Assembly: GCF_030122805.1 (NCBI RefSeq)
Contig: NZ_CP126080.1
Span: 1,431,001-1,495,000, forward strand
Direction of reading: 5' to 3'
Source of the DNA: Mesobacillus sp. AQ2
GTDB lineage: Bacteria; Bacillota; Bacilli; Bacillales; Cytobacillaceae
DNA: 64,000 nt
Shown here piece by piece: positions 1-64,000 of this stretch. The position numbers and the translations under genes are program-made. The notes beneath the pieces are model-generated. The model saw only the letters and a program-made list of their open reading frames with translations, was not told where the DNA came from and did not search any database. The stretch's first letter is position 1; each line of letters opens with the position of its first letter.

Positions 1-1
1 G

Positions 2-784
2 GCCTTCAGTATCGACGGACCAACAGCAGAAGTTCACGACCACTTCAGGGGAACAGCCGGTTCCTTTGATTTAACGATGGAAAGAATAAAATATCTGCAC
101 GAGCTCGAAATTCCGATACAGATCAATACCGTCATTTCCCGATATAATATAGAGTATTTAGATGAAATGGCAAAAATGGTTGAAGATCTGGATTGTGTCC
201 TGTGGAGTGTATTTTTCCTTGTCCCGACAGGACGCGGCCAGGAAAAGGACATGATTTCACCTGTGGAGCATGAAAAAGTGTTCCAATGGCTTTATAATTT
301 AAGCAAACGGGTGAAGTTCGACATAAAAACTACAGCTGCCCAGCACTACCGCCGGGTTGTCATTCAGCAAAAAATGCGTGAAGCCAGGGATCATACAGAC
401 GAAATCAACTACTTGACGGCCCTGACAAATGAGGGGTTGACGGGATCCATCGATGGTCTCGGCCGGGCTCCAAAAGGTGTTAACGATGGAAATGGGTTTG
501 TATTCATATCCCATATTGGAGATGTGTACCCGAGCGGATTGCTACCGGTTAAAGCAGGGAATGTCCGGGAACAGCCTCTTGCTGAAATTTACAGGGAATC
601 TCCCGTATTCAAGTCACTGAGGAATCCTGATGAATACAAAGGGAAATGTGGTGTTTGCGAGTTCAGGCATGTATGCGGAGGTTCGCGTTCTCGGGCATAT
701 GCCATGACAGGAGATTACCTGGAGAGCGAACCGTTCTGCGTGTATATTCCTAAAGCGCTGAGAAAACAAAAGCAGGAAAGCTAA
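2..784 (+). CDS. Radical SAM/SPASM domain protein, 3' part (5' end outside window)
   Basis: The reading frame is open from base 2, upstream of the first ATG at 77, so the gene begins before the window and only its last 260 codons are visible. The N-terminal part reads like the middle of a radical SAM barrel (SIDGP near the window start). The end carries a SPASM-type iron-sulfur motif, C-X2-C-X5-C at visible residues 216, 219 and 225 (CGVCEFRHVCGG), with a later Cys at 246. SPASM proteins bind auxiliary [4Fe-4S] clusters and modify peptides or make cofactors such as heme or heme d1. The radical SAM CX3CX2C motif would lie upstream. The neighbours fnr and narK suggest, but do not show, a role in anaerobic metabolism. 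The exact substrate cannot be told. Confidence 0.85.
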   Translation, partial: AFSIDGPTAEVHDHFRGTAGSFDLTMERIKYLHELEIPIQINTVISRYNIEYLDEMAKMVEDLDCVLWSVFFLVPTGRGQEKDMISPVEHEKVFQWLYNLSKRVKFDIKTTAAQHYRRVVIQQKMREARDHTDEINYLTALTNEGLTGSIDGLGRAPKGVNDGNGFVFISHIGDVYPSGLLPVKAGNVREQPLAEIYRESPVFKSLRNPDEYKGKCGVCEFRHVCGGSRSRAYAMTGDYLESEPFCVYIPKALRKQKQES

Positions 785-846
785 CAAACCAGGGAAAAGG
801 AAAGAAAAAAAGCAGCTCTGCTTCTAAAAGGGGTGCCTCATAATAG

Positions 847-880
847 AAAAGCGAGTGAAGCTGGGCTTCACTCGCTTTTT
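847..880. terminator. Bidirectional terminator between radical SAM gene and fnr
   Basis: A perfect inverted repeat, AAAGCGAGTGAAG and CTTCACTCGCTTT around a CTGGG loop, has T and A runs on the two sides. It separates two convergent genes and can serve both. Confidence 0.85.
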
Positions 881-883
881 ATA

Positions 884-1582
884 TTAGTCGATTGAACAGA
901 AAACCGCCGGACAATTTTCACAGCCGATTTCCTTGCGTAAGTAATCTACATCATGAATCAGGATTTTCCCTTTTTTAATGGAGATGATACCTTCGCGTTT
1001 CAAGTCATTCAGGATCCTGTTTGTACTTTCACGTGATGTGCCGCAGAAATTGGCCAGTTCCTGATTTGTTAATGGAAGGTCAATCAGAATGCCGGTATCT
1101 TTATGGATACCATAGCTGTTCGTCATCCTGATCAATGTAGAGAATAGCGCTCCCTTTTTTCCGTTAAGTACTAAATCACGGAATTTAGTCTGTGTTTTGC
1201 GGAAATGGTCGCTCATCCATTTCATGAATTCGAATGCCAGCGATGGATTTTGAAAAATCTCCTTCTCGATGACATCTTTCCTGATTGCGGAGATGGTTGC
1301 ATCCTCAAGGATCAATGCGCTAAGCAAATATTTTGGTGCCTCGGTAAACAGGGTCAATTCACCGCATAGATCATTTTCCCCGCAAATCCTTAACGCAAGT
1401 TCACGTCCATCCTGGGTTACCTTGCTAATCTGCACCTTTCCGCCAAGAATCAAATAAAGCTCCTCTGCCTCCATGCCTTCCTGGAACAAGTATGTGCCCT
1501 TCTTAACCTTGAATGTCCTGTCTGCAAACTGGAGCAATTCTTTAATTTCTATTGAATGAGTCACTTTCGTTGTGTTTGGCAT
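884..1582 (-). CDS. fnr: Fnr, oxygen-sensing Crp/Fnr-family transcription regulator
   Basis: A 232-residue Crp/Fnr protein: an N-terminal cyclic-nucleotide-binding-type beta barrel, a dimer helix, and a C-terminal winged helix-turn-helix with the recognition segment ELANFCGTSRESTNRIL. The end carries CENCPAVFC, a C-X2-C-X4-C pattern. In B. subtilis Fnr such C-terminal cysteines, with an Asp, hold the [4Fe-4S] cluster. A candidate Asp is D136 in FRDLVL. The start is the ATG at 1582, because GGGTGAT lies 4-8 bases upstream; a GTG at 1591 would fall inside that site. It is divergent from narK, as in the classic narK-fnr neighbourhood, and probably activates the FNR-like promoters listed in this window. 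Family assignment is firm; direct targets are inference. Confidence 0.92.
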   Translation of the reverse strand: MPNTTKVTHSIEIKELLQFADRTFKVKKGTYLFQEGMEAEELYLILGGKVQISKVTQDGRELALRICGENDLCGELTLFTEAPKYLLSALILEDATISAIRKDVIEKEIFQNPSLAFEFMKWMSDHFRKTQTKFRDLVLNGKKGALFSTLIRMTNSYGIHKDTGILIDLPLTNQELANFCGTSRESTNRILNDLKREGIISIKKGKILIHDVDYLRKEIGCENCPAVFCSID

Positions 1583-1913
1583 GGTCATCACCCTTTTTTA
1601 GAATATAAGTTTCCGTGGCTTTTCGTTATTGAGACAATAATAACATCTGGATAGTGTTAACTAAATAACGCATGGGGAATTGTCAAAATCCCGTCACATT
1701 CTCTCTTCGTTTTGTTCACATTTTCGAAACAAAGTTGCTATAGGTATATTATATCGATAAAAAAAGTAAGTTGATTCCGATGTTAGAAGTCAACTGTGAC
1801 AGTTTATTGAACAAAGAAATAGGAGTGAAGTTCTTCACATCATAAGGCCATGTATTTTTCTACGATTTATTTATCAAGCAAAAATCGCCTGAAAACTAGG
1901 AGGGGGAAGAATC
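1583..1913. other. Divergent fnr/narK intergenic region (331 bp)
   Basis: This gene-free stretch separates fnr (minus) and narK (plus). It holds the narK FNR-like box and promoter described separately. I looked for a second FNR box correctly spaced to a minus-strand -10 for fnr itself and found none; TTCACA half-sites occur near 1694 and 1716 without a matching partner. The rest is AT-rich with nothing else I can name. Confidence 0.6.
1824..1866 (+). promoter_or_regulatory. FNR-like box and -10 element of narK
   Basis: AGTGA-N6-TCACA at 1824-1839 matches the FNR consensus TGTGA-N6-TCACA at 9 of 10 positions. A -10-like TACGAT lies at 1861-1866, 21 bp after the box, which places the box centre at about -41.5 from a start near 1873. 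This is class II activator geometry. No good -35 is needed or seen. Confidence 0.75.
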
Positions 1914-3413
1914 ATGCGAACACAAAAAAATCAGCTGCCGCTTCAAACGCTCAGTCTGGTTGCAGGTTTTATGGTGTGGGTTATTTTATCCGCATTAATG
2001 CCGTTCATTAAAGAGGATATAAAGCTTACAGCAAATCAAATCGCGATGGCGACTGCCATTCCTGTTGTCCTGGGTTCCGTTATGAGGATACCGATTGGAT
2101 ACTGGACAAACAAATATGGAGCACGAAAACTGTTCTTTGTCAGCTTCGCATTCCTGTTGTTTCCGGTGTATTTCATCAGTCTGGCAGATTCTTTTATTGA
2201 CCTGCTGATCGGCGGCTTGCTGGTCGGTATAGGTGGTGCAATTTTTTCTGTCGGTGTGACATCCCTCCCGAAATACTATCCAAAAGAACGCCATGGATTT
2301 GTGAACGGAATTTATGGGGTAGGCAATCTCGGAACTGCGGTCACGACTTTTTCGGCACCGGTCATTGCATCGCAGATTGGCTGGCAGTCAACAGTCCAGC
2401 TTTACCTGGTGCTTTTACTGGCATTTGCATTGCTTAACTTTTTCCTTGGTGACAAAAATGAACCCAAAGTTCCTACACCACTGGGGGATCAAATTAAAAG
2501 TGTATACAAGAACCAGAAACTCTGGGCATTGAGTCTGTTTTACTTCTTAACATTTGGATCATTTGTAGCTTTTACGATCTACCTGCCGAATTTCCTTGTG
2601 TCACATTTTGAGCTCGATAAGGTAGATGCCGGAATCAGGACAGCAGGATTCATTGCCCTTGCTACATTCTTCAGGCCGATTGGCGGCTGGCTTGGTGATA
2701 AATTCAACTCATTCATCATCTTGATGATTGTCTTTGCAGGCATGACCATTTCAGGAATACTGCTGTCTTTCACACCTTCCCTGACCCTTTATACGATTGG
2801 CTGTCTTACGGTAGCAATCAGTGCGGGGATTGGCAATGGTACCGTCTTCAAACTAGTGCCGCTTTATTTTTCAAAACAGGCGGGGATCGTGAATGGTATA
2901 GTATCAGCGATGGGTGGATTGGGAGGCTTCTTCCCGCCGCTTATGCTGGCCTTCCTGTTCAACCTGACAGGGCATTATGCCATTGGTTTCATGGCTTTGT
3001 CGCAGGTTGCACTTGCGAGCCTGATCATCGTCATCTGGATGTACTATCAGGATAAATTGAGCCTTGCTAAAAATATCATCGACCATACTGCAGAGGGAAT
3101 CATGATCACGGATGTGAAAGGCATGATTGAAAAGGTTAACCAATCTTTCACGAATGTAACGGGATATAAAGCTGAGGAAGTCATTGGGAGAAACCCAAGA
3201 GTCCTGAGGTCAGGAAAGCATGGGGAGGCTTTTTACAAGGAGATGTGGAAATCCATTGAGGAGAATGGATTCTGGCAGGGAGAAATCTGGAACAAAAAGA
3301 AGAACGGAAACATCTATCCTGAATGGCTTACAATAAGTCCTTTAAAAAATGAAGCCGGAGAAATCAAGAACTATGTCGGCATATTCAGTGAGCTACCTAT
3401 AAAAAAGAAATAA
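1914..3413 (+). CDS. narK: NarK-type nitrate/nitrite MFS transporter with C-terminal PAS domain
   Basis: 499 residues. Residues 1 to about 385 are a major facilitator protein of the nitrate/nitrite porter family: about 12 hydrophobic segments, with family glycine-rich segments such as GIGGAIFSVGV and AGIGNGTVF. It should exchange or import nitrate and export nitrite across the cytoplasmic membrane. Residues about 386-496 then form a PAS/S-box domain, from AKNIIDHTAEGIMITD through GRNPRVLRSGKH to a PAC-like end. Ordinary NarK of about 395-460 residues has no such tail. The ATG at 1914 follows AGGAGGGGGA. The gene is single, followed by a terminator, and sits behind a class II FNR-like promoter. 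What the PAS senses, and whether it gates transport or binds a partner, cannot be read here. Confidence 0.93.
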   Translation: MRTQKNQLPLQTLSLVAGFMVWVILSALMPFIKEDIKLTANQIAMATAIPVVLGSVMRIPIGYWTNKYGARKLFFVSFAFLLFPVYFISLADSFIDLLIGGLLVGIGGAIFSVGVTSLPKYYPKERHGFVNGIYGVGNLGTAVTTFSAPVIASQIGWQSTVQLYLVLLLAFALLNFFLGDKNEPKVPTPLGDQIKSVYKNQKLWALSLFYFLTFGSFVAFTIYLPNFLVSHFELDKVDAGIRTAGFIALATFFRPIGGWLGDKFNSFIILMIVFAGMTISGILLSFTPSLTLYTIGCLTVAISAGIGNGTVFKLVPLYFSKQAGIVNGIVSAMGGLGGFFPPLMLAFLFNLTGHYAIGFMALSQVALASLIIVIWMYYQDKLSLAKNIIDHTAEGIMITDVKGMIEKVNQSFTNVTGYKAEEVIGRNPRVLRSGKHGEAFYKEMWKSIEENGFWQGEIWNKKKNGNIYPEWLTISPLKNEAGEIKNYVGIFSELPIKKK

Positions 3414-3418
3414 CCTTA

Positions 3419-3457
3419 AGAAGGCTGCATCAAATCCTTGATGCAGCCTTCTATTTT
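3419..3457 (+). terminator. narK terminator
   Basis: AGAAGGCTGCATCAA and TTGATGCAGCCTTCT form a 15-bp perfect stem around ATCC, followed by ATTTTA. Confidence 0.85.
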
Positions 3458-3576
3458 AGATAATATGACAACATAATGACATTTTCTGATAAAAACACTA
3501 TCCTGCCAGTTTTTATGTTGTAATATAGACATAAGGGTAAAAGCTACTATTTTAAATAGAGGACTATTGATGTTAC

Positions 3577-3619
3577 TGTGAGAATATTAACAGTGAACCA
3601 TTACTATAGCTGTTACAAT
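3577..3619 (+). promoter_or_regulatory. FNR-like box and -10 element of moaA
   Basis: TGTGA-N6-TAACA at 3577-3592 (9 of 10 consensus positions) ends 21 bp before TACAAT at 3614-3619. The predicted start is near 3626 with the box centred at -41.5, the same geometry as narK. Confidence 0.68.
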
Positions 3620-3657
3620 GTCAATAATCAAAACTTCTATAATTGGAGTTGACACAG

Positions 3658-4674
3658 ATGGTAAAAAGCATAATTAAAGACCAATTAAATAGACCGCTCC
3701 GCGATTTGCGTATTTCTGTTATAGATCGCTGTAATTTCCGGTGTCAGTATTGCATGCCTGCCGAGATTTTTGGACCAGACTTTGCATTCTTGCCTAAAAG
3801 TGAGCTTTTGTCATATGAAGAAATCGAACGTGTGGCCAAATTGTTCATAGATCTGGGTGTTGAAAAAATCAGGCTCACAGGCGGCGAGCCATTGATGCGG
3901 AAAGACTTGCCGATCCTTGTCAAGAAGCTCAACCAGATTGAAGGGCTTAAGGATATCGCATTGACTACCAATGGCGTGATGCTCCCTAAATATGCCGAAG
4001 AGCTGTATGCAGCAGGGTTGAAGCGCGTGAATATCAGTCTGGATAGCTTAAAGGATGAGCTGTTCGGCGAAATCAATGGCCGCAATGTAGGGGTAGGGCC
4101 AGTACTCAAGGGAATCGAATCGGCAAAAAAGGCCGGGTTGGGCGTTAAAATCAACATGGTCGTCAAGAAAGGCCTGAATGATTCCGAAATTCTTCCGATG
4201 GCAGAATTCTGTAAAAAGGAAGGACTGGAGCTCCGATATATTGAATTCATGGATGTGGGCAGCACTAATGGCTGGAAGATGGACGACGTCATCACGAAAA
4301 AGCAAATCCATGACATGCTGAGTCAGCACTATGAATTGGAACCCGTAGATCCTGATTACTTTGGCGAGGTCGCTAAAAAATACCGATACAAAGGTACGGA
4401 TATCAACGTCGGCTTTATTTCCTCAGTTTCTGAGTCCTTCTGCTCCAGCTGTACAAGATCACGTTTATCAGCGAATGGCCAGGTGTTCACCTGCCTTTTC
4501 AATGGCAATGGTCATGATATCCGTGACTTCATGCGTGCCGGTGCAACCGATGACGAGCTTCGTGAACGAATCACAAATATCTGGAATCACAGAACGGACC
4601 GTTATTCAGATGAACGTACAGCTGAAACCGTCGCGAACAGAAAGAAAATCGAAATGTCCTATATTGGCGGCTAA
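3658..4674 (+). CDS. moaA: GTP 3',8-cyclase MoaA (molybdenum cofactor biosynthesis)
   Basis: 338 residues. Radical SAM enzyme for the first step of molybdopterin synthesis, converting GTP to 3',8-cyclo-GTP. The N-terminal CX3CX2C cluster motif is C25, C29, C32 (CNFRCQYC). The second cluster site CX2CX13C is C262, C265, C279. The LTGGEPL SAM-binding segment and the double-glycine C-terminus (YIGG) are present. The start is ATG 3658 with GGAG nine bases upstream; a TTG at 3643 sits before the ribosome site. It makes cofactor for nitrate reductase and lies behind an FNR-like box, consistent with anaerobic induction. A terminator follows directly. Confidence 0.96.
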
Positions 4675-4697
4675 AGACTCCTTCGGGGGTCTTTTTC
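4673..4697 (+). terminator. moaA terminator
   Basis: AAAGAC and GTCTTT arms around a TTCG-type loop, followed by T5. It overlaps the moaA stop codon region. Confidence 0.8.
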
Positions 4698-4822
4698 TGT
4701 TCCTCTGGAGTTTTTTATCCAAAGGAAAACAGAGGCTTCTGGATTTTGGGCATACTATGTTTCCAACCAAAAGGTTTATGGGTATACATGAATCTACGAT
4801 AAAATTTGTTGGAGACTGCCGA

Positions 4823-6334
4823 ATGCTAAAAAGAAGAATTGAATTTTTATTTGTATTTATTTTAATGGTGTGTTTTTATATTGTCTTTTTTACTGGGTAC
4901 AGCCAGGCAATTAAGATTGCAGCGATCACCGTTTACTCCCTTATCCTGTTTGTCAGCATCTTTTCGTTGATGCTCGAGAACCGTTCCGCACAGCATACGC
5001 TGATGTGGATGTATGTAATGCTGTTATTTCCTGTCGCCGGGTATTTCTTTTACCTATTTTCAGGACAGCTGTATTTAAAAGGGTATCTGTATAAAAGCAA
5101 GCGTACCAGGGATCGTGACCAATGGGAAAAGCTGATGAGGAATGAAGAGTCGAGGGATCTTTCTTTCTTGATTGAAAATCAGTTTTGCTTCGCAAAATAT
5201 GCAAAGAATTCAGCGTTGACTCCGATTACGACCGACTCAAGGGCAAAAATCCTTAAAAATGGGGAAGAGACTTTTTCTGAATTAAAAAAGAAATTGAAGG
5301 AAGCAGAAAAGTTCATCCATATGGAATACTATATTTTCAGGTCTGACCGGCTTGGCAGGGAAATAATTGACATCCTGATAGAAAAAGCCAGGCAGGGTGT
5401 TGAGGTTTTATTCATGTTCGATGCTGCCGGCAGCATGAAGATTGCCGCCACGGACCTTAAGGACATGCAGGAGGCAGGCGTTAAAGCTGCGCCGTTCTCT
5501 CCGCTCAAATACGGGTTCTTCAATCAGAAATTCAATTTTCGGAATCACAGGAAGATTGTCATCATTGACGGGGAAATCGGATTTGTCGGCGGATTGAATG
5601 TAGGCGTAGAATACCTCGGTGAAGATGAGAAAATCGGTTTTTGGCGCGATACCCATATGGTGCTGACAGGAGAGGCTGTCTATACCCTCCACAATGTCTT
5701 CCTGCTTGATTGGGAATATGTGAGCGGTGAAAGGGCACTTGGGAACTATATAGCCGAAAAAAAGCCGCATGAGAGCGATGAGCTGGATGGTGCGATTCAG
5801 GTAGTGCCAAGCGGGCCGGACACACAGCAAGGAATCATGAGTGATTTTTACTACACGATGATGTCCTGCGCAACTAAGTCGATTTGGATTGCCACTCCTT
5901 ATTTTGTTCCTGATGAAGCGATAAGGACAGCATTGAGAGTGGCTGCAGCCAAAGGAATAGAAGTAAGGATCATGGTTCCGGAAATCAATGACAGCTATCT
6001 GACACAATATGCCAGCCGATCATACTTTTCTGAACTGCTGCGGAATGGGGCAGAGATTTACTCCTATAAAAAGGGGTTCCTGCACCAAAAGGTCATCATT
6101 GTCGATGGGAATATCGCTTCGATTGGGACGGCCAATATGGACATGAGGAGTTTCCATCTTAATTTTGAAGTGAACGTCTTCCTGCTTGGAACGAGTTCAA
6201 TCAGAGATCTTGTAGCACATTATGAAGCGGACCTCGAAGATTCAGAGAAAATCAGTGCTGTCCAATATCATAAACGAGGACTCTGGGAAAGAACGAAGGA
6301 ATCCTTCGCCAGACTGTTTTCAGGTGCATTATAG
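4823..6334 (+). CDS. cls: Cardiolipin synthase, copy 1
   Basis: 503 residues. Two N-terminal membrane segments (about residues 5-55) are followed by two phospholipase-D-type halves. Each has an HKD motif: HRKIVIIDG and HQKVIIVDG, with the usual downstream GTANMDMRSFHLNFE. The enzyme condenses phosphatidylglycerol into cardiolipin at the membrane. The frame is open far upstream into moaA, but ATG 4823 with GGAG eight bases before it is the natural start and gives the normal family length. It lies between moaA and ric without being in either unit. A second copy of equal length lies at 60312-61823. Confidence 0.93.
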   Translation: MLKRRIEFLFVFILMVCFYIVFFTGYSQAIKIAAITVYSLILFVSIFSLMLENRSAQHTLMWMYVMLLFPVAGYFFYLFSGQLYLKGYLYKSKRTRDRDQWEKLMRNEESRDLSFLIENQFCFAKYAKNSALTPITTDSRAKILKNGEETFSELKKKLKEAEKFIHMEYYIFRSDRLGREIIDILIEKARQGVEVLFMFDAAGSMKIAATDLKDMQEAGVKAAPFSPLKYGFFNQKFNFRNHRKIVIIDGEIGFVGGLNVGVEYLGEDEKIGFWRDTHMVLTGEAVYTLHNVFLLDWEYVSGERALGNYIAEKKPHESDELDGAIQVVPSGPDTQQGIMSDFYYTMMSCATKSIWIATPYFVPDEAIRTALRVAAAKGIEVRIMVPEINDSYLTQYASRSYFSELLRNGAEIYSYKKGFLHQKVIIVDGNIASIGTANMDMRSFHLNFEVNVFLLGTSSIRDLVAHYEADLEDSEKISAVQYHKRGLWERTKESFARLFSGAL

Positions 6335-6341
6335 ACCAACC

Positions 6342-6380
6342 AAAAAATGACCCCATCTTGAGAAAAAGGGGTCATTTTTT
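6342..6380. terminator. Bidirectional terminator between cls and ric
   Basis: AAAAAATGACCCC and GGGGTCATTTTTT arms around a 12-base loop, between convergent genes. Confidence 0.85.
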
Positions 6381-6403
6381 TACTGAGGCCTGCGATTTTC
6401 CTT

Positions 6404-7102
6404 TTATGCAATAAATCTCGGGAATAGAATATTATTCTCAAGATGTACATGCATGAATGTGTGTGACTCCAGGGCTTCAAGCCGCTTGTAAACTAAACGG
6501 TATGTTCCGCATGCATCGATTGGCGGATTGAAATCTTCAGTAATCTCGCGTAATTGTTTCAATATTGAGCCTGCATGATCATGTTCTTTCTCTAATTCTT
6601 CGATTTCGGCAATGATTCCAGCCCGCTTTTCAACATCAGCACTTTCAAGTTCCAGAAGCAGCGGGAACACTGTGGCTTCCTCTTTGGCTGTATGCTCTAA
6701 GAGCTCCTTTTTTAATTCATAAAAAAGTTCATTTACTTTTAACAGTTCATCGTGGCGTTCACCATGGACTTTCGCTACTTTGGTTACATATGGGCTTAGC
6801 ATTTTCAGTTCTTCCTCAAGCTCACGGTGGTATTTATTCTTGATATGCTCGATCAATTCTTCAGAATCTGTATCGGTCCATACCTCCATGTTTTCGGCTG
6901 TGCCATTATGTTTTTTGTAAAGTTCTTCCAGCTGATTCATCAATTCAGGAACGTCAAGGTTCTGCTCCAACGCGGCTTCTGATAGCGGACGGTTGCCGCC
7001 ACAGCAAAAGTCGAGTCTGTTTCTCTTGAATAAATCACTGGATTGAGGGAATATATTGACAATATCTTTAACTAGTGAATGTTGTTCAAAAGGCATTTTC
7101 AT
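6404..7102 (-). CDS. ric: Iron-sulfur cluster repair di-iron protein (RIC/ScdA)
   Basis: 232 residues. The N-terminal ScdA_N domain contains the conserved DFCCGG segment. The rest is a hemerythrin-like four-helix domain with spaced His and Glu residues (for example HGERHDELL, HTAKEE, EHDHAG, HTFMHVHLENN) that would bind a di-iron centre. RIC proteins repair iron-sulfur clusters damaged by nitric oxide or peroxide, which suits a nitrate-reducing cell. The start is ATG 7102, because GGAGG (7111-7115 on the plus strand as CCTCC) lies eight bases before it; the frame extends upstream but passes the predicted transcription start. Transcribed from its own FNR-like promoter. Confidence 0.93.
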   Translation of the reverse strand: MKMPFEQHSLVKDIVNIFPQSSDLFKRNRLDFCCGGNRPLSEAALEQNLDVPELMNQLEELYKKHNGTAENMEVWTDTDSEELIEHIKNKYHRELEEELKMLSPYVTKVAKVHGERHDELLKVNELFYELKKELLEHTAKEEATVFPLLLELESADVEKRAGIIAEIEELEKEHDHAGSILKQLREITEDFNPPIDACGTYRLVYKRLEALESHTFMHVHLENNILFPRFIA

Positions 7103-7144
7103 TAAAAAAACCTCCAATAAAAAATGTATACTGTTTACATACTC

Positions 7145-7187
7145 AGCATAAAGCAAATGTAATTACTACTTGGTGATGTGTATCACA
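7145..7187 (-). promoter_or_regulatory. FNR-like box and -10 element of ric
   Basis: Read on the minus strand, TGTGA-N6-TCACC (7187-7172) ends 21 bp before TATGCT (7150-7145). The inner GTGA-TGTGTA-TCAC is a perfect dyad. The predicted start is near 7138, upstream of the ribosome site. Confidence 0.72.
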
Positions 7188-7234
7188 CTTCACAAAAAAT
7201 CTACATATTTTTAAAAGTTTTTATGAGAGAATAC

Positions 7235-7277
7235 TGTGAGGTTTGTTATGTATTCATTTTTACATTACTCTTATAAT
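7235..7277 (+). promoter_or_regulatory. Possible FNR half-site and perfect -10 of moeA
   Basis: TATAAT at 7272-7277 is preceded, 21 bp away, by TGTGA-N6-TTATG at 7235-7250. Only the left half matches the FNR consensus well. The exact spacing shared with the other promoters is why it is listed. Confidence 0.5.
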
Positions 7278-7323
7278 GAAAAGTGTAATCAATCAAGAGA
7301 AGCCTGCAATAGGAGCTGATTAT

Positions 7324-8589
7324 ATGTTAGAGCGAAGGAATCCTATCCCAATCGGAGAGGCAGTTAAGAGAGTAATGGAGCACAAAAAGAGTGGCTCTAT
7401 CGAATATGTTTCAATCAATGAGAGTTATGGGCGCTATTTATCAGAGGATCTGAAAGCCACAAGTGATGTTCCGCATTTTGACAGAGCACCCTACGATGGC
7501 TATGCAATAAGGTCAGTCGATTCAGCGGAAGCTTCCCAAAACCAGTCAGTCGAATTTGAAGTGGTGGACCATATTGGGGCAGGAATGCTTACGGATAAGG
7601 AACTGGGACCTTTCCAGGCTGTAAGGATCATGACTGGGGCCCAAATGCCAGTTGGCGCCGATGCTGTGGTCATGCTTGAATTAGTAAAGGAAATCGAGCG
7701 TGATGGAAAGAAATATATGGAAACGAAACGCAAGCATAATAAAGGAGACAATGTTTCCTATCGCGGCGAGGATGCAAAGGAAGGGGAAGTGCTTGTCAAA
7801 AAAGGCACGTTCATCAATCCTGGTATCCAGGCGATGCTGGCGACTTTTGGCTATGCTCAGGTCCCTGTTGCGAAAAAACCGGTGATAGGCCTTTATGCAA
7901 CCGGCACTGAACTGCTTGATGTCCATGAGCCGCTTGAACCGGGAAAAATCCGCAACAGCAATTCATATATGATTTCCGCTCAGATTCTCCGGGCGGGAGC
8001 TGAAGTTAAATATTTCGGTCAGCTGCCTGATGACTTTGACACCTGCTTTGATGCAGTAAGCAAAGCGATTGAGGAAGTGGATTTATTCATTACAACCGGG
8101 GGAGTTTCCGTAGGGGACTATGACTACCTGCCGGAAATTTATGCAAAGCTTGGAGCGGAAGTCCTGTTCAATAAAGTAGCGATGCGTCCGGGAAGCGTGA
8201 CGACGGTTGCCCAGCTGGATGGCAAGCTGCTGTTTGGCCTGTCTGGAAACCCATCTGCCTGCTATGTAGGATTTGAGCTATTCGCCCGGCCGATCATCAG
8301 AACAATGCTGTTTACCGATAAGCCGCATCTAAGGAAGGAAAAGGCGATTTTGAATGCCAATTTCCCTAAGGCAAATCCATTCACAAGATTTGTCAGGAGT
8401 GCCCTGACAATCGAAAACGGAAAGCTGGCAGTTACACCGAGCGGTCTTGATAAGTCGAATATTATCATGAGCTTAGCGGGTGCTAATTCACTTATGATTC
8501 TTCCGGGAGGAACAAGAGGTTTCGAAGAAGGAACTGAGGTCGAGGTCCTGATGCTAGAGGACCATGTTGGCAGTGACTGGCCTTGGTAA
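7324..8589 (+). CDS. moeA: Molybdopterin molybdenumtransferase MoeA
   Basis: 421 residues. Inserts molybdate into adenylated molybdopterin, the last step of cofactor assembly. Family marks: DVPHFDRAPYDGYAI near the N-terminus, IMTGAQMPVGADAVV, the ATGTELL and TTGGVSVGDYD segments of the MoCF-binding domain, and LFGLSGNPSA. The start is ATG 7324, with AGGAG eight bases before it. It overlaps mobB by seven bases, so the two are translationally linked. The unit probably starts from the -10 at 7272. Confidence 0.95.
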   Translation: MLERRNPIPIGEAVKRVMEHKKSGSIEYVSINESYGRYLSEDLKATSDVPHFDRAPYDGYAIRSVDSAEASQNQSVEFEVVDHIGAGMLTDKELGPFQAVRIMTGAQMPVGADAVVMLELVKEIERDGKKYMETKRKHNKGDNVSYRGEDAKEGEVLVKKGTFINPGIQAMLATFGYAQVPVAKKPVIGLYATGTELLDVHEPLEPGKIRNSNSYMISAQILRAGAEVKYFGQLPDDFDTCFDAVSKAIEEVDLFITTGGVSVGDYDYLPEIYAKLGAEVLFNKVAMRPGSVTTVAQLDGKLLFGLSGNPSACYVGFELFARPIIRTMLFTDKPHLRKEKAILNANFPKANPFTRFVRSALTIENGKLAVTPSGLDKSNIIMSLAGANSLMILPGGTRGFEEGTEVEVLMLEDHVGSDWPW

Positions 8590-9101
8590 AACCGGTACTG
8601 TTCCAGGTGGCAGGATATCAGAACAGCGGGAAGACGACACTGAGCCTTAACCTGATTCAGCAGCTTTCTGCAGCTGGCCTGGAGGTTGCTACGATCAAAC
8701 ACCATGGCCACGGTGGAAAGCCGGATATCGCGGAGGAAAAGGATTCAGGCCGCCATATGGGCGCAGGAGCAGTTGTCTCCCTTGTCGAAGGTGGAGGCAG
8801 GCTCGTCCTTCACGCGGAGAATCGGCAATGGTCCCTGGCTGAAGAAATAGAGGTTTTATCCTGCTTCGAGACAGATGTCATCCTGATAGAAGGCTATAAA
8901 CGCGAGGCCTATCCAAAAGCGGTCATTCTAAGGAACGAAGCAGATTTAGAATTATTGAAAGTTCTTGCAAATATCAAGGTGGTTTTTTATCGTGACCCGA
9001 ATCTGGCCAATCTATTGAAAGATTGTGCCTGCCCTGTCTTTCAAATGGAAGATGACAGGGGAGTGAATTGGGTTCTTGATTATATTCTCGAGCAAGTTTA
9101 G
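8583..9101 (+). CDS. mobB: Molybdopterin-guanine dinucleotide biosynthesis protein MobB
   Basis: 172 residues. GTP-binding accessory protein for the bis-MGD cofactor of nitrate reductase. A P-loop GYQNSGKTTL is near residue 11, followed by IKHHGHGG and a DVILIEGYK segment typical of MobB. The start is TTG 8583, inside the end of moeA; no better start precedes the P-loop, and the ribosome site is weak, which suggests coupled translation. A strong terminator follows. Confidence 0.92.
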   Translation: MVKPVLFQVAGYQNSGKTTLSLNLIQQLSAAGLEVATIKHHGHGGKPDIAEEKDSGRHMGAGAVVSLVEGGGRLVLHAENRQWSLAEEIEVLSCFETDVILIEGYKREAYPKAVILRNEADLELLKVLANIKVVFYRDPNLANLLKDCACPVFQMEDDRGVNWVLDYILEQV

Positions 9102-9131
9102 GTGGAAAGTTCGTCTTTCCACCTATTTTTA
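9099..9131 (+). terminator. mobB terminator
   Basis: AGGTGGAAAG and CTTTCCACCT arms around TTCGT, followed by ATTTTT. Confidence 0.85.
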
Positions 9132-9150
9132 TGTCGAATTTAGCTGGATG

Positions 9151-9193
9151 GGCGACTTTTATCACTGTCACTTCACACTTGCACGGTTAGAAT
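9151..9193 (+). promoter_or_regulatory. Possible FNR-like box and -10 of the NarI-like gene
   Basis: GGCGA-N6-TCACT at 9151-9166 (7 of 10 consensus positions) ends 21 bp before TAGAAT at 9188-9193. The box is weaker than the others but has the same spacing. Confidence 0.5.
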
Positions 9194-9239
9194 GTTAAAT
9201 GGAGTCCGATGATTGTGTAATTTTTGTGAGGTGAAAGCA

Positions 9240-9668
9240 GTGGAAATGCTGCAGATGTTTTTATGGATTGTCTACCCTTATACGGTAGTTGCCATAGTTG
9301 GGATGGGCCTGGTCTGGCGATATGATTCATCAAGGGATGAGGAGGCACGCTCAACTGCAGGGAAGCTTCTGCTGATGGTGGTAAAAGTAATGATGGCTGC
9401 GAGTACAGCGACCGGGATTGCCATAGTGCTTTCGAGCAGCATGGCTGATGAACCGCTCCTATTGTTCCGATGGCTGATCAGTCTCGCACAGCTGCAGCCA
9501 GACATAAGCTTAATCCTGGAGATTTCCATTCTCTCAAAGATCCATTTTGTCGTTGTGTTCTTGTTCCTGTTAAGTCTGGCATTCACAAAGGAAATTTATT
9601 ATCTTTTGAAGCCGCATCAATATTTGAAGAAAATCTATCTCAAGCTTCAGGTTGAGAAAAGAGGATGA
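9240..9668 (+). CDS. Short NarI-like membrane protein
   Basis: 142 residues with about four hydrophobic segments. The start IVYPYTVVAIVGMG followed by WRYDSS resembles the first helix and loop of NarI, the heme b gamma subunit of respiratory nitrate reductase. The second half, FRWLISLAQLQPDISLI then SKIHFVVVFLF, resembles the last part of NarI. NarI is usually about 225 residues with four heme-ligand histidines; here only the His in SKIH sits where a ligand is expected, and the place of the last ligand reads EIYY. It may be an assembly factor, a regulator or a decayed copy. The start is GTG 9240, with GAGGTG six bases upstream. It stands alone between two terminators behind a weak FNR-like box. 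Confidence 0.6.
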   Translation: MEMLQMFLWIVYPYTVVAIVGMGLVWRYDSSRDEEARSTAGKLLLMVVKVMMAASTATGIAIVLSSSMADEPLLLFRWLISLAQLQPDISLILEISILSKIHFVVVFLFLLSLAFTKEIYYLLKPHQYLKKIYLKLQVEKRG

Positions 9669-9677
9669 ACTCTTGAC

Positions 9678-9728
9678 TGCACACAATTGGTTATCGAATA
9701 CAACCAATTGTGTGCAGCTTATTTTATT
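9678..9728 (+). terminator. Strong terminator after the NarI-like gene
   Basis: A 16-bp perfect stem (CTGCACACAATTGGTT with its complement) around a nine-base loop, followed by a T-rich tail. Confidence 0.85.
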
Positions 9729-9781
9729 TTAGTGGCTCTTTTTTGACAGTTCGGTGTCAGTTGCAAACAGGGGTGGCAAAA

Positions 9782-9824
9782 TGTGATGAGTTTCACTTAT
9801 GTAATCCTCCGGCTGTTTTATAGT
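9782..9824 (+). promoter_or_regulatory. FNR-like box and -10 element of ywiC
   Basis: TGTGA-N6-TCACT at 9782-9797 (9 of 10 consensus positions) ends 21 bp before TATAGT at 9819-9824, giving a start near 9831 and a box at -41.5. Confidence 0.75.
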
Positions 9825-9855
9825 TAAAGCAGGAACCAAAAGGGAGTGTTCATTC

Positions 9856-10572
9856 ATGAAATTATTTATGCCAAAACAGCATGGAGCCTGGGCGATGTTG
9901 ATCATCCCTTTCTGGCTTGGAGCAGCGGCAAGTGAAATCGTCTGGCAGCATATCCCGTTTTTTATTGGGTGGCTATTACTATATTTGGGAACATATCCGC
10001 TTCTGTTGATGTTCAAAAAAAAGAAAATCCCGTTTTATCGCAAATGGGCGCTAATCTATATCATCCCATCCTTAGTATTCTTAATGGTCCCGTTATTCAC
10101 GACACCATCCATTGTGTTCTTTGGGTTTGCGATGATTCCATTTTTCGTCCTTAATGCCTATTTCTCGGCCAAAAATAAAGACAGGGCACTGATGAATGAT
10201 CTAAGCGCGATCATTGTTTTTTCCATCGCTGGCCTTGCAAGCAGTTATCTGCCTGCTGCAGAAATCAATCAGCACGGTGTTCTCGTTTTTGCTTCAAGTA
10301 TACTATTTTTCACAGGAAGTACTTTCTATGTGAAAACGATGATCCGGGAAAAGAAAAACAGTCAATTCAAGTGGATATCCTGGACTTATCATTTGCTGGT
10401 CCCGGTTTTGTGGCTGGCAGCCGGAGAAGTCATTGTCGCCGTTGCTGCAGTACCAAGCCTGATCAGAGCCGTCGCATTTTACGGCAAGCCACTTAGCGTC
10501 ATGAAGGTTGGAATATATGAAATCATAAACGCAGCATTGTTTTTCATCATCATGCTTTTCGCAATTCAATAA
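9856..10572 (+). CDS. ywiC: YwiC-like integral membrane protein
   Basis: 238 residues with about seven hydrophobic segments. The N-terminus KLFMPKQHGAWAMLIIPF is the signature of the YwiC-like family. In B. subtilis ywiC lies next to narK-fnr and is in the Fnr regulon, and here too it sits behind an FNR-like promoter beside a second fnr. The biochemical role is unknown; the QHGAW motif resembles one in some prenyl-transfer membrane proteins, but that is only a resemblance. ATG 9856 follows an AGGGAG ribosome site. Confidence 0.88.
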   Translation: MKLFMPKQHGAWAMLIIPFWLGAAASEIVWQHIPFFIGWLLLYLGTYPLLLMFKKKKIPFYRKWALIYIIPSLVFLMVPLFTTPSIVFFGFAMIPFFVLNAYFSAKNKDRALMNDLSAIIVFSIAGLASSYLPAAEINQHGVLVFASSILFFTGSTFYVKTMIREKKNSQFKWISWTYHLLVPVLWLAAGEVIVAVAAVPSLIRAVAFYGKPLSVMKVGIYEIINAALFFIIMLFAIQ

Positions 10573-10579
10573 AAAATAA

Positions 10580-10613
10580 AGAAAGCCGCCAGAAATCTGG
10601 CGGCTTTTCTTTA
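10580..10613 (+). terminator. ywiC terminator
   Basis: AGCCGCCAGA and TCTGGCGGCT arms around an AA loop, followed by TTTCTTT. Confidence 0.85.
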
Positions 10614-10640
10614 AGAGATAAGAGAATATATAAATTTCAT

Positions 10641-10892
10641 TTCAAGCTATAAAATTGGAAAGTCGCTATATAAATCGAAAAGTCGCTATATAAAATTGAA
10701 AGTCGCTATATAAATCGAAAAGTCGCTATATAAAATTGAAAGTCGCTATATAAAATTGAAAGTCGCTATATAAAATTGAAAGTCGCTATATAAATTGAAA
10801 ACTCGCTATATAAAATTGAAAGTCGCTATAAAAATTGAAAACACTCACTATTTAAATTGAAAATTTCTCTATATAAATCGAAAACTCGCTAA
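10641..10892. repeat. 20-bp tandem repeat array (about 12 units)
   Basis: The unit AGTCGCTATATAAAATTGAA recurs with an exact 20-bp period at 10661, 10681, 10701, 10721, 10741, 10761, 10781, 10801 and 10821. Decayed units flank it (10641, and about 10841-10892). Some units end TCGAAA instead of ATTGAA. It fills most of the gap between the ywiC terminator and the second fnr. There are no spacers, so it is not CRISPR. No long open frame is carried by it. Confidence 0.95.
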
Positions 10893-10971
10893 ATGTCCAG
10901 ATCTATCGCCTAGCCTGTCAGGCCTTCCAGCGCTTGTCGGTCCTGATAGGATAGGCGCTTGCGCTTTTCTT
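10893..10971. repeat. Copy of an intergenic palindromic element
   Basis: From TGTCCAG to GCGCTTGCGCTTTTC this carries the same ends (CCAGCGCTTGTCGG, GGCGCTTGCGCTTTTC) as the element repeated at 35.6-36.1 kb. The arms CGCCTA and TAGGCG can pair. Confidence 0.7.
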
Positions 10972-11662
10972 ATTCAATATTGCATATTTCAATCGGGCAA
11001 TTCTCGCAGTCGATTTCCCGTTTCAGGCGATGAAGTGCATGTATGGTTATATATCCTTTGTCGATAGAGATGATATCCTGTTTCCTGAGCTCGCTCAATA
11101 ACCGGTTTACAACTTCACGCGATGTGCCGCAGAAGTTTGCGAGTTCCTGATTTGTCAAGGATACATCAATTTTCATGCCGTCTTCGGTTTTTACACCGAA
11201 ACTGTTCACCAAACGGATCAGGGTAGAGTACAATGCACCTTTCTTTCCGTGAAGGACCAAATCCCTGAACCTGGTTTGCGATTTGCGGTGCTGCAGGGAA
11301 AGCCATTTAACGAGTTCCAGTGCCAATCCGCTATCTTTTGAGATTTCGTCCTCGAGCCGGTCCTTTTGAATAACCGCAACACTCCCGCTTTCAGAAGCCC
11401 TGGCGTTCAATATATGCTGCGATTCCGGACTGAACAATGTCAATTCTCCAACCAACTCACCGGCAGAGCACATTCTGATCGTAAGCTCGCGCCCATCTGG
11501 GATCATTTTGCTGACCTGGAATTTCCCGCTCTGGATAATGTATAACTCATTCGCAGTATTTCCCTCTTCAAAAAGGAAGCTTCCTTTATCGATATTTTTG
11601 ATTCTATGAACTTTTTCAAACAGCTTATTCATATTTGGTGACAAGGTTGCAGCCGTCAACAT
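10970..11662 (-). CDS. Second Fnr-type Crp-family regulator with C-terminal Cys cluster
   Basis: 230 residues, close in layout to the Fnr at 884-1582: a cNMP-type beta barrel, a dimer helix with FRDLVLHGKKGAL, the helix-turn-helix ELANFCGTSREVVNRLL, and a C-terminal CENCPIEIC, again C-X2-C-X4-C. It should therefore also hold an oxygen-sensitive [4Fe-4S] cluster. Start ATG 11662 with AAGGTGG seven bases upstream. It lies at the far end of the nitrate island, divergent from the arginine operon. Two cluster-bearing Fnr paralogues in about 11 kb could divide targets or sense different signals; which one binds which box cannot be told. Confidence 0.88.
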   Translation of the reverse strand: MLTAATLSPNMNKLFEKVHRIKNIDKGSFLFEEGNTANELYIIQSGKFQVSKMIPDGRELTIRMCSAGELVGELTLFSPESQHILNARASESGSVAVIQKDRLEDEISKDSGLALELVKWLSLQHRKSQTRFRDLVLHGKKGALYSTLIRLVNSFGVKTEDGMKIDVSLTNQELANFCGTSREVVNRLLSELRKQDIISIDKGYITIHALHRLKREIDCENCPIEICNIE

Positions 11663-11755
11663 GTGATTACCACCTTATTAAGGGAGTTTATACACCCGTC
11701 CGTATCTGATATTAATATAATTATATTGTAAAGCATACAAAATCATCAATCTAAT

Positions 11756-11770
11756 TGTGAAATGTTCACA
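11756..11770. promoter_or_regulatory. Palindrome TGTGAAATGTTCACA between fnr2 and argC
   Basis: The arms TGTGAA and TTCACA are perfect, but the spacing between the five-base half-sites is five, not the six of FNR boxes. It lies between the divergent promoters of the second fnr and argC. Candidate site for a Crp/Fnr-family protein. Confidence 0.45.
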
Positions 11771-11787
11771 TATTTTTAATAATTTAG

Positions 11788-11816
11788 TTGCCTTTTTATA
11801 GTTTAGTTTTTATAAT
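11788..11816 (+). promoter_or_regulatory. Sigma-A promoter of the arginine operon
   Basis: TTGCCT at 11788-11793, 17 bp, TATAAT at 11811-11816. The start should be near 11823, just before the two ARG boxes. Confidence 0.8.
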
Positions 11817-11827
11817 AAAAAGAACTT

Positions 11828-11865
11828 TACTAATAATTATAAAAAAATATGTTTATTTATGCATA
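11828..11865 (+). promoter_or_regulatory. Tandem ARG boxes (ArgR/AhrC operator) before argC
   Basis: TATGTTTATTTATGCATA at 11848-11865 matches 11 of 12 fixed positions of the ARG box TNTGNATWWWWATNCANA. A weaker box (9 of 12) lies at 11828-11845, two bases before it, so the centres are 20 bp apart as in usual ArgR pairs. They cover about +5 to +43 of the transcript. Confidence 0.78.
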
Positions 11866-11884
11866 TCGTGAAAGGAGGAAAAAC

Positions 11885-12919
11885 GTGAAGGCAGCTATTA
11901 TCGGAACGACAGGTTATGGGGGCGGGGAGCTGATCCGTATACTCAACAATCATCCATCTTTCACTATTCATTCAGTACATACAACACGGGATGAAAAGCC
12001 TGTTTCTGCAGAGTATCCCCATTTGACAGGCATCTTTGATAAAGTCCTCACCAGCATTGATCCAGAAAAAATCGTTGATGAATCAGACATTGTCTTCCTG
12101 GCAACACCATCGAAAGTTTCCGGAGAACTTGTCGAAAACTTTTTTAATAAAAACATCAAAGTCATCGACCTGTCCGGAGACCTGAGATTAAAAGAATCCA
12201 ATACTTATAGAAACTGGTATAAGCATAAACCAGTAGACAATTCGATTCTGGCCGAAGCAGTGTATGGCCTAAGCGAATGGAACAGAGAGGAAATTGTGCA
12301 TGCAAGCATTCTTGCCAATCCAGGCTGCTATCCAACAGCAGCGCTTCTCGGCCTCGCGCCGGTCTTGAAGGAAAAAGTAATTGATCCAAATAGTATAATC
12401 ATTGATGCAAAGTCTGGCGTATCGGGGGCAGGAAGGTCGCCTTCCCTGGGCACCTTGTATGCTGAGTTGAATGAAAATTTCAAAATTTATAAAGTGAACG
12501 AGCATCAGCATATTCCGGAAATTGAACAACAGGTAAGTTTTTGGAATGGTGATGGGGTGAAAATAACCTTCAGCACCCACCTCATTCCGGTAACGAGAGG
12601 GATCATGACGACCATGTATGTGAACCTTAAGGAAGATTGGGATACTTCGAGATTGCTGGATTTGTATGAGGAAACTTATTCTCGGCACCCTTTTGTAAGA
12701 GTCAGGAAGGAAGGAATCTTTCCGGCCGTGAAAGAAGTTAAAGGTTCTAATTACTGCGATATCGGATTGCATGCGGACAGCCGGACTGGAAGGCTGACGA
12801 TTGTTTCGGTCATTGATAATTTAATGAAAGGCGCTGCAGGGCAGGCTGTCCAGAACGCCAATATAATGTTTGGATTAGATGAAACAGCGGGTCTTGAAAT
12901 GATGCCCCTGTATCCATAA
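11885..12919 (+). CDS. argC: N-acetyl-gamma-glutamyl-phosphate reductase ArgC
   Basis: 344 residues. NADPH-dependent third step of arginine synthesis. N-terminal nucleotide-binding segment IIGTTGYGGGELIR and catalytic Cys in NPGCYPTA. The start is GTG 11885 with AAGGAGG six bases upstream; an ATG at 11849 falls inside the ARG box and has no ribosome site. First gene of the argCJBD-carAB-argF operon, repressed by arginine through the ARG boxes. Confidence 0.96.
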   Translation: MKAAIIGTTGYGGGELIRILNNHPSFTIHSVHTTRDEKPVSAEYPHLTGIFDKVLTSIDPEKIVDESDIVFLATPSKVSGELVENFFNKNIKVIDLSGDLRLKESNTYRNWYKHKPVDNSILAEAVYGLSEWNREEIVHASILANPGCYPTAALLGLAPVLKEKVIDPNSIIIDAKSGVSGAGRSPSLGTLYAELNENFKIYKVNEHQHIPEIEQQVSFWNGDGVKITFSTHLIPVTRGIMTTMYVNLKEDWDTSRLLDLYEETYSRHPFVRVRKEGIFPAVKEVKGSNYCDIGLHADSRTGRLTIVSVIDNLMKGAAGQAVQNANIMFGLDETAGLEMMPLYP

Positions 12920-12930
12920 AGGAGGATTAT

Positions 12931-14166
12931 ATGTACCAGGCTTTGACAGACCAGAAGTTGATCAAAGAAATCCCGGAGGGCGGGATCTTGACTCCAAAGG
13001 GATTCAAGTGCGGCGGAGTTCATGCTGGATTGCGCTATAACAAGCTTGATTTAGGAATGATTGTTAGTGAGGCACCAGCAAGCTGTGCTGCGGTTTATAC
13101 AACAAGCCATTTTCAGGCTGCTCCGCTGGTTGTTACACAGGAGAGCATTGCCAGTGATGGAGTTCTTCAGGCCGTCGTCGTCAACAGTGCATGCGCGAAT
13201 GCTTGTACAGGCGAACAGGGATATAAGGATGCACTGAAGATGAGGGCGCTGACAGCGGAAAAATTAGGGATTCCTGAACATCATGTAGCTGTAGCCTCCA
13301 CGGGAGTCATAGGTGAATTCTTGCAAATGGAAAAAATTGAAGCGGGAATCGCAAAGCTCGCAGTCGGGAATGCTTCCGAAGATATTAAGGACTTCCAGAC
13401 GGCGATTCTGACAACCGATCTTGTACAGAAGCACTCTTGTCATTGTGCTTTGATCGATGGAAAAACCGTTTCGGTGGGAGGAGCAGCAAAAGGTTCAGGC
13501 ATGATTCATCCGAATATGGCCACGATGCTCGGGTTTTTAACGACTGATGCGAATATATCAAGTGCAGACCTGACATACGCACTAAAAGAAGTAACCAATA
13601 CAACATTTAATCAGATCACTGTCGATGGCGATACCTCGACAAATGACATGGTCCTTGTAATGGCAAACGGAGCTGCCGGAAATAAACTGCTGAATCCTGA
13701 GCATCCTGAATGGCCGGTTTTTATTGAACTGTTAAAAGAAAGCTGTGCCAGCCTTGCAAAACAAATTGCCAGGGATGGGGAAGGAGCGACAAAACTGATT
13801 GAAATATCCGTATCCGGTGCATTGTCTGATGAAGAGGCACGGATAATTGGCAAGCAAATAGCCGGTTCAAACCTTGTCAAGACCGCGGTATACGGTGCAG
13901 ATGCCAACTGGGGAAGGATTATTGGGGCGATCGGCCAGAGCCAGGCAACCGTAAATTCGAATACCGTGGACATTTCGCTTGGTGACATCATCATGCTGAA
14001 GGATAGTACACCGATAGCTTTCGACGAAGAAATCGCAAGAAACTATTTGATGAATGACAAGGTGGAAATTTTCGTGGATCTCCATCTAAGTGAAGGCAAA
14101 GGAATGGCATGGGGCTGTGACCTTTCATATGATTATGTGAAAATTAACGCAAGCTATCGGACTTAA
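12931..14166 (+). CDS. argJ: Bifunctional glutamate N-acetyltransferase / ornithine acetyltransferase ArgJ
   Basis: 411 residues. Moves the acetyl group from N-acetylornithine to glutamate (and can use acetyl-CoA), so the pathway recycles acetate. The self-cleavage site is KGSGMIHPNMATMLGF, where the Thr of MATM becomes the N-terminal nucleophile of the beta chain. ATG 12931 with AGGAGG ribosome site, 11 bases after argC. Confidence 0.96.
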   Translation: MYQALTDQKLIKEIPEGGILTPKGFKCGGVHAGLRYNKLDLGMIVSEAPASCAAVYTTSHFQAAPLVVTQESIASDGVLQAVVVNSACANACTGEQGYKDALKMRALTAEKLGIPEHHVAVASTGVIGEFLQMEKIEAGIAKLAVGNASEDIKDFQTAILTTDLVQKHSCHCALIDGKTVSVGGAAKGSGMIHPNMATMLGFLTTDANISSADLTYALKEVTNTTFNQITVDGDTSTNDMVLVMANGAAGNKLLNPEHPEWPVFIELLKESCASLAKQIARDGEGATKLIEISVSGALSDEEARIIGKQIAGSNLVKTAVYGADANWGRIIGAIGQSQATVNSNTVDISLGDIIMLKDSTPIAFDEEIARNYLMNDKVEIFVDLHLSEGKGMAWGCDLSYDYVKINASYRT

Positions 14167-14179
14167 AGGGGCGGATTCT

Positions 14180-14953
14180 TTGGAAACTGTAGTCATTAAA
14201 TGCGGCGGAAGTGTGCTGGGGGAACTTGATGACCCATTCTTTATGAGTCTTAGAGAATTGATGAAAAACGGATATTATCCTGTCATCGTCCATGGTGGCG
14301 GGCCAGCAATCAATTCAATGCTTGATTTATATAACATCCCTGCGGACTTCAAGGAAGGGCTTAGGGTAACGTGCGATAAAACGATGGAAATCGTTGAAAT
14401 GGTCCTGTCAGGCCAGACGAACAGGCAGCTGTGCGGGATATTGATGAAACAAGGATTCAAGGTTCTTGGTATTAATGGGAGCGACGGATCCTGCTTGCAG
14501 GCAGACTATATCGATAAACAAGGGCTAGGGTATGTAGGGAAGGTCAACAACGTAAATACTGACCTTATTATGATGGCAGTTGAGTCGGGTTATATTCCGG
14601 TCATTACTCCTATCGGAATTTCGGAGGATGGCTGCAAGCTGAATATCAATGGAGATTACGCTGCTGCATCGATCGCGAAAGCTTTGAATGCCGAGCGCTG
14701 TGCTTTTGTGACCAATGTCGATGGCATCCTGATCAACGGTGAGTTAATCGCCGAAATAACGGATCATGAGATAGAAAACTATATTTCTGATGGAAGCATT
14801 TATGGCGGAATGGTACCCAAGGTAAATTCAGCATTATCTGCAACAGCCGCCGGTGTAGAGAAAGCGATGATCATTTCTGGCAAAAAGCCATTCTATAAAA
14901 ATGACTGCTGGCATGGAACCGCGATTGCCGCAAAGGAAGGAGTGCTAAAATGA
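14180..14953 (+). CDS. argB: Acetylglutamate kinase ArgB
   Basis: 257 residues, the normal length. Phosphorylates N-acetylglutamate. The amino acid kinase fold shows IKCGGSV at the start, VHGGGPAIN for substrate binding and NINGDYAA near the ATP site. The start is TTG 14180, with AAAGGGGCGG upstream. The end overlaps argD by ATGA. Confidence 0.95.
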   Translation: METVVIKCGGSVLGELDDPFFMSLRELMKNGYYPVIVHGGGPAINSMLDLYNIPADFKEGLRVTCDKTMEIVEMVLSGQTNRQLCGILMKQGFKVLGINGSDGSCLQADYIDKQGLGYVGKVNNVNTDLIMMAVESGYIPVITPIGISEDGCKLNINGDYAAASIAKALNAERCAFVTNVDGILINGELIAEITDHEIENYISDGSIYGGMVPKVNSALSATAAGVEKAMIISGKKPFYKNDCWHGTAIAAKEGVLK

Positions 14954-16104
14954 GTCATTTATTCCCTACTTACCAGAGATGGGAGATTGAGCCTGAGAAA
15001 GCAAGCGGATCGGTCATCCATGGGAAAGATGGACGTGAATATCTTGATTTTACTTCAGGTATAGGTGTATGTAATCTGGGCCATCGTCCTGAAGGGGTAG
15101 AACAGGCTGTCAAAGATCAGCTGGAATTATTCTGGCATGTATCAAATCTTTTTCCGCAAAGCATCCAGGAGGAAGCGGCCGGAAAACTTGCGAAAGCGTC
15201 TGGTTTGGATTGTGTGTTTTTTGCCAACAGTGGTGCAGAGGCGAATGAAGCAGCAATAAAACTGGCGAGAAAAGCAACCGGCAGGAAGAAGATCATTACG
15301 TTCCTGCAATCCTTCCATGGGCGTACGTTTGCTGGCATGGCAGCGACAGGGCAGGAAAAAATCAAGCATGGATTCGGGAGTATGCTCGAAACCTTTGTTC
15401 ACTTGCCATTCAATGACCTGGAAGCTCTAAAAAATGAAATTGATTCCGATACAGCAGCCGTCATGATTGAAATTGTTCAGGGTGAAGGCGGAATTCATGT
15501 CGTTAATGAAGAGTTTATTAAAGAGGCAGACAAACTCTGCACAGAAAACGGGGTGCTGCTTATTGTCGATGAAATCCAAACGGGAATCGGGCGTACAGGA
15601 AAGCCCTTCGCCTTTCAGCACTTTGGGATCTCACCCGATATCATAACGGTTGCAAAAGGGCTTGGTAATGGATTGCCAATTGGTGCAGCCGTCGGTAAAG
15701 CGATACTTGCAGAACATTTTGGCCCGGGTAGCCATGGATCAACATTCGGAGGGAATCCAATCAGTACCGCTGCTGCTTCCGCTGTAATGGATATTATCTT
15801 CGAGCATGAATTCCTTAAAGAAGTATCTGCCAAAGGGGAGACTTTGTTTCAGTTGCTTGACCAGGAACTTGGCGATTTGGAAGTGGTAAATGAAATCAGG
15901 GGCATTGGCTTGATGGCCGGTATAGAATTGACTGTTGCAGCCCAGCCTTATCTCTCCCAGCTGAGGAAGGCGGGATTGATCACTTTGCCGGCAGGAGAAA
16001 AGGTGATAAGGCTTCTTCCGCCGCTGATTGTAACTGTTGAAGAGCTGCAAAAGGCAGTATCTGTATTAAGAGAAATATTAATAAAGCAAACCGTAACAGC
16101 TTAA
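14950..16104 (+). CDS. argD: Acetylornithine aminotransferase ArgD
   Basis: 384 residues. Pyridoxal-phosphate class III aminotransferase. Segments FANSGAEANEAAIK, DEIQTGIGRTG and the Schiff-base Lys in VAKGLGNGLPIGA are present. It starts inside the argB stop (ATGA overlap), so translation is coupled. Followed by 75 bases that carry the second pair of ARG boxes. Confidence 0.95.
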   Translation: MSHLFPTYQRWEIEPEKASGSVIHGKDGREYLDFTSGIGVCNLGHRPEGVEQAVKDQLELFWHVSNLFPQSIQEEAAGKLAKASGLDCVFFANSGAEANEAAIKLARKATGRKKIITFLQSFHGRTFAGMAATGQEKIKHGFGSMLETFVHLPFNDLEALKNEIDSDTAAVMIEIVQGEGGIHVVNEEFIKEADKLCTENGVLLIVDEIQTGIGRTGKPFAFQHFGISPDIITVAKGLGNGLPIGAAVGKAILAEHFGPGSHGSTFGGNPISTAAASAVMDIIFEHEFLKEVSAKGETLFQLLDQELGDLEVVNEIRGIGLMAGIELTVAAQPYLSQLRKAGLITLPAGEKVIRLLPPLIVTVEELQKAVSVLREILIKQTVTA

Positions 16105-16127
16105 GAGCTGTATATTTTTTAAAAATA

Positions 16128-16165
16128 AATGAATAAAAATTTATTAATATAAATAAATATTCAAC
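16128..16165 (+). promoter_or_regulatory. Internal tandem ARG boxes before carA
   Basis: Two ARG-like boxes at 16128-16145 (9 of 12 fixed positions) and 16148-16165 (10 of 12) are separated by two bases, the same 20-bp centre spacing as before argC. They lie directly before the carA ribosome site. This suggests that carAB-argF has its own ArgR control; I could not name a convincing -35/-10 pair. Confidence 0.62.
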
Positions 16166-16179
16166 TGGAGAGGTGACAA

Positions 16180-17259
16180 ATGAAAGGATATTTGCATCTG
16201 GCTGACGGAAAGACATATCAGGGATCCCTGCTTGGTTCGCTTCCTGAAGAGGGAATCGCCGGTGAAATTGTGTTTTTCACAGGAATGACAGGATATCAGG
16301 AGGTACTGACCGATCCTTCCTATAAGAATCAAATCATTGTGTTCACTTATCCGCTGATTGGCAATTACGGTATAAATAATGAGGATTTTGAAAGCAAGAA
16401 GCCGCATGTTGCAGCGGTAATTGTCTGTGAAGCTGCCAAAGAGGCCTACCATTATGAAGCACAGCATTCTTTTACCGAGTATCTTGAAAAATGGAATATT
16501 CCGGTCCTTGAACATATTGATACCCGTGAGCTTGTAAAAAGCATCCGGCAAAATGGCACGATGCCGGCAGTTCTGGCAGCTGGCCGTGAAAGTACTGTAT
16601 GCTGCGACACCAGCGACAGCCTGAAGGTAAAAGAGGTTTCAGTCCAGTCACCGGTGACGATTGGAAGGGGCAATACCCACATCGTATTGGTCGATTACGG
16701 ATTCAAAAAATCGATTGCCGACTATCTCGTTAAACAAAGCTGCCTTGTTACAATCGTTCCCTATGATTATAGTGCGGAACAAATTTCGGCACTGAAGCCT
16801 GATGGGGTGCTTTTATCAAATGGACCAGGAGATCCAAAAGAGTTGATTGATCAGCTGCCGGAAATCAGGAAAGTGGCTGAATATTATCCGGTATTGGGAA
16901 TCTGTCTCGGCCATCAGCTGGCGGCCCTTGCTTTCGGAGGGGATACGAGAAAAATGCTGTTTGGACACCGGGGAGCAAACCAGCCTGTATTCGATGTGAC
17001 GGGAAACCGTGTATTCATGTCATCACAAAATCATAGCTATGCGGTTGATCAAGATAGTATCGAGCATACAGGTTTGAAAATACGGTTCCTTAATAAAAAT
17101 GACCAGTCCATCGAGGGGCTTTACCATGAAAAACTGCCGCTGATTACCGTTCAATTTCATCCAGAAGCAAGTCCGGGACCTGAAGATAGCATCTTCATAT
17201 TCGAAGAATTCATCAATACAGTCAAATACAGAAAGCGGAGAGAAGTCAGCTATGCCTAA
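16180..17259 (+). CDS. carA: Carbamoyl-phosphate synthase small (glutaminase) subunit CarA
   Basis: 359 residues. Class I glutamine amidotransferase that feeds ammonia to CarB. The nucleophile is C242 in GICLGHQ, with the later His/Glu in QFHPEASPGP. ATG 16180 with GGAGAGGTG. Its place in the arginine operon makes it the arginine-repressed isozyme, as in B. subtilis, rather than the pyrimidine one. It overlaps carB by eight bases. Confidence 0.95.
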   Translation: MKGYLHLADGKTYQGSLLGSLPEEGIAGEIVFFTGMTGYQEVLTDPSYKNQIIVFTYPLIGNYGINNEDFESKKPHVAAVIVCEAAKEAYHYEAQHSFTEYLEKWNIPVLEHIDTRELVKSIRQNGTMPAVLAAGRESTVCCDTSDSLKVKEVSVQSPVTIGRGNTHIVLVDYGFKKSIADYLVKQSCLVTIVPYDYSAEQISALKPDGVLLSNGPGDPKELIDQLPEIRKVAEYYPVLGICLGHQLAALAFGGDTRKMLFGHRGANQPVFDVTGNRVFMSSQNHSYAVDQDSIEHTGLKIRFLNKNDQSIEGLYHEKLPLITVQFHPEASPGPEDSIFIFEEFINTVKYRKRREVSYA

Positions 17260-20200
17260 GGATACAAGTATTAAATCAATATTGGTCATTGGATCTGGCC
17301 CCATTATCATCGGCCAGGCAGCAGAATTTGATTATGCAGGAACACAGGCCTGCATCGCTCTGAAAGAGGAAGGCTACCGTGTCATACTTGTCAACAATAA
17401 CCCTGCCACCGTCATGACGGATCATGTGTTTGCCGACGCAGTCTATTTTGAGCCGATGACAGTGGAAAGTGTAGAAAATATCATCAAAAAAGAAAGGCCA
17501 GATGGCATTCTCGGCACACTGGGCGGCCAGGCAGGACTAAATCTGGTTTTTAAGCTGAGTGAACAAGGAATCCTCGAAAAATACCGTGTGAAAGTACTTG
17601 GTACTTCAGTGTCGAGCATCAAGCAGGGGGAGGACAGGGAAGCATTCCGAAGCCTGATGCATAAGCTGAATGAGCCTGTGCCGGAAAGCGAAATCGTACA
17701 AATGGTGGAAGAAGCGGCTGCTTTTGCAGAAAGAATCGGTTTTCCGCTGATTGTCCGTCCAGCCTATACACTTGGCGGCACAGGAGGCGGAATTGCCGAT
17801 GATATGGATGAATTACTGGCGCTTGTTTCCGGGGGATTGAATGAGAGCCCAATCAACCAATGCCTGGTGGAAAGAAGCATTGCCGGCTTCAAAGAAATTG
17901 AATATGAAATGATGCGTGATTCAGCTGGAACTTGTATCGCCATTTGTAATATGGAAAATATCGATCCAGTGGGAATCCATACAGGTGACTCGATCGTCGT
18001 TGCACCTTCCCAAACGCTGACTGACCGTGAGTATCAAATGCTCAGGATCTCGGCGGTTAAAATTATTTCGGCTTTAGGAATTGTCGGAGGCTGCAATATC
18101 CAGTTTGCCCTCGATCCTGAAAGCAAGAAATACTACTTGATTGAAGTGAATCCGCGTGTAAGCCGGTCTTCAGCGCTCGCATCCAAAGCGACAGGTTACC
18201 CGATTGCCCGTATGGCAGCAAAGCTGGCCGTTGGATATAACCTGGCAGAGATCAAGAACCCGGTAACGGGAAATACATTCGCCAGCTATGAGCCGGCGCT
18301 CGATTATGTAGTAGTGAAAATCCCGAAATGGCCGTTCGAACAATTCCCTCACATTGACCGGACACTGGGGACGCAAATGAAGGCAACCGGGGAAGCGATG
18401 GCGATTGACAGAAACTTTGAGCGTGCATTCATCAAAGCCGTCAGGTCCCTTAACATCAAAACCTTGGACTTGAAGCTGCCTGCTATTGCGGATCTTTCCG
18501 TTGAAGAGTTATACACCCTTGCAGACAATCAGACAGACCAGCGGATATTTGCTTTGCTGGAACTGCTGCGCAAAGGCGAGAGGATGATGGCTCTCCATGA
18601 AAGAACCAAAATAGATCTGTTCTTCCTATCTAAATTCAAATCATTGATTGAAATGGAGAAGGAAATTGAAGGATACAATATCGAAATCATTACACCATCT
18701 GAACTAAGAATTTTAAAAGAAAAAGGTTTTAGCGATGCCTATCTGGCAACAGTTTGGAAGGTTGCGGAGAAAGCTGTCAGGGAACTGCGAAGAGAGCAAG
18801 GTATAGTGCCTGCATATAAGATGGTCGATACATGTGCTGCTGAATTTGAATCAGCATCCAATTATTTTTATTCGAGCTATTTTGGAGAAAATGAGGCGAT
18901 GGCTAAAAGCGGAAAGCGGAAGGTCCTCGTCATCGGAAGCGGCCCAATCAGCATCGGTCAGGGAATTGAGTTTGATTATTGCTCAGTTCACGGCGTCTTT
19001 GCCCTTAAGGAAGAAGAAATCGAAACGATCATGATCAATAACAATCCCGAAACAGTCAGCACAGATTTTGCGATTTCCGACAGGCTGTATTTTGAGCCAT
19101 TGGCATTGGAAGATATCTTGAATGTGATTGAGCTTGAAGGAATTGATGAAGTCATTGTTCAGCTCGGCGGACAGACGGCTTTAAATCTTGCCAAAGGGCT
19201 TGAAGAAGAAGGAGTACAGCTCCTGGGAACATCCTCCGGGACAATTGATGTATTTGAAGACAGAGATGAATTTTACAAACTGCTTGATAAATTGGAGATT
19301 CCGCGTGTAAAAGGAGAGACAGCTGCTGACGAAGAAGAATTGCGGAATGCAGCCGAGCGTCTCGGATACCCAGTACTGATCAGGCCATCTTATGTCATTG
19401 GCGGGTTGAATATGGTCATAATTCATAACCAACAGGAGTTGAATAATGTATTGGAAGAAGGAAATATACATTACCCGATTCTTGTTGATCAGTATCTTGA
19501 AGCAAGTGAGGCAGAGCTTGACCTTGCGGCGGATGGTGAGCATATCCTGATTCCGGCGATCATCGAGCATATCGAGAAGACAGGAGTCCATTCAGGGGAC
19601 AGTTTTTGTATGATCCCTGCCCAGAGCTTCCCGCCAAAAATGAAACGGAAAATGGCTGATTATGCCAAGAGGATTGTGAGCAGTTTGAAATATAAGGGGT
19701 TAATGAATGTTCAGTTCATTGTGAAAGGTGAGGACGTGTATTTACTGGAAGTCAATCCACGTTCAAGCAGGACCATGCCGATCGTTAGCAAGGTAGCCGG
19801 AGTGGATTTAGTGAAAAAAGCGACAAAAATATTGCTTGGGAAATACTTTTTGTCGAAAGACGAAATCAAACTCGATTCTGATGCACCTTTCATCTGTGTC
19901 AAACACCCTGTATTTTCGAACTTTGCACTAAAAGGGCTTGACAGCAAAACAGGTCCTCAAATGATATCGACAGGAGAAGGAATCAGTGTAGGAGCCTCTT
20001 TTCAAGAAGCCATAAATAAAAGTTTTCATTCCTTAAATGGAAAGAGTGTCAACGGTACCATTGCCATTGCTGATAAGAAGGTTTTATCGGAAGTGGAAAA
20101 CAAATTCCCTTCTTTACAGCTTGTGGATATTGACCATGTAACTGAAGATAACTTAATCGCTGCCTTGTATTGCCCCGGGACTTTGAAAGAGGATATCGCT

Positions 20201-20353
20201 CTAAGGGAGTGGGCAGTAAAGAACAGAAAAATCGTCTTGACCCAAAAGGAAACATTATATGCTTTTTTAGAAAGCCAATCCATGCAATCCTGGAATGTAA
20301 AATCCCTAGGAGAATGGCTGACAGAAAAAAATGAGGAAGTGATTGTAAGATGA
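17252..20353 (+). CDS. carB: Carbamoyl-phosphate synthase large subunit CarB (arginine type)
   Basis: 1033 residues. Two homologous ATP-grasp halves, each opening with a nucleotide-fold GSGPI segment ([19 protein letters not shown] and [19 protein letters not shown]), and a short MGS-like C-terminal domain. It makes carbamoyl phosphate from bicarbonate, ammonia and two ATP. The length fits the arginine-specific CarB of bacilli. Starts inside carA and overlaps argF by ATGA. Confidence 0.96.
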
Positions 20354-21306
20354 CAGCACTGCAACAGCTTGATACCAATCTAAAAGGCAAAGATTTATTA
20401 ACTCTTGCCCATATAGAAAAACATGAGATTCTGGCATTGCTGGAAAAGGCAATGATCCTCAAAGAAAAAACGCTCAAAAAACAATTTGACCAGCCTTTAA
20501 AAGGGAAAATCCTTGGAATGATTTTTGATAAATCCTCGACTCGGACCCGGGTTTCATTCGAAGTAGGCATGATTCAGCTTGGAGGCAGCACTCTATATTT
20601 AAATGGCAATGATCTTCAGCTGGGGAGAGGCGAATCGCTAAGCGATACAGCCCAGGTTCTTTCACAATACCTGGATGGCATCATGATCAGGACGTTTTCA
20701 CATAAATCGGTGGAGGAGCTGGCACAGCATGCCGATATACCGGTCATTAACGGATTGACCGATTTATATCACCCATGCCAGGCGCTGGCCGATCTGATGA
20801 CGATATACGAAAAGAAGGGTAAGCTGGAAGGACTCAAGCTGGCATATATCGGGGATGGCAACAATGTCGCACATTCCCTGATGATCGCCTGCACAAAAGT
20901 GGGTCTCGACATATCGCTTGCATGTCCAAATGGATATTACCCTGATTCGCAAATTATATCCCTTTGTGAGAGCTTTGCAGCAAAGAGTGGTGCAAAACTC
21001 GTCATTACTGAATCGCCATCAGAAGCTGTTGCTGAAGCAGATGTCATCTATACAGATGTCTGGACGAGCATGGGACAGGAAGGCGAAAACGAAAAAAGAA
21101 TGAAGGACTTTCAAGATTTTCAGGTTAATGCTGAATTGCTGACGGCAGCAAATGATGATTACCTTTTCATGCACTGCCTTCCCGCACATCGAGGAGAAGA
21201 AGTAGCCGCAGATATCATTGATGGTCAGCACTCAGTCATTTTTGAGCAGGCAGGAAATCGACTTCACGCCCAAAAAGCTTTGCTGGTGAAGATTTTGAAG
21301 GACTAG
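20350..21306 (+). CDS. argF: Ornithine carbamoyltransferase ArgF
   Basis: 318 residues. Joins carbamoyl phosphate and ornithine to citrulline. Carbamoyl-phosphate site [10 protein letters not shown], ornithine-side HPCQALAD and the C-terminal [11 protein letters not shown]. Last gene of the operon; starts within the carB stop and is followed by a terminator. argG and argH are not in the window. Confidence 0.96.
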
Positions 21307-21314
21307 ATACAAAT

Positions 21315-21345
21315 AAAACCGGCTAAATGTTAGCCGGTTTTTTAC
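21315..21345. terminator. Bidirectional terminator between argF and uppP
   Basis: AAAACCGGCTAA and TTAGCCGGTTTT arms around ATG, followed by further T. Confidence 0.88.
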
Positions 21346-21350
21346 CTTAA

Positions 21351-22163
21351 TTAAGAGAAAAGGATCACTGCTGTGCCAGCAATGAAGCAATAAATCGCAA
21401 AATACTTCAGATTTCCCTGGGCCATGATATTCATGAACCATTTTAATGAAAAGTAAGAGGCGATTAGTGAAGCAATAAATGCAAATACATACGGTAATGC
21501 CAGATCCTTAAGAAATGGGTCTTGTAAAATGTCCGAAAATCCAAGGATCATGCCGCCGACACTGACAGGAATATATAACAGGAAGGAATATCTTAAGGCT
21601 GTTTCCTGTTTCATGCCAAGCGCCATTGCGGCAACAATCGTAGCACCCGAACGGCTGATTCCTGGTATGAGGGCTACAGCCTGGGCAAGACCAACAATAA
21701 TCGCATCCCTAAAACTTAAATCACCGTCACTTTTGCGCCCCCGCAAATTCCGAATCATCCAAAGTGCAAAGCCAGTCACCAATAATGTAATGCCGACAGT
21801 TTTTATTGAAGCTAAATTTCCCTCGATAAAGTCGCCAAAAAGGATGCCGATGACTCCTGCAGGAATCGTTCCGACAATCAGGTAGATAATGAACATAAAG
21901 TCAGACTTCGCTTCAGGATCTTTATCCTTAAGATATGCAAGTCCATTGACAATTAATCGCCAGATATCTTCCCGATAAATGAATAATACCGCAAATAATG
22001 AAGCTGTGTTCACCAAAAGGGCAAAGCTCATGCCCCTGATTTCAAGCCCGAAAAAATGCTCGGCAATTTCAAGGTGGCCGCTTGAAGACACGGGTATTGG
22101 CTCTGTAATTCCCTGGAATAAACCTAAAAGTATGTATTTGATCAAATCAAAGAAATTCTCCAT
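21351..22163 (-). CDS. uppP: Undecaprenyl-diphosphatase UppP (BacA)
   Basis: 270 residues, seven to eight membrane segments. Dephosphorylates undecaprenyl pyrophosphate to recycle the lipid carrier of cell-wall synthesis. Both family signatures are present: [11 protein letters not shown] near the N-terminus and PGISRSGAT. Start taken at ATG 22163, where the family sequence ([11 protein letters not shown]) begins; the GGAGG ribosome site lies 13 bases before it, rather far. The frame stays open upstream but that part looks non-coding. Confidence 0.93.
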
Positions 22164-22312
22164 AATGATTTCTAATCCTCCATGTTTTTTTAACCCATAC
22201 AAACTAATGTACAGCATATCCCTTTTTTTTAAAAGGATAAAATAAGCATTAATACTTTGGTTGAGAAAGTAAATAATATTACAGCCGGAATACTTATGAA
22301 GGAGGAAGGCAA

Positions 22313-22495
22313 ATGGGTCAGAGTCATCAGTTCCGTGCCGGACAAAAGGCACCTAATAATGGTATTTACATTGAAATCGGCGAAACAGGCAGCAATGTCA
22401 ACAACCCGCAAAAAATCAAGCTAAAAGCTGGGGATCGCTTTCCTGAAAACTCCAACCATAATCGCCACTGGACATACATGCCAAAATTTAAATAA
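22313..22495 (+). CDS. yjzC: YjzC family small protein
   Basis: 60 residues. The sequence [24 protein letters not shown] and the end [11 protein letters not shown] match the YjzC family of Bacillus, which sits at this place beside the arginine operon in B. subtilis. Soluble, basic, no known function. ATG 22313 with GGAGG ribosome site; followed by a terminator. Confidence 0.88.
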
Positions 22496-22498
22496 AAG

Positions 22499-22534
22499 CA
22501 GTAAAGCCATCCAGTGCGGATGGCTTTACTTTAT
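22499..22534 (+). terminator. yjzC terminator
   Basis: AGTAAAGCCATCC and GGATGGCTTTACT around AGTGC. Its 3' arm overlaps the -35 of the clpB promoter. Confidence 0.8.
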
Positions 22535-22577
22535 GGAAAATTTTATTATAATGAAATAAAGGTCAAAAAAGGTCAAA
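22525..22577 (+). promoter_or_regulatory. clpB promoter with CtsR operator
   Basis: TTTACT (22525-22530), 16 bp, TATAAT (22547-22552). At 22561-22577 lies GGTCAAAAAAGGTCAAA, the direct heptad repeat RGTCAAA-N3-RGTCAAA of the heat-shock repressor CtsR. The operator covers the transcription start and runs into the ribosome site. Confidence 0.9.
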
Positions 22578-22589
22578 GGAGTGATTGGG

Positions 22590-25190
22590 TTGGATTTAAA
22601 TAGAATGACGGAAAGCTTACAGCAGGCATTTGTATCAGCCCAGACCCTGGCTGTTCAACATAATCACCAGGAAGTGGACGATACCCATCTGTTGCTCTCC
22701 ATACTTGGACAAGACGGTAACCTGGCCGCTACCCTATTGACGGGCTTAGGAATGAATCTGGAAAATTATAAAGAAGTCTTAAATAATTCCCTTGCAAAAA
22801 AACCACAAGTTTCAGGAAGCGGCGTCGAACAGGGGAAATTATATATTACCTCGACACTGCAAAAGGTTTTGGCACAAGGCGAAAAGGAAATGAAACAGTT
22901 TGAGGACGAATATCTGTCGGTAGAACATGTTATCCTGGCAGCACTCGAAACTGCAGGTTCCGAGGCTGGATCTGCCTTGAGGAATTCAGGCATAACGAGG
23001 GCAAAACTGCTGGCAAGAATCAAAGAGGTTAGGGGGAATCAGAGAGTGACTTCACAAAACCCAGAGGCGACTTACGAAGTTTTAAAAAAATATGGACGTG
23101 ACCTAGTTGAGGAAGTCCGCTCAGGTAAGGTTGACCCGGTAATCGGCCGGGATGGTGAAATACGCAATGTAATCCGGATCTTATCCAGAAAAACGAAAAA
23201 CAATCCAGTCCTGATAGGGGAACCTGGGGTCGGCAAGACAGCTATAGTGGAAGGTTTAGCACAAAGGATCGTGCGTAAAGATGTTCCAGAGGGCTTGAAG
23301 GATAAGACGGTATTCGCACTTGATATGAGTGCGCTGATTGCTGGTGCGAAGTTCCGCGGCGAATTCGAAGAGAGATTGAAAGCCGTTTTGAATGAAGTGA
23401 AAAAAAGTGAAGGGAAAATCCTGCTGTTCATCGATGAACTCCATACCATCGTAGGGGCTGGGAAGACAGAAGGTGCAATGGATGCAGGCAATATGCTGAA
23501 GCCTATGCTTGCCCGCGGGGAACTACACTGCATCGGCGCGACAACTCTCGATGAGCATCGTAAATACATTGAAAAAGACCCCGCATTGGAACGCAGATTC
23601 CAGCAGGTACTGGTACAAGAACCGGACGTCGAGGATACAGTTTCAATTTTACGGGGATTGAAAGAAAGGTTCGAAATCCACCATGGAGTGAATATCCATG
23701 ACCGTGCCCTCGTTGCCGCTGCCACCTTATCCGATCGGTATATCACGGACAGATTCCTGCCTGATAAGGCGATTGACCTTGTTGATGAGGCGTGTGCACT
23801 GATCCGTACTGAAATTGATTCAATGCCCTCCGAACTTGATGAGGTAACCAGAAGGGTCATGCAGCTGGAAATCGAAGAAGCTGCATTGACAAAGGAAAAA
23901 GATGATGCCAGCCGGGAACGCCTTGAAATTCTTCGTAAGGAACTCGCGAATTTGCGGGAAAAAGCGAATGGAATGAAGGCAAGATGGCAGCAGGAAAAAG
24001 AGGGAATCCAAAAGGTTCAGGAAAAACGTGAAATGTTGGAAAAACTGCGCCGTGAACTGGAAAAAGCAGAAAATGATTATGATTTGAACAAGGCGGCTGA
24101 ATTAAGGCATGGCCGTATTCCTTCTCTCGAAAAAGAACTGAAAAAGTTTGAATTAGAAGTTAGCAAAAATGAAGATGACAGGCTTCTTCGTGAGGAAGTA
24201 ACCGAAGAAGAAATTGCCGGTATCGTTTCACGCTGGACGGGCATCCCTGTCATGAAACTGGTTGAGGGGGAACGGGAGAAGCTTCTCAAGCTTGAAAGCA
24301 TCCTGCATGAACGAGTTGTAGGTCAGGATGAAGCGGTATCTCTCGTTGCCGATGCAGTCCTGCGGGCAAGAGCAGGAATCAAGGATCCAAACAGGCCGAT
24401 TGGTTCATTTATTTTCCTTGGCCCTACAGGGGTTGGTAAAACGGAGTTGGCGAAGACGCTGGCACAATCCTTGTTCGACAGTGAAGAGCATATCATCCGA
24501 ATCGATATGTCCGAGTATATGGAAAAACATGCTGTTTCAAGGTTGATCGGAGCTCCACCAGGATATGTCGGGTATGAAGAGGGAGGGCAGTTGACAGAGG
24601 CTGTCAGAAGGAATCCATATTCTGTCATCCTTCTCGATGAAGTGGAGAAGGCGCATCCAGAAGTATTCAATATCCTCCTGCAAATGCTGGATGATGGCAG
24701 GGTAACCGATTCGCAGGGAAGAACAGTCGACTTTAAGAACACGGTAATCATCATGACATCCAATATCGGTTCACACCATCTGCTTGAGCGGCAGGACGGT
24801 GCCGAAGAAATCTCTTCTAAAACAAGGGATCTGGTCATGTCCCAGCTGCGCAGCCATTTTCGTCCTGAATTCCTGAATCGTGTCGATGAAATCATTTTGT
24901 TCAAGCCGCTTGCATTGAAAGAAATCAAAATGATCGTCGGAAAGTTGGTTTCAACTCTGCAGGGAAGACTGGCAGATCAGCAAATCCAGCTTGATATCAC
25001 GGATGAAGCCAAAGAGTTTTTAGCAGAACATGGTTTCGATCCTGTCTATGGTGCCAGACCGTTGAAGCGATTCATCCAGAGAAGCGTGGAAACCAAACTT
25101 GCAAAAGAAATTATCGCTGGCAGGATAAAAGAGAAAAGTAAGGTGGAAATTGGAATTGAAAATGGGGATATTGAGTTGCGAGTTGAATAA
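22590..25190 (+). CDS. clpB: ATP-dependent disaggregase ClpB
   Basis: 866 residues. Hexameric AAA+ chaperone that pulls apart protein aggregates with DnaK. N-domain (1-145), first AAA+ domain with Walker A GEPGVGKT at 210-217, a long coiled-coil middle domain (about 400-525) that marks ClpB rather than ClpC, and second AAA+ domain with GPTGVGKT at 611-618. The start is TTG 22590 with GGAG eight bases upstream; the in-frame GTG at 22581 overlaps that site. CtsR-regulated. B. subtilis lacks clpB, so this is an addition to the B. subtilis gene order. Confidence 0.96.
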
Positions 25191-25195
25191 CAAAG

Positions 25196-25226
25196 AAAAA
25201 AGTCATCCAGCTGGATGACTTTTTTA
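25196..25226. terminator. Bidirectional terminator between clpB and yjzD
   Basis: AAAAAAGTCATCCAG and CTGGATGACTTTTTT form a perfect palindrome between convergent genes. Confidence 0.88.
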
Positions 25227-25236
25227 TGTACTTTAA

Positions 25237-25425
25237 TTAATGACCGTGCTTCTCTTCGGAACCGCCAGGAAGGACTGCAGGAATCACGAGGATGATTATG
25301 GTTGCCAAAACAGCCAGGATCGTGCTTTGAGCCAGGTCCAATCCAACGCCAATCATTGCGCCGGCTACATAATTCAGCATTAGAACAAGAAGGAATGTCC
25401 AGAATAAAGTCCAGAAATATTTCAC
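25237..25425 (-). CDS. yjzD: Small membrane protein, YjzD/DUF2929 type
   Basis: 62 residues with two hydrophobic helices and a charged tail (GGSEEKHGH). Position next to yjzC and before yjaU on the opposite strand equals yjzD of B. subtilis, and the two-helix layout agrees. The start is GTG 25425 with GAGGTG six bases upstream; a GTG at 25434 overlaps that site. Function unknown. Confidence 0.72.
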   Translation of the reverse strand: MKYFWTLFWTFLLVLMLNYVAGAMIGVGLDLAQSTILAVLATIIILVIPAVLPGGSEEKHGH

Positions 25426-25716
25426 GATTTTCACCTCTTACATTATTAAATCTTTTATCATCTTACCACAAGCCATCTAAATTATAAATAATATTTAAAT
25501 AAAATGAAAAGCGTTTTCATGTAATCAATCGATTTTCCCGTCTGTAGGAATTATTATAGAGATGTAGATAAAATTTCAGGCCATTTGATATGTTTGGCAA
25601 ATCAAAAAGTCATTTATGAAGATTCTAAGGTTTAATGAGAAAAATGGGCAAACTCCCGTTCATTTCCTGATAAATAACATACAGTAATATGAATAATCTA
25701 TAGGGAAGGGGTTGGT

Positions 25717-26460
25717 ATGGTGGAGAGCCGGAACTTTAAACTGGATACCGAATGGAACGTGATACATTATCCTGAAAGACCAAATGGTTTCGGTATCCTG
25801 GCAATTGGAGACGAAAGACATTTTGTAAATGGAAAAAGCAGTTTTTGGACACAGAATGAAGGTAAACGTTCAATGCTGAACATTTGGAAAAATGAAGGAT
25901 ATACTGTTTTTTATTCAAATTTATACGGCAGGCATTGGGGAAGTGAGAAGGCTGTCGACCTGGCGAAAAGATTGTGCACTCATATTGTCCGTAATGAAAT
26001 TTTGAACCCATACTTCCATATCGTTGCTGAAGGGATGGGGGCACTCGTCGCATTGAAACTATTAGCCGACAGCGATAATAAAATCAGATCACTGGTTCTG
26101 ATCAATCCAATCCTCTCATTAACTGCCCATCTGGAACAGGAAAAAGAGAACAAGTTTTTTTATAAAAAGCTTATAGGAGAACTGGAAACGGCGTACGAAA
26201 CCGGTATCAAGAATCTTCATCAGCGACTTCATGATGAGGATGCAGGTTCCGAAAGCTTCAATAAAGAAACACCGGTAAAAATCATTCATGTTTTGTCTGG
26301 GAACAGAGCATATAAACAATCGAATGTCATTAAGCATTTATCAGTTGAATGGGAAAAAGACAGTTTGCCGATTACCATAAGTTACGTGCTGCCCGAAAAA
26401 AAACTGCAGATAGGATTCCAAATCGTCCAATTTCTGTCCAAACATGAGCAGGTCCTATAA
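25717..26460 (+). CDS. yjaU: YjaU-like alpha/beta-hydrolase-fold protein without nucleophile Ser
   Basis: 247 residues. The layout is that of an alpha/beta hydrolase: an N-terminal strand (FGILAIGD), then HIVAEGMGALVALKLL, which is the nucleophile-elbow position. In active enzymes this reads G-X-S-X-G; here the Ser position is Gly (AEGMG). So it may be a non-catalytic relative, or the alignment may be off by a few residues. It sits where yjaU lies in B. subtilis, before yjaV and med. ATG 25717 with an AAGGGG site. The stop is followed at once by an inverted repeat that reaches the next gene's ribosome site. Confidence 0.65.
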   Translation: MVESRNFKLDTEWNVIHYPERPNGFGILAIGDERHFVNGKSSFWTQNEGKRSMLNIWKNEGYTVFYSNLYGRHWGSEKAVDLAKRLCTHIVRNEILNPYFHIVAEGMGALVALKLLADSDNKIRSLVLINPILSLTAHLEQEKENKFFYKKLIGELETAYETGIKNLHQRLHDEDAGSESFNKETPVKIIHVLSGNRAYKQSNVIKHLSVEWEKDSLPITISYVLPEKKLQIGFQIVQFLSKHEQVL

Positions 26461-26519
26461 CTCCTTGCAAATATTTTCAATATTAGATTCATAGGATACA
26501 AGAGAGTAATTGCAAGGAG
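26461..26519 (+). promoter_or_regulatory. Inverted repeat that could mask the yjaV ribosome site
   Basis: CTCCTTGCAA at 26461-26470, right after the yjaU stop, is perfectly complementary to TTGCAAGGAG at 26510-26519, which contains the Shine-Dalgarno sequence of the next gene. A smaller hairpin (AATATT-TTC-AATATT) lies in the loop. Confidence 0.6.
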
Positions 26520-26527
26520 GAATTTAC

Positions 26528-27355
26528 ATGGAAAGGGCAACTATTGTTGGGGTATACGATTTTATAGGCTATAGTCTTTGTCGGCATTTGCTCGATATGG
26601 GCATTGAAGTGGCGGGAATCCATCCTATCGGTGAAAAAGAGAACGATTATACAGAAGAGAAATGTTTGGAAATTGGCAGGAATGCAAACTTCTCAGAAAT
26701 CAGTTCATTAGAGTGGCAGACGGATGAAGCTTTTGATTACTTATTTGTTACTCTGTTTGAAGTATTCCTCCAACAGGAGCGCACAGCAGATTATCTGGAG
26801 ACAATTTTACCTAAACTTGAGTCACGGCAATATAATAACCAGCGGACAGTTTTGCTCCTTCCTGCATATTTGGCGCATGAAAATGTGAAGCTGAATAAGA
26901 CTGATTTAGGATTGGACCTGTTTATCAACAGTGTAAAGTCTTCAGTCCTGATAATCTATCTGCCGACTATTTTTGGGCCATGGCAGCCTGAGAAGTGTTT
27001 TTTCCAGAAAGCGATGAATCATGCCTCAAATCAAAGAGGAGAAATCCTCGAAATCGATCCTTGGGAGTGGACAGAGGATTGTTTGTATATTGATGATGCT
27101 GTTAACTTGATTAGGAAAATGGCTGAATCCGGCGAACAAGGGCAGTTTATACTGTCAAGCGGACAACCTGACAGATGGGAAGAGTGTGCCAGGGAACTGC
27201 TTGGACAGGACCCAGCAGTTCCTGATAGCCGGTTTGCAAAATCAAAGGTAAAAGGGGCCGTCAAGGTCAAAAAAGTGAAAAAAAACGAAGAAGTCAGCAA
27301 AGGGTTGAGGAAACAAAGGGAGCAATATTACCGGATACACGACAGCAGAGTCTGA
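26528..27355 (+). CDS. yjaV: YjaV-like NAD(P)-dependent epimerase/dehydratase-fold protein
   Basis: 275 residues. Starts with a beta strand and turn TIVGVYDFIGYSLCRHL, in the place of the Rossmann GXXGXXG loop but without its glycines. Later segments (LPTIFGPWQP, YIDDAVNLI) are typical of extended short-chain dehydrogenase/epimerase proteins. The Lys/Glu-rich tail (KVKGAVKVKKVKKNEE) is probably flexible. Lies where yjaV is found. The start is ATG 26528 with AGGAGG; the frame opens at a TTG within the site. The altered loop suggests no or weak cofactor binding. Function unknown. Confidence 0.6.
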   Translation: MERATIVGVYDFIGYSLCRHLLDMGIEVAGIHPIGEKENDYTEEKCLEIGRNANFSEISSLEWQTDEAFDYLFVTLFEVFLQQERTADYLETILPKLESRQYNNQRTVLLLPAYLAHENVKLNKTDLGLDLFINSVKSSVLIIYLPTIFGPWQPEKCFFQKAMNHASNQRGEILEIDPWEWTEDCLYIDDAVNLIRKMAESGEQGQFILSSGQPDRWEECARELLGQDPAVPDSRFAKSKVKGAVKVKKVKKNEEVSKGLRKQREQYYRIHDSRV

Positions 27356-27499
27356 AGGGATTTTCCATAAATCACTTTTCAAACGATACTCCACAGAGTA
27401 AAATGGTAAAAGATTCTTTTACTCGGTTCCATTTTAATAAAGCGAACACTGCTGGATCATATAGTATAAGAACAGTGGCGCATAAAGGAGATGCATCGG

Positions 27500-28450
27500 A
27501 TGCTGAAACGTTTCGGGCTGATATTGTTAAGCCTTCTTTTGCTTGGAGGATGCGGACAACCTATTGCATCCGGGAAGGTAGAGAAAGTCGGCCTGCTGGT
27601 GCCTGAAACTATTGATGATCAGGTGTGGGGGACAAAGGGATATCGCGGTCTTCTGCAAATCCAGACCCGTCTGGGTGTTGATGTTTTTTTCAAGGAAGGT
27701 ATGGATTCCCAAGAAGCTGTAGAGGAAGCTGTCAAGGAGTTCGACCGTAAAGGTGTGAACCTGATCTATGGCCATGGCAATGAGTACGCTGCCTTTTTCA
27801 ATAAGATATCTGAAGAATATCCAGATATCCATTTCATCAGTTTTAATGGAGATGCCCGAAAGAAGAACACGACAAGTCTGAACTTTGAGGGATATGCTAT
27901 GGGATTCTTTGGAGGTATGGTCGCGAGCCATATGTCTGAAACTGGCAAGGTCGGTATCATTGCAGCTTATGAATGGCAGCCTGAAGTCGAAGGATTTTAT
28001 GATGGGGCCATTTTTGAAAATAAGAATATGAAGGTCAACATCCGTTATGTTGGCCACTGGGATGACCAAAAGAAAGCGCTGGAAGTTCTTGACGAAGTTT
28101 TGGACGAGGGAGCGGATGTTATTTATCCTGCCGGAGATGGGTATAATGTTCCCGTTATCGAAAAAGTGAAGGACAGCGGCTTTTATGTGATTGGCTATAT
28201 TTCTGACCAGTCCGATTTCGGCGAGTCGACGGTTCTGACGAGTACTGTCCAGCATGTTGACGACTTGTATGAATTAACGGCTGAGAAGTACAATAACGGC
28301 AATCTTGAATCTGGCAATTTATCATTCGACTTTCAAGACGGTGTGATTACCCTTGGCAAATTCAGCCCTGATGTCGATTCAGAGTACCGCAAAAAGTTAA
28401 ATACTTATATCAATACTTATAAAAACACTGGCAAATTACCTAATCAATGA
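27500..28450 (+). CDS. med: Med, BMP-family lipoprotein, activator of comK expression
   Basis: 316 residues. Signal peptide with lipobox LGGC, acylated Cys at residue 18, then a periplasmic-binding-like domain of the BMP (Med/TmpC) family (KVGLLVPETIDDQVWGTKGY, GHGNEYA, GKVGIIAAYE). In B. subtilis Med is a membrane lipoprotein needed for full comK transcription, though BMP relatives bind nucleosides. The start is ATG 27500 with AGGAG nine bases before; ATG 27491 abuts the site. Followed 25 bases on by comZ, as in the med-comZ operon. Confidence 0.9.
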   Translation: MLKRFGLILLSLLLLGGCGQPIASGKVEKVGLLVPETIDDQVWGTKGYRGLLQIQTRLGVDVFFKEGMDSQEAVEEAVKEFDRKGVNLIYGHGNEYAAFFNKISEEYPDIHFISFNGDARKKNTTSLNFEGYAMGFFGGMVASHMSETGKVGIIAAYEWQPEVEGFYDGAIFENKNMKVNIRYVGHWDDQKKALEVLDEVLDEGADVIYPAGDGYNVPVIEKVKDSGFYVIGYISDQSDFGESTVLTSTVQHVDDLYELTAEKYNNGNLESGNLSFDFQDGVITLGKFSPDVDSEYRKKLNTYINTYKNTGKLPNQ

Positions 28451-28475
28451 TTTGACACTATAGGAGGCAAAGAAC

Positions 28476-28664
28476 ATGCAAAATAATGACAAAACAATGG
28501 AATTCATGCAAATCGCCATGAAGTACCTGCCAGAAGCCCAGCAAAAACTGCAAGAAGCAGGCATCGAGCTGACAATGGACAATCTGCAGCCATTTTTCAC
28601 CCTGTTCACAAAAGTAATGAACGAAGCATATGAACTGGGGAAAGCAGACGCTGCACAGGAATAG
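28476..28664 (+). CDS. comZ: ComZ, small competence regulator
   Basis: 62 residues. Helical, ending MNEAYELGKADAAQE. Size, position after med and the sequence fit ComZ, which in B. subtilis lowers late-competence comG expression. ATG 28476 with AGGAGG; terminator follows. Confidence 0.88.
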   Translation: MQNNDKTMEFMQIAMKYLPEAQQKLQEAGIELTMDNLQPFFTLFTKVMNEAYELGKADAAQE

Positions 28665-28665
28665 A

Positions 28666-28706
28666 TAAAAATAAAAGCTGAGGCATGCCTCAGCTTTTAT
28701 TTTTAT
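28666..28706. terminator. Bidirectional terminator between comZ and the yjzB-position gene
   Basis: AATAAAAGCTGAGGC and GCCTCAGCTTTTATT form one near-continuous palindrome between convergent genes. Confidence 0.88.
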
Positions 28707-29001
28707 CAATGATCTGGTTAAAAAAAGGCTTTACTTTGCCCAAAAGGGGCTTTAGTTCCCTGGCTGATGTGATCAATGTATCAACATGGTACATCACTTC
28801 ATCTAAATCAATTTGATCAAGGTACTTGCTTAAAGGGGAAGAAGGCTCTGCTGGTTGGTCATTGCTTTCGGCTATGTTCCTCTGACCTCCAAACATGATG
28901 TGGTCGAAATGATCGAATTCCTGTCCTTTCTCATCGCCGACTTCTTCTTCACTTCTCCTGAGCTTGAAACCAAACAGGTCTCTAGCTCTTTCATCCTCCA
29001 T
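28690..29001 (-). CDS. Hypothetical protein at the yjzB position
   Basis: 103 residues, acidic N-terminal half (EDERARDLFGFKLRRSEEE), Pro/Ser linker and a conserved-looking helical end (YLDQIDLDEVMYHVDTLITSARELKPLL is the core, residues about 60-90). No membrane segment or known motif. The helical end resembles a segment seen in other small Bacillus proteins. Position between comZ and fabH matches yjzB, but identity is not secure. The start is ATG 29001 with GGTGG eight bases before. The stop lies inside the shared terminator. Confidence 0.6.
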   Translation of the reverse strand: MEDERARDLFGFKLRRSEEEVGDEKGQEFDHFDHIMFGGQRNIAESNDQPAEPSSPLSKYLDQIDLDEVMYHVDTLITSARELKPLLGKVKPFFNQIIDKNKS

Positions 29002-29153
29002 TTTCATTCCCACCTTTCTCTATCTCTTTTTACATCAATATAGTGCAAACTGGCGGCTGGCACTTGCAGTTTTCAGACGTAATGTCCTCACTGTCAGTCT
29101 ATGAAGAATCTGGTCATATGGACTGGGTCAATAGTGGAATTCTTATTTTTCAG

Positions 29154-29199
29154 TTGCAGCAGGGGAGGATTATCTGCTAAAATTAGTACCAAGTCATAA
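29154..29199 (+). promoter_or_regulatory. fabH-fabF promoter with FapR-like operator
   Basis: TTGCAG (29154-29159), 18 bp, extended -10 TGC-TAAAAT (29175-29183). The 17-mer TTAGTACCAAGTCATAA at 29183-29199 resembles the FapR operator (TTAGTACC..GNTACTAA type), with the left half exact and the right half weaker. It sits over the start site, as at FapR-repressed fatty acid genes, where malonyl-CoA relieves repression. Confidence 0.75.
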
Positions 29200-29261
29200 T
29201 AATTGATAACAATAAATTGTGCTAAATAGACAGAATCCAAAAGATAAAGGAGATGGATCCC

Positions 29262-30194
29262 ATGAATGCAGGGATAATTGGGGTTGGGCGGTACTTGCCT
29301 GAAAATATAGTAACGAACCTTGATCTGGAAAAGAAAATGGACACTTCGGATGAGTGGATCCGCACAAGGACGGGGATTGAAGAAAGAAGAATTGCAAATG
29401 ATGATATGGATACATCACATTTAGCCTATCGTGCTGCAGCAGAAGCCATCAAAAATGCTGGTATTTCTGCTGAAGAACTAGACTTGATCCTGGTAGCTAC
29501 AGTTACGCCGGATCAGCCTTTCCCAACGGTGTCATGCATGCTCCAGGAACAGCTTGGTGCGAAAAAGGCTGCAGCAATGGACTTGAGTGCCGCATGCGCC
29601 GGATTCATGTATGGGATGGTAACCGGAAAGCAGTTTATCGAAGCAGGTACGTATAAGTACGTGTTAATAGTTGGTGTGGAGAAACTATCCAAGATCACTG
29701 ACTGGAATGATCGGAATACAGCTGTACTTTTTGGTGATGGTGCCGGTGCTGTAGTGATGGGGCCAGTGTCAGACGGTAAAGGAGTACTTTCGTTTGAATT
29801 GGGTTCTGACGGAACCGGCGGAAAGTATCTGTATCAGGACGACTATATTGTGATGAACGGCCGGGAAGTTTTCAAGTTTGCGGTAAGGCAAATGGGTGAG
29901 AGCAGCATCAATGTACTTGAAAAAGCCGGCCTTTCAAAAGAAGATGTAGATTTCCTGATTCCCCACCAGGCAAATATCAGGATCATGGAGTCTGCACGCC
30001 AGCGTCTTGAGCTTCCTATTGAAAAAATGTCAAAAACAGTCCATAAGTACGGAAATACATCTGCCGCTTCAATCCCGATTTCGCTTTTTGAAGAACTAGA
30101 AGCTGGAAAAATCAAGGATGGCGATGTAGTCGTAATGGTAGGCTTTGGCGGGGGATTGACCTGGGGCGCGATTGCCATGCGATGGGGTAGATAA
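29262..30194 (+). CDS. fabH: 3-oxoacyl-[ACP] synthase III FabH
   Basis: 310 residues. Starts fatty acid synthesis by condensing an acyl-CoA primer with malonyl-ACP. Catalytic Cys112 in SAACAGF, His235 in PHQAN, and the Asn of KYGNTS. Position and order equal fabHA of B. subtilis. The start is ATG 29262, nine bases after AAGGAG; ATG 29253 abuts that site. Forms an operon with fabF under the FapR-like operator. Confidence 0.96.
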
Positions 30195-30244
30195 TTAAAA
30201 TAACTTCAATCAAAATAAGAGATCAGATAAAGGAGATGCAATAA

Positions 30245-31489
30245 ATGATGGAGAAACGCAGAGTCGTAGTTACTGGAATCGGGGCTGTCACGCCCCTCGG
30301 CAATGATGCAGAAACTACCTGGAAAAATATTGTGGAAGGTGTATCGGGAATCGGCCCGGTCACAAGGCTAAATGCCGATGATTTTCCGGCAAAGGTCGCA
30401 GCAGAAGTAAAAGAATTCAATGTTGAAAACTTTATAGACCGGAAAGATGCCAGGAAAATGGATCGCTTCACACATTATGCTGTTGCCGCATCCCTGATGG
30501 CTGTAAAAGATGCCGAGCTGGAAATTACCGATGAGAATGCGCCGCGAGTTGGTGTATGGATCGGATCGGGAATCGGCGGGATGGAGACATTCGAGCAGCA
30601 ACATGAAACATTCATGAATAGAGGGTACCGCAGGGTCAGCCCCTTCTTCGTGCCAATGATGATTCCTGACATGGCAACAGGACAGGTATCGATCACTCTT
30701 GGTGCAAGAGGCTTTAACTCATGTACAGTGACAGCGTGTGCGACGGGGACAAACTCAATCGGTGATGCTTTTAAGGTCATCCAGCGCGGTGATGCTGATG
30801 TTATGGTAACAGGCGGGGCAGAAGCACCAATAACAAAAATGTCTTTTGCAGGATTCTGTGCAAATACTGCCTTATCGACCAATCATGACCCAGAGAAAGC
30901 AAGCAGACCATTCGATAAAAACCGTGATGGCTTCGTGATGGGTGAAGGCGCTGGAATTGTCGTTCTTGAGGAATTAGAACACGCATTGGCCCGCGGAGCA
31001 AAAATCTATGCCGAAATCGTCGGCTATGGCGCAACTGGAGACGCACACCATATCACCGCACCCGCTCCAGAAGGTGAAGGCGGGGCAAGAGCGATGAAAA
31101 TGGCCCTTGATGATGCAGGGCTTGCACCAGAAGAAGTTGGTTATATCAATGCACATGGAACAAGCACCGAGTATAACGATAAATATGAAACAATGGCGAT
31201 CAAGACAGTCTTTGGCGAACAGGCATACAAGCTGGCAGTCAGTTCAACAAAATCGATGACAGGCCACTTGCTTGGAGCAGCAGGAGGAATTGAGGCAATC
31301 TTCACCGTACTTGCATTGAAAGAAGGAATTTTGCCTCCAACAATCAATCTTGAAAATCCAGATCCTGAATGTGATCTTGATTATGTTCCAAACGAAGCAC
31401 GCAGCCAGCAAGTAAACGCAGCAATCAGCAATTCGCTCGGTTTTGGCGGCCATAATGCGACAATTGCTTTCAGAAAATACGAAGCTTAA
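30245..31489 (+). CDS. fabF: 3-oxoacyl-[ACP] synthase II FabF
   Basis: 414 residues. Elongates acyl-ACP chains. Catalytic Cys165 in TACATGTNS, the two His in NAHGTST and [13 protein letters not shown], and the N-terminal [16 protein letters not shown] 30245 with AGGAG nine bases upstream. Ends the fabH-fabF unit; terminator follows. Confidence 0.97.
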
Positions 31490-31518
31490 TGATATCGGTA
31501 AAAGTCCTTCGTAATAGA

Positions 31519-31554
31519 AGCAGGAACCCTTTCGGCAGGGTTTCTGCTTTTTTT
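31519..31554 (+). terminator. fabF terminator
   Basis: AGCAGGAACCCT and AGGGTTTCTGCT arms around TTCGGC, followed by T7. Confidence 0.85.
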
Positions 31555-31836
31555 GTCGATAAATCCTTTCCGTACCTCCTATGCCCATGAGAATTCCATT
31601 TAGGGGCTAATTACACTCTTATAAAACTTCTTCCCCTCATACTAGAATTTGCCTCAATACTCTTTAGTTTCATGAAGAAAGCAGCATTGCTATCAAAAGA
31701 TCCTTTCAAAAAAAGTAATGAAAGTGTAATAAAAGTACCATGTTCCTAATAATTAATAATTATCAGAATGTTTTATTCAGGCCGATAGTGTCTTCTTTTA
31801 CTATTAATTTCTTGGGATGGGCGGTGTGCAAGAAAC
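31555..31836. promoter_or_regulatory. app operon control region
   Basis: This stretch holds the app promoter region. At 31758-31772 AATTATCAGAATGTT matches 12 of 15 positions of the CodY motif AATTTTCWGAAAATT. In an AT-rich gap such a match can occur by chance. A seven-codon open frame (ATG 31817 to TGA) ends overlapping the appD GTG start. No clear -35/-10 pair could be fixed. Confidence 0.4.
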
Positions 31837-32820
31837 GTGACAGCCTTATTGGAGCTAAAGAACCTAAAAACCTATTTTAAAAGAAAAAAGACAGTGATTC
31901 CTGCTGTGGACGGAGTGGACCTTGTCATCAATAAAGGGGAAACTGTCGCTTTGGTGGGAGAATCGGGATCCGGCAAAAGCATTACATCTCTATCAATCAT
32001 GCGATTGATTCCTAGCCCGCCCGGGGAAATTGTGGACGGGCAGATCCATTTTGATGGGCGGGACCTTGTGATGGCCACAGAGGACGAAATGTGCAAAATC
32101 CGAGGCAATGACATTTCGATGATTTTTCAGGAACCGATGACTTCACTGAATCCTGTGCTTACCATCGGTGAACAAATAACAGAAGTCCTGACATACCATC
32201 AGGGATTGAATCAGGCAATGGCGAAGCAAAAAGCCATCGAGATGCTGGAACTCGTTGGATTTTCACGGGCGAAGGAAATTATCAATGATTATCCCCACCG
32301 GCTTTCGGGAGGAATGCGCCAGCGGGTGATGATTGCGATGGCCATGAGCTGCAACCCAAAGCTTTTGATTGCGGATGAGCCAACTACAGCTTTGGACGTG
32401 ACAATCCAGGCGCAGATCCTGGATCTGATGAAGGATTTGAGCACAAAATTCGATACCTCGATCCTGATCATTACCCATGATCTTGGAGTGGTTTCCGAAG
32501 TCGCAGACCGGGTTGTCGTCATGTACGCGGGCCAGGTTGTGGAGCAAGCAATCGTGGAGGACCTGTTTGAAAATCCACTGCATCCATACACTGAGGGCCT
32601 GATGGGTTCCATCCCGTCGGTAGACGAGGACCACGCCCGGCTTGTGTCAATAGAAGGAAATGTACCTTCACCCGAGAATCTGCCAAAAGGCTGCCGTTTT
32701 GCTCCTCGATGCCCACGTGCCTTTGACCGCTGTTTCAGTGAAATGCCAAGTCTTGTGAGGAAATATAGCACACGGTCTGTAAGGTGCTTTTTACATGAAA
32801 GCAAGGAGGTGGAGAAATGA
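31837..32820 (+). CDS. appD: Oligopeptide ABC transporter ATP-binding protein AppD
   Basis: 327 residues. ABC ATPase: Walker A GESGSGKS, Q-loop MIFQEPMTSLNP, signature LSGGMRQRV, Walker B LLIADEPT. The C-terminal extension has GCRFAPRCPRAFDRC, the four-Cys pattern that in OppD/DppD relatives binds an iron-sulfur cluster. Powers peptide uptake through AppB/AppC. Starts at GTG 31837; the ribosome site (GGGCGGTG) is poor and ten bases away. Order D-F-A-B-C as in B. subtilis app. Confidence 0.93.
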   Translation: MTALLELKNLKTYFKRKKTVIPAVDGVDLVINKGETVALVGESGSGKSITSLSIMRLIPSPPGEIVDGQIHFDGRDLVMATEDEMCKIRGNDISMIFQEPMTSLNPVLTIGEQITEVLTYHQGLNQAMAKQKAIEMLELVGFSRAKEIINDYPHRLSGGMRQRVMIAMAMSCNPKLLIADEPTTALDVTIQAQILDLMKDLSTKFDTSILIITHDLGVVSEVADRVVVMYAGQVVEQAIVEDLFENPLHPYTEGLMGSIPSVDEDHARLVSIEGNVPSPENLPKGCRFAPRCPRAFDRCFSEMPSLVRKYSTRSVRCFLHESKEVEK

Positions 32821-33839
32821 TTGCAGCCAAGGAATCACTGGAAAACAAATCAAAACAAGATAGCTCCGAAACCTTGCTTGAATTACAAGATTTGAAAAAG
32901 CACTTTCCTATTAAAGCAGGACTATTGCAAAAGACAGTTGGTCATATAAAAGCGGTTGACGGAATAAATTTGAAGGTGAATAAAGGAGAGACTCTTGGAA
33001 TTGTAGGAGAATCAGGCTGTGGCAAATCTACTGTCGGCAGGACGATTATACGGCTCTATGAACCTACCAATGGAAAAATCATTTTCAACGGCAAGGATAT
33101 CTCCCATCTTTCGGAGAGTGACCTGAGAAGGGATGTACGCAAAAATATACAAATGATCTTCCAGGATCCATTCGCTTCGCTTAATCCGAGAAAAACATTG
33201 AGATCAATCATCAGGGAGCCTCTTGATACCCATCAATTGTATAAGAGCAAAGAGAGGGACATTCATGTTGAGAGCTTATTGGAAAAGGTAGGACTAAATG
33301 CTTCGTTTATCAATCGTTATCCCCATGAATTTTCCGGGGGGCAGCGCCAGAGAATTGGAATAGCCCGAACACTGGCATTGAACCCGGAATTGATTATAGC
33401 CGATGAAGCTGTTTCTGCCCTGGATGTTTCCATTCAAGCACAAATCATTAATCTGATGGAAGACCTTCAGGAGGAATTTGGGCTTACTTATATTTTTATC
33501 TCCCATGACCTAAGTGTTGTCAGACATATTAGTGACAGGGTTGGTGTCATGTATCTAGGAAAAATGATGGAACTCGCTGCAAAAAAAGACCTGTATTCAG
33601 AACCGCTGCATCCATATACACAGGCACTCTTGTCAGCTGTTCCGGTTCCTAGAAAGAAAGGTGTCATGAAGCGAGAGCGCATCATCTTGAAAGGCGAGCT
33701 TCCGAGTCCATCGAATCCGCCCAAAGGGTGTGTATTCCATACAAGGTGTCCAGCTGCATTTGACCTTTGCAGACAAGTGGATCCTGAATTCAAAGAAGTC
33801 AGGAACAACCATTTTGTTGCCTGCCATCTATATACATAG
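32817..33839 (+). CDS. appF: Oligopeptide ABC transporter ATP-binding protein AppF
   Basis: 340 residues. Second ATPase of the App transporter: Walker A GESGCGKS, LNPRKTLR after the Q-loop, signature FSGGQRQRI, Walker B LIIADEAVSALD. The C-terminal tail has GCVFHTRCPAAFDLC, again the four-Cys motif. Starts within the appD stop (ATGA), so the pair is coupled. Confidence 0.93.
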   Translation: MIAAKESLENKSKQDSSETLLELQDLKKHFPIKAGLLQKTVGHIKAVDGINLKVNKGETLGIVGESGCGKSTVGRTIIRLYEPTNGKIIFNGKDISHLSESDLRRDVRKNIQMIFQDPFASLNPRKTLRSIIREPLDTHQLYKSKERDIHVESLLEKVGLNASFINRYPHEFSGGQRQRIGIARTLALNPELIIADEAVSALDVSIQAQIINLMEDLQEEFGLTYIFISHDLSVVRHISDRVGVMYLGKMMELAAKKDLYSEPLHPYTQALLSAVPVPRKKGVMKRERIILKGELPSPSNPPKGCVFHTRCPAAFDLCRQVDPEFKEVRNNHFVACHLYT

Positions 33840-33923
33840 GGCAGCTGCAGAAACTGAAGGGGGGAGATAGGTATACCTTTCTGCTTATCTAGAAAATCAG
33901 TAAAAATTTAAGGGGGAAATGAT

Positions 33924-35573
33924 GTGAAATTAAGAAAAGCTTCATGGTTATTAATCAGTCTTACCCTGATCCTGTCGATTTTCCTGACTGCATGTACAGG
34001 AAATTCAGCTGAGGATCCTAAAGAAACTCCTGGAGATGATGGCAAGAAAGAAGAGGAAGCTTCAGGACCGCAGCAGGGCGGGGATTTGATCATTGGTTCC
34101 ACTGGTGCGCCTACCGTTTTCAACCCACTTTATTCAACTGATACATCCAGTTCGGACATTGAAGGTTTCATTTATGACAGCCTGGTGTCATCGGATACTG
34201 AATTCAATCCGACTATGAGCATGGCAGAGTCGATCGATATCTCTGACGATGGCCTGACCTTTACAGCGAAATTGAAAAAGGGCATCAAATGGCACGACGG
34301 AGAAGAGTTCACTGCTGATGATGTAGTGTTCACGTTCAGCATCCCGAAAAACCCGGATTATAACGGCGAGCGCGGATCAGCTTTCGAATCAATGGAATCT
34401 GTCAAAAAAATTGATGATTATACGGTCGAGTTCAAACTGAGCAAGAAAGATGCTTCTTTCTATCCGGTTTCACTGAGCTACTATATCCTGCCAGAACACA
34501 TCCTGAAAGATGTACCGGTTGCCGAACTTGGTGAGCATGAATTCAATACGAAAAGTCCAATTGGTACTGGTCCATTCAAATTCGTTGAATGGAAAGACGG
34601 AGAGTATGTAAAGGTTGAAGCCTTCGATGACTACTTCAAAGGCCGTCCATACCTTGATACGCTCACCTATAAAATCGTTCCTGATATGGATGCCATGATC
34701 GCGCAAATCCAGGCTGGAGATATTCATTTTGCAGCTGGTGTTCCTGGAACTGATATTGAAACAGTCAAGTCATTCCCTGGTGTGAAGGTTGAGTCAGGCC
34801 TTGCTCTTTCCTACACATATCTGGGATACAACCAGAAGAATGATCTGTTCAAAGATAAAAAAGTCCGACAGGCAATTACACACGCAATCGACAGGGAAGC
34901 AATCGTAAATTCTGTCATGAACGGTGACGGTAAAGTCGCTGATGTTCCAGAGAGCCCACTTTCATTTGCATACAATGACGATGTTCCGAAATTTGGATAT
35001 GACGTCGAGAAAGCAAAATCATTACTAGCCGAAGCTGGCTGGAAGGACACAGATGGTGATGGAATCCTCGATAAGGACGGCAAGAAATTCTCTTTCACGG
35101 TAAAAACAAACCAGGGTAACAAAGTAAGGGAAGATATTGTCGTGGTTCTACAAGAGCAGCTGAAGGAAGTCGGAATCGAAGCCAAGCCGGAAATTGTTGA
35201 ATGGAGCGCATTCATCGAGCAAATTTCTGCGCCAAACTGGAATTACGACGCACTTGTACTTGGATGGAGTCTGTCAACATTCCCGGATCAGTATGATATT
35301 TTCCACTCTAGCCAGATGAAAGAAGGCTTGAACTTCGTCTGGTACTCAAACCCTGAGGCAGATAAGCTGATGGAAGAAGCGAAGCAAATCCTTGACCAGG
35401 ATGAGTACAAAGCAGCGTATGCCGAAATTTATAAGATGCTGGCAGAAGACCAGCCATACACATTCCTGTACTATCCAAATGTACACAGGGTCATGCCTGC
35501 GAATCTGGAAGGCTATGTATTCCACGCGAAGGATGATTTTTATGAAATCTCCAAGTGGTGGCTGAAAAAATAG
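33924..35573 (+). CDS. appA: Oligopeptide-binding lipoprotein AppA
   Basis: 549 residues. Family 5 extracellular solute-binding protein tethered to the membrane. Signal peptide with lipobox LTAC, acylated Cys24, an acidic linker, then the binding domain starting GGDLIIGSTGAPTVFNPLYS. The C-terminal part (LGWSLSTFPDQYDIFHSSQ, EDQPYTFLYYPN) is what I recall of B. subtilis AppA. GTG 33924 with AAGGGGG. Followed by a 545-bp repeat region before appB, which is unusual inside an operon. Confidence 0.93.
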   Translation: MKLRKASWLLISLTLILSIFLTACTGNSAEDPKETPGDDGKKEEEASGPQQGGDLIIGSTGAPTVFNPLYSTDTSSSDIEGFIYDSLVSSDTEFNPTMSMAESIDISDDGLTFTAKLKKGIKWHDGEEFTADDVVFTFSIPKNPDYNGERGSAFESMESVKKIDDYTVEFKLSKKDASFYPVSLSYYILPEHILKDVPVAELGEHEFNTKSPIGTGPFKFVEWKDGEYVKVEAFDDYFKGRPYLDTLTYKIVPDMDAMIAQIQAGDIHFAAGVPGTDIETVKSFPGVKVESGLALSYTYLGYNQKNDLFKDKKVRQAITHAIDREAIVNSVMNGDGKVADVPESPLSFAYNDDVPKFGYDVEKAKSLLAEAGWKDTDGDGILDKDGKKFSFTVKTNQGNKVREDIVVVLQEQLKEVGIEAKPEIVEWSAFIEQISAPNWNYDALVLGWSLSTFPDQYDIFHSSQMKEGLNFVWYSNPEADKLMEEAKQILDQDEYKAAYAEIYKMLAEDQPYTFLYYPNVHRVMPANLEGYVFHAKDDFYEISKWWLKK

Positions 35574-36118
35574 GATCAGGATGGGGGGGAAGGGAGTGTC
35601 CCTTCCCTTTCAGATTTTAAGTGCCGCCAGTTACCGAGGCGTTTTCTTCCGCCCAATGAAGTCAAAGAACGACTTCAGTGGTCAGCCTTCCGTGGCACAC
35701 GATGTGCTAGAACCGCCAGTCACAGGACGTGGCGTTTTTAGGCGGGCAGCGCTTGTCGGGGCAGACCAAGGTGCTTGCGCTTTTCATTGTCCAGCTCCAG
35801 CGCCTTGCCCCTCGAGTCGCTTCGGTCCGCCCAATGAAGTCAAAGAACGACTTCAGTGGTCGGCCCTCCGTGGCACACGAGGTGCTAGACCCGCCAGCCA
35901 CAGGACGTGGCGTTTTTAGGCGGGCAGCGCTTGTCGGGGCAGACCAAGGCGCTTGCGCTTTTCATTGTCCAGCTCCAGCGCCTTGCCCCTCGAGACGCTT
36001 CGGTCCTGGCAATGAAGTCAAAGAGCGACTTCACTGCCAGGCCCTCCAGCGCTTGTCGGGGCAGATCAAGGCGCTTGCACTTTTCTTATAATCTCTTAAT
36101 TTTTAAAGGAGAATTGCC
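35574..36118. other. Gene-free insert inside the app operon
   Basis: Between appA and appB there is no credible gene. From about 35650 to 36086 it is filled by a tandemly repeated palindromic element. The open frames here repeat the same peptide in shifted frames and lack ribosome sites. A GGAG site before appB closes it. Confidence 0.85.
35651..36086. repeat. 178-bp tandem repeat of a palindromic intergenic element (2 full units plus a short third)
   Basis: Unit 1 begins at 35651 and unit 2 at 35829, with roughly ten differences in 178 bases. The next register point is 36007, where a shorter third copy lacks the central GTGGCACACGA to TTAGGCGGG block. Each copy has outer arms AGCGCCTTG and CAAGGCGCT with CCCC and GGGG next to them, and an inner TGAAGTC-GACTTCA hairpin. 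The end sequence GCTTGCGCTTTTC recurs at 10.9 kb. Confidence 0.9.
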
Positions 36119-37069
36119 ATGCTATCTTATATCATTCGCCGAATACTGATGGCCATTCCTTTGCTGCTGGGCATTACGATTGTCTCTTTTGCCATCATGA
36201 AGCTGGCCCCCGGGGATCCTGCCAGCTTGATGATGGATCCGACCATCAGCCCTGAGGACAAGGCCAGGTTCATGGAAAGATACGGTCTTAATGACCCTAT
36301 TCATATCCAGTATTTGAAATGGCTGGGAGCCATGCTTCAAGGTGACTTTGGTACTTCACTGATCCGCAAAGGTGTTCCTGTCATAGAAATGATCATGAAC
36401 AGGATGCCGAATACCATTTTATTAATGGTCGTTTCGACATTGCTGGCATTGTTGATTTCAATTCCATTTGGAGTCATATCGGCAACCAGACCGTATTCAA
36501 AGCTCGACTATTCAGTGACCATTACATCATTCCTCGGCGTCGCAACACCAAACTTTTTCCTCGGCTTGATCCTGATCATGGTTTTTGCCGTCCAGAATAA
36601 TTGGTTCCCGACAGGAGGGGTCGCAACCCTGAATGCTCCTTTCAGTCTATGGGACAGGATCCACCACTTAATCATGCCAGCATTTGTTTTAGCCGCTGCC
36701 GATATGGCAGGGCTGACACGTTATACCAGGTCTAGCATGATGGAAGTGATCAAGCAGGATTATATGAGGACTGCGAGAGCAAAGGGCTTCAAGGAAAACA
36801 AAGTCATCTACAAACACGGGCTTCGAAATGGCCTGATCCCAGTCATCACCATTTTTGGGCTGATGATTCCTTCCTTCATTGGGGGAGCTGTCATTGTTGA
36901 AAAAATCTTTACCTGGCCAGGGATTGGCTTGTTATTCGTGGATTCTGCATTCCAGCGGGATTACCCGGTGATTATGGGGCTCACCGTCATCTCGGCAGTG
37001 TTTGTCGTCATTGGGAATTTGATCGCCGATATCCTGTACGCAATTTTTGATCCAAGGATCGAGTATTAA
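36119..37069 (+). CDS. appB: Oligopeptide ABC transporter permease AppB
   Basis: 316 residues, six membrane segments, OppB/DppB family. The N-terminus LSYIIRRILMAIPLLLGI and the cytoplasmic coupling loop YMRTARAKGFKENKVIYKHG (EAA-type) are typical. ATG 36119 with GGAG. It restarts the operon after the repeat insert, so its expression must cross 545 bases of structured RNA or use an unseen promoter. Confidence 0.92.
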   Translation: MLSYIIRRILMAIPLLLGITIVSFAIMKLAPGDPASLMMDPTISPEDKARFMERYGLNDPIHIQYLKWLGAMLQGDFGTSLIRKGVPVIEMIMNRMPNTILLMVVSTLLALLISIPFGVISATRPYSKLDYSVTITSFLGVATPNFFLGLILIMVFAVQNNWFPTGGVATLNAPFSLWDRIHHLIMPAFVLAAADMAGLTRYTRSSMMEVIKQDYMRTARAKGFKENKVIYKHGLRNGLIPVITIFGLMIPSFIGGAVIVEKIFTWPGIGLLFVDSAFQRDYPVIMGLTVISAVFVVIGNLIADILYAIFDPRIEY

Positions 37070-37081
37070 GGGGAGGTAAAC

Positions 37082-37996
37082 ATGGCAAATACAAATCTAG
37101 CTGGAAATAAATCTGGCAGTCTGGAAATGCACGGTGTCAACACCTCGCATGATACAATGCTTGGGATCATTGTCAGGAAGTTCATGAAAAACAAGCTAGC
37201 CATTTTCGGCGGCATTTTCCTGATCGCCATCATAACTGCTGCACTGTTAGCGCCAGTGATCGCCCCGTTTTCACCTTCCAAACAAAACCTGCTGCTAAAA
37301 CTGCAGGCGCCGAACAGTGAGCACTGGCTTGGGACAGACAGGTTTGGCAGGGATGTTTTTTCAAGACTATTATTTGGAGCCAGGATCTCTTTATTGGTCG
37401 GTTTCGCCTCAGTGCTTGGATCGATTACAATCGGAACCTTCCTTGGAGCAGTAGCAGGCTATGTAGGCGGGATTGTTGATGCGATGATCATGAGATTCGT
37501 CGATATCATCCTTTCGATTCCATCCATATTCTTATTGATTACATTGGTCACGATCTTCAAGCCGGGAGTAGATAAGCTGATTCTGATCTTCGCGCTATTA
37601 GGGTGGACAACTACCGCTCGATTGGTAAGAGGTGAATTCCTTTCGTTAAGGTCGAGAGAGTTTGTACTTGCATCCAAAACAATTGGAACAAAAACGCCTT
37701 CAATCATTTTCTCCCATATCCTGCCGAATGCCATGGGACCAATCATCGTCTCGGCCACATTGTCAGTAGGTTATGTTATCCTGGCCGAATCGGGATTGAG
37801 CTATTTGGGCCTGGGCATTCAGCCGCCGCATGCAAGCTGGGGGAATATGCTCCAGGACGCACAGAACTTCACAATCCTCTTAAAATCATGGTGGTACCCG
37901 CTTGCACCGGGATTAATGATTCTTCTCACTGTCATTTGCTTCAACTTTGTCGGGGATGGACTGAGGGATGCGTTAGATCCGAAGATTAATGAATAG
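37082..37996 (+). CDS. appC: Oligopeptide ABC transporter permease AppC
   Basis: 304 residues, OppC/DppC family permease. N-terminal soluble part, the [17 protein letters not shown] segment and the coupling loop [20 protein letters not shown]. Forms the channel with AppB. ATG 37082 with GGGGAGG, 12 bases after appB. Last gene of the operon. Confidence 0.92.
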
Positions 37997-38042
37997 TTTA
38001 AGAAAATAAGTACAACTACAATTATTTGCAAGTGTTAGCAGA

Positions 38043-38067
38043 GCCAGGATTACCCTGGTTTTTTTGT
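38043..38067 (+). terminator. app operon terminator
   Basis: GCCAGG and CCTGGT arms with a short loop, followed by T7. Confidence 0.7.
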
Positions 38068-38189
38068 TGGGAAAATTTTCACACCGAAATAGACGAATTC
38101 TAGAACAGCTGGCTGTGGTCTTCATAGTATAGCTGTAAAGTTGATTTCTTCGGAGGGAGTAAGATGGGGTAGTCAGGACGGATGAATGG

Positions 38190-38948
38190 TTGGAAACAGA
38201 TTTCAACAGGCCTCAGGTTATATGTGAACAACTGCTTGCTTTTTTTGAAGGTGATGCTGATGCGAAAAAAGTATACAGTTATTTAAAGAACTTTGGCATG
38301 TACAAGCCGGAGCGAAGGAGCAAAAAGATTTTTGAGGAACTAAAATCAGAAAAATTCTGGTCAGCAACTGAAAAGATTTTTCGTAAATACCAACGGAAAT
38401 GGAAAGGTCCAGATATTCCGATTTTCATTTTTCCCATGGATGTCTCCAATTCAAGGCTGATGAAAGAAGGCAAAGGGAAGTCTGGCTTGTCTTTTATTGA
38501 TAAAATGTTTATTTTCCTGACTCCGTTGGAAGACGAAAAAGAACTTGAAGCATTATTTGTTCATGAATATCATCACGTATGCAGGATGCGGGCACAAAAG
38601 AAAAGTCCTGCTGATTATACCCTGCTTGATTCAATCATTTTGGAAGGGCTGGCAGAGCATGCGGTCGCCACTTATTGCGGTGAGGAATATACAGGCGATT
38701 GGAGCAGGCGATATTCGACAAAAACATTAGCGGGATTTTGGGACGAAGAGATTAAAAAAAAGCTGTCACTTACCCGAAATGACCGTGAACATGATCAAAT
38801 TTTATTCGGGTTGGGGAGCAAACCAAGGCTCCTCGGTTATGCCATGGGCTATGAAATTGTAAAACAATATAAGCAACTCGGAAATTTTACTGAAAAAGCA
38901 TCCTTCTATTCTCCTGCAAATGAATTTACAAAGTTGCTAAAATTTTAA
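38190..38948 (+). CDS. yjaZ: YjaZ, DUF2268 putative zinc protease, start disturbed
   Basis: 252 residues from TTG 38190. The HEYHHVCR motif (HEXXH type) with a later EGLAEH glutamate is the zinc site of the DUF2268 family. The TTG has no ribosome site. A strong GGAGG (38152-38156) stands seven bases before ATG 38164, but that frame hits TAG after two codons. Adding one G to the GGGG run would give MGVVRTDEWLETD, joining smoothly to this frame. So the true start is probably 38164, with a one-base deletion in the gene or in the sequence. In B. subtilis yjaZ lies between fabF and app; here it follows app. Confidence 0.85.
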   Translation: METDFNRPQVICEQLLAFFEGDADAKKVYSYLKNFGMYKPERRSKKIFEELKSEKFWSATEKIFRKYQRKWKGPDIPIFIFPMDVSNSRLMKEGKGKSGLSFIDKMFIFLTPLEDEKELEALFVHEYHHVCRMRAQKKSPADYTLLDSIILEGLAEHAVATYCGEEYTGDWSRRYSTKTLAGFWDEEIKKKLSLTRNDREHDQILFGLGSKPRLLGYAMGYEIVKQYKQLGNFTEKASFYSPANEFTKLLKF

Positions 38949-38960
38949 CATTTAATTTAA

Positions 38961-38993
38961 CTATAAAAAACCCTATTACTTTAGGGTTTTTTA
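38961..38993 (+). terminator. yjaZ terminator
   Basis: AAAAAACCCTA and TAGGGTTTTTT arms around a six-base loop. Confidence 0.85.
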
Positions 38994-39082
38994 TTAATTT
39001 TGAAAAGTAATAAATTTCCCAATTGAAAAATAAGTATTGCAAATGTAATAAAACTGTAATAACATTTTATTAAAATATATCG

Positions 39083-39097
39083 AATATGCAGAATATT
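39083..39097. promoter_or_regulatory. CodY-like box before the second peptide ABC operon
   Basis: AATATGCAGAATATT matches 12 of 15 positions of the CodY motif and is a near-perfect dyad. It lies 30 bases before the first gene. Chance is possible in such AT-rich DNA. Confidence 0.38.
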
Positions 39098-39126
39098 TTA
39101 TTATTTAAATGTGAGAAGGTGTCCTA

Positions 39127-40149
39127 ATGAGCAACTATTCAATACATAACGAAGCACCTTTGCTAGAGGTCAAGAACCTTGAAACAGCATTTAATATTGA
39201 TGGTGAGTATTATAACGCTGTAGATAAGGTAAGTTTTGCTGTCAAACCAAGACAGATTGTCGGGGTTGTTGGCGAATCAGGGTGCGGGAAATCGGTAATG
39301 AGTCTTTCGGTCATGCAGCTTCTTCCAAAAGGAGTTGGCAAAATCCGCGGCGGCGAAATTGTGTTTGAAGGCGTTCATCTTGAAAAGATGTCAGAAAAAG
39401 AAATGAATAAAATCCGCGGCCGTGATATTTCGATGATCTTCCAGGAACCAATGACTTCGATGAATCCAGTTTTCACGATAGGATTCCAGCTGCAGGAAGT
39501 CCTGTTCAACCATACAAAAATTTCGAAAGCAGAAGCAAGGCAGAAGAGTGTAGCATTATTGAAGAGCGTCGGCATTTCACGCCCGGAAAAGATTGTTGAT
39601 GAGTATCCGCATCAATTGTCCGGCGGTATGAGACAAAGGGTCATGATCGCCATGGCGATTGCCAACCAGCCTAAGCTTTTGATTGCGGACGAGCCTACTA
39701 CGGCATTGGATGTAACTGTCCAGGCGCAGATTCTTGACTTGCTCAAAAGCATCCAGGAAGTAAATGATATGTCCGTTATTATGATCACACACGATCTTGG
39801 CGTCGTCGCAGAAATGTGTGATGAGGTTATCGTTATGTATGCGGGCAGGATCGTTGAACGTGCAGATGTTGACACACTGTTCTATAACCCTAAGCATCCA
39901 TACACTGAACTGATGATGGGCGCTATTCCAAAAATGGATGAGGATAAAGAAGAATTAAGCTCAATCAAGGGAATTGTCCCATCACTTAAGAATATGCCTG
40001 CAACCGGTTGCCGTTTTGCAAACCGCTGTCCAAAAGCAATGCCAGAGTGTACAAGCATCACTCCACAGCTTGGAGAGGTTGAACAAGGTCATGAAGTGGC
40101 GTGCATTCTATATGAAGCAAGTATGCCAAAAGAAGGAGTCAAGGCATAA
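39127..40149 (+). CDS. Peptide ABC transporter ATP-binding protein (OppD/DppD type), second operon
   Basis: 340 residues. ABC ATPase with Walker A GESGCGKS, LSGGMRQRV and LLIADEPT, and the C-terminal GCRFANRCPKAMPEC cluster motif. First gene of an extra D-F-A-B-C operon placed between yjaZ and the NERD gene. B. subtilis has no operon here. ATG 39127 with AAGGTG. The likely cargo is oligopeptides, but the family also moves nickel and other solutes. Confidence 0.9.
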   Translation: MSNYSIHNEAPLLEVKNLETAFNIDGEYYNAVDKVSFAVKPRQIVGVVGESGCGKSVMSLSVMQLLPKGVGKIRGGEIVFEGVHLEKMSEKEMNKIRGRDISMIFQEPMTSMNPVFTIGFQLQEVLFNHTKISKAEARQKSVALLKSVGISRPEKIVDEYPHQLSGGMRQRVMIAMAIANQPKLLIADEPTTALDVTVQAQILDLLKSIQEVNDMSVIMITHDLGVVAEMCDEVIVMYAGRIVERADVDTLFYNPKHPYTELMMGAIPKMDEDKEELSSIKGIVPSLKNMPATGCRFANRCPKAMPECTSITPQLGEVEQGHEVACILYEASMPKEGVKA

Positions 40150-41135
40150 TGAGCAATACAACTATAGTAGAAAAAGAGAATTTGCTGGAAATTAAGAATC
40201 TTAAAACCTACTATCCTGTAAAAGGCGGTTTCTTCAGACGTACAATCGGCAACGTCAAGGCAGTCGATAATGTATCATTCGAAATCAAGAAGGGTGAAAC
40301 ACTTGGACTCGTTGGAGAATCAGGCTGCGGCAAATCAACAACAGGAAGGACAATCATCCGCCTGTTGAATGCTACAGAAGGAGAAATCCTTTTTGAAGGA
40401 AAGGATATCACCAAACTGAGAGGCAAAACTCTCCAGGCAATCCGCCAGGACATCCAAATGGTTTTCCAAGATCCATATGCTTCGCTGAATCCGATGCAAA
40501 TGGTGGGCGACATCGTTTCCGAACCAATCAGGAACTTCAAGAATGTCAGCATGAAGGACTTGAAGGATGAGGTAATGGATTTATTGAACAAAGTAGGTCT
40601 TCCTGAAGATGCTTATTATAAATACGCCCACGAATTTTCCGGCGGACAAAGACAAAGGATCGGCATTGCCAGAGCGCTTGCGTTAAGACCGAAACTCATC
40701 ATTGCGGATGAGCCGGTATCAGCCCTGGACGTTTCTGTACAATCCCAGGTTCTCAATCTTTTGAAAGAACTTCAGAAGGAATTTGATCTTACTTTCTTAT
40801 TTATCGCTCATGACCTTAGTGTCGTTAAACATATGAGTGACCGGATCGGCGTAATGTATCTCGGCAATATGGTTGAAATTGCTGACCGCAACAGCATGTA
40901 TGCTGAGCCGCTCCACCCATATACACAGGCTTTGATCTCAGCCATTCCAATGCCAGACCCGCGTAGGAAAAAAGAAAGGATCGTCCTTGAGGGGGATGTG
41001 CCAAGTCCACTGAACCCGCCCACAGGATGTCCATTCCATCCGCGCTGCCCGGCTGCGATGGCAGAGTGTTCCCAAGTGAAGCCAGCTTTAAAGGAGGTGA
41101 AGCCAGGACACCGAGTTGCTTGCCACCTTTACTAG
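40149..41135 (+). CDS. Peptide ABC transporter ATP-binding protein (OppF type), second operon
   Basis: 328 residues. Walker A GESGCGKS, FSGGQRQRI, LIIADEPVSALDVS, and C-terminal GCPFHPRCPAAMAEC. Starts in the TAATG overlap with the preceding ATPase gene. Works as its partner ATPase. Confidence 0.9.
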   Translation: MSNTTIVEKENLLEIKNLKTYYPVKGGFFRRTIGNVKAVDNVSFEIKKGETLGLVGESGCGKSTTGRTIIRLLNATEGEILFEGKDITKLRGKTLQAIRQDIQMVFQDPYASLNPMQMVGDIVSEPIRNFKNVSMKDLKDEVMDLLNKVGLPEDAYYKYAHEFSGGQRQRIGIARALALRPKLIIADEPVSALDVSVQSQVLNLLKELQKEFDLTFLFIAHDLSVVKHMSDRIGVMYLGNMVEIADRNSMYAEPLHPYTQALISAIPMPDPRRKKERIVLEGDVPSPLNPPTGCPFHPRCPAAMAECSQVKPALKEVKPGHRVACHLY

Positions 41136-41179
41136 GGCATAATTTTTACAAAAAATAAAAGAAAAACGGGGGGAAAACC

Positions 41180-42898
41180 ATGAAGAAACCATTGCTTTGG
41201 CTAGCTATGCTAGTACTGGTTTTATCAACATTCCTTGCTGCGTGCAGCGGAGGAGAAAAAGAAAAGACAACTGCTGATCCGAAAGACGGAGAAAAAGGCA
41301 CTGCTGAAGAAGGAAAGCCACAGGATGGCGGTACATTGACTTACGCTCTAAGCTCTGAGTTCAAAGGCCTTTTGAACTGGAACTTCTATGATGCTGACGG
41401 AGACGATGACATCATCGCATTCTTCGATGATCCATTGATCGACTATGATGAAAACCTTAAGGCTGAGCCAAACATTGCCAGCTGGAAAACTGATGACAAT
41501 AAAGTTTTCACATTCACATTTGAAAAAGGCGTAAAATGGCATAATGGCGAAGAACTAACAGTTAATGACTGGGTATTCGCTCTTGAAACGATCGCTAAAC
41601 TTGGTGGAGAACACCAGCGCTGGTCTAACGTTAACACAATCGAAGGTGCTAAGGAATACAACGAAGGCAAGGCTGACAAAATCTCAGGTCTTGAAGTAGT
41701 TGATGACTATACTTTGAAAATCACGTTTGACAAAGCTCGTGTAAACAACCTTGAAAATGTTTGGGCTTACCCGCTTTCTCGCAAGGAATTCGAAGGAATC
41801 GATCCTAAGGATATGGCTGCTTCTGAGCAGGTCCGCACTAAGCCTGTCGGAACAGGTGCTTACAAAGTGACAAAGGTTATCCCTGGTGAATCAGTAGAGC
41901 TTACTCGTAATGAAGACTACTGGAAAGGCAAGCCGCATATCGAAAAAATCATTGTTAAAGTTATCGATACTTCACTTACAACTGGTGAACTTAAGAATGG
42001 AACACTTGACATGACTCCATTCCACCCAACCGTTCTTCCAGAAATTGAAGCACTTGACAATGTTGAAGTAGTAAAATATCCTGGCTTATCTTACTACTAT
42101 ATTGGTTTCAAACTTGGTAAATACGATGGCAAGAAAAACGTAATGGACAAGGATAAGTACGCAAGCAAAGAATTGCGTCAGGCTATGCTGTTTGCAATTG
42201 ACCGCCAAGCGTGGACAGATGCATTCTTCAGCGGATTAGGCAAGCCGCTTAACCGTCCAATCCCATCTTCTCACTGGATTGCAGCACCTAACGAAGATAT
42301 GCCGATCCAATACGAATATGATCCAGAAAAAGCGAAAGAAATCCTTGATAAAGCTGGTTATGTTGATAAGGACGGAGACGGCTTCCGTGAAGATCCAAAG
42401 GGCGAGAAGTTCACTGTTAAGTTCTCTCACTACGCAACTGGCAACCCAACTTTCGAAGCACGTGCTAAAGCTATGACTCAGTACTGGGAAGAAGTTGGCT
42501 TGAAATCTGAGCTTCAAATGACAGATGTTAACCTTTACTACGATCAACTTGAAAAAGATGACCCAGCTCTAGAAGTATTCTACGGCGGATGGGGAACTGG
42601 CGCTGATCCGGATCCACTGCCACTTTGGGGCATTGAATCTGTATGGAACTATCCTCGCTGGGTAAATGACGACGCTCAAAAGCTTCTTGAAGATGCTGTT
42701 GACCTAGAAGTTGTAGGAACTGACACTGAAAAGCGTAAGCAGCTATATGCTGACTGGCAGAAGATTTTCAACGAAGAAGTACCAGCACTTCCAATCCTTG
42801 AACTAGAAGAAGTTATGGCTGTTTCTAAGCGTGTTCAAGGCGTTAAGTTCGACGTTTCTGGTTCTAACTCACCTCATGAATGGTGGATCAAGCAATAA
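41180..42898 (+). CDS. Peptide-binding lipoprotein, second operon
   Basis: 572 residues. Family 5 solute-binding lipoprotein: signal peptide with lipobox LAAC (Cys22), acidic Lys/Glu linker, then GGTLTYALSSEF. The codons lean to CTT, GCT and CGT more than in the neighbouring permeases, which suggests high expression, as is common for binding proteins. ATG 41180 after a GGGGGG-type site. It differs clearly from AppA and OppA in the window, so the ligand range may differ. Confidence 0.9.
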   Translation: MKKPLLWLAMLVLVLSTFLAACSGGEKEKTTADPKDGEKGTAEEGKPQDGGTLTYALSSEFKGLLNWNFYDADGDDDIIAFFDDPLIDYDENLKAEPNIASWKTDDNKVFTFTFEKGVKWHNGEELTVNDWVFALETIAKLGGEHQRWSNVNTIEGAKEYNEGKADKISGLEVVDDYTLKITFDKARVNNLENVWAYPLSRKEFEGIDPKDMAASEQVRTKPVGTGAYKVTKVIPGESVELTRNEDYWKGKPHIEKIIVKVIDTSLTTGELKNGTLDMTPFHPTVLPEIEALDNVEVVKYPGLSYYYIGFKLGKYDGKKNVMDKDKYASKELRQAMLFAIDRQAWTDAFFSGLGKPLNRPIPSSHWIAAPNEDMPIQYEYDPEKAKEILDKAGYVDKDGDGFREDPKGEKFTVKFSHYATGNPTFEARAKAMTQYWEEVGLKSELQMTDVNLYYDQLEKDDPALEVFYGGWGTGADPDPLPLWGIESVWNYPRWVNDDAQKLLEDAVDLEVVGTDTEKRKQLYADWQKIFNEEVPALPILELEEVMAVSKRVQGVKFDVSGSNSPHEWWIKQ

Positions 42899-42935
42899 AT
42901 ATTGAGCACCACCTATTCAGTTAAGGAGAATGCAT

Positions 42936-43901
42936 ATGCTTAAGTACAGTTTACGACGCATACTCGGAATGATTCCTATGCTTTTCCTTATCTCCATCGT
43001 AGTGTTTTCCCTGGCGAAACTTATGCCAGGGGACTCACTCAGTGGGGAGATCGATCCGAACAACACGGATCCGGCATACATAGAAGAGATGCGCGAGAAG
43101 CTGGGTTACAATGACCCAATCCACATTCAGTATTTCACATGGATTTCAAACTTCATGCAGGGTGATTTCGGGAAATCGACCCGCTATAAAATCCCGGCGA
43201 GTGAAATCATTGGTGAACGTTTGCCTAACACTATTTTTCTAGGTTTCTCCAGTATTCTAATCACTTATATTCTAGCGTTTATCATGGGTATTTATGCCGG
43301 CAGAAAGCCGTATACAATCGGCGACAACGTCATAGGCACCGCAAACTATATAGGGTTGGCACTGCCTTCATTCGTTGCGGGTGTGTTCGCAATCTATTTC
43401 TTTTCATTCAACTTAGGCTGGTTCCCTTCGAATGGATCGGTTGATATATCCACGACAGAAGGAACAGCTGCATATTGGTTAAGCAGACTACACCATGTAT
43501 TTTTACCAGCACTAGTTTTAGGTCTATTGAGTACTGCAAGCTATACGCAATTCCTGCGTAATGACATTATAGAAAACAGCCGTAAGGACTTTGTAAGAAC
43601 GGCAAGAGCCAAAGGAACACCTGAAAAGAAAATCTACAATCAGCACATCTTACGTAACTCAATCATCCCGCTGATTACCTTCCTTGGATTTGATATCGTA
43701 GCACTCGTTGGCGGTGCAATCATCACCGAGACGATCTTCACTTATCCTGGAATAGGTCAATTATTCTTGAACTCTGTCAGTCAAAGAGACTATCCAGTCC
43801 TCATGACATTGACTATGATGTTCTCATTCTTGACTTTGTTTGGAAACCTGGTTGCAGACATACTATATGGAATTGTTGATCCAAGGATCAGGCTGGATTA
43901 A
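42936..43901 (+). CDS. Peptide ABC transporter permease (OppB type), second operon
   Basis: 321 residues, six membrane segments; N-terminus YSLRRILGMIPMLFLIS and loop FVRTARAKGTPEKKIYNQHI. The start is ATG 42936, seven bases after AAGGAG; an ATG at 42930 is too close to the site. Confidence 0.9.
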   Translation: MLKYSLRRILGMIPMLFLISIVVFSLAKLMPGDSLSGEIDPNNTDPAYIEEMREKLGYNDPIHIQYFTWISNFMQGDFGKSTRYKIPASEIIGERLPNTIFLGFSSILITYILAFIMGIYAGRKPYTIGDNVIGTANYIGLALPSFVAGVFAIYFFSFNLGWFPSNGSVDISTTEGTAAYWLSRLHHVFLPALVLGLLSTASYTQFLRNDIIENSRKDFVRTARAKGTPEKKIYNQHILRNSIIPLITFLGFDIVALVGGAIITETIFTYPGIGQLFLNSVSQRDYPVLMTLTMMFSFLTLFGNLVADILYGIVDPRIRLD

Positions 43902-43912
43902 GGAGGATGGCT

Positions 43913-44821
43913 ATGGAAGTTTCTACAGCAAAAAATACACAGATAAACCTGAAGCCGGAAAAAGGCTTGTCTCCTTGGGCCATTGCTCGCAAGAAGTTCA
44001 TTAAGAACAAGCTTGCGATGACAAGTCTGATCTTTTTGATCATCGTTACCGTTGTCTCTTTCCTGGCTCCATACATCACTACGATCGATATCACTAAAAT
44101 CAATATCAGTCAAATGTCGCTTAAGCCATCCGCAGAGCACTGGCTGGGAACGGATAAAAATGGCCGGGACGTTTTCACGAGATTATTGTATGGCGGAAGG
44201 GTATCCCTTCTAGTCGGAATAAGCTGTACATTATTCGTTATCATCTTTGGAACAATTGTAGGTTCGATCGCTGGATATTTCGGCGGAATCGTGGACAGCA
44301 TGCTGATGCGTTTTACAGACTTTGTCCTGAACTTCCCGTTCCTGGTATTCGTTATCGTATTGGCTACAATTTTCTATGGTAAAATCAATGGTCTTGTTAT
44401 CCTGATCATGGTTATCAGCTTGCTGAGCTGGGGCGGGGTAGCACGTATTGTCCGAAGCAAGATTTTGGCTGAAAAAGAGAATGAATACATTCTTGCTGCG
44501 ATTTCCATCGGATGTTCACCATTTAAAGTCATAACAAAGCATCTGCTTCCAAACGTCCTTTCTACTATCATCGTGCAAGCAACAATCTTGTTTGCTTCCA
44601 TGATTGTCGCAGAAACAGGACTAAGCTTCCTCGGATTTGGTGTTCCATCTGAAATCCCAAGCTGGGGCAACATGCTTGCATTCGCAAATGAACCAGACGT
44701 ATTACAAGGAAAGCCGTGGATTTGGATCCCGCCAGCCCTTGCCATCACACTGACGATTTTGTCCATCAACTTCGTAGGTGAAGGCCTGAAGGACGCATTG
44801 AATCCAAGATCACGCCGTTAA
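43913..44821 (+). CDS. Peptide ABC transporter permease (OppC type), second operon
   Basis: 302 residues. OppC-family permease with LGTDKNGRDVFTRLLYGG and the coupling loop EYILAAISIGCSPFKVITKH. The start is ATG 43913, six bases after AAGGAGG; ATG 43907 abuts the site. Last gene of the operon; a bidirectional terminator follows. Confidence 0.9.
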   Translation: MEVSTAKNTQINLKPEKGLSPWAIARKKFIKNKLAMTSLIFLIIVTVVSFLAPYITTIDITKINISQMSLKPSAEHWLGTDKNGRDVFTRLLYGGRVSLLVGISCTLFVIIFGTIVGSIAGYFGGIVDSMLMRFTDFVLNFPFLVFVIVLATIFYGKINGLVILIMVISLLSWGGVARIVRSKILAEKENEYILAAISIGCSPFKVITKHLLPNVLSTIIVQATILFASMIVAETGLSFLGFGVPSEIPSWGNMLAFANEPDVLQGKPWIWIPPALAITLTILSINFVGEGLKDALNPRSRR

Positions 44822-44856
44822 AAAATCTACCATACACAGGTAGATTTTTTATTTTG
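44820..44856. terminator. Bidirectional terminator between second peptide operon and NERD gene
   Basis: AAAAAATCTACC and GGTAGATTTTTT around ATACACA, between convergent genes. Confidence 0.88.
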
Positions 44857-44857
44857 G

Positions 44858-45835
44858 CTATTTTTCGATCAGAGAGGTGAGGTCATAGACCCTCCCCTTT
44901 TTAGAGCCTGAGCAGGGCAGGTTGAGTGAAATCAAAAAAGACGAGGCGGATTTACTTTTTGATTTTGGCAACAATAAAAAATCAGAAAATTGGCTGAGTG
45001 TAATGGTGCTGCCATAGAGGAAGTAATAATCACTTAATGCAGGAATGTGGGCTGTTTTAGAAGAAGTTTGGCAAAGAGGGCAATACCAGCTGCCATAGAC
45101 TTTATCCATAGGAATGGCATGGCATTGGGGGCATTGGACCCCATTTTTCACATCATTGGGGTGGATTGAATATGTATCTAATATATTTGGTTTATGGGGA
45201 ACATGATTTTTCACCAGTTGTTTTGCTATTTTTTTGATCTCTTTTATAGAGGTAAGATCCTTTGGGTAACTTTTTTCTAAATCGCTAATCCTCGATATTA
45301 GGTGGGCAGCATGCACAACTCGAAAGTTACTGTAGGAGTTAGTTCCTTTGGATTTTATAATGGTTGAAGGCCTTGAAATGGCAACAAGATATTCGAGGTT
45401 TAATGCTGGCAGTTTATGTTCATCAAGCCACTGTGATAATAATCTGATATGTCTTTGTACCTGGGTGAAGGGATCACGGATTCCTTCTTCTTTTTCGTTA
45501 AAGATCCGTATGCACTGATTGAATTCATGGTCAAAAATAATTGTTCCGGCAATATTCTTGGAATCAATTATAAAGGAGACTTTGGGGGAAATCAGGAGGG
45601 AGTCGATTTGAAAGAAGTGGGCTCCTTGCTGTAACCTGAGGTCATTGATGATTAGGTAGTTATTAGCAAGACACGATAAATGGTAATCAAGTTCTTTTTC
45701 ACCTCTTATTCCCGCCAGTTTCTTTCTGTATTCCTCTTCAATTACGGGCAGCTTAGAGTGATTTACATTGAGCCGGCGCATTAAAGCCTCCTCAGCTTTC
45801 AATTTATAAGGTATGTCTCTGTCTTTATAAAACAA
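44858..45835 (-). CDS. NERD-domain protein with zinc ribbon
   Basis: 325 residues. Residues about 40-165 are a NERD (nuclease-related) domain: GEKELDYHL, YLIINDLRL, FQIDSLLISPKVSFIIDSKN with the D-X..-D/E-X-K-like pattern of the restriction-endonuclease fold. Near residue 230 lies a zinc ribbon, CPQC-X..-CPLC. NERD proteins are thought to act on DNA, often plasmid- or phage-related, but the role here is unknown. Start taken as TTG 45835, with GGAG eight bases upstream; GTG 45844 and ATG 45841 are nearly inside the site. Not part of this neighbourhood in B. subtilis, so probably an accessory insertion. Confidence 0.8.
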   Translation of the reverse strand: MFYKDRDIPYKLKAEEALMRRLNVNHSKLPVIEEEYRKKLAGIRGEKELDYHLSCLANNYLIINDLRLQQGAHFFQIDSLLISPKVSFIIDSKNIAGTIIFDHEFNQCIRIFNEKEEGIRDPFTQVQRHIRLLSQWLDEHKLPALNLEYLVAISRPSTIIKSKGTNSYSNFRVVHAAHLISRISDLEKSYPKDLTSIKEIKKIAKQLVKNHVPHKPNILDTYSIHPNDVKNGVQCPQCHAIPMDKVYGSWYCPLCQTSSKTAHIPALSDYYFLYGSTITLSQFSDFLLLPKSKSKSASSFLISLNLPCSGSKKGRVYDLTSLIEK

Positions 45836-46139
45836 ATTCATCACTCCTTTTCTTATTTTATAGGAGATAATTCTCCAAAATGCTGTTAACTCCTATTGTT
45901 TATTGTGATGATTTTTTGACAAAGAAGGGATAATCCTGAAAATCTTGATATATTCCTGAGTTTGACCCGGATATTCCTTAGAATCTGATTTTATTCCTTA
46001 GAATTAGTCAGATATTCCTTAAAACCTTAATATATTCCTAAATCCCAAATATGAAGTAACATAAAGTACTTCGTAACCAACTTCCTTCATATATATGATA
46101 AAAATGGACAGGCAGGGGTGAGTAGGTTGCATGATCTGA
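45836..46139. other. Intergenic stretch upstream of the small membrane protein
   Basis: About 300 bases without a gene. It holds the NERD gene ribosome site and the five-unit 20-21-bp repeat at 45950-46045. Nothing else could be named. Confidence 0.5.
45950..46045. repeat. Five degenerate 20-21-bp tandem repeats with ATTCCT core
   Basis: ATTCCT recurs at 45952, 45973, 45993, 46014 and 46034, giving spacings of 21, 20, 21 and 20 bases. Around it the context is TATTCCTTAGAATCTGAT or a decayed form. The sequence differs from the 20-bp array at 10.6 kb, but the period is nearly the same. Confidence 0.75.
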
Positions 46140-46382
46140 ATGTCAATTGTGAAAAGAGCCAATTTGATGATTTTTAGGTTGTTTGTTTTGACGATTGGTT
46201 TTGGTTTGGCTGTTTCGGGGGGGATCAGCACAATCGCATATTTGAATATGATTACTGCTGGTCACGGAGTAGATGAATATTTAGCGTTTATATCGCGGAG
46301 GGTGGAGTGTTACCTTCTTCCTGCAGGAATTAGCATCATTTGGTTAAGTATATACTGGCCGCATAATCATGAGGAAAATTGA
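46140..46382 (+). CDS. Small two-helix membrane protein
   Basis: 80 residues with two hydrophobic segments, about residues 8-35 (MIFRLFVLTIGFGLAVSGG) and 57-73 (LLPAGISIIWLSIYW), and a short charged loop between (HGVDEYLAFISRRVE). No family recognised. The start at ATG 46140 has no good ribosome site; GTG 46149 or ATG 46167 are alternatives. Lies directly upstream of yjbA. Confidence 0.55.
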   Translation: MSIVKRANLMIFRLFVLTIGFGLAVSGGISTIAYLNMITAGHGVDEYLAFISRRVECYLLPAGISIIWLSIYWPHNHEEN

Positions 46383-46463
46383 TCTTCCTTTTAAGGAATA
46401 ATTTTACTTAGTGCTGCCCATACTGATGGACAAACAGTTTCTTGAAGTGAGGGGTTATAAATC

Positions 46464-47210
46464 ATGTTGTATCTTCATGATGTCTGGGTAAACTGGTTCG
46501 AAGGGGAAGAGAACGGCTATAATGTCTGCCACTTTCATGAGTGGCGCAAGGACGATGGAGTAGAGCTCCTTGACCAGGTGCCGCTGCTGAAAATTGACCA
46601 TCTGTTATTTAATTACATTGAGAACGATTTATCAGAGTTGCCTCAACAGCTTCTGGATGACATTTACCGCAAGGCATACTTGAGGAAGAACCATGAACGT
46701 ACGCAGCTTGATTATTGTTTCGTTGTTTCTGATGGAACAGGAATTCTTGCTGTGGACACCATCGGTTACAATATCCCGATTCGCAAAAGCCGCCTGATTC
46801 CGAGACAGGAACAGCTAGTTTATGAAATGATTGAAAATCAGGATACGATTCAGTATGGGTTCAATGACCAAACTGCTCTGAAGGATTTCCATATCTTATC
46901 GCCATCACCAGATTTAATGAGGGGATTGACCCGGAAGGAAAGACAATTGAAGCAGTTGTTGTTCATGGCGATGGACCAGTTGAACTCTTCAAAAAATGTA
47001 GCTGAAGTGCGCTACTGGTTCACTGAATGGAAACCTGAACAATATGAAGTGATTCAACAGCTTTCCTTTGAAGATGTTTGGGAAAGACTATATGATGAGA
47101 CAAAATTCGGCTGGTCAGGAAAGCATGAGAAGTTCTGTGAAAATATCATAAAAGGCCAGGCATTCTTCGAAAAATTATGGGAGATGGAGCACGGTCCGAA
47201 AGTGAATTAG
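46464..47210 (+). CDS. yjbA: YjbA family protein (UPF0736 / DUF3603)
   Basis: 248 residues. Soluble, acidic. The start [26 protein letters not shown] is the family signature, and the position beside trpS equals yjbA of B. subtilis. Function unknown. ATG 46464 with GAGGGG. Terminator follows. Confidence 0.85.
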
Positions 47211-47234
47211 GAGCTGATGTACTCAGCTCTTTTT
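47211..47234 (+). terminator. yjbA terminator
   Basis: GAGCTGA and TCAGCTC around five bases, followed by T5. Confidence 0.75.
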
Positions 47235-47261
47235 GTTTTTTACATATAAGACGGTTGAATT

Positions 47262-47294
47262 GAAAAGGAGCTGGTAAATGCCAGCTCCTTTTCT
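47262..47294 (-). terminator. trpS terminator
   Basis: AAAAGGAGCTGG and CCAGCTCCTTTT around TAAATG, three bases beyond the trpS stop on the minus strand. Confidence 0.85.
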
Positions 47295-47296
47295 GA

Positions 47297-48301
<1,005 letters not shown>

Positions 48302-48333
48302 CTATTATGGTTCTTCTTCCTGAGAACAAGAAG

Positions 48334-48612
48334 AAGAACGCAAAAAAGGACCATTCGTACCCTACTTGTAGGGACGAATGGTCCGTGTTGCCACCCTAAT
48401 TACTCACGAATGAGTCACTCTGCCCATGCTTTATGCTGCATGGCTTCCTTTAACGCAGGATTTACGCCTGGATCTACTTACTGCTTAGTTTCGAACCAGA
48501 AGCTCGGAAGTCCATTCCAAATGCCAGGCTGTTTGTTTCCACCGACCACAAACTCTCTGAGAAGCCTTAAACAAATGTACTATTCTTCTTCATTGCTTTT
48601 AAAGATTTATTA
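48334..48612 (-). ncRNA. Tryptophan T-box leader of trpS
   Basis: Read on the minus strand, the leader has the T-box sequence GGGTGGCAACACGG (48383-48396). It is followed by a terminator stem GGACCATTCGT and its complement (48348-48384) with a T run at 48347-48342. Upstream, the specifier loop GGAATGGAC presents a TGG (Trp) codon at 48514-48512. Uncharged tRNA-Trp pairing at both sites would favour the antiterminator and so trpS expression. Confidence 0.93.
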
Positions 48613-48618
48613 AAAATG

Positions 48619-48647
48619 ATTATAATCAAATTTACCATCATAAGCAA
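48619..48647 (-). promoter_or_regulatory. trpS promoter
   Basis: On the minus strand TTGCTT (48647-48642), 17 bp, TATAAT (48624-48619); start near 48612, in front of the T-box leader. Confidence 0.78.
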
Positions 48648-48663
48648 GTGGAACAGGATTCTT

Positions 48664-49029
48664 TTACAAATAATAAACGTAAAGGGCTGCCAGCATGAAA
48701 GCTAAATCCAGGAGACTAATAATAAGAAGGGGGTTCGCATTGAAGGTGACCAACTCGGACAGAGGAGTCATTTCCTCAAACGACTTCTTCTTCTCTCCTT
48801 CTTCCTTCTTGGTAAAAACAGTACGGAAAGAATAGGACATTGTGTCAAAGAAACCTGAATTGACAGTATAGACAAGTAAGGAGATGAATAATAGTGCACT
48901 AGCAATATAAAAAGAAATATTGATATAACTCAGTAAGGTAAAACCTCTACGAACGAGGAAAGAGAGGAAGAGAACTATCAACTGCGATGAAAAAAAACCG
49001 AAAAAAATTTTCCCAACTTTATTGCGCAT
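48664..49029 (-). CDS. Small membrane protein, DUF3899-like
   Basis: 121 residues with three hydrophobic segments: residues about 8-25, 38-58 and 100-120. A charged cytoplasmic loop lies between (KKEEGEKKKSFEEMTPLSELV). The pattern recalls the DUF3899 family of Bacillus membrane proteins; assignment is tentative. ATG 49029 with GGGAGA. It lies on its own between trpS and oppA. Confidence 0.6.
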   Translation of the reverse strand: MRNKVGKIFFGFFSSQLIVLFLSFLVRRGFTLLSYINISFYIASALLFISLLVYTVNSGFFDTMSYSFRTVFTKKEEGEKKKSFEEMTPLSELVTFNANPLLIISLLDLAFMLAALYVYYL

Positions 49030-49222
49030 TTTACGGATTCTCCCTTAAATTGCTATTTCATTAAAGTAATATTTTAAAAAAACTCTGTAAAAAACTTAAA
49101 TATTACAATAGGTAACACATTGATTTCATTGAACAAAGGCTTATAAGTCACCATTATAACATAAATCAACTAGGAAATTTATTACTATTGTTTCAAAGTT
49201 GTAAATTTTTCTCGCAAAAATA

Positions 49223-49251
49223 TTGAACATTTAATTTAATCTATGTATAAT
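49223..49251 (+). promoter_or_regulatory. Strong sigma-A promoter of the opp operon
   Basis: TTGAAC (49223-49228), 17 bp, TATAAT (49246-49251). Start near 49258. Confidence 0.82.
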
Positions 49252-49302
49252 AGGGAATGTAAAAAGTTTTCAGAAAACAACAAAAAAGAGGGGGCAAAAC
49301 TT

Positions 49303-51006
49303 TTGAAAAAGTCTAAATTTTCATTGCTATTAGTTTTGACTCTAGTATTCTCTCTATTTCTGACTGCTTGCAGCAGCGGAGATAAGGATACTGGAAAAGA
49401 CAAGCCTGCTGATGAAGGCACAAAAGGCGAAGAAACTGCTAACGTACCACAGGAATTAAGAATGTTGGATTCTTCCGAGATCCCAACTATGGACACTGTC
49501 CTAGCTGAAGGTTCTACAAGTTTCACTTACATAAACAACGTAGGTGAAGGTCTTTACCGCCTTGACCAGGACCACAAGCCGGTTCCTGCACTTGCTGATG
49601 GCGAACCAGAAATCAGCGAAGATAAGACTGTTTACACTTTCAAACTTCGCGATTCTAAATGGTCTAACGGCGAGCCTGTAACTGCACAAGACTTCGTATT
49701 TGCTTGGCAGCGCGCAATCGACCCTGCAACTGCTTCTCCATATGGTCCTTACATGATGGGCGGCAAAATCAAGGGTGCTGCAGAAATCACTGAAGCTGGA
49801 GCAAATAAGAAAGACTACGACCTTAACACTCTTGGTGTAAAGGCAATTGACGAAAAAACTTTGGAAGTAACTCTTGAAAAGCCAGTAGTATACTGGGCTG
49901 ACCTTTTCGCTTTCCCAACATTCTATCCTCAAAACCAGAAGTTTGTTGAAGAGAAAGGCGAAGCTTTCGCAAGCAATGCTGAAAACTTACTTTACAACGG
50001 ACCTTTCAAGATGACTAAGTGGGAAGGTACTGACGCCACTGAGTGGGTACTTGAAAAGAACGAAGATTACTGGAATGCTAAAGATGTAACTCTGGAGAAA
50101 ATCACTGTAAACGTAGTAAAAGATTCAAACTCTGCTGTAAACGCATTTGAAGCTGGCGAAACAGACATGACTGGATTGCTTTCTTCTGATATCGTTCCAT
50201 CATACGAAGGCGATGAGCGTATGCTTAGCTGGATGGAGCCAACTGTATTCTGGATCAAGATGAACCAGAAGAACGAAGCTCTTAAAAACGTAAACATCCG
50301 TAAAGCAATCGCAATGGGCTTCAACAAAGAAGACCTTGCTGCAAGCATCCTGAACAATGGTTCAGTAGCTGCTAACTATTTCGTACCAAAAGATTTCGTA
50401 ACTCTTGACGGTGAAGATTTCCGTGAAAAGTACGGCGACATTGTTACTTTCAATGCTGAAGAAGCTAAAAAGGCTTGGGAAACTGGACTTAAGGAACTTG
50501 GCGTAGATAAGCTTGAGATTCGCTACCTTGGTGGAGACACTGAAGCAGCTAAGAAGACTGACGCTTACATCAAGAACCAATTGGAAACTAACCTTCCAGG
50601 TTTGACTGTCAAACTTGAAAGTGTTCCTTTCGCAGTACGTCTAGAGCGTGACAACGCTATGGATTATGATCTTCAATTCGCAGGATGGGGCCCTGACTAC
50701 GGTAACGCATTGTCGTTCACTGACCTTTGGATCACTGATGGCGGAAGCAACAGAATGGGATACACTAATCCTAAATACGATCAGTTGATCAAGGACGCTC
50801 AAGGCAAGCTTGCAACTGATGAAAAAGCACAATGGGAAGCTCAGCAGGAAGCTGAAAAGATCATGCTTGGAGAAGATTTTGGTCTAGCGCCGGTTTACCA
50901 GCGTGCAGCTAACATCCTATTGAACCCTGGAGTTAAAGGTCTTGCGATCTACAACTATGGTCCTGACTATAACTTCCAATGGGTTAAGATTACTGAAGCA
51001 GAATAA
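49303..51006 (+). CDS. oppA: Oligopeptide-binding lipoprotein OppA
   Basis: 567 residues. Signal peptide with lipobox LTAC, acylated Cys23, then the family 5 binding domain. Captures oligopeptides, including in bacilli signalling peptides that enter through Opp and influence competence and sporulation. The start is TTG 49303 with GAGGGGG eight bases upstream; an ATG at 49243 lies before the predicted transcription start. High-expression codon choice. Followed by an internal terminator hairpin before oppB. Order A-B-C-D-F as in B. subtilis. Confidence 0.93.
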   Translation: MKKSKFSLLLVLTLVFSLFLTACSSGDKDTGKDKPADEGTKGEETANVPQELRMLDSSEIPTMDTVLAEGSTSFTYINNVGEGLYRLDQDHKPVPALADGEPEISEDKTVYTFKLRDSKWSNGEPVTAQDFVFAWQRAIDPATASPYGPYMMGGKIKGAAEITEAGANKKDYDLNTLGVKAIDEKTLEVTLEKPVVYWADLFAFPTFYPQNQKFVEEKGEAFASNAENLLYNGPFKMTKWEGTDATEWVLEKNEDYWNAKDVTLEKITVNVVKDSNSAVNAFEAGETDMTGLLSSDIVPSYEGDERMLSWMEPTVFWIKMNQKNEALKNVNIRKAIAMGFNKEDLAASILNNGSVAANYFVPKDFVTLDGEDFREKYGDIVTFNAEEAKKAWETGLKELGVDKLEIRYLGGDTEAAKKTDAYIKNQLETNLPGLTVKLESVPFAVRLERDNAMDYDLQFAGWGPDYGNALSFTDLWITDGGSNRMGYTNPKYDQLIKDAQGKLATDEKAQWEAQQEAEKIMLGEDFGLAPVYQRAANILLNPGVKGLAIYNYGPDYNFQWVKITEAE

Positions 51007-51051
51007 TAACTAAAGCAGTTTCTTATTTCAGAAGGTAATAATTCTGATGAT

Positions 51052-51086
51052 AGAAAGAGAGTATATCTAGATATACTCTCTTTTTC
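51052..51086 (+). terminator. Internal terminator/attenuator between oppA and oppB
   Basis: AAAGAGAGTATAT and ATATACTCTCTTT around CTAG, followed by T. It should let only part of the transcripts reach oppB, so that more binding protein than permease is made. Confidence 0.8.
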
Positions 51087-51144
51087 CCTGTGAGGCATTT
51101 GTCGAATAATAGGGAAAATTAAAATAATATAGGAGGTGCACACT

Positions 51145-52074
51145 ATGGGAAAATACCTGGCTAAAAGGATTCTCTTTATGATTTTGACTCTTTTCATTAT
51201 TGCGTCCATAACGTTTTTCTTAATGAAAATCATACCTGGTACGCCATTTGCGAGTGCAGCTAAATTGCCGCCTGCGCAATTGCAAATAATGAAAGCTAAG
51301 TATGGATTGGACCAGCCTGTGCCTGTACAATATGCTAAATATATTGGCAACCTGCTGCAAGGAGATCTGGGTATCTCATTTCAATTTAATAACACACCGG
51401 TAACCGACCTGATGATCAAGCGTCTTGGTCCATCTATGCAATTAGGAGCCCAGGCTATGATTGTTGGAACCATATTAGGCATCATGCTCGGTATATTTGC
51501 CGCTCTTAGACAAAATACATGGGTGGATTATAGTGCAACATTTATTGCAGTTTTGGGTAAGGCTGTGCCAAACTTTGTTTTTGCTGGTCTTCTTCAATAT
51601 TTTGTAGCTGTAAAATTAGGCTGGTTCCCAGTGCTATTCTGGAAAGGATTTGAATATACAATCCTGCCAACCATTGCATTATCTATTTTCCCAATAGCAA
51701 TTTCAGCCCGATTCATGAGAACAGAAATGATTGAAGTTTTAGGGTCGGATTACATCCTTCTAGCTAAAGCAAAAGGTGCAAGTTACTATGAAATCGCAGT
51801 AAAACATGCTTTGAGGAATGCACTTATTCCTTTGGTAACTGTACTAGGGCCTTTGGCGATCTCTTTGATGACAGGTTCACTAGTAGTAGAAAAGATATTT
51901 GCTATTCCTGGATTAGGAGAGCAGTTTGTAAAATCTATTACTGTTAATGATTACCCTGTTATCATGGGAACAACTATTTTATTTGCTGCTTTATTTGTGT
52001 TTATCATCCTTGTAGTGGATATTTTATATGGAATCATTGATCCACGAATCAGACTGTCAGGAGGTAAAAAGTAA
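51145..52074 (+). CDS. oppB: Oligopeptide permease OppB
   Basis: 309 residues, six membrane segments. N-terminus YLAKRILFMILTLF and coupling loop YILLAKAKGASYYEIAVKHA. The start is ATG 51145 with GGAGGTG; a GTG within that site is not used. Overlaps oppC by TAATG. Confidence 0.94.
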   Translation: MGKYLAKRILFMILTLFIIASITFFLMKIIPGTPFASAAKLPPAQLQIMKAKYGLDQPVPVQYAKYIGNLLQGDLGISFQFNNTPVTDLMIKRLGPSMQLGAQAMIVGTILGIMLGIFAALRQNTWVDYSATFIAVLGKAVPNFVFAGLLQYFVAVKLGWFPVLFWKGFEYTILPTIALSIFPIAISARFMRTEMIEVLGSDYILLAKAKGASYYEIAVKHALRNALIPLVTVLGPLAISLMTGSLVVEKIFAIPGLGEQFVKSITVNDYPVIMGTTILFAALFVFIILVVDILYGIIDPRIRLSGGKK

Positions 52075-53102
52075 TGGCTAATCTTGAAACGAAAATTTCA
52101 AAAGATCGCTTTCAGCCTGCAATCATTGATTCAGCTAAAAGCGAAGAAATTAACAAGCCGAGCTTAACCTTTTGGCAGGATGCTTGGATGCGTGTGCGTA
52201 AGAACAAAGGTGCCCTGGCAAGTTTAATTGTTATGGTTCTGCTTGTTTTAATGGCCTTCATTGGTCCTTTAATTAGTGGAAAAGATTTTGACACACAAAA
52301 AGTCAGCCATAATAATTTGCCGCCAAGAATTCAGGGGCTTGAAAATATCAGTTGGCTCCCTTTTGATGGAGTTAAGGTAAATAAAGCCGGCAAAGAAATT
52401 AATATGTATGAAGTTAAAAAAGTAGACGAGTATTATTGGTTTGGTACTGACGCGTTAGGACGTGACCTTTTCACACGTACTTGGAAGGGAACCCAAATCT
52501 CTTTGTATATTGCTTTGCTTGCAGCGCTGATTGATATGATTATTGGTGTTGCCTATGGGGCGGTATCAGGGTATTATGGCGGCAGACTGGACAATGTTAT
52601 GCAAAGGATCACAGAAGTCCTTGTTGGTATTCCTACAATGATTGTTGTAATATTAATGATTCTTGTGCTTCAGCCAGGTATCATCTCAATTACTGTTGCT
52701 CTGACAATAACGGGTTGGGTTGGAATGGCGCGTGTCGTCCGTGCACAGGTTTTAAAGCTTAAGGAACAAGAGTTTGTTCTTGCATCTAAGACATTAGGGA
52801 ATTCTGACGGGAAGATTATTTCCAAACATTTACTCCCTAACCTTGCTGGTGTCATTATTATTAACACAATGTTTACTATTCCAAATGCGATTTTCTTTGA
52901 AGCATTCCTAAGCTTTATTGGACTTGGTCTGCAGGACCCATTAGCTTCATTGGGTACTTTAATCGATGAAGGATTTAAAGTATTAAGATTGCATCCACAT
53001 GAGATGATCATCCCAGCTATCATCATCAGTCTTATCATGATTACATTCAATATGCTGGCAGACGGATTGCGTGATGCGCTTGATCCGAAAATGCGCGATT
53101 AA
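52074..53102 (+). CDS. oppC: Oligopeptide permease OppC
   Basis: 342 residues. OppC family, longer than AppC because of an insertion of about 35 residues (IQGLENISWLPFDG) in the first outer loop. Then FGTDALGRDLFTRTWKG and coupling loop FVLASKTLGNSDGKIISKHL. Starts within the oppB stop. Confidence 0.94.
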   Translation: MANLETKISKDRFQPAIIDSAKSEEINKPSLTFWQDAWMRVRKNKGALASLIVMVLLVLMAFIGPLISGKDFDTQKVSHNNLPPRIQGLENISWLPFDGVKVNKAGKEINMYEVKKVDEYYWFGTDALGRDLFTRTWKGTQISLYIALLAALIDMIIGVAYGAVSGYYGGRLDNVMQRITEVLVGIPTMIVVILMILVLQPGIISITVALTITGWVGMARVVRAQVLKLKEQEFVLASKTLGNSDGKIISKHLLPNLAGVIIINTMFTIPNAIFFEAFLSFIGLGLQDPLASLGTLIDEGFKVLRLHPHEMIIPAIIISLIMITFNMLADGLRDALDPKMRD

Positions 53103-53119
53103 AAGGGCAGGTGAATATA

Positions 53120-54154
53120 ATGGAAAATATTTTAGAGGTTAAAGATTTAAATATCTCCTTCCATACATTTGCGGGAGAGGTTCAGGCAATCCGCGGTGTT
53201 AATTTCGATCTGAAAAAAGGAGAGACCCTGGCGATCGTAGGCGAGTCGGGTTCTGGAAAATCAGTAACAACTAAAGCAATCATGAGATTATTGCCTCCTG
53301 GAAACTCGGAAATTAAAAATGGACAGATTCTATTTGACGGCAAGGATTTAACAAAGCTGACTGACAGACAAATGCAAAAAATTCGTGGAAAAGACATTTC
53401 GATGATTTTCCAGGATCCGATGACATCCTTAAACCCAACAATGACTGTTGGCAAGCAAATCATGGAACCGCTGATCAAGCATCAAAATATGAGTAAATCT
53501 ACGGCAATGGAACGGGCTGTCCAGCTGTTGAAACTAGTAGGTATTCCTAAGCCGGAATTAAGGGTCAAGCAATATCCGCACCAATTTTCCGGTGGTATGA
53601 GACAAAGGGTTGTTATTGCGATTGCATTAGCATGTAACCCAAAGGTCCTGATTGCTGATGAGCCAACAACGGCTTTGGATGTAACCATCCAGGCACAGAT
53701 TCTGGAATTGATGAAGGATCTGCAGAAAAAGATTGATACATCTATTATCTTCATTACCCATGACCTCGGTGTTGTTGCGAACGTAGCAGACAGGGTTGCC
53801 GTAATGTACGGTGGTAAGATTGTTGAAATTGGAACAGTTGATGAAGTGTTTTACAATCCGCAGCATCCTTATACATGGGGATTGATTAGTTCGATGCCAA
53901 GTCTTGATGCTAAGGAAGAAGAGCTATATGCAATTCCTGGTACACCGCCAAACTTATTGCATCCGCCAAAGGGAGATGCCTTTGCGCCACGAAATGAATA
54001 TGCAATGCAAATTGATCTTGAAGAACAGCCTCCAATGTTTAAAGTGTCCGATACACATTATGCTGCTACATGGCTGTTGCATCCGGACGCTCCAAAGGTA
54101 GAACCGCCGGAAGCTGTGAAGAGCAGAATGCGCAAATTCATGGACATGAAATAA
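53120..54154 (+). CDS. oppD: Oligopeptide ABC transporter ATPase OppD
   Basis: 344 residues. Walker A GESGSGKS, Q-loop MIFQDPMTSLNP, FSGGMRQRV, LIADEPT. Unlike the other two D-type ATPases in this window, the C-terminal region (PPKGDAFAPRNEYAMQID) has no cysteines, so it should lack the iron-sulfur cluster. The start is ATG 53120 with GGCAGGTG. Confidence 0.94.
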   Translation: MENILEVKDLNISFHTFAGEVQAIRGVNFDLKKGETLAIVGESGSGKSVTTKAIMRLLPPGNSEIKNGQILFDGKDLTKLTDRQMQKIRGKDISMIFQDPMTSLNPTMTVGKQIMEPLIKHQNMSKSTAMERAVQLLKLVGIPKPELRVKQYPHQFSGGMRQRVVIAIALACNPKVLIADEPTTALDVTIQAQILELMKDLQKKIDTSIIFITHDLGVVANVADRVAVMYGGKIVEIGTVDEVFYNPQHPYTWGLISSMPSLDAKEEELYAIPGTPPNLLHPPKGDAFAPRNEYAMQIDLEEQPPMFKVSDTHYAATWLLHPDAPKVEPPEAVKSRMRKFMDMK

Positions 54155-54176
54155 ACTGTAGGAGGAGGACTGGCTG

Positions 54177-55118
54177 ATGGAAAATAGAGAAAAACTTCTT
54201 GAAATAAAGAATCTGAAGCAATACTTCAATATTGGACAACCAAATGAAGTAAAAGCGATTGACGGAATTACTTTTGATATCTTTAAAGGAGAGACTCTTG
54301 GACTGGTTGGAGAATCAGGCTGTGGTAAGTCCACAACCGGGCGCACAATCATCAGGCTTTACGATGCAACAGATGGAGAGGTCCTTTATAAAGGTGAAAA
54401 TGTACACGGCAAGAAAAGTAAAAAAGATTTGAAGAAATTCAATAGAAGTATGCAAATGATTTTCCAGGATCCTTATGCATCCCTGAATCCAAGGATGAAA
54501 GTATCCGATGTTATTGCTGAAGGCATCGATATTCACGGCCTGGCCAAGAGCAATAAGGAAAGAATGGAAAGGGTATATGAACTACTTGAAACTGTTGGCT
54601 TAAACAGAGAACACGCCAATCGATACCCACATGAATTTTCAGGCGGTCAAAGGCAGCGTATCGGGATTGCCCGTGCACTTGCCGTGCAGCCGGAATTTAT
54701 TATTGCAGACGAACCAATTTCCGCTCTAGACGTTTCCATTCAGGCACAGGTTGTTAACCTGATGAAGAAACTGCAGCGTGAAAAAGGGTTGACATACTTG
54801 TTTATCGCACACGACCTTTCAATGGTAAAATATATCAGTGATAGAATTGGTGTAATGTACTTCGGTAAGCTGGTTGAGTTAACGACTGCTGAAGAATTGT
54901 ACAAAAATCCACTGCATCCTTATACTCAATCATTGCTATCGGCGATTCCGCTTCCAGATCCTGAATCTGAGCGTACACGCCGCCGCAAAACATATGATCC
55001 GAATGTACATCAGTATGCGGATGGAGAAGAAGTGAAAATGCGTGAAGTAGTACCAGGGCATTTTGTTTATTGCTCTGAGAAAGAACTTAAACAGTATCAG
55101 CAACAATATGTAAAATAA
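54177..55118 (+). CDS. oppF: Oligopeptide ABC transporter ATPase OppF
   Basis: 313 residues. Walker A GESGCGKS, FSGGQRQRI, IIADEPISALDVS. The C-terminus is short and has a single Cys (FVYCSEKEL), again without the four-Cys motif of AppF. ATG 54177 with AGGAGG. Last gene of opp; terminator follows. Confidence 0.94.
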   Translation: MENREKLLEIKNLKQYFNIGQPNEVKAIDGITFDIFKGETLGLVGESGCGKSTTGRTIIRLYDATDGEVLYKGENVHGKKSKKDLKKFNRSMQMIFQDPYASLNPRMKVSDVIAEGIDIHGLAKSNKERMERVYELLETVGLNREHANRYPHEFSGGQRQRIGIARALAVQPEFIIADEPISALDVSIQAQVVNLMKKLQREKGLTYLFIAHDLSMVKYISDRIGVMYFGKLVELTTAEELYKNPLHPYTQSLLSAIPLPDPESERTRRRKTYDPNVHQYADGEEVKMREVVPGHFVYCSEKELKQYQQQYVK

Positions 55119-55122
55119 TCAA

Positions 55123-55155
55123 AGCGATCTCTTAATTTGAGATCGCCTTTTTTTT
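55123..55155 (+). terminator. opp operon terminator
   Basis: GCGATCTC and GAGATCGC around TTAATTT, followed by CT8. Confidence 0.87.
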
Positions 55156-55294
55156 GCATGACTTTGGCGGAGGGAATAAATTCCATATGAAAATATTAAT
55201 CTATAATATCTAAACCTGTCGAAAGTGGGTAAAATAGAATTAACAATAGATATATAATGAATAATTGATGTACGGTTTGAAAGGAGAGGTGTTT

Positions 55295-56494
55295 GTGCAA
55301 TTTAAAAAAATCGCAGCAGCAGCACTATTGGCTGCCTCTATTTCGCAAGCAAGCGGAACAGTTTTTGCTGAATCGAAACCATATGAAACGGAGAAACTTC
55401 CAGTCAGGGAACACCAGTCATTGGTGAGGGAAATTCCAAAACAGCTGCCCAGGTTCAAATTTGACTCTGGCTATCAATTTGAGTACCCCGATGCAGTCAG
55501 GGGAATCTATGTTACCGGAAATTCAGCAGGAGGGGAGAAGTTTTCCAGTCTGGTGAATCTAGTCGATAAAACGGATTTAAATGCGATGGTGATCGATATA
55601 AAAGACGATCATGGATTTCTTACATACAAGCCCAGTGATGACTCTCCATTTAAAGAGATTGGAAAGCCATATATCAAGGACCCCAAAAAAATGCTTAAGA
55701 CTATGGAAGAAAAGCAAATTTATCCTATAGCGAGGGTAGTTGTTTTTAAAGATACTGCACTGGCAAATAAGAAGCCTGAATGGTCATATAAGGATGGGAA
55801 TGAAGTTTGGAAGAACGGAAGGGGAGAATCATTCGTCAATCCTTTTGTCAAAGATGTTTGGGAATACAATGTCCAAATTGCGAAAGAAGCCGCCAAAATG
55901 GGTTTCAAGGAAATCCAGTTTGACTATGTCCGTTTCCCTGAAGGATTTGAACGGAGAGACAGCACCCTTAAATACTCAATGGGAGATTATCAGAATATCG
56001 AGATGGATAATATCCAAAAAAGAGTAAAAGCTGTGACTGATTTCGTCGCATATGCACGCGAAGAATTGAAGCCTTATGATGTAAAAGTATCTGTTGATAT
56101 ATTCGGTTATACAGCAACACTTCCAGAAGCTCCAGGTATAGGACAGAATTTCTCGAAAATCTCTGAAAATGTCGATGTCATCTCTTCGATGATCTATCCT
56201 AGCCATTGGACTTCATATTTCGGTATTACAAAGCCTGATACCCAGCCATATAGGCTTGTCGAGGAATATGCCAAGCTGGAAAAAAAGAAGCTGGCTGAAT
56301 TAAAGACTCCGCCCATATCACGACCATGGCTCCAGGATTTCACAGCATCGTGGCTTGGCAGCGGGAATTACATCGTGTATGGTAAAAAGGAAGTCGAGGA
56401 CCAAATCAGGGCACTCAAGGATCAGGGCATCAATGAATACTTATTATGGAATGCCAGCAACAGGTATTCCCCTAATGTTGATTACACACCATAA
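55295..56494 (+). CDS. Secreted putative glycoside hydrolase (DUF4015 type)
   Basis: 399 residues. Signal peptide at the start (KKIAAAALLAASISQASG, cleavage after VFA). The mature part begins a TIM-barrel-like domain: AVRGIYVTGNSAGG, DLNAMVIDIKDDHG, FKEIQFDYVRFPEG and SVDIFGYTA, the pattern of the putative glycosyl hydrolase family DUF4015. The DYVRFP Asp and the IDIKD acids are candidate catalytic residues. Substrate unknown; a cell-surface sugar polymer is likely. The start is GTG 55295, eight bases after AAGGAG. Not in this place in B. subtilis. Confidence 0.82.
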   Translation: MQFKKIAAAALLAASISQASGTVFAESKPYETEKLPVREHQSLVREIPKQLPRFKFDSGYQFEYPDAVRGIYVTGNSAGGEKFSSLVNLVDKTDLNAMVIDIKDDHGFLTYKPSDDSPFKEIGKPYIKDPKKMLKTMEEKQIYPIARVVVFKDTALANKKPEWSYKDGNEVWKNGRGESFVNPFVKDVWEYNVQIAKEAAKMGFKEIQFDYVRFPEGFERRDSTLKYSMGDYQNIEMDNIQKRVKAVTDFVAYAREELKPYDVKVSVDIFGYTATLPEAPGIGQNFSKISENVDVISSMIYPSHWTSYFGITKPDTQPYRLVEEYAKLEKKKLAELKTPPISRPWLQDFTASWLGSGNYIVYGKKEVEDQIRALKDQGINEYLLWNASNRYSPNVDYTP

Positions 56495-56509
56495 ACAAAC
56501 AAAAAGCCT

Positions 56510-56540
56510 GAAGGGATAATTCATCCTTTCAGGCTTTTCA
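56510..56540. terminator. Bidirectional terminator after the glycoside hydrolase gene
   Basis: AAAAGCCTGAAGG and CCTTTCAGGCTTTT arms, between convergent genes. Confidence 0.85.
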
Positions 56541-56592
56541 TATTGTTAGATAATCGCCATTATAAAAGTTATAATATTAGATGTAATGTGAA

Positions 56593-56778
56593 TTACTTCT
56601 TGCTGCCGCCAACATTTTTCCAGCCGTCTTGCACTCTGGTTGATTGGTTGACGAATTCATTTCTTTTGTTCCCACTAAAGAATCTGGTACCAACTCCATT
56701 AGTGATGACACCAATTGTTGCGGTAATACCCACGATCAGCAAAGCAACGATAGTTAAATCCATTATGTAACCGCCCAT
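56593..56778 (-). CDS. Small single-helix membrane protein
   Basis: 61 residues: one hydrophobic helix (LTIVALLIVGITATIGVI, about residues 8-25) and a basic tail (NKRNEFVNQSTRVQDGWKN). No family recognised. The start is ATG 56778, six bases after GGAGG; the frame stays open further up without another ribosome site. Confidence 0.65.
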   Translation of the reverse strand: MGGYIMDLTIVALLIVGITATIGVITNGVGTRFFSGNKRNEFVNQSTRVQDGWKNVGGSKK

Positions 56779-56978
56779 GATAAACCTCCACCTTTTTTTC
56801 ACAATTTCATGATTGTGGTAAATATAAATGCATGATCCCTACATCTTTATTTTAAAAGAATTGTAAGCGTATTAAAAGGACTTTATTTAGAAAAAATAAT
56901 ACGAGCATTTTGATCATGAGTATATAAGAAAAGCTGGGTGCTTATCGGGATGGAATAAAATTGAAAAGGAGATAAGCA

Positions 56979-57548
56979 ATGCATTGGTATGAAAAATTAA
57001 ATCAGTATTTCCCGATTGAGGAAATGAAATCAAAGGAACACATGGAAACATTATTAAAGGAAAGGCCTGAAATTTATCATAAGGATGAAGGGCCAGGTCA
57101 CGTACTTATGTATGTTGAAACCGATGATTTCGTATTCATCGATTATCTCTTTGTCTCAAAAGATACTCGAGGCCAGGGGCTTGGACATAAGCTGATAGAA
57201 AAGCTCAAGGAAAAAGGGAAGCCTATCATCCTCGAAGTAGAGCCGGTTAATTATGAAGATACAGATACCGAAAAAAGACTTCGGTTTTACAAAAGGGAAG
57301 GATTTGAACATGCACGAACGGTTGGATACAGACGCAGGTCGCTGGCAACAAAAGAAATCAATGAAATGGAAATTCTATACTGGTCGCCAAATGAATCATC
57401 AGAAGATATAGTGTATGAAGCAATGAAAAAAACCTATAATATGATCCATACTTATAAAGATAAGACGTTCTACGGGGAGTCCTACCAGCCAGTAGAGGAA
57501 GTATTGACGGTTGAAGATAAACGGGATGACTTACTTGAAGACCTTTGA
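56979..57548 (+). CDS. yjbC: YjbC-like GNAT acetyltransferase
   Basis: 189 residues. GNAT fold with FIDYLFVSKDTRGQGLGHKLI, where R-G-Q-G-L-G is the acetyl-CoA pyrophosphate loop. The C-terminal third is specific to the YjbC family. It precedes spx as in the B. subtilis yjbC-spx pair, but here a terminator-like hairpin and 435 bases separate the two. ATG 56979 with AGGAGA. Acceptor unknown. Confidence 0.87.
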   Translation: MHWYEKLNQYFPIEEMKSKEHMETLLKERPEIYHKDEGPGHVLMYVETDDFVFIDYLFVSKDTRGQGLGHKLIEKLKEKGKPIILEVEPVNYEDTDTEKRLRFYKREGFEHARTVGYRRRSLATKEINEMEILYWSPNESSEDIVYEAMKKTYNMIHTYKDKTFYGESYQPVEEVLTVEDKRDDLLEDL

Positions 57549-57552
57549 CCAT

Positions 57553-57590
57553 AAACGCAATCAGGTGCAATCGCCCTGGTTGCGTTTTCA
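57553..57590 (+). terminator. yjbC terminator
   Basis: AACGCAA-CAGG and CCTGG-TTGCGTT arms with small bulge, followed by TTCATTTT. Confidence 0.72.
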
Positions 57591-57634
57591 TTTTGAAGAC
57601 CATAATTGAGAATCAAAAAAATAAATAATAAAAT

Positions 57635-57659
57635 GTTTAAGCATATCAAAAGCGGGTAA
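57635..57659 (+). promoter_or_regulatory. Sigma-B-like promoter between yjbC and spx
   Basis: GTTTAA (57635-57640), 13 bp, GGGTAA (57654-57659) fits the general-stress sigma-B consensus GTTTAA-N12-14-GGGTAT at all but the last base. The start would be near 57667. Confidence 0.65.
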
Positions 57660-57672
57660 ATATAATTAAATT

Positions 57673-57846
57673 ATGAATTTGTGCGCTGACGGACAGAACC
57701 GCCTGGAATTTTACGAATATTTATATAGATTGAAATCAGAGGGAGATGAAAATTATTCATTTTTAATGAAACTTTTTTCTATTTCATTCGTTATATATAA
57801 AGAAGGACAAAAATTCTTACATAGTCACCCGCGTGAATTTTTTTGA
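57673..57846 (+). CDS. Possible 57-residue open frame before spx
   Basis: A frame from ATG 57673 to TGA 57844-57846 encodes a 57-residue, partly hydrophobic peptide (SFLMKLFSISFVIYKEG near the middle). It begins about six bases after the predicted sigma-B start and has no ribosome site, so it could be a leaderless or unused frame. It may simply be part of a long spx leader. Confidence 0.3.
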   Translation: MNLCADGQNRLEFYEYLYRLKSEGDENYSFLMKLFSISFVIYKEGQKFLHSHPREFF

Positions 57847-57875
57847 AAAGGATACCTTTTATCCTCTTCATGGTG

Positions 57876-57881
57876 TATAAT
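57876..57881 (+). promoter_or_regulatory. Likely -10 element of the proximal spx promoter
   Basis: A perfect TATAAT about 100 bases before spx. No good -35 at 16-18 bp was found, so an activator or weak basal use is possible. Confidence 0.45.
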
Positions 57882-57983
57882 AAACAATATGAATTATAAA
57901 ATTAAACTTATTATTATTTAATAAATGACAGCTCATTTGAAGCAAATAATATATAAGTAAATCTTAAGGAGTGTGAATTACCA

Positions 57984-58379
57984 ATGGTCACTTTATACAC
58001 TTCACCAAGTTGTACTTCATGCAGAAAAGCAAAATCATGGCTTGAAGAACATGAAATTCCATACACTGAAAGAAACATATTTTCTGAGCCTTTATCGATT
58101 GATGAAATAAAGGAAATACTTCGAATGACCGAGGATGGAACGGATGAAATCATTTCAACTCGTTCGAAGACATTCCAAAAGTTAGATGTTAACCTGGAGA
58201 CAATGCCTTTACAGGAATTGTTCGAAGTAATCAAAGAAAACCCAGGCTTACTTCGCCGCCCGATCATAATCGACGAAAAGCGCCTGCAGGTTGGTTATAA
58301 TGAAGATGAAATCAGACGCTTCCTTCCGCGGAAAGTCCGCACTTTCCAATTGCGCGAAGCACAGCGCTTAGTCAATTAA
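57984..58379 (+). CDS. spx: Spx, thiol-stress transcription regulator
   Basis: 131 residues. ArsC-like fold with the redox switch C10-T-S-C13. Binds the alpha C-terminal domain of RNA polymerase and turns on thiol-stress genes, and is degraded by ClpXP. Sequence is near full family length and ends RLVN. ATG 57984, with AGGAG about 11 bases upstream. mecA lies 1 kb downstream, as in other bacilli. Confidence 0.96.
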
Positions 58380-58385
58380 ATTTAT

Positions 58386-58413
58386 TAAGCTCCCAATTTT
58401 GGGAGCTTTTTTT
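58386..58413 (+). terminator. spx terminator
   Basis: AGCTCCCAA and TTGGGAGCT around TT, followed by T6. Confidence 0.88.
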
Positions 58414-58439
58414 GTTTTGGGATTTTGTCTATTTCTACT

Positions 58440-58980
58440 CTTACTTTAGACAGCTTTTCTTTGTATTCCACTAAAGCTGTCTGAACTCTGGCTTACTTCG
58501 GACAGCTTTTCTTGGTTTGCCACGAAAGCTGTCCGAACTTTGGCTTACTTCGGACAGCTCTTCTTGGATTGCTACTAAAGCTGTCCGAACTTGGACCTAC
58601 TTCGGACAACTTTTCTTCGTTGTTCACTAAAGCTGTCCGTACTCTGGCTTACTTCGGACAGCTTTTCATTGTTTGCCAGTAAAGTTGTCTGAACCGAGAC
58701 TTACTTGGGACAGCTTTTCTTGGTTTTCCACCAAAGCTGTCCGAACTTGGACTTACTTCGGACAGCTTTTCAACGTTTGCCAGTAAAGCTGTCCGAACTT
58801 GGATTTACTTCGGACAGCTTTTCTTCGATTGTCACGAAAGCTGTCGGAACTTGGACTCCCTTCGGACAGCTTTTTTGGGTTTGCCACGAAAGCCGTCCCG
58901 AACTCTGGCTCACTTCAGACAGCTTTTCTTGGTTTTCCACCAAAGCTGTCCGAACCCAGGCTCACTTCAGACAGCAGGAC
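58440..58980. repeat. 52-bp hairpin tandem repeat array (10 full units and one half unit)
   Basis: GACAGC (one unit GACAAC) recurs at 58449, 58501, 58553, 58605, 58657, 58709, 58761, 58813, 58865, 58918 and 58970, so the period is 52 bp with a single 53. Every full unit carries GGACAGCTTT and, 15 bases on, AAAGCTGTCC, forming a 10-bp hairpin, then CGAACTTGGCTTACTTC as linker. Some changes in the arms keep G-T pairing. The last unit lacks its second arm. Confidence 0.97.
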
Positions 58981-59394
58981 AGTAGTAAACGGTCGATAAC
59001 CCAACAAAGAACGCCAATTGAAGATCGAACCTCGACTCCTTCATCAAAGACAGTCAGACAAATTGAAATCAAGCCAAGTTTCTGCTAAAATGTAAAGAAT
59101 ACTTTAATTTTATAGTTGCCTTTGTTTTGTGAAATTTCAATGGTATTAAACCAGTGAATTGCGCACAAAACTTGAAACAATAAGAAAAAAGCCTTTTATA
59201 AAAATGGGTGCATATTTTATTTCCAAAATGGCTGATGATAACATAAAATGAAAGTACAAGATTATTCTATTTACCTTCCTTTAATAAAAACTTGGTGATT
59301 CAGACTCATTTATTAAGGGTAAAAGATATGGACCAACTGCTTTTTGGGGGTATTTAGTCCCTTCAAATCTTTGCCTGGAAGGGAGAGAAAGCGA
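58981..59394. other. Gene-free stretch between the repeat array and mecA
   Basis: About 410 AT-rich bases. The mecA promoter must be here, but no clear -35/-10 pair was found. A GGGTAA at about 59317 lacks a matching GTTTAA. Nothing else seen. Confidence 0.5.
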
Positions 59395-60066
59395 ATGGAA
59401 ATCGAGCGCATTAATGAGAATACGGTAAAGTTCTACATTTCATATATGGACATAGAGGAACGCGGGTTTGACCGGGAAGAAATCTGGTATAACCGTGATC
59501 GCAGTGAGGAACTGTTCTGGGAGATGATGGATGAAGTCCATGCAGAAGAAGAGTTTACTGTTGAAGGTCCATTATGGATCCAGGTCCAGGCCCTGGAAAA
59601 AGGTCTGGAGGTATTGGTTACAAAGGCTCAATTGTCAAAGGATGGGCCGAAATTTGAACTGCCGCTTCCAAATGATAAAATGAAAGATATGCCAGTTGAT
59701 GAGCGAATCGAAGAGCTGCTTGACCATCAATTTAATCCAAAAGGATTTGATGATGAAGAGAGTTCGTTCGAGGATGATCTTGAATTCTTATTACTTTTTA
59801 AGGATTTCGAGGATGTCATCTCGCTATCAAAACGGCCGGGAATCGATAATATCAAAACAAGCTTGTATAGTTATTCTGACAAGTATTATTTATACATTGA
59901 ATTTCCTGAGCAAGATTTCGAGGATGAAGAGGAAATTGATAATATTCTAAGTGTCCTTCTCGAATATGGGCAGGAATCAAGCATGACGATTCATCGTCTT
60001 GATGAATATGGCAACAAGATTATCGACAATGATGTATTCAATGTCATAAGGAAGCATTTTTCCTGA
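59395..60066 (+). CDS. mecA: Adaptor protein MecA
   Basis: 223 residues. The N-terminal substrate-binding domain begins MEIERINENTVKFYISYMDIEERGF, and the C-terminal domain binds ClpC. MecA brings ComK and other proteins to ClpCP for breakdown and so restrains competence. An acidic linker of Glu/Asp joins the two. The start is ATG 59395 with AGGGAGAG before it; the upstream frame is not family sequence. Confidence 0.95.
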   Translation: MEIERINENTVKFYISYMDIEERGFDREEIWYNRDRSEELFWEMMDEVHAEEEFTVEGPLWIQVQALEKGLEVLVTKAQLSKDGPKFELPLPNDKMKDMPVDERIEELLDHQFNPKGFDDEESSFEDDLEFLLLFKDFEDVISLSKRPGIDNIKTSLYSYSDKYYLYIEFPEQDFEDEEEIDNILSVLLEYGQESSMTIHRLDEYGNKIIDNDVFNVIRKHFS

Positions 60067-60071
60067 TACAG

Positions 60072-60103
60072 GGCCGATTTCAGAAATGAAATCGGCTTTT
60101 TTA
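60072..60103 (+). terminator. mecA terminator
   Basis: GCCGATTTC and GAAATCGGC around AGAAAT, followed by T6. Confidence 0.87.
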
Positions 60104-60104
60104 A

Positions 60105-60195
60105 TCGAGCTCCCTTCTTTCCCCTTGGCGTCGCTTCGATTTTAACAATGAAGTAAAATATCGGCATCCCCAACCGGTTCTGCAGCGCTTGTCTG
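60105..60195. repeat. Decayed copy of the palindromic intergenic element
   Basis: GGCGTCGCTTCG, AACAATGAAGT and CAGCGCTTGTCTGG appear in the same order as in the 35.8-36.1 kb element, with many changes and without the end GCGCTTTTC. Confidence 0.55.
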
Positions 60196-60223
60196 GTTCA
60201 AAACTGAGAGTTTGTAGTTTTTT

Positions 60224-60232
60224 TGATATAAT
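60224..60232 (+). promoter_or_regulatory. Extended -10 promoter of the second cls
   Basis: TGA-TATAAT is an extended -10 element about 80 bases before the gene. Confidence 0.6.
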
Positions 60233-60311
60233 TTGTATGAATCCCATTACTAAATAGAAACGTATATATACAGTGGTTTGGAAATCAGAAGCGGGAAAAC
60301 AGGTGGTTACC

Positions 60312-61823
60312 ATGAAAAATACAGTTCGAATTTTAACGTTTATATTCATTTTGGCAGGCATTTATTATTTCTTTTATGAAAAACTTGATGCTGTTTATTT
60401 AGGATACATAAGTATTTTCATGACATTAACCGTGATCTTTATCAGCTTTGTAATCTTCCTTGAGAATCGTCATCCAGCCCAGACTTTAACCTGGATTATC
60501 GTTCTCGGTGGTTTCCCGGTTGTGGGTTTCATATTTTATTTATTATTCGGCCGGAACCATCGGAAGGAAAAAATGTTCCGCCGTAAATACTTTCTTGATA
60601 AGCAAACTTTTACACGAATTGAAGGGGACAGCGAAAGGGCGAACAGAGCACGGATGCTTGAAATGGAAGAAGATCACCGGCGCTTGTTCAATCTTGCCCA
60701 GAAGCTCGGGAATAGCCCCATTTCCTTTGCAACATCAACAAAAGTGCTGACAAATGGTGATGAAACTTTTAGCCATATTCTCGAAGAATTGAAAAAGGCA
60801 ACCCACCATATCCACATGGAATATTATATTGTGCGCGATGATGCAATCGGCCATGAAATCAAGGATGTTCTGATTGAAAAAGCCAAAAAAGGAGTAAAGG
60901 TCCGGTTCCTGTATGATTCGGTTGGATCTTGGAAGCTTTCAAAAAAATTTATCGGCGATTTGACTGAAGCAGGTGTCGAAGTGGTTGAATTTGGTCCTGT
61001 CCGCCTTCCGTTCCTGAACAGCAAATTCAATTTCCGTAATCACCGGAAAATCATTGTGATTGATGGTACAGTTGGCTTTGTCGGAGGATTGAATATCGGT
61101 GATGAGTACCTCGGAAGGAATAAGGATTTTGGATTTTGGCGTGACACTCACTTAATGGCAAAAGGAGAAGCAGTAAGGAGCCTGCAGCTGATCTTCCTGC
61201 AGGATTGGTATTATATGACGAATAATAGCTTTTTGACGGCAGAGTACTTATCGCCTGCACTGGAGGTTAACACTCACGGTGGGGTTCAAATGATTGCAGG
61301 AGGCCCAGACAATGAGTGGAGTGTGATCAAGAACATCTTTTTCTCGATGATTTCGTCAGCGGATAAGTCAGTCTGGATTGCGTCTCCATATTTTATTCCG
61401 GACGAAGATATTTTCAGTGCGATCAAAGTGGCTGCCCTAAGCGGCCTTGATGTCAGGCTGCTTGTCCCAAAAAGGCCAGATAAAAGAATCGTCTTCTTCG
61501 CTTCAAGATCGTATTTTCCAGAGCTTCTTGAAGCAGGGGTAAAAATTTATGAATACGAAAAAGGGTTCATGCACAGCAAAATAGTCATTGTTGATGGCCA
61601 GCTTGCTTCAATTGGCACGTCCAATATGGACATGAGAAGCTTCCACCTGAACTTCGAGGTCAATGCTTTCCTCTATAAAACAAGCAGCACATTGAAACTG
61701 GTGGAGGAGTTCCAAAGTGATATCCAGCAATCAAAGGAAATTGATATGAATGATTTCAATAAACGCAATATCGGTTACAGGCTTCTCGAGTCAACATCAA
61801 GACTTCTGTCGCCCATGCTTTAG
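60312..61823 (+). CDS. cls: Cardiolipin synthase, copy 2
   Basis: 503 residues, the same length as the copy at 4823-6334 and of the same layout: two N-terminal membrane helices and two HKD motifs (HRKIIVIDG and HSKIVIVDG, with GTSNMDMRSFHLNFE). The start is ATG 60312 with AGGTGG; the frame opens at a GTG 13 codons earlier without a site. Differs from copy 1 in many positions, so the two are old paralogues. In B. subtilis clsA lies elsewhere. Confidence 0.93.
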   Translation: MKNTVRILTFIFILAGIYYFFYEKLDAVYLGYISIFMTLTVIFISFVIFLENRHPAQTLTWIIVLGGFPVVGFIFYLLFGRNHRKEKMFRRKYFLDKQTFTRIEGDSERANRARMLEMEEDHRRLFNLAQKLGNSPISFATSTKVLTNGDETFSHILEELKKATHHIHMEYYIVRDDAIGHEIKDVLIEKAKKGVKVRFLYDSVGSWKLSKKFIGDLTEAGVEVVEFGPVRLPFLNSKFNFRNHRKIIVIDGTVGFVGGLNIGDEYLGRNKDFGFWRDTHLMAKGEAVRSLQLIFLQDWYYMTNNSFLTAEYLSPALEVNTHGGVQMIAGGPDNEWSVIKNIFFSMISSADKSVWIASPYFIPDEDIFSAIKVAALSGLDVRLLVPKRPDKRIVFFASRSYFPELLEAGVKIYEYEKGFMHSKIVIVDGQLASIGTSNMDMRSFHLNFEVNAFLYKTSSTLKLVEEFQSDIQQSKEIDMNDFNKRNIGYRLLESTSRLLSPML

Positions 61824-61854
61824 CAGTCCGTATTTGTTACGGGCTGTTTTTTTT
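61824..61854 (+). terminator. Second cls terminator
   Basis: CAGTCCGTA and TACGGGCTG around TTTGT (one G-T pair), followed by T8. Confidence 0.85.
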
Positions 61855-61940
61855 CTGTGAACATTTTGTTAATTGTTTCAATTATAAGAGGTGATCACTC
61901 CTATACTCCCGAATAGAACTAGGAGAAAGGAGGTTCAATA

Positions 61941-63143
61941 ATGCTAGTGGCAAATAAGTTTAATGGGGAAGTATTTTCACTCGCAAACGGTGATACCAAG
62001 AAAGAATTGGAGAAGGTCAGGTCCCGGGAAAAGTTTTACTGTCCTGATTGTGGCGAAGAGGTAATCATGAAGCTCGGCAATAAGAAAATCTGGCATTTCT
62101 CCCATACTGCAAGCGGAAGCTGCCAATATGAGTATGATCGAGAATCTGAGTATCACCTTTCTGGCAAGCTTAAACTATATAATTGGCTGAAGAAACAGGG
62201 AATTCATGCTGAGCTGGAAAAGTTCGATCAGCAGATGAGACAAAAACCGGATATCGCATTTGATTGGAAAGGTCAGAAATATGCAATTGAGTTTCAATGT
62301 TCAGTCATTCATGCTGATATTTTCGAAAAAAGGACAAGAACCTACCTGGAGCATGATGTGATCCCTCTATGGATTGCAGCCGAGAACCTGATCAAACGCA
62401 TTTCCCATATGGTTGTATCCATGAATCATTTCCTCTATCTCTTTCTGCGAAGAACCAAACATGCCTGGAATTTGCCTGCTTTTTGCCCAGTCTCAGGCCA
62501 GCTCATCAACCTTCATGGTGTTATTCCTATTTCCTCAAGAAAGGCAATCACGATACTAGAAGTAAAGAGTCTGAGTCAATCTTCAATCGAGGATCTCCTC
62601 AGTCCTAAAGCAAGACAGTATCCTTTTTTAAAAATTTGGCAAACAGAAAATCAAAAGCTGAAATCCCGTTATCTGATGAATCATGGAGCGTGGCAAAGTC
62701 GTTTCCTAAAAGAATTATACCATAATCGCCTCAGCCTTCTAACTCTTCCCGCTATCCTCGGACTGCCTGTCCACTCGAGCCCCTATATTGAAACACCGTC
62801 ATTGATGTGGCAAACATACATCTATCTTGATATCTTTCGGCATCATAAATCAGGGGAATACATTCGATATGCACGAATAAGGGCTGCATTTGCTAAAAGA
62901 GTCAAAAAAGGGGATATCAAACTCAGGACCCTGCCGGCTGCCGGGCATAGAGATGCCTGGTATGCTTTAGCAGAATATGTTTTCCTTTTAACAAAGATCG
63001 GGTACCTGGAAAAGATTGATTCGGGGACAGTTAAGGTACAAAAAGAGATTGAGTTTCCATCTTCAGTCGACTGTCAATTGAAGGCGGAAACCAAATTTTA
63101 TGCTGAGTTTGAAAATAAAATAGTGCAATCGGTCTTCCAATAA
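61941..63143 (+). CDS. coiA: Competence protein CoiA
   Basis: 400 residues. Begins with an N-terminal zinc-finger-like CPDCGEEVIMKLGNKKIWHFSH-type region (C..C..H..H), then a nuclease-like core PDIAFDWKG..YAIEFQCS, the PD-(D/E)-X-Q form of the RecB/endonuclease fold. CoiA promotes recombination of incoming DNA during transformation. No ComK box was recognised upstream. ATG 61941 with AGGAGG. Near mecA and pepF as in B. subtilis. Confidence 0.92.
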   Translation: MLVANKFNGEVFSLANGDTKKELEKVRSREKFYCPDCGEEVIMKLGNKKIWHFSHTASGSCQYEYDRESEYHLSGKLKLYNWLKKQGIHAELEKFDQQMRQKPDIAFDWKGQKYAIEFQCSVIHADIFEKRTRTYLEHDVIPLWIAAENLIKRISHMVVSMNHFLYLFLRRTKHAWNLPAFCPVSGQLINLHGVIPISSRKAITILEVKSLSQSSIEDLLSPKARQYPFLKIWQTENQKLKSRYLMNHGAWQSRFLKELYHNRLSLLTLPAILGLPVHSSPYIETPSLMWQTYIYLDIFRHHKSGEYIRYARIRAAFAKRVKKGDIKLRTLPAAGHRDAWYALAEYVFLLTKIGYLEKIDSGTVKVQKEIEFPSSVDCQLKAETKFYAEFENKIVQSVFQ

Positions 63144-63293
63144 CATGAAAAAAGAAATTAAAGAGTAAAATAAGGAAGTTAACGAAAAACTTTTCATCTC
63201 TTTCTTTTTTTTGAAGGAAATAAGAACCGATTATCGAATAATATGATAGTAGAAAAGTTTTTCGAATTCCGAAATTTTGTTAGGAGGATCCAT

Positions 63294-64000
63294 ATGTCTG
63301 ATGAAACTGCAGTAAAAAAATTGCCATCAAGAGATGAGGCTGCCACCGAGAATACGTGGAGACTTGAAGATATTTTCGCGAGTGATGATGCCTGGGAAAA
63401 AGAATTCAATGAAGTGAAGAGCTTAGTTCCTTCTGTCCAGGAATATCAGGGAAAACTTGGGGATAGTGCGGATCAGCTTTACGATGCACTGCAATTGCAG
63501 GATAAGCTATTAGAGCGCCTTGGCAGATTATATACATATGCACATATGCGCTATGACCAGGATACAACAAATTCTTTTTATCAAGGACTGGATGACCGCA
63601 TCAAGAATCTGTATTCCCAGGCGGGAAGTGCACTGGCTTATATTGTGCCGGAAATCCTGGCTGTCGACGAAGAAAAGATTAAAGGCTTTTTGCAGGAGAA
63701 GAAAGAGCTGAAGCTTTATGAGCATGCTTTGGAGGAAATCAATCTTCAGAGACCGCATGTCCTTTCAGCCGAAGAGGAAGCGCTGCTTGCACAGGCAGGG
63801 GAGGTAATGAGTTCACCGTCAAATACTTTTGGCATGCTGAACAATGCGGATTTGGAATTCCCTTCGATTAAGGACGAGAACGGTGAAGATGTGGAAATCA
63901 CCCATGGCCGTTACATCCGTTTCCTTGAAAGTGAAGATCGCAGGGTACGCGAGGATGCCTTCAAAGCGGTTTACAAAACATATGGCAGCTTCAAAAATAC
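63294..64000 (+). CDS. pepF: Oligoendopeptidase F PepF, 5' part (runs off window)
   Basis: The frame is open from ATG 63294 to the window end: 235 codons. The N-terminal helical domain of M3-family oligoendopeptidase F is recognisable (ENTWRLEDIFASDDAWEKEF, RYDQDTTNSFYQGL, LMLNNADLEFPSI-like region near residue 180). The zinc motif HEXGH lies beyond the window. It breaks down small cytoplasmic peptides, a natural partner of three peptide importers. GGAGG seven bases before the start. Confidence 0.95.
   Translation, partial: MSDETAVKKLPSRDEAATENTWRLEDIFASDDAWEKEFNEVKSLVPSVQEYQGKLGDSADQLYDALQLQDKLLERLGRLYTYAHMRYDQDTTNSFYQGLDDRIKNLYSQAGSALAYIVPEILAVDEEKIKGFLQEKKELKLYEHALEEINLQRPHVLSAEEEALLAQAGEVMSSPSNTFGMLNNADLEFPSIKDENGEDVEITHGRYIRFLESEDRRVREDAFKAVYKTYGSFKN

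Follow-up and report, generated by a model that had tools for sequence, protein, structure and literature searches.

A 52-bp tandem array behind a presumed spx gene of Mesobacillus, and a NERD protein family linked to arrays of its class

The locus

The window, by which we mean the whole stretch of 64,000 nucleotides analysed here, covers positions 1431001-1495000 of the 4803959-bp chromosome of Mesobacillus sp. AQ2. A tandem array lies in it between two genes (Table 1); the upstream gene, which we take to be spx from its sequence, is followed by a hairpin that resembles an intrinsic terminator, and the downstream gene is presumably that of the adaptor MecA. The original prediction described a regular 52-bp array behind spx, and both TRF (period 52, 10.3 copies, 80% matches) and an anchor scan bear this out; the cores that the scan locates number 11 and extend from 58426 to 58973, and successive ones lie 52 bp apart nine times and 53 bp apart once. 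The array does not start at 58440, as had been stated, and begins about 14 bases earlier with a degenerate core, while an A-C mismatch noted in the unit near 58605 is indeed present in the sequence. A 52-class repeat was found in none of 190 control segments of 1 kb (TRF score 36), and the array is confirmed as real and far from chance.

Table 1. Features of the array and its flanks (window positions)
Feature	Position	Strand	Basis and remarks
Upstream gene, read as spx	57984..58379	+	ORF list; of 21 genus genomes searched, 19 have the orthologous locus
Intrinsic-terminator-like hairpin of the upstream gene	58387..58408	+
First core of the array, TGTC-N19-GACA, degenerate	58426..58452	+	Sequence, anchor scan; precedes the start stated earlier
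52-bp array	58440..58975	+	TRF, anchor scan; nearest satellite adjoins the NERD gene at 1.548 Mb, beyond the window on the same chromosome
Array unit: half-site AAAnCTGTCnnAA, 11-bp centre, inverted half-site TTnnGACAGnTTT, 15-bp link		+
Stretch with the sole 53-bp step	58894..58946	+	1-bp insertion, not in the second strain of the species
Downstream gene, read as mecA	59344..60066	+	ORF list; start codon uncertain

The array belongs to a described class

Does the array resemble anything already known? The original prediction placed it in no named class, which was wrong: it is a member of the 52-nt tandem repeats of Bacillus, which the sections of Subirana and Messeguer (PMC8161180) used here describe as constant in length and present in about 30% of species among 176 Bacillus genomes. 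Those sections report no sequence conservation among the 52-nt repeats, propose that they serve a protein polymer on DNA or small RNAs, and give no evidence for a Cas-like partner. Table 2 of PMC8161180 lists the signal AAAGCTGTC for B. alkalitelluris, the consensus units run TGTCTGAA..GTTCGGACAGCTTT in B. alkalitelluris and CTTCGGAC..CTGTCCGAA in B. oceanisediminis, and a table gives repeats common to B. selenatarsenatis, B. boroniphilus and B. subterraneus. In named records B. selenatarsenatis and B. subterraneus appear as Mesobacillus, and we take B. boroniphilus to be one as well. Six consensus units from five species in Table 1 of PMC8161180 contain TGTC-N19-GACA, one of them with GACT.

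The likeness extends to several further properties of the class. Its units are 51-53 bp long and occur in at least 4 copies, and the steps and copy number of the window array fall within these bounds. The class is non-coding and intergenic, and all 25 arrays located in the window's own genome lie between predicted ORFs (called by a simple script, with ORFs mostly inside an array dropped); a 74-aa ORF that overlaps the early part of one array, L019, is probably spurious. The class comprises several sequence families per genome with shared signals and their reverse, which correspond here to six satellite types with a half-site and its inverse and to the shared signal AAAGCTGTC. Likewise, its partial conservation between strains and species is seen here at the spx locus, where 3 of 19 genomes show an array, and in a strain difference of unit length. 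The arrays described here differ from the published account, which has no partner protein, in their common TGTC-N19-GACA core, linked NERD gene, cognate pairing and polarity. A literature search for NERD with tandem repeats found no link between the two, and the NERD link, the common core and the polarity are new within the literature searched.

Unit architecture

How is the unit built? A hidden core, TGTC-N19-GACA-N25, runs through the repeats. Over 65 array entries, a few arrays being counted twice, the conserved letters are AAAnCTGTCnnAA, 11 bp, the inverse TTnnGACAGnTTT and then a pyrimidine-rich link, and each half-site follows the pattern AAAnCTGTC..AA, with degenerate positions between conserved ones. 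When gaps of 8 to 12 are permitted, 693 of 720 cores have an inner gap of 11, a count that includes duplicate arrays, as do the 65-entry set, the strain comparison and the step scan. The step is exactly 52 in 583 of 608 steps across 64 distinct arrays, in which neighbouring units are 83.8% identical, links included; length changes are thus rare next to 16% substitution between neighbours. The view that the array looks selected and is not simple slippage therefore holds: the register is exact despite this divergence, and related arrays occur across the order.

The original prediction saw in each unit a 10-bp hairpin with a 15-base loop, and in its G-T pairs a hint of selected structure. The arms are in fact 13 bp long, and by eye each can pair with the neighbouring arm on either side, across 11 or 15 bases, the 15-base loop being one of these two pairings. 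A covariation check of the units was run without 20 of 153 arrays, because some arrays had been fetched twice and two of the named sets derive from G013 (the genome nearest to the window species) and from the window species itself or one very close to it. This recount shifted some figures, none of them enough to move the probabilities given here. At positions 4-9 the paired cells number 1164 against 1143 in shuffled arms in the own genome and 2966 against 2927 in the genus, with 0 of 500 shuffles reaching the observed value in either set, and 1091 against 1082 in other genera, where 15 of 500 shuffles reach it; the scan had demanded TGTC and GACA with one mismatch allowed, so that positions 0-3 are uninformative. 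Stem position 4 is unpaired in 23% of own-genome, 59% of genus and 20% of other-genera units, and near the stem foot C stands opposite C in 467 of 685 units and G opposite C in 108. A pairing excess therefore exists; it is small but real in two of the three sets, amounts to only 1-2% within arrays, and can be caused by common ancestry of the units, although pairing itself may contribute a little. The G-T pairs are a weak sign of selected structure, and a selected hairpin is poorly supported.

We suggest that double-stranded half-sites of a symmetric protein would fit the units better, because the spacing is rigid, the arms are nearly independent, and two variable positions stand between the conserved blocks. 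The inner arms vary by lineage and, by eye, remain complementary (TGTCCTTCAT/ATGAAGGACA, TGTCCAGTAGA/TCTACTGGACA and TGTCCTTTTGA/TTCAAAAGGACA), which would be expected from a symmetric protein site as well as from a hairpin. Similarly, the first 261 bases fold strongly as RNA on both strands (z -10.9 and -8.5), as is expected of any inverted-repeat array.

These data bear directly on an RNA function, in which transcribed arrays would fold into chains of hairpins that act as small RNAs, sponges or terminators. Such a function would agree with the strong predicted folding, with pairing above all 500 shuffles in two sets, with lineage-specific arms that stay complementary, and with the transcripts of 52-nt repeats that PMC8625621, in the part used here, describes for B. 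coagulans. It is difficult to reconcile with arms that vary nearly independently within arrays, with the prevalence of C opposite C at one stem position, with spacings fixed nearly to the base, a constancy that hairpin loops do not need, and with the result of an Rfam search of the window, in which the array had no match at the gathering score. Furthermore, no gene arrangement is avoided: of the 25 own-genome loci, 15 are co-directional, 6 convergent and 4 divergent, and under a stricter ORF cut the figures for 26 arrays are 16, 6 and 4. We consider an RNA function very improbable, and an array of terminators is rejected because every gene arrangement is represented.

Related arrays and their turnover

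Searching relatives for the unit, as had been suggested, revealed similar arrays at other loci and across the order. In the own genome they occupy 25 loci, the window included (24 others were fetched), a sample found by similarity to the window array and hence biased to its type; the genome holds 535 core pairs, so that more arrays exist than these. At L018 (1738 kb) and L014 (3510 kb) arrays lie between neighbouring housekeeping-type genes, which we read by eye as presumably pbpB/spoVD and clpX/lonB, and split probable gene clusters. Among 397 genomes from 135 genera of the order, TGTCYGAA-N8-14-TTCRGACA is present in 44 genomes (25 genera), some of them with single matches, and the tandem pattern TGTC-N19-GACA-N25-TGTC-N19-GACA in 69 genomes (30 genera); the backward control of the tandem pattern has a match, among the tabulated genomes, in G013 alone. 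Two genomes outside the genus, G342 and G101, have very high numbers of tandem core pairs (436 and 454). A plasmid search with the window array and a search of viral contigs with the repeat pattern returned nothing.

At the spx locus itself, the array is confined to the window species (two strains) and G013; it is not seen at the remaining 16 loci fetched, among them one that stops at a contig end. The second strain of the species carries the same array between flanks identical at 1949 of 1950 and 890 of 890 positions, and 10 of the 11 differences between the strains in and around the array fall within one 53-bp tract, which is the length of a unit.

A linked NERD protein family

The recurrent neighbour of 52-class arrays is a protein of about 302 aa with a NERD (PD-(D/E)XK-like) domain, a zinc ribbon and C-terminal helices. 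In the protein encoded at 1.548 Mb, the NERD domain spans residues 37-144 (PF08378, 51.2 bits against a curated score of 22.1; Pfam E 2e-13), the zinc-ribbon cysteines residues 218-238 and the C-terminal helices residues 244-289; four relatives score 50-77 bits for the same domain, and a weak PDB sequence match of the zinc ribbon (E 0.14) was left unused. Two other ORF clusters, which we read by eye as an ABC-type ATPase group and a permease-like group, recur at 11 loci each.

A 52-class array lies within 1 kb 3' of the NERD gene at 62 of 70 loci, beginning within 200 bp at 61, and 5' of it at 3 of 70, as against none of the 190 control segments under an identical definition of the class; all of these loci come from genomes with core pairs, and 30 were chosen by the tool (27 of them positive for the 3' array) and 40 picked by us from the same list. 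Among the eight negative loci, L214 and L223 end at the contig within 140 bp, L236 has an array about 0.9 kb off, L257 has two units, L265 a degenerate array and L268 an array 1.6 kb away behind a partial gene match, and L272 and L276 have none. The association extends to whole genomes: a close member of the family (E <= 1e-60) is encoded in 66 of 69 genomes with TGTC-type core pairs versus 79 of 328 without. Fisher and binomial values for such counts take no account of relatedness. At 3372856-3373757 of the own genome (L284, L288), one of the six NERD genes there is broken by stops in its last third and a 14-copy 52-bp array is kept behind it.

Does each protein have its own array? All six close NERD genes of the own genome adjoin an array, and the six satellite types differ. 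Over 62 loci (those with in-frame stops, fewer than 270 residues or less than 200 bases of 3' sequence having been dropped), protein identity correlates with array similarity (rho 0.36, and 0.34 between genera; 0 of 500 permutations each), and when arrays are swapped among paralogues of the same genome, 0 of 1000 swaps reach the observed 0.363, the best giving 0.353. In these comparisons array type tracks the protein over and above the genome, if only modestly. For example, the window array scores 26.1 against the satellite of the 1.548-Mb gene, 11.5 against the next of the six and 9.0 when shuffled. The satellite type of the 0.790-Mb gene recurs at five further places, three of them weak, and by eye its strands differ by replichore.

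The pairing bears on a neutral origin, in which slippage and recombination would make and spread the arrays and the NERD link would be shared history only. Turnover by locus and strain is what such a process would yield, but it leaves unexplained why, in many families of the order, arrays keep to a single side of a single gene family, why length changes are rare beside substitution, why the same core pair recurs in 30 of 135 genera, and why arrays follow the paralogue. We regard a neutral origin as the least credible of the explanations weighed here.

The NERD domain resembles a nuclease in its conserved residues and its fold. Among 56 NERD sequences E42, K89 and Q117 are invariant and D74 and D87 nearly so, and the structure matches of the protein, which we take to be of PD-(D/E)XK type, include the CRISPR-linked and restriction nucleases Can2, Card1 and McrBC, in a comparison that barely covered the part after residue 183. 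These matches could point to defence or self-recognition, with the host arrays holding or inhibiting a nuclease that attacks DNA without them; they may also reflect the common fold only, and PADLOC gave no convincing family (one weak partial Cas10 match, E 8e-4, and nothing for the second protein), so that we think a defence role improbable. The NERD protein was not found in the plasmid and phage collections searched, which points to residence on chromosomes.

Replication polarity

In six Mesobacillus genomes the pyrimidine-rich strand of the link lies on the same side of the assumed fork in 64 of 66 scorable array entries (4 more are ambiguous), which are not independent events, since many of the loci correspond between species and some arrays are represented by more than one entry. 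The two exceptions are the window array and L013. Pyrimidines make up a mean of 68% of the link on that strand versus 56% in neighbouring intergenic DNA. The analysis placed the origins at coordinate 0, with one genome re-oriented by spx, and gene directions are the sole support for this placement. When orthologous loci are grouped, 24 of 26 groups are in line, as are 11 of 11 groups of only convergent or divergent sites, in a rough grouping that lumps 27 arrays into one. We had considered an orientation opposite to the flanking genes, which by eye holds at 12 of 15 co-directional sites; replication is preferred since it is obeyed by 20 of the 21 scorable arrays whose flanking genes converge or diverge (one further array is ambiguous).

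Polarity is also what a role in nucleoid architecture might produce. The protein would coat the phased arrays and help to organize or segregate the chromosome, its nuclease fold serving for binding or being rarely active. The rigid spacing near five helical turns, the half-site pattern and the absence of the NERD gene from the plasmid and phage collections are consistent with such a role, and a protein polymer on DNA was proposed, with no candidate protein in the sections used here, by the authors of PMC8161180. Against it, sites are not kept, as the occupancy of the spx locus shows (two of the three positive genomes being of one species, and one locus of the 19 stopping at a contig end); the catalytic-type NERD residues are conserved; and a search with the window array gave no match in the genus genomes G008 and G014, even though 63 tandem core pairs are present in G014. 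A structural role in the nucleoid is a serious rival, if an unlikely one.

Proposed mechanism and known systems

On balance, we think it somewhat probable that the window array is a dispersed copy, produced by nuclease-mediated copying of units, and that its master satellite is likely the one directly 3' of the NERD gene about 58 kb away. This reading rests on the linkage, the match between array and protein, the rigid unit, the differing occupancy of the spx locus, the unit-length strain tract and the polarity. We propose that each unit would offer the C-terminal part of the NERD protein two binding half-sites, double-stranded and inverted relative to each other, and that about five helical turns per unit would keep successive sites on one face of the DNA. 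The NERD domain would then nick or cut at bound units, and repair at replication forks would copy whole units, both within an array and from one array to another, and also carry them to new intergenic sites. Rather than a benefit to the cell such as chromosome organization, we lean towards a resident selfish element as the nature of the NERD-satellite pair.

How does such a pair compare with known repeat systems? REP/BIME elements are palindromic repeats scattered over intergenic regions, for whose spread a DNA-processing enzyme encoded beside a master copy, the Y1 protein RAYT, is considered responsible, and dispersed copies with an enzyme beside the master would be common to both systems. 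The arrays described here differ in being long 52-bp tandems and in having a PD-(D/E)XK-type protein, not a Y1 enzyme, as neighbour. Furthermore, the REP/BIME palindrome has a GTAG or CGTC tetranucleotide at its foot, according to the part of PMC3733652 used here, and the conserved foot of the 52-bp units is AAAnCTGTC. A Y1 transposase finds no support as partner: the own genome has seven Y1 genes, and 1-kb control segments from their loci contain no 52-class array. CRISPR arrays likewise combine regular repeats with a neighbouring nuclease-like gene, but they carry unique spacers between identical repeats, whereas in the 52-bp arrays whole units are repetitive, links included. Finally, small serine resolvases recognize the half-site TGTCYNNTA, and inverted TGTC stands at the outer ends of a site of about 27-28 bp in both cases, a resemblance that we treat as a lead only; the sites here are of odd length without a central 2-bp crossover, and the neighbouring gene encodes no recombinase.

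Constant-length bacterial satellites, described until now without function or partner, thereby gain a linked and matching nuclease-like family as a first candidate partner. If the copying mechanism is correct, bacteria would have a route to dispersed repeats besides those linked to transposases, and the paralogues of one genome, which adjoin different units, would offer a ready set of protein-site pairs.

A second NERD subfamily and other features of the window

The window also encodes a member of a more distant NERD subfamily (alignment A3), at 44858-45844 on the minus strand (NERD, 66.8 bits). Among 30 tool-chosen loci of this subfamily, repeats of 20-22 bp or multiples thereof lie 5' of the gene in 17, 3' only in 4 and on neither side in 9; repeats of this class are thus near 21 of 30 genes, on one side or the other, versus 1 of 190 control segments. 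The second constant-length class in the sections of PMC8161180 used here has the same size (20-21 bp). More speculatively, and with less confidence than we place in the origin of the window array, we propose a two-part chromosomal system across the relatives of Bacillus, in which a NERD nuclease would copy its own satellite in whole units to intergenic sites in a fixed orientation to the fork, and in which the second subfamily would own the 20-21 bp class. Both known constant-length satellite classes of the group would then be products of one enzyme family.

Several further repeats and one RNA element lie in the window. Directly 5' of the gene at 44858-45844, at 45928-46052, TRF finds repeats of 41 and 19 bp. 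A 20-bp tandem array of GCTATATAAATTGAAAAGTC at 10646-10891 (12.2 copies, TRF) resembles the array 5' of a second-subfamily NERD gene at 1008015-1008995 of the chromosome (L287). A 178-bp repeat at 35648-36047 (2.2 copies, TRF) overlaps an Rfam match to the Bacillaceae-1 RNA at 35872-35935 on the minus strand (37.5 bits), and a T-box leader lies at 48367-48602, likewise on the minus strand (Rfam, 136.8 bits).
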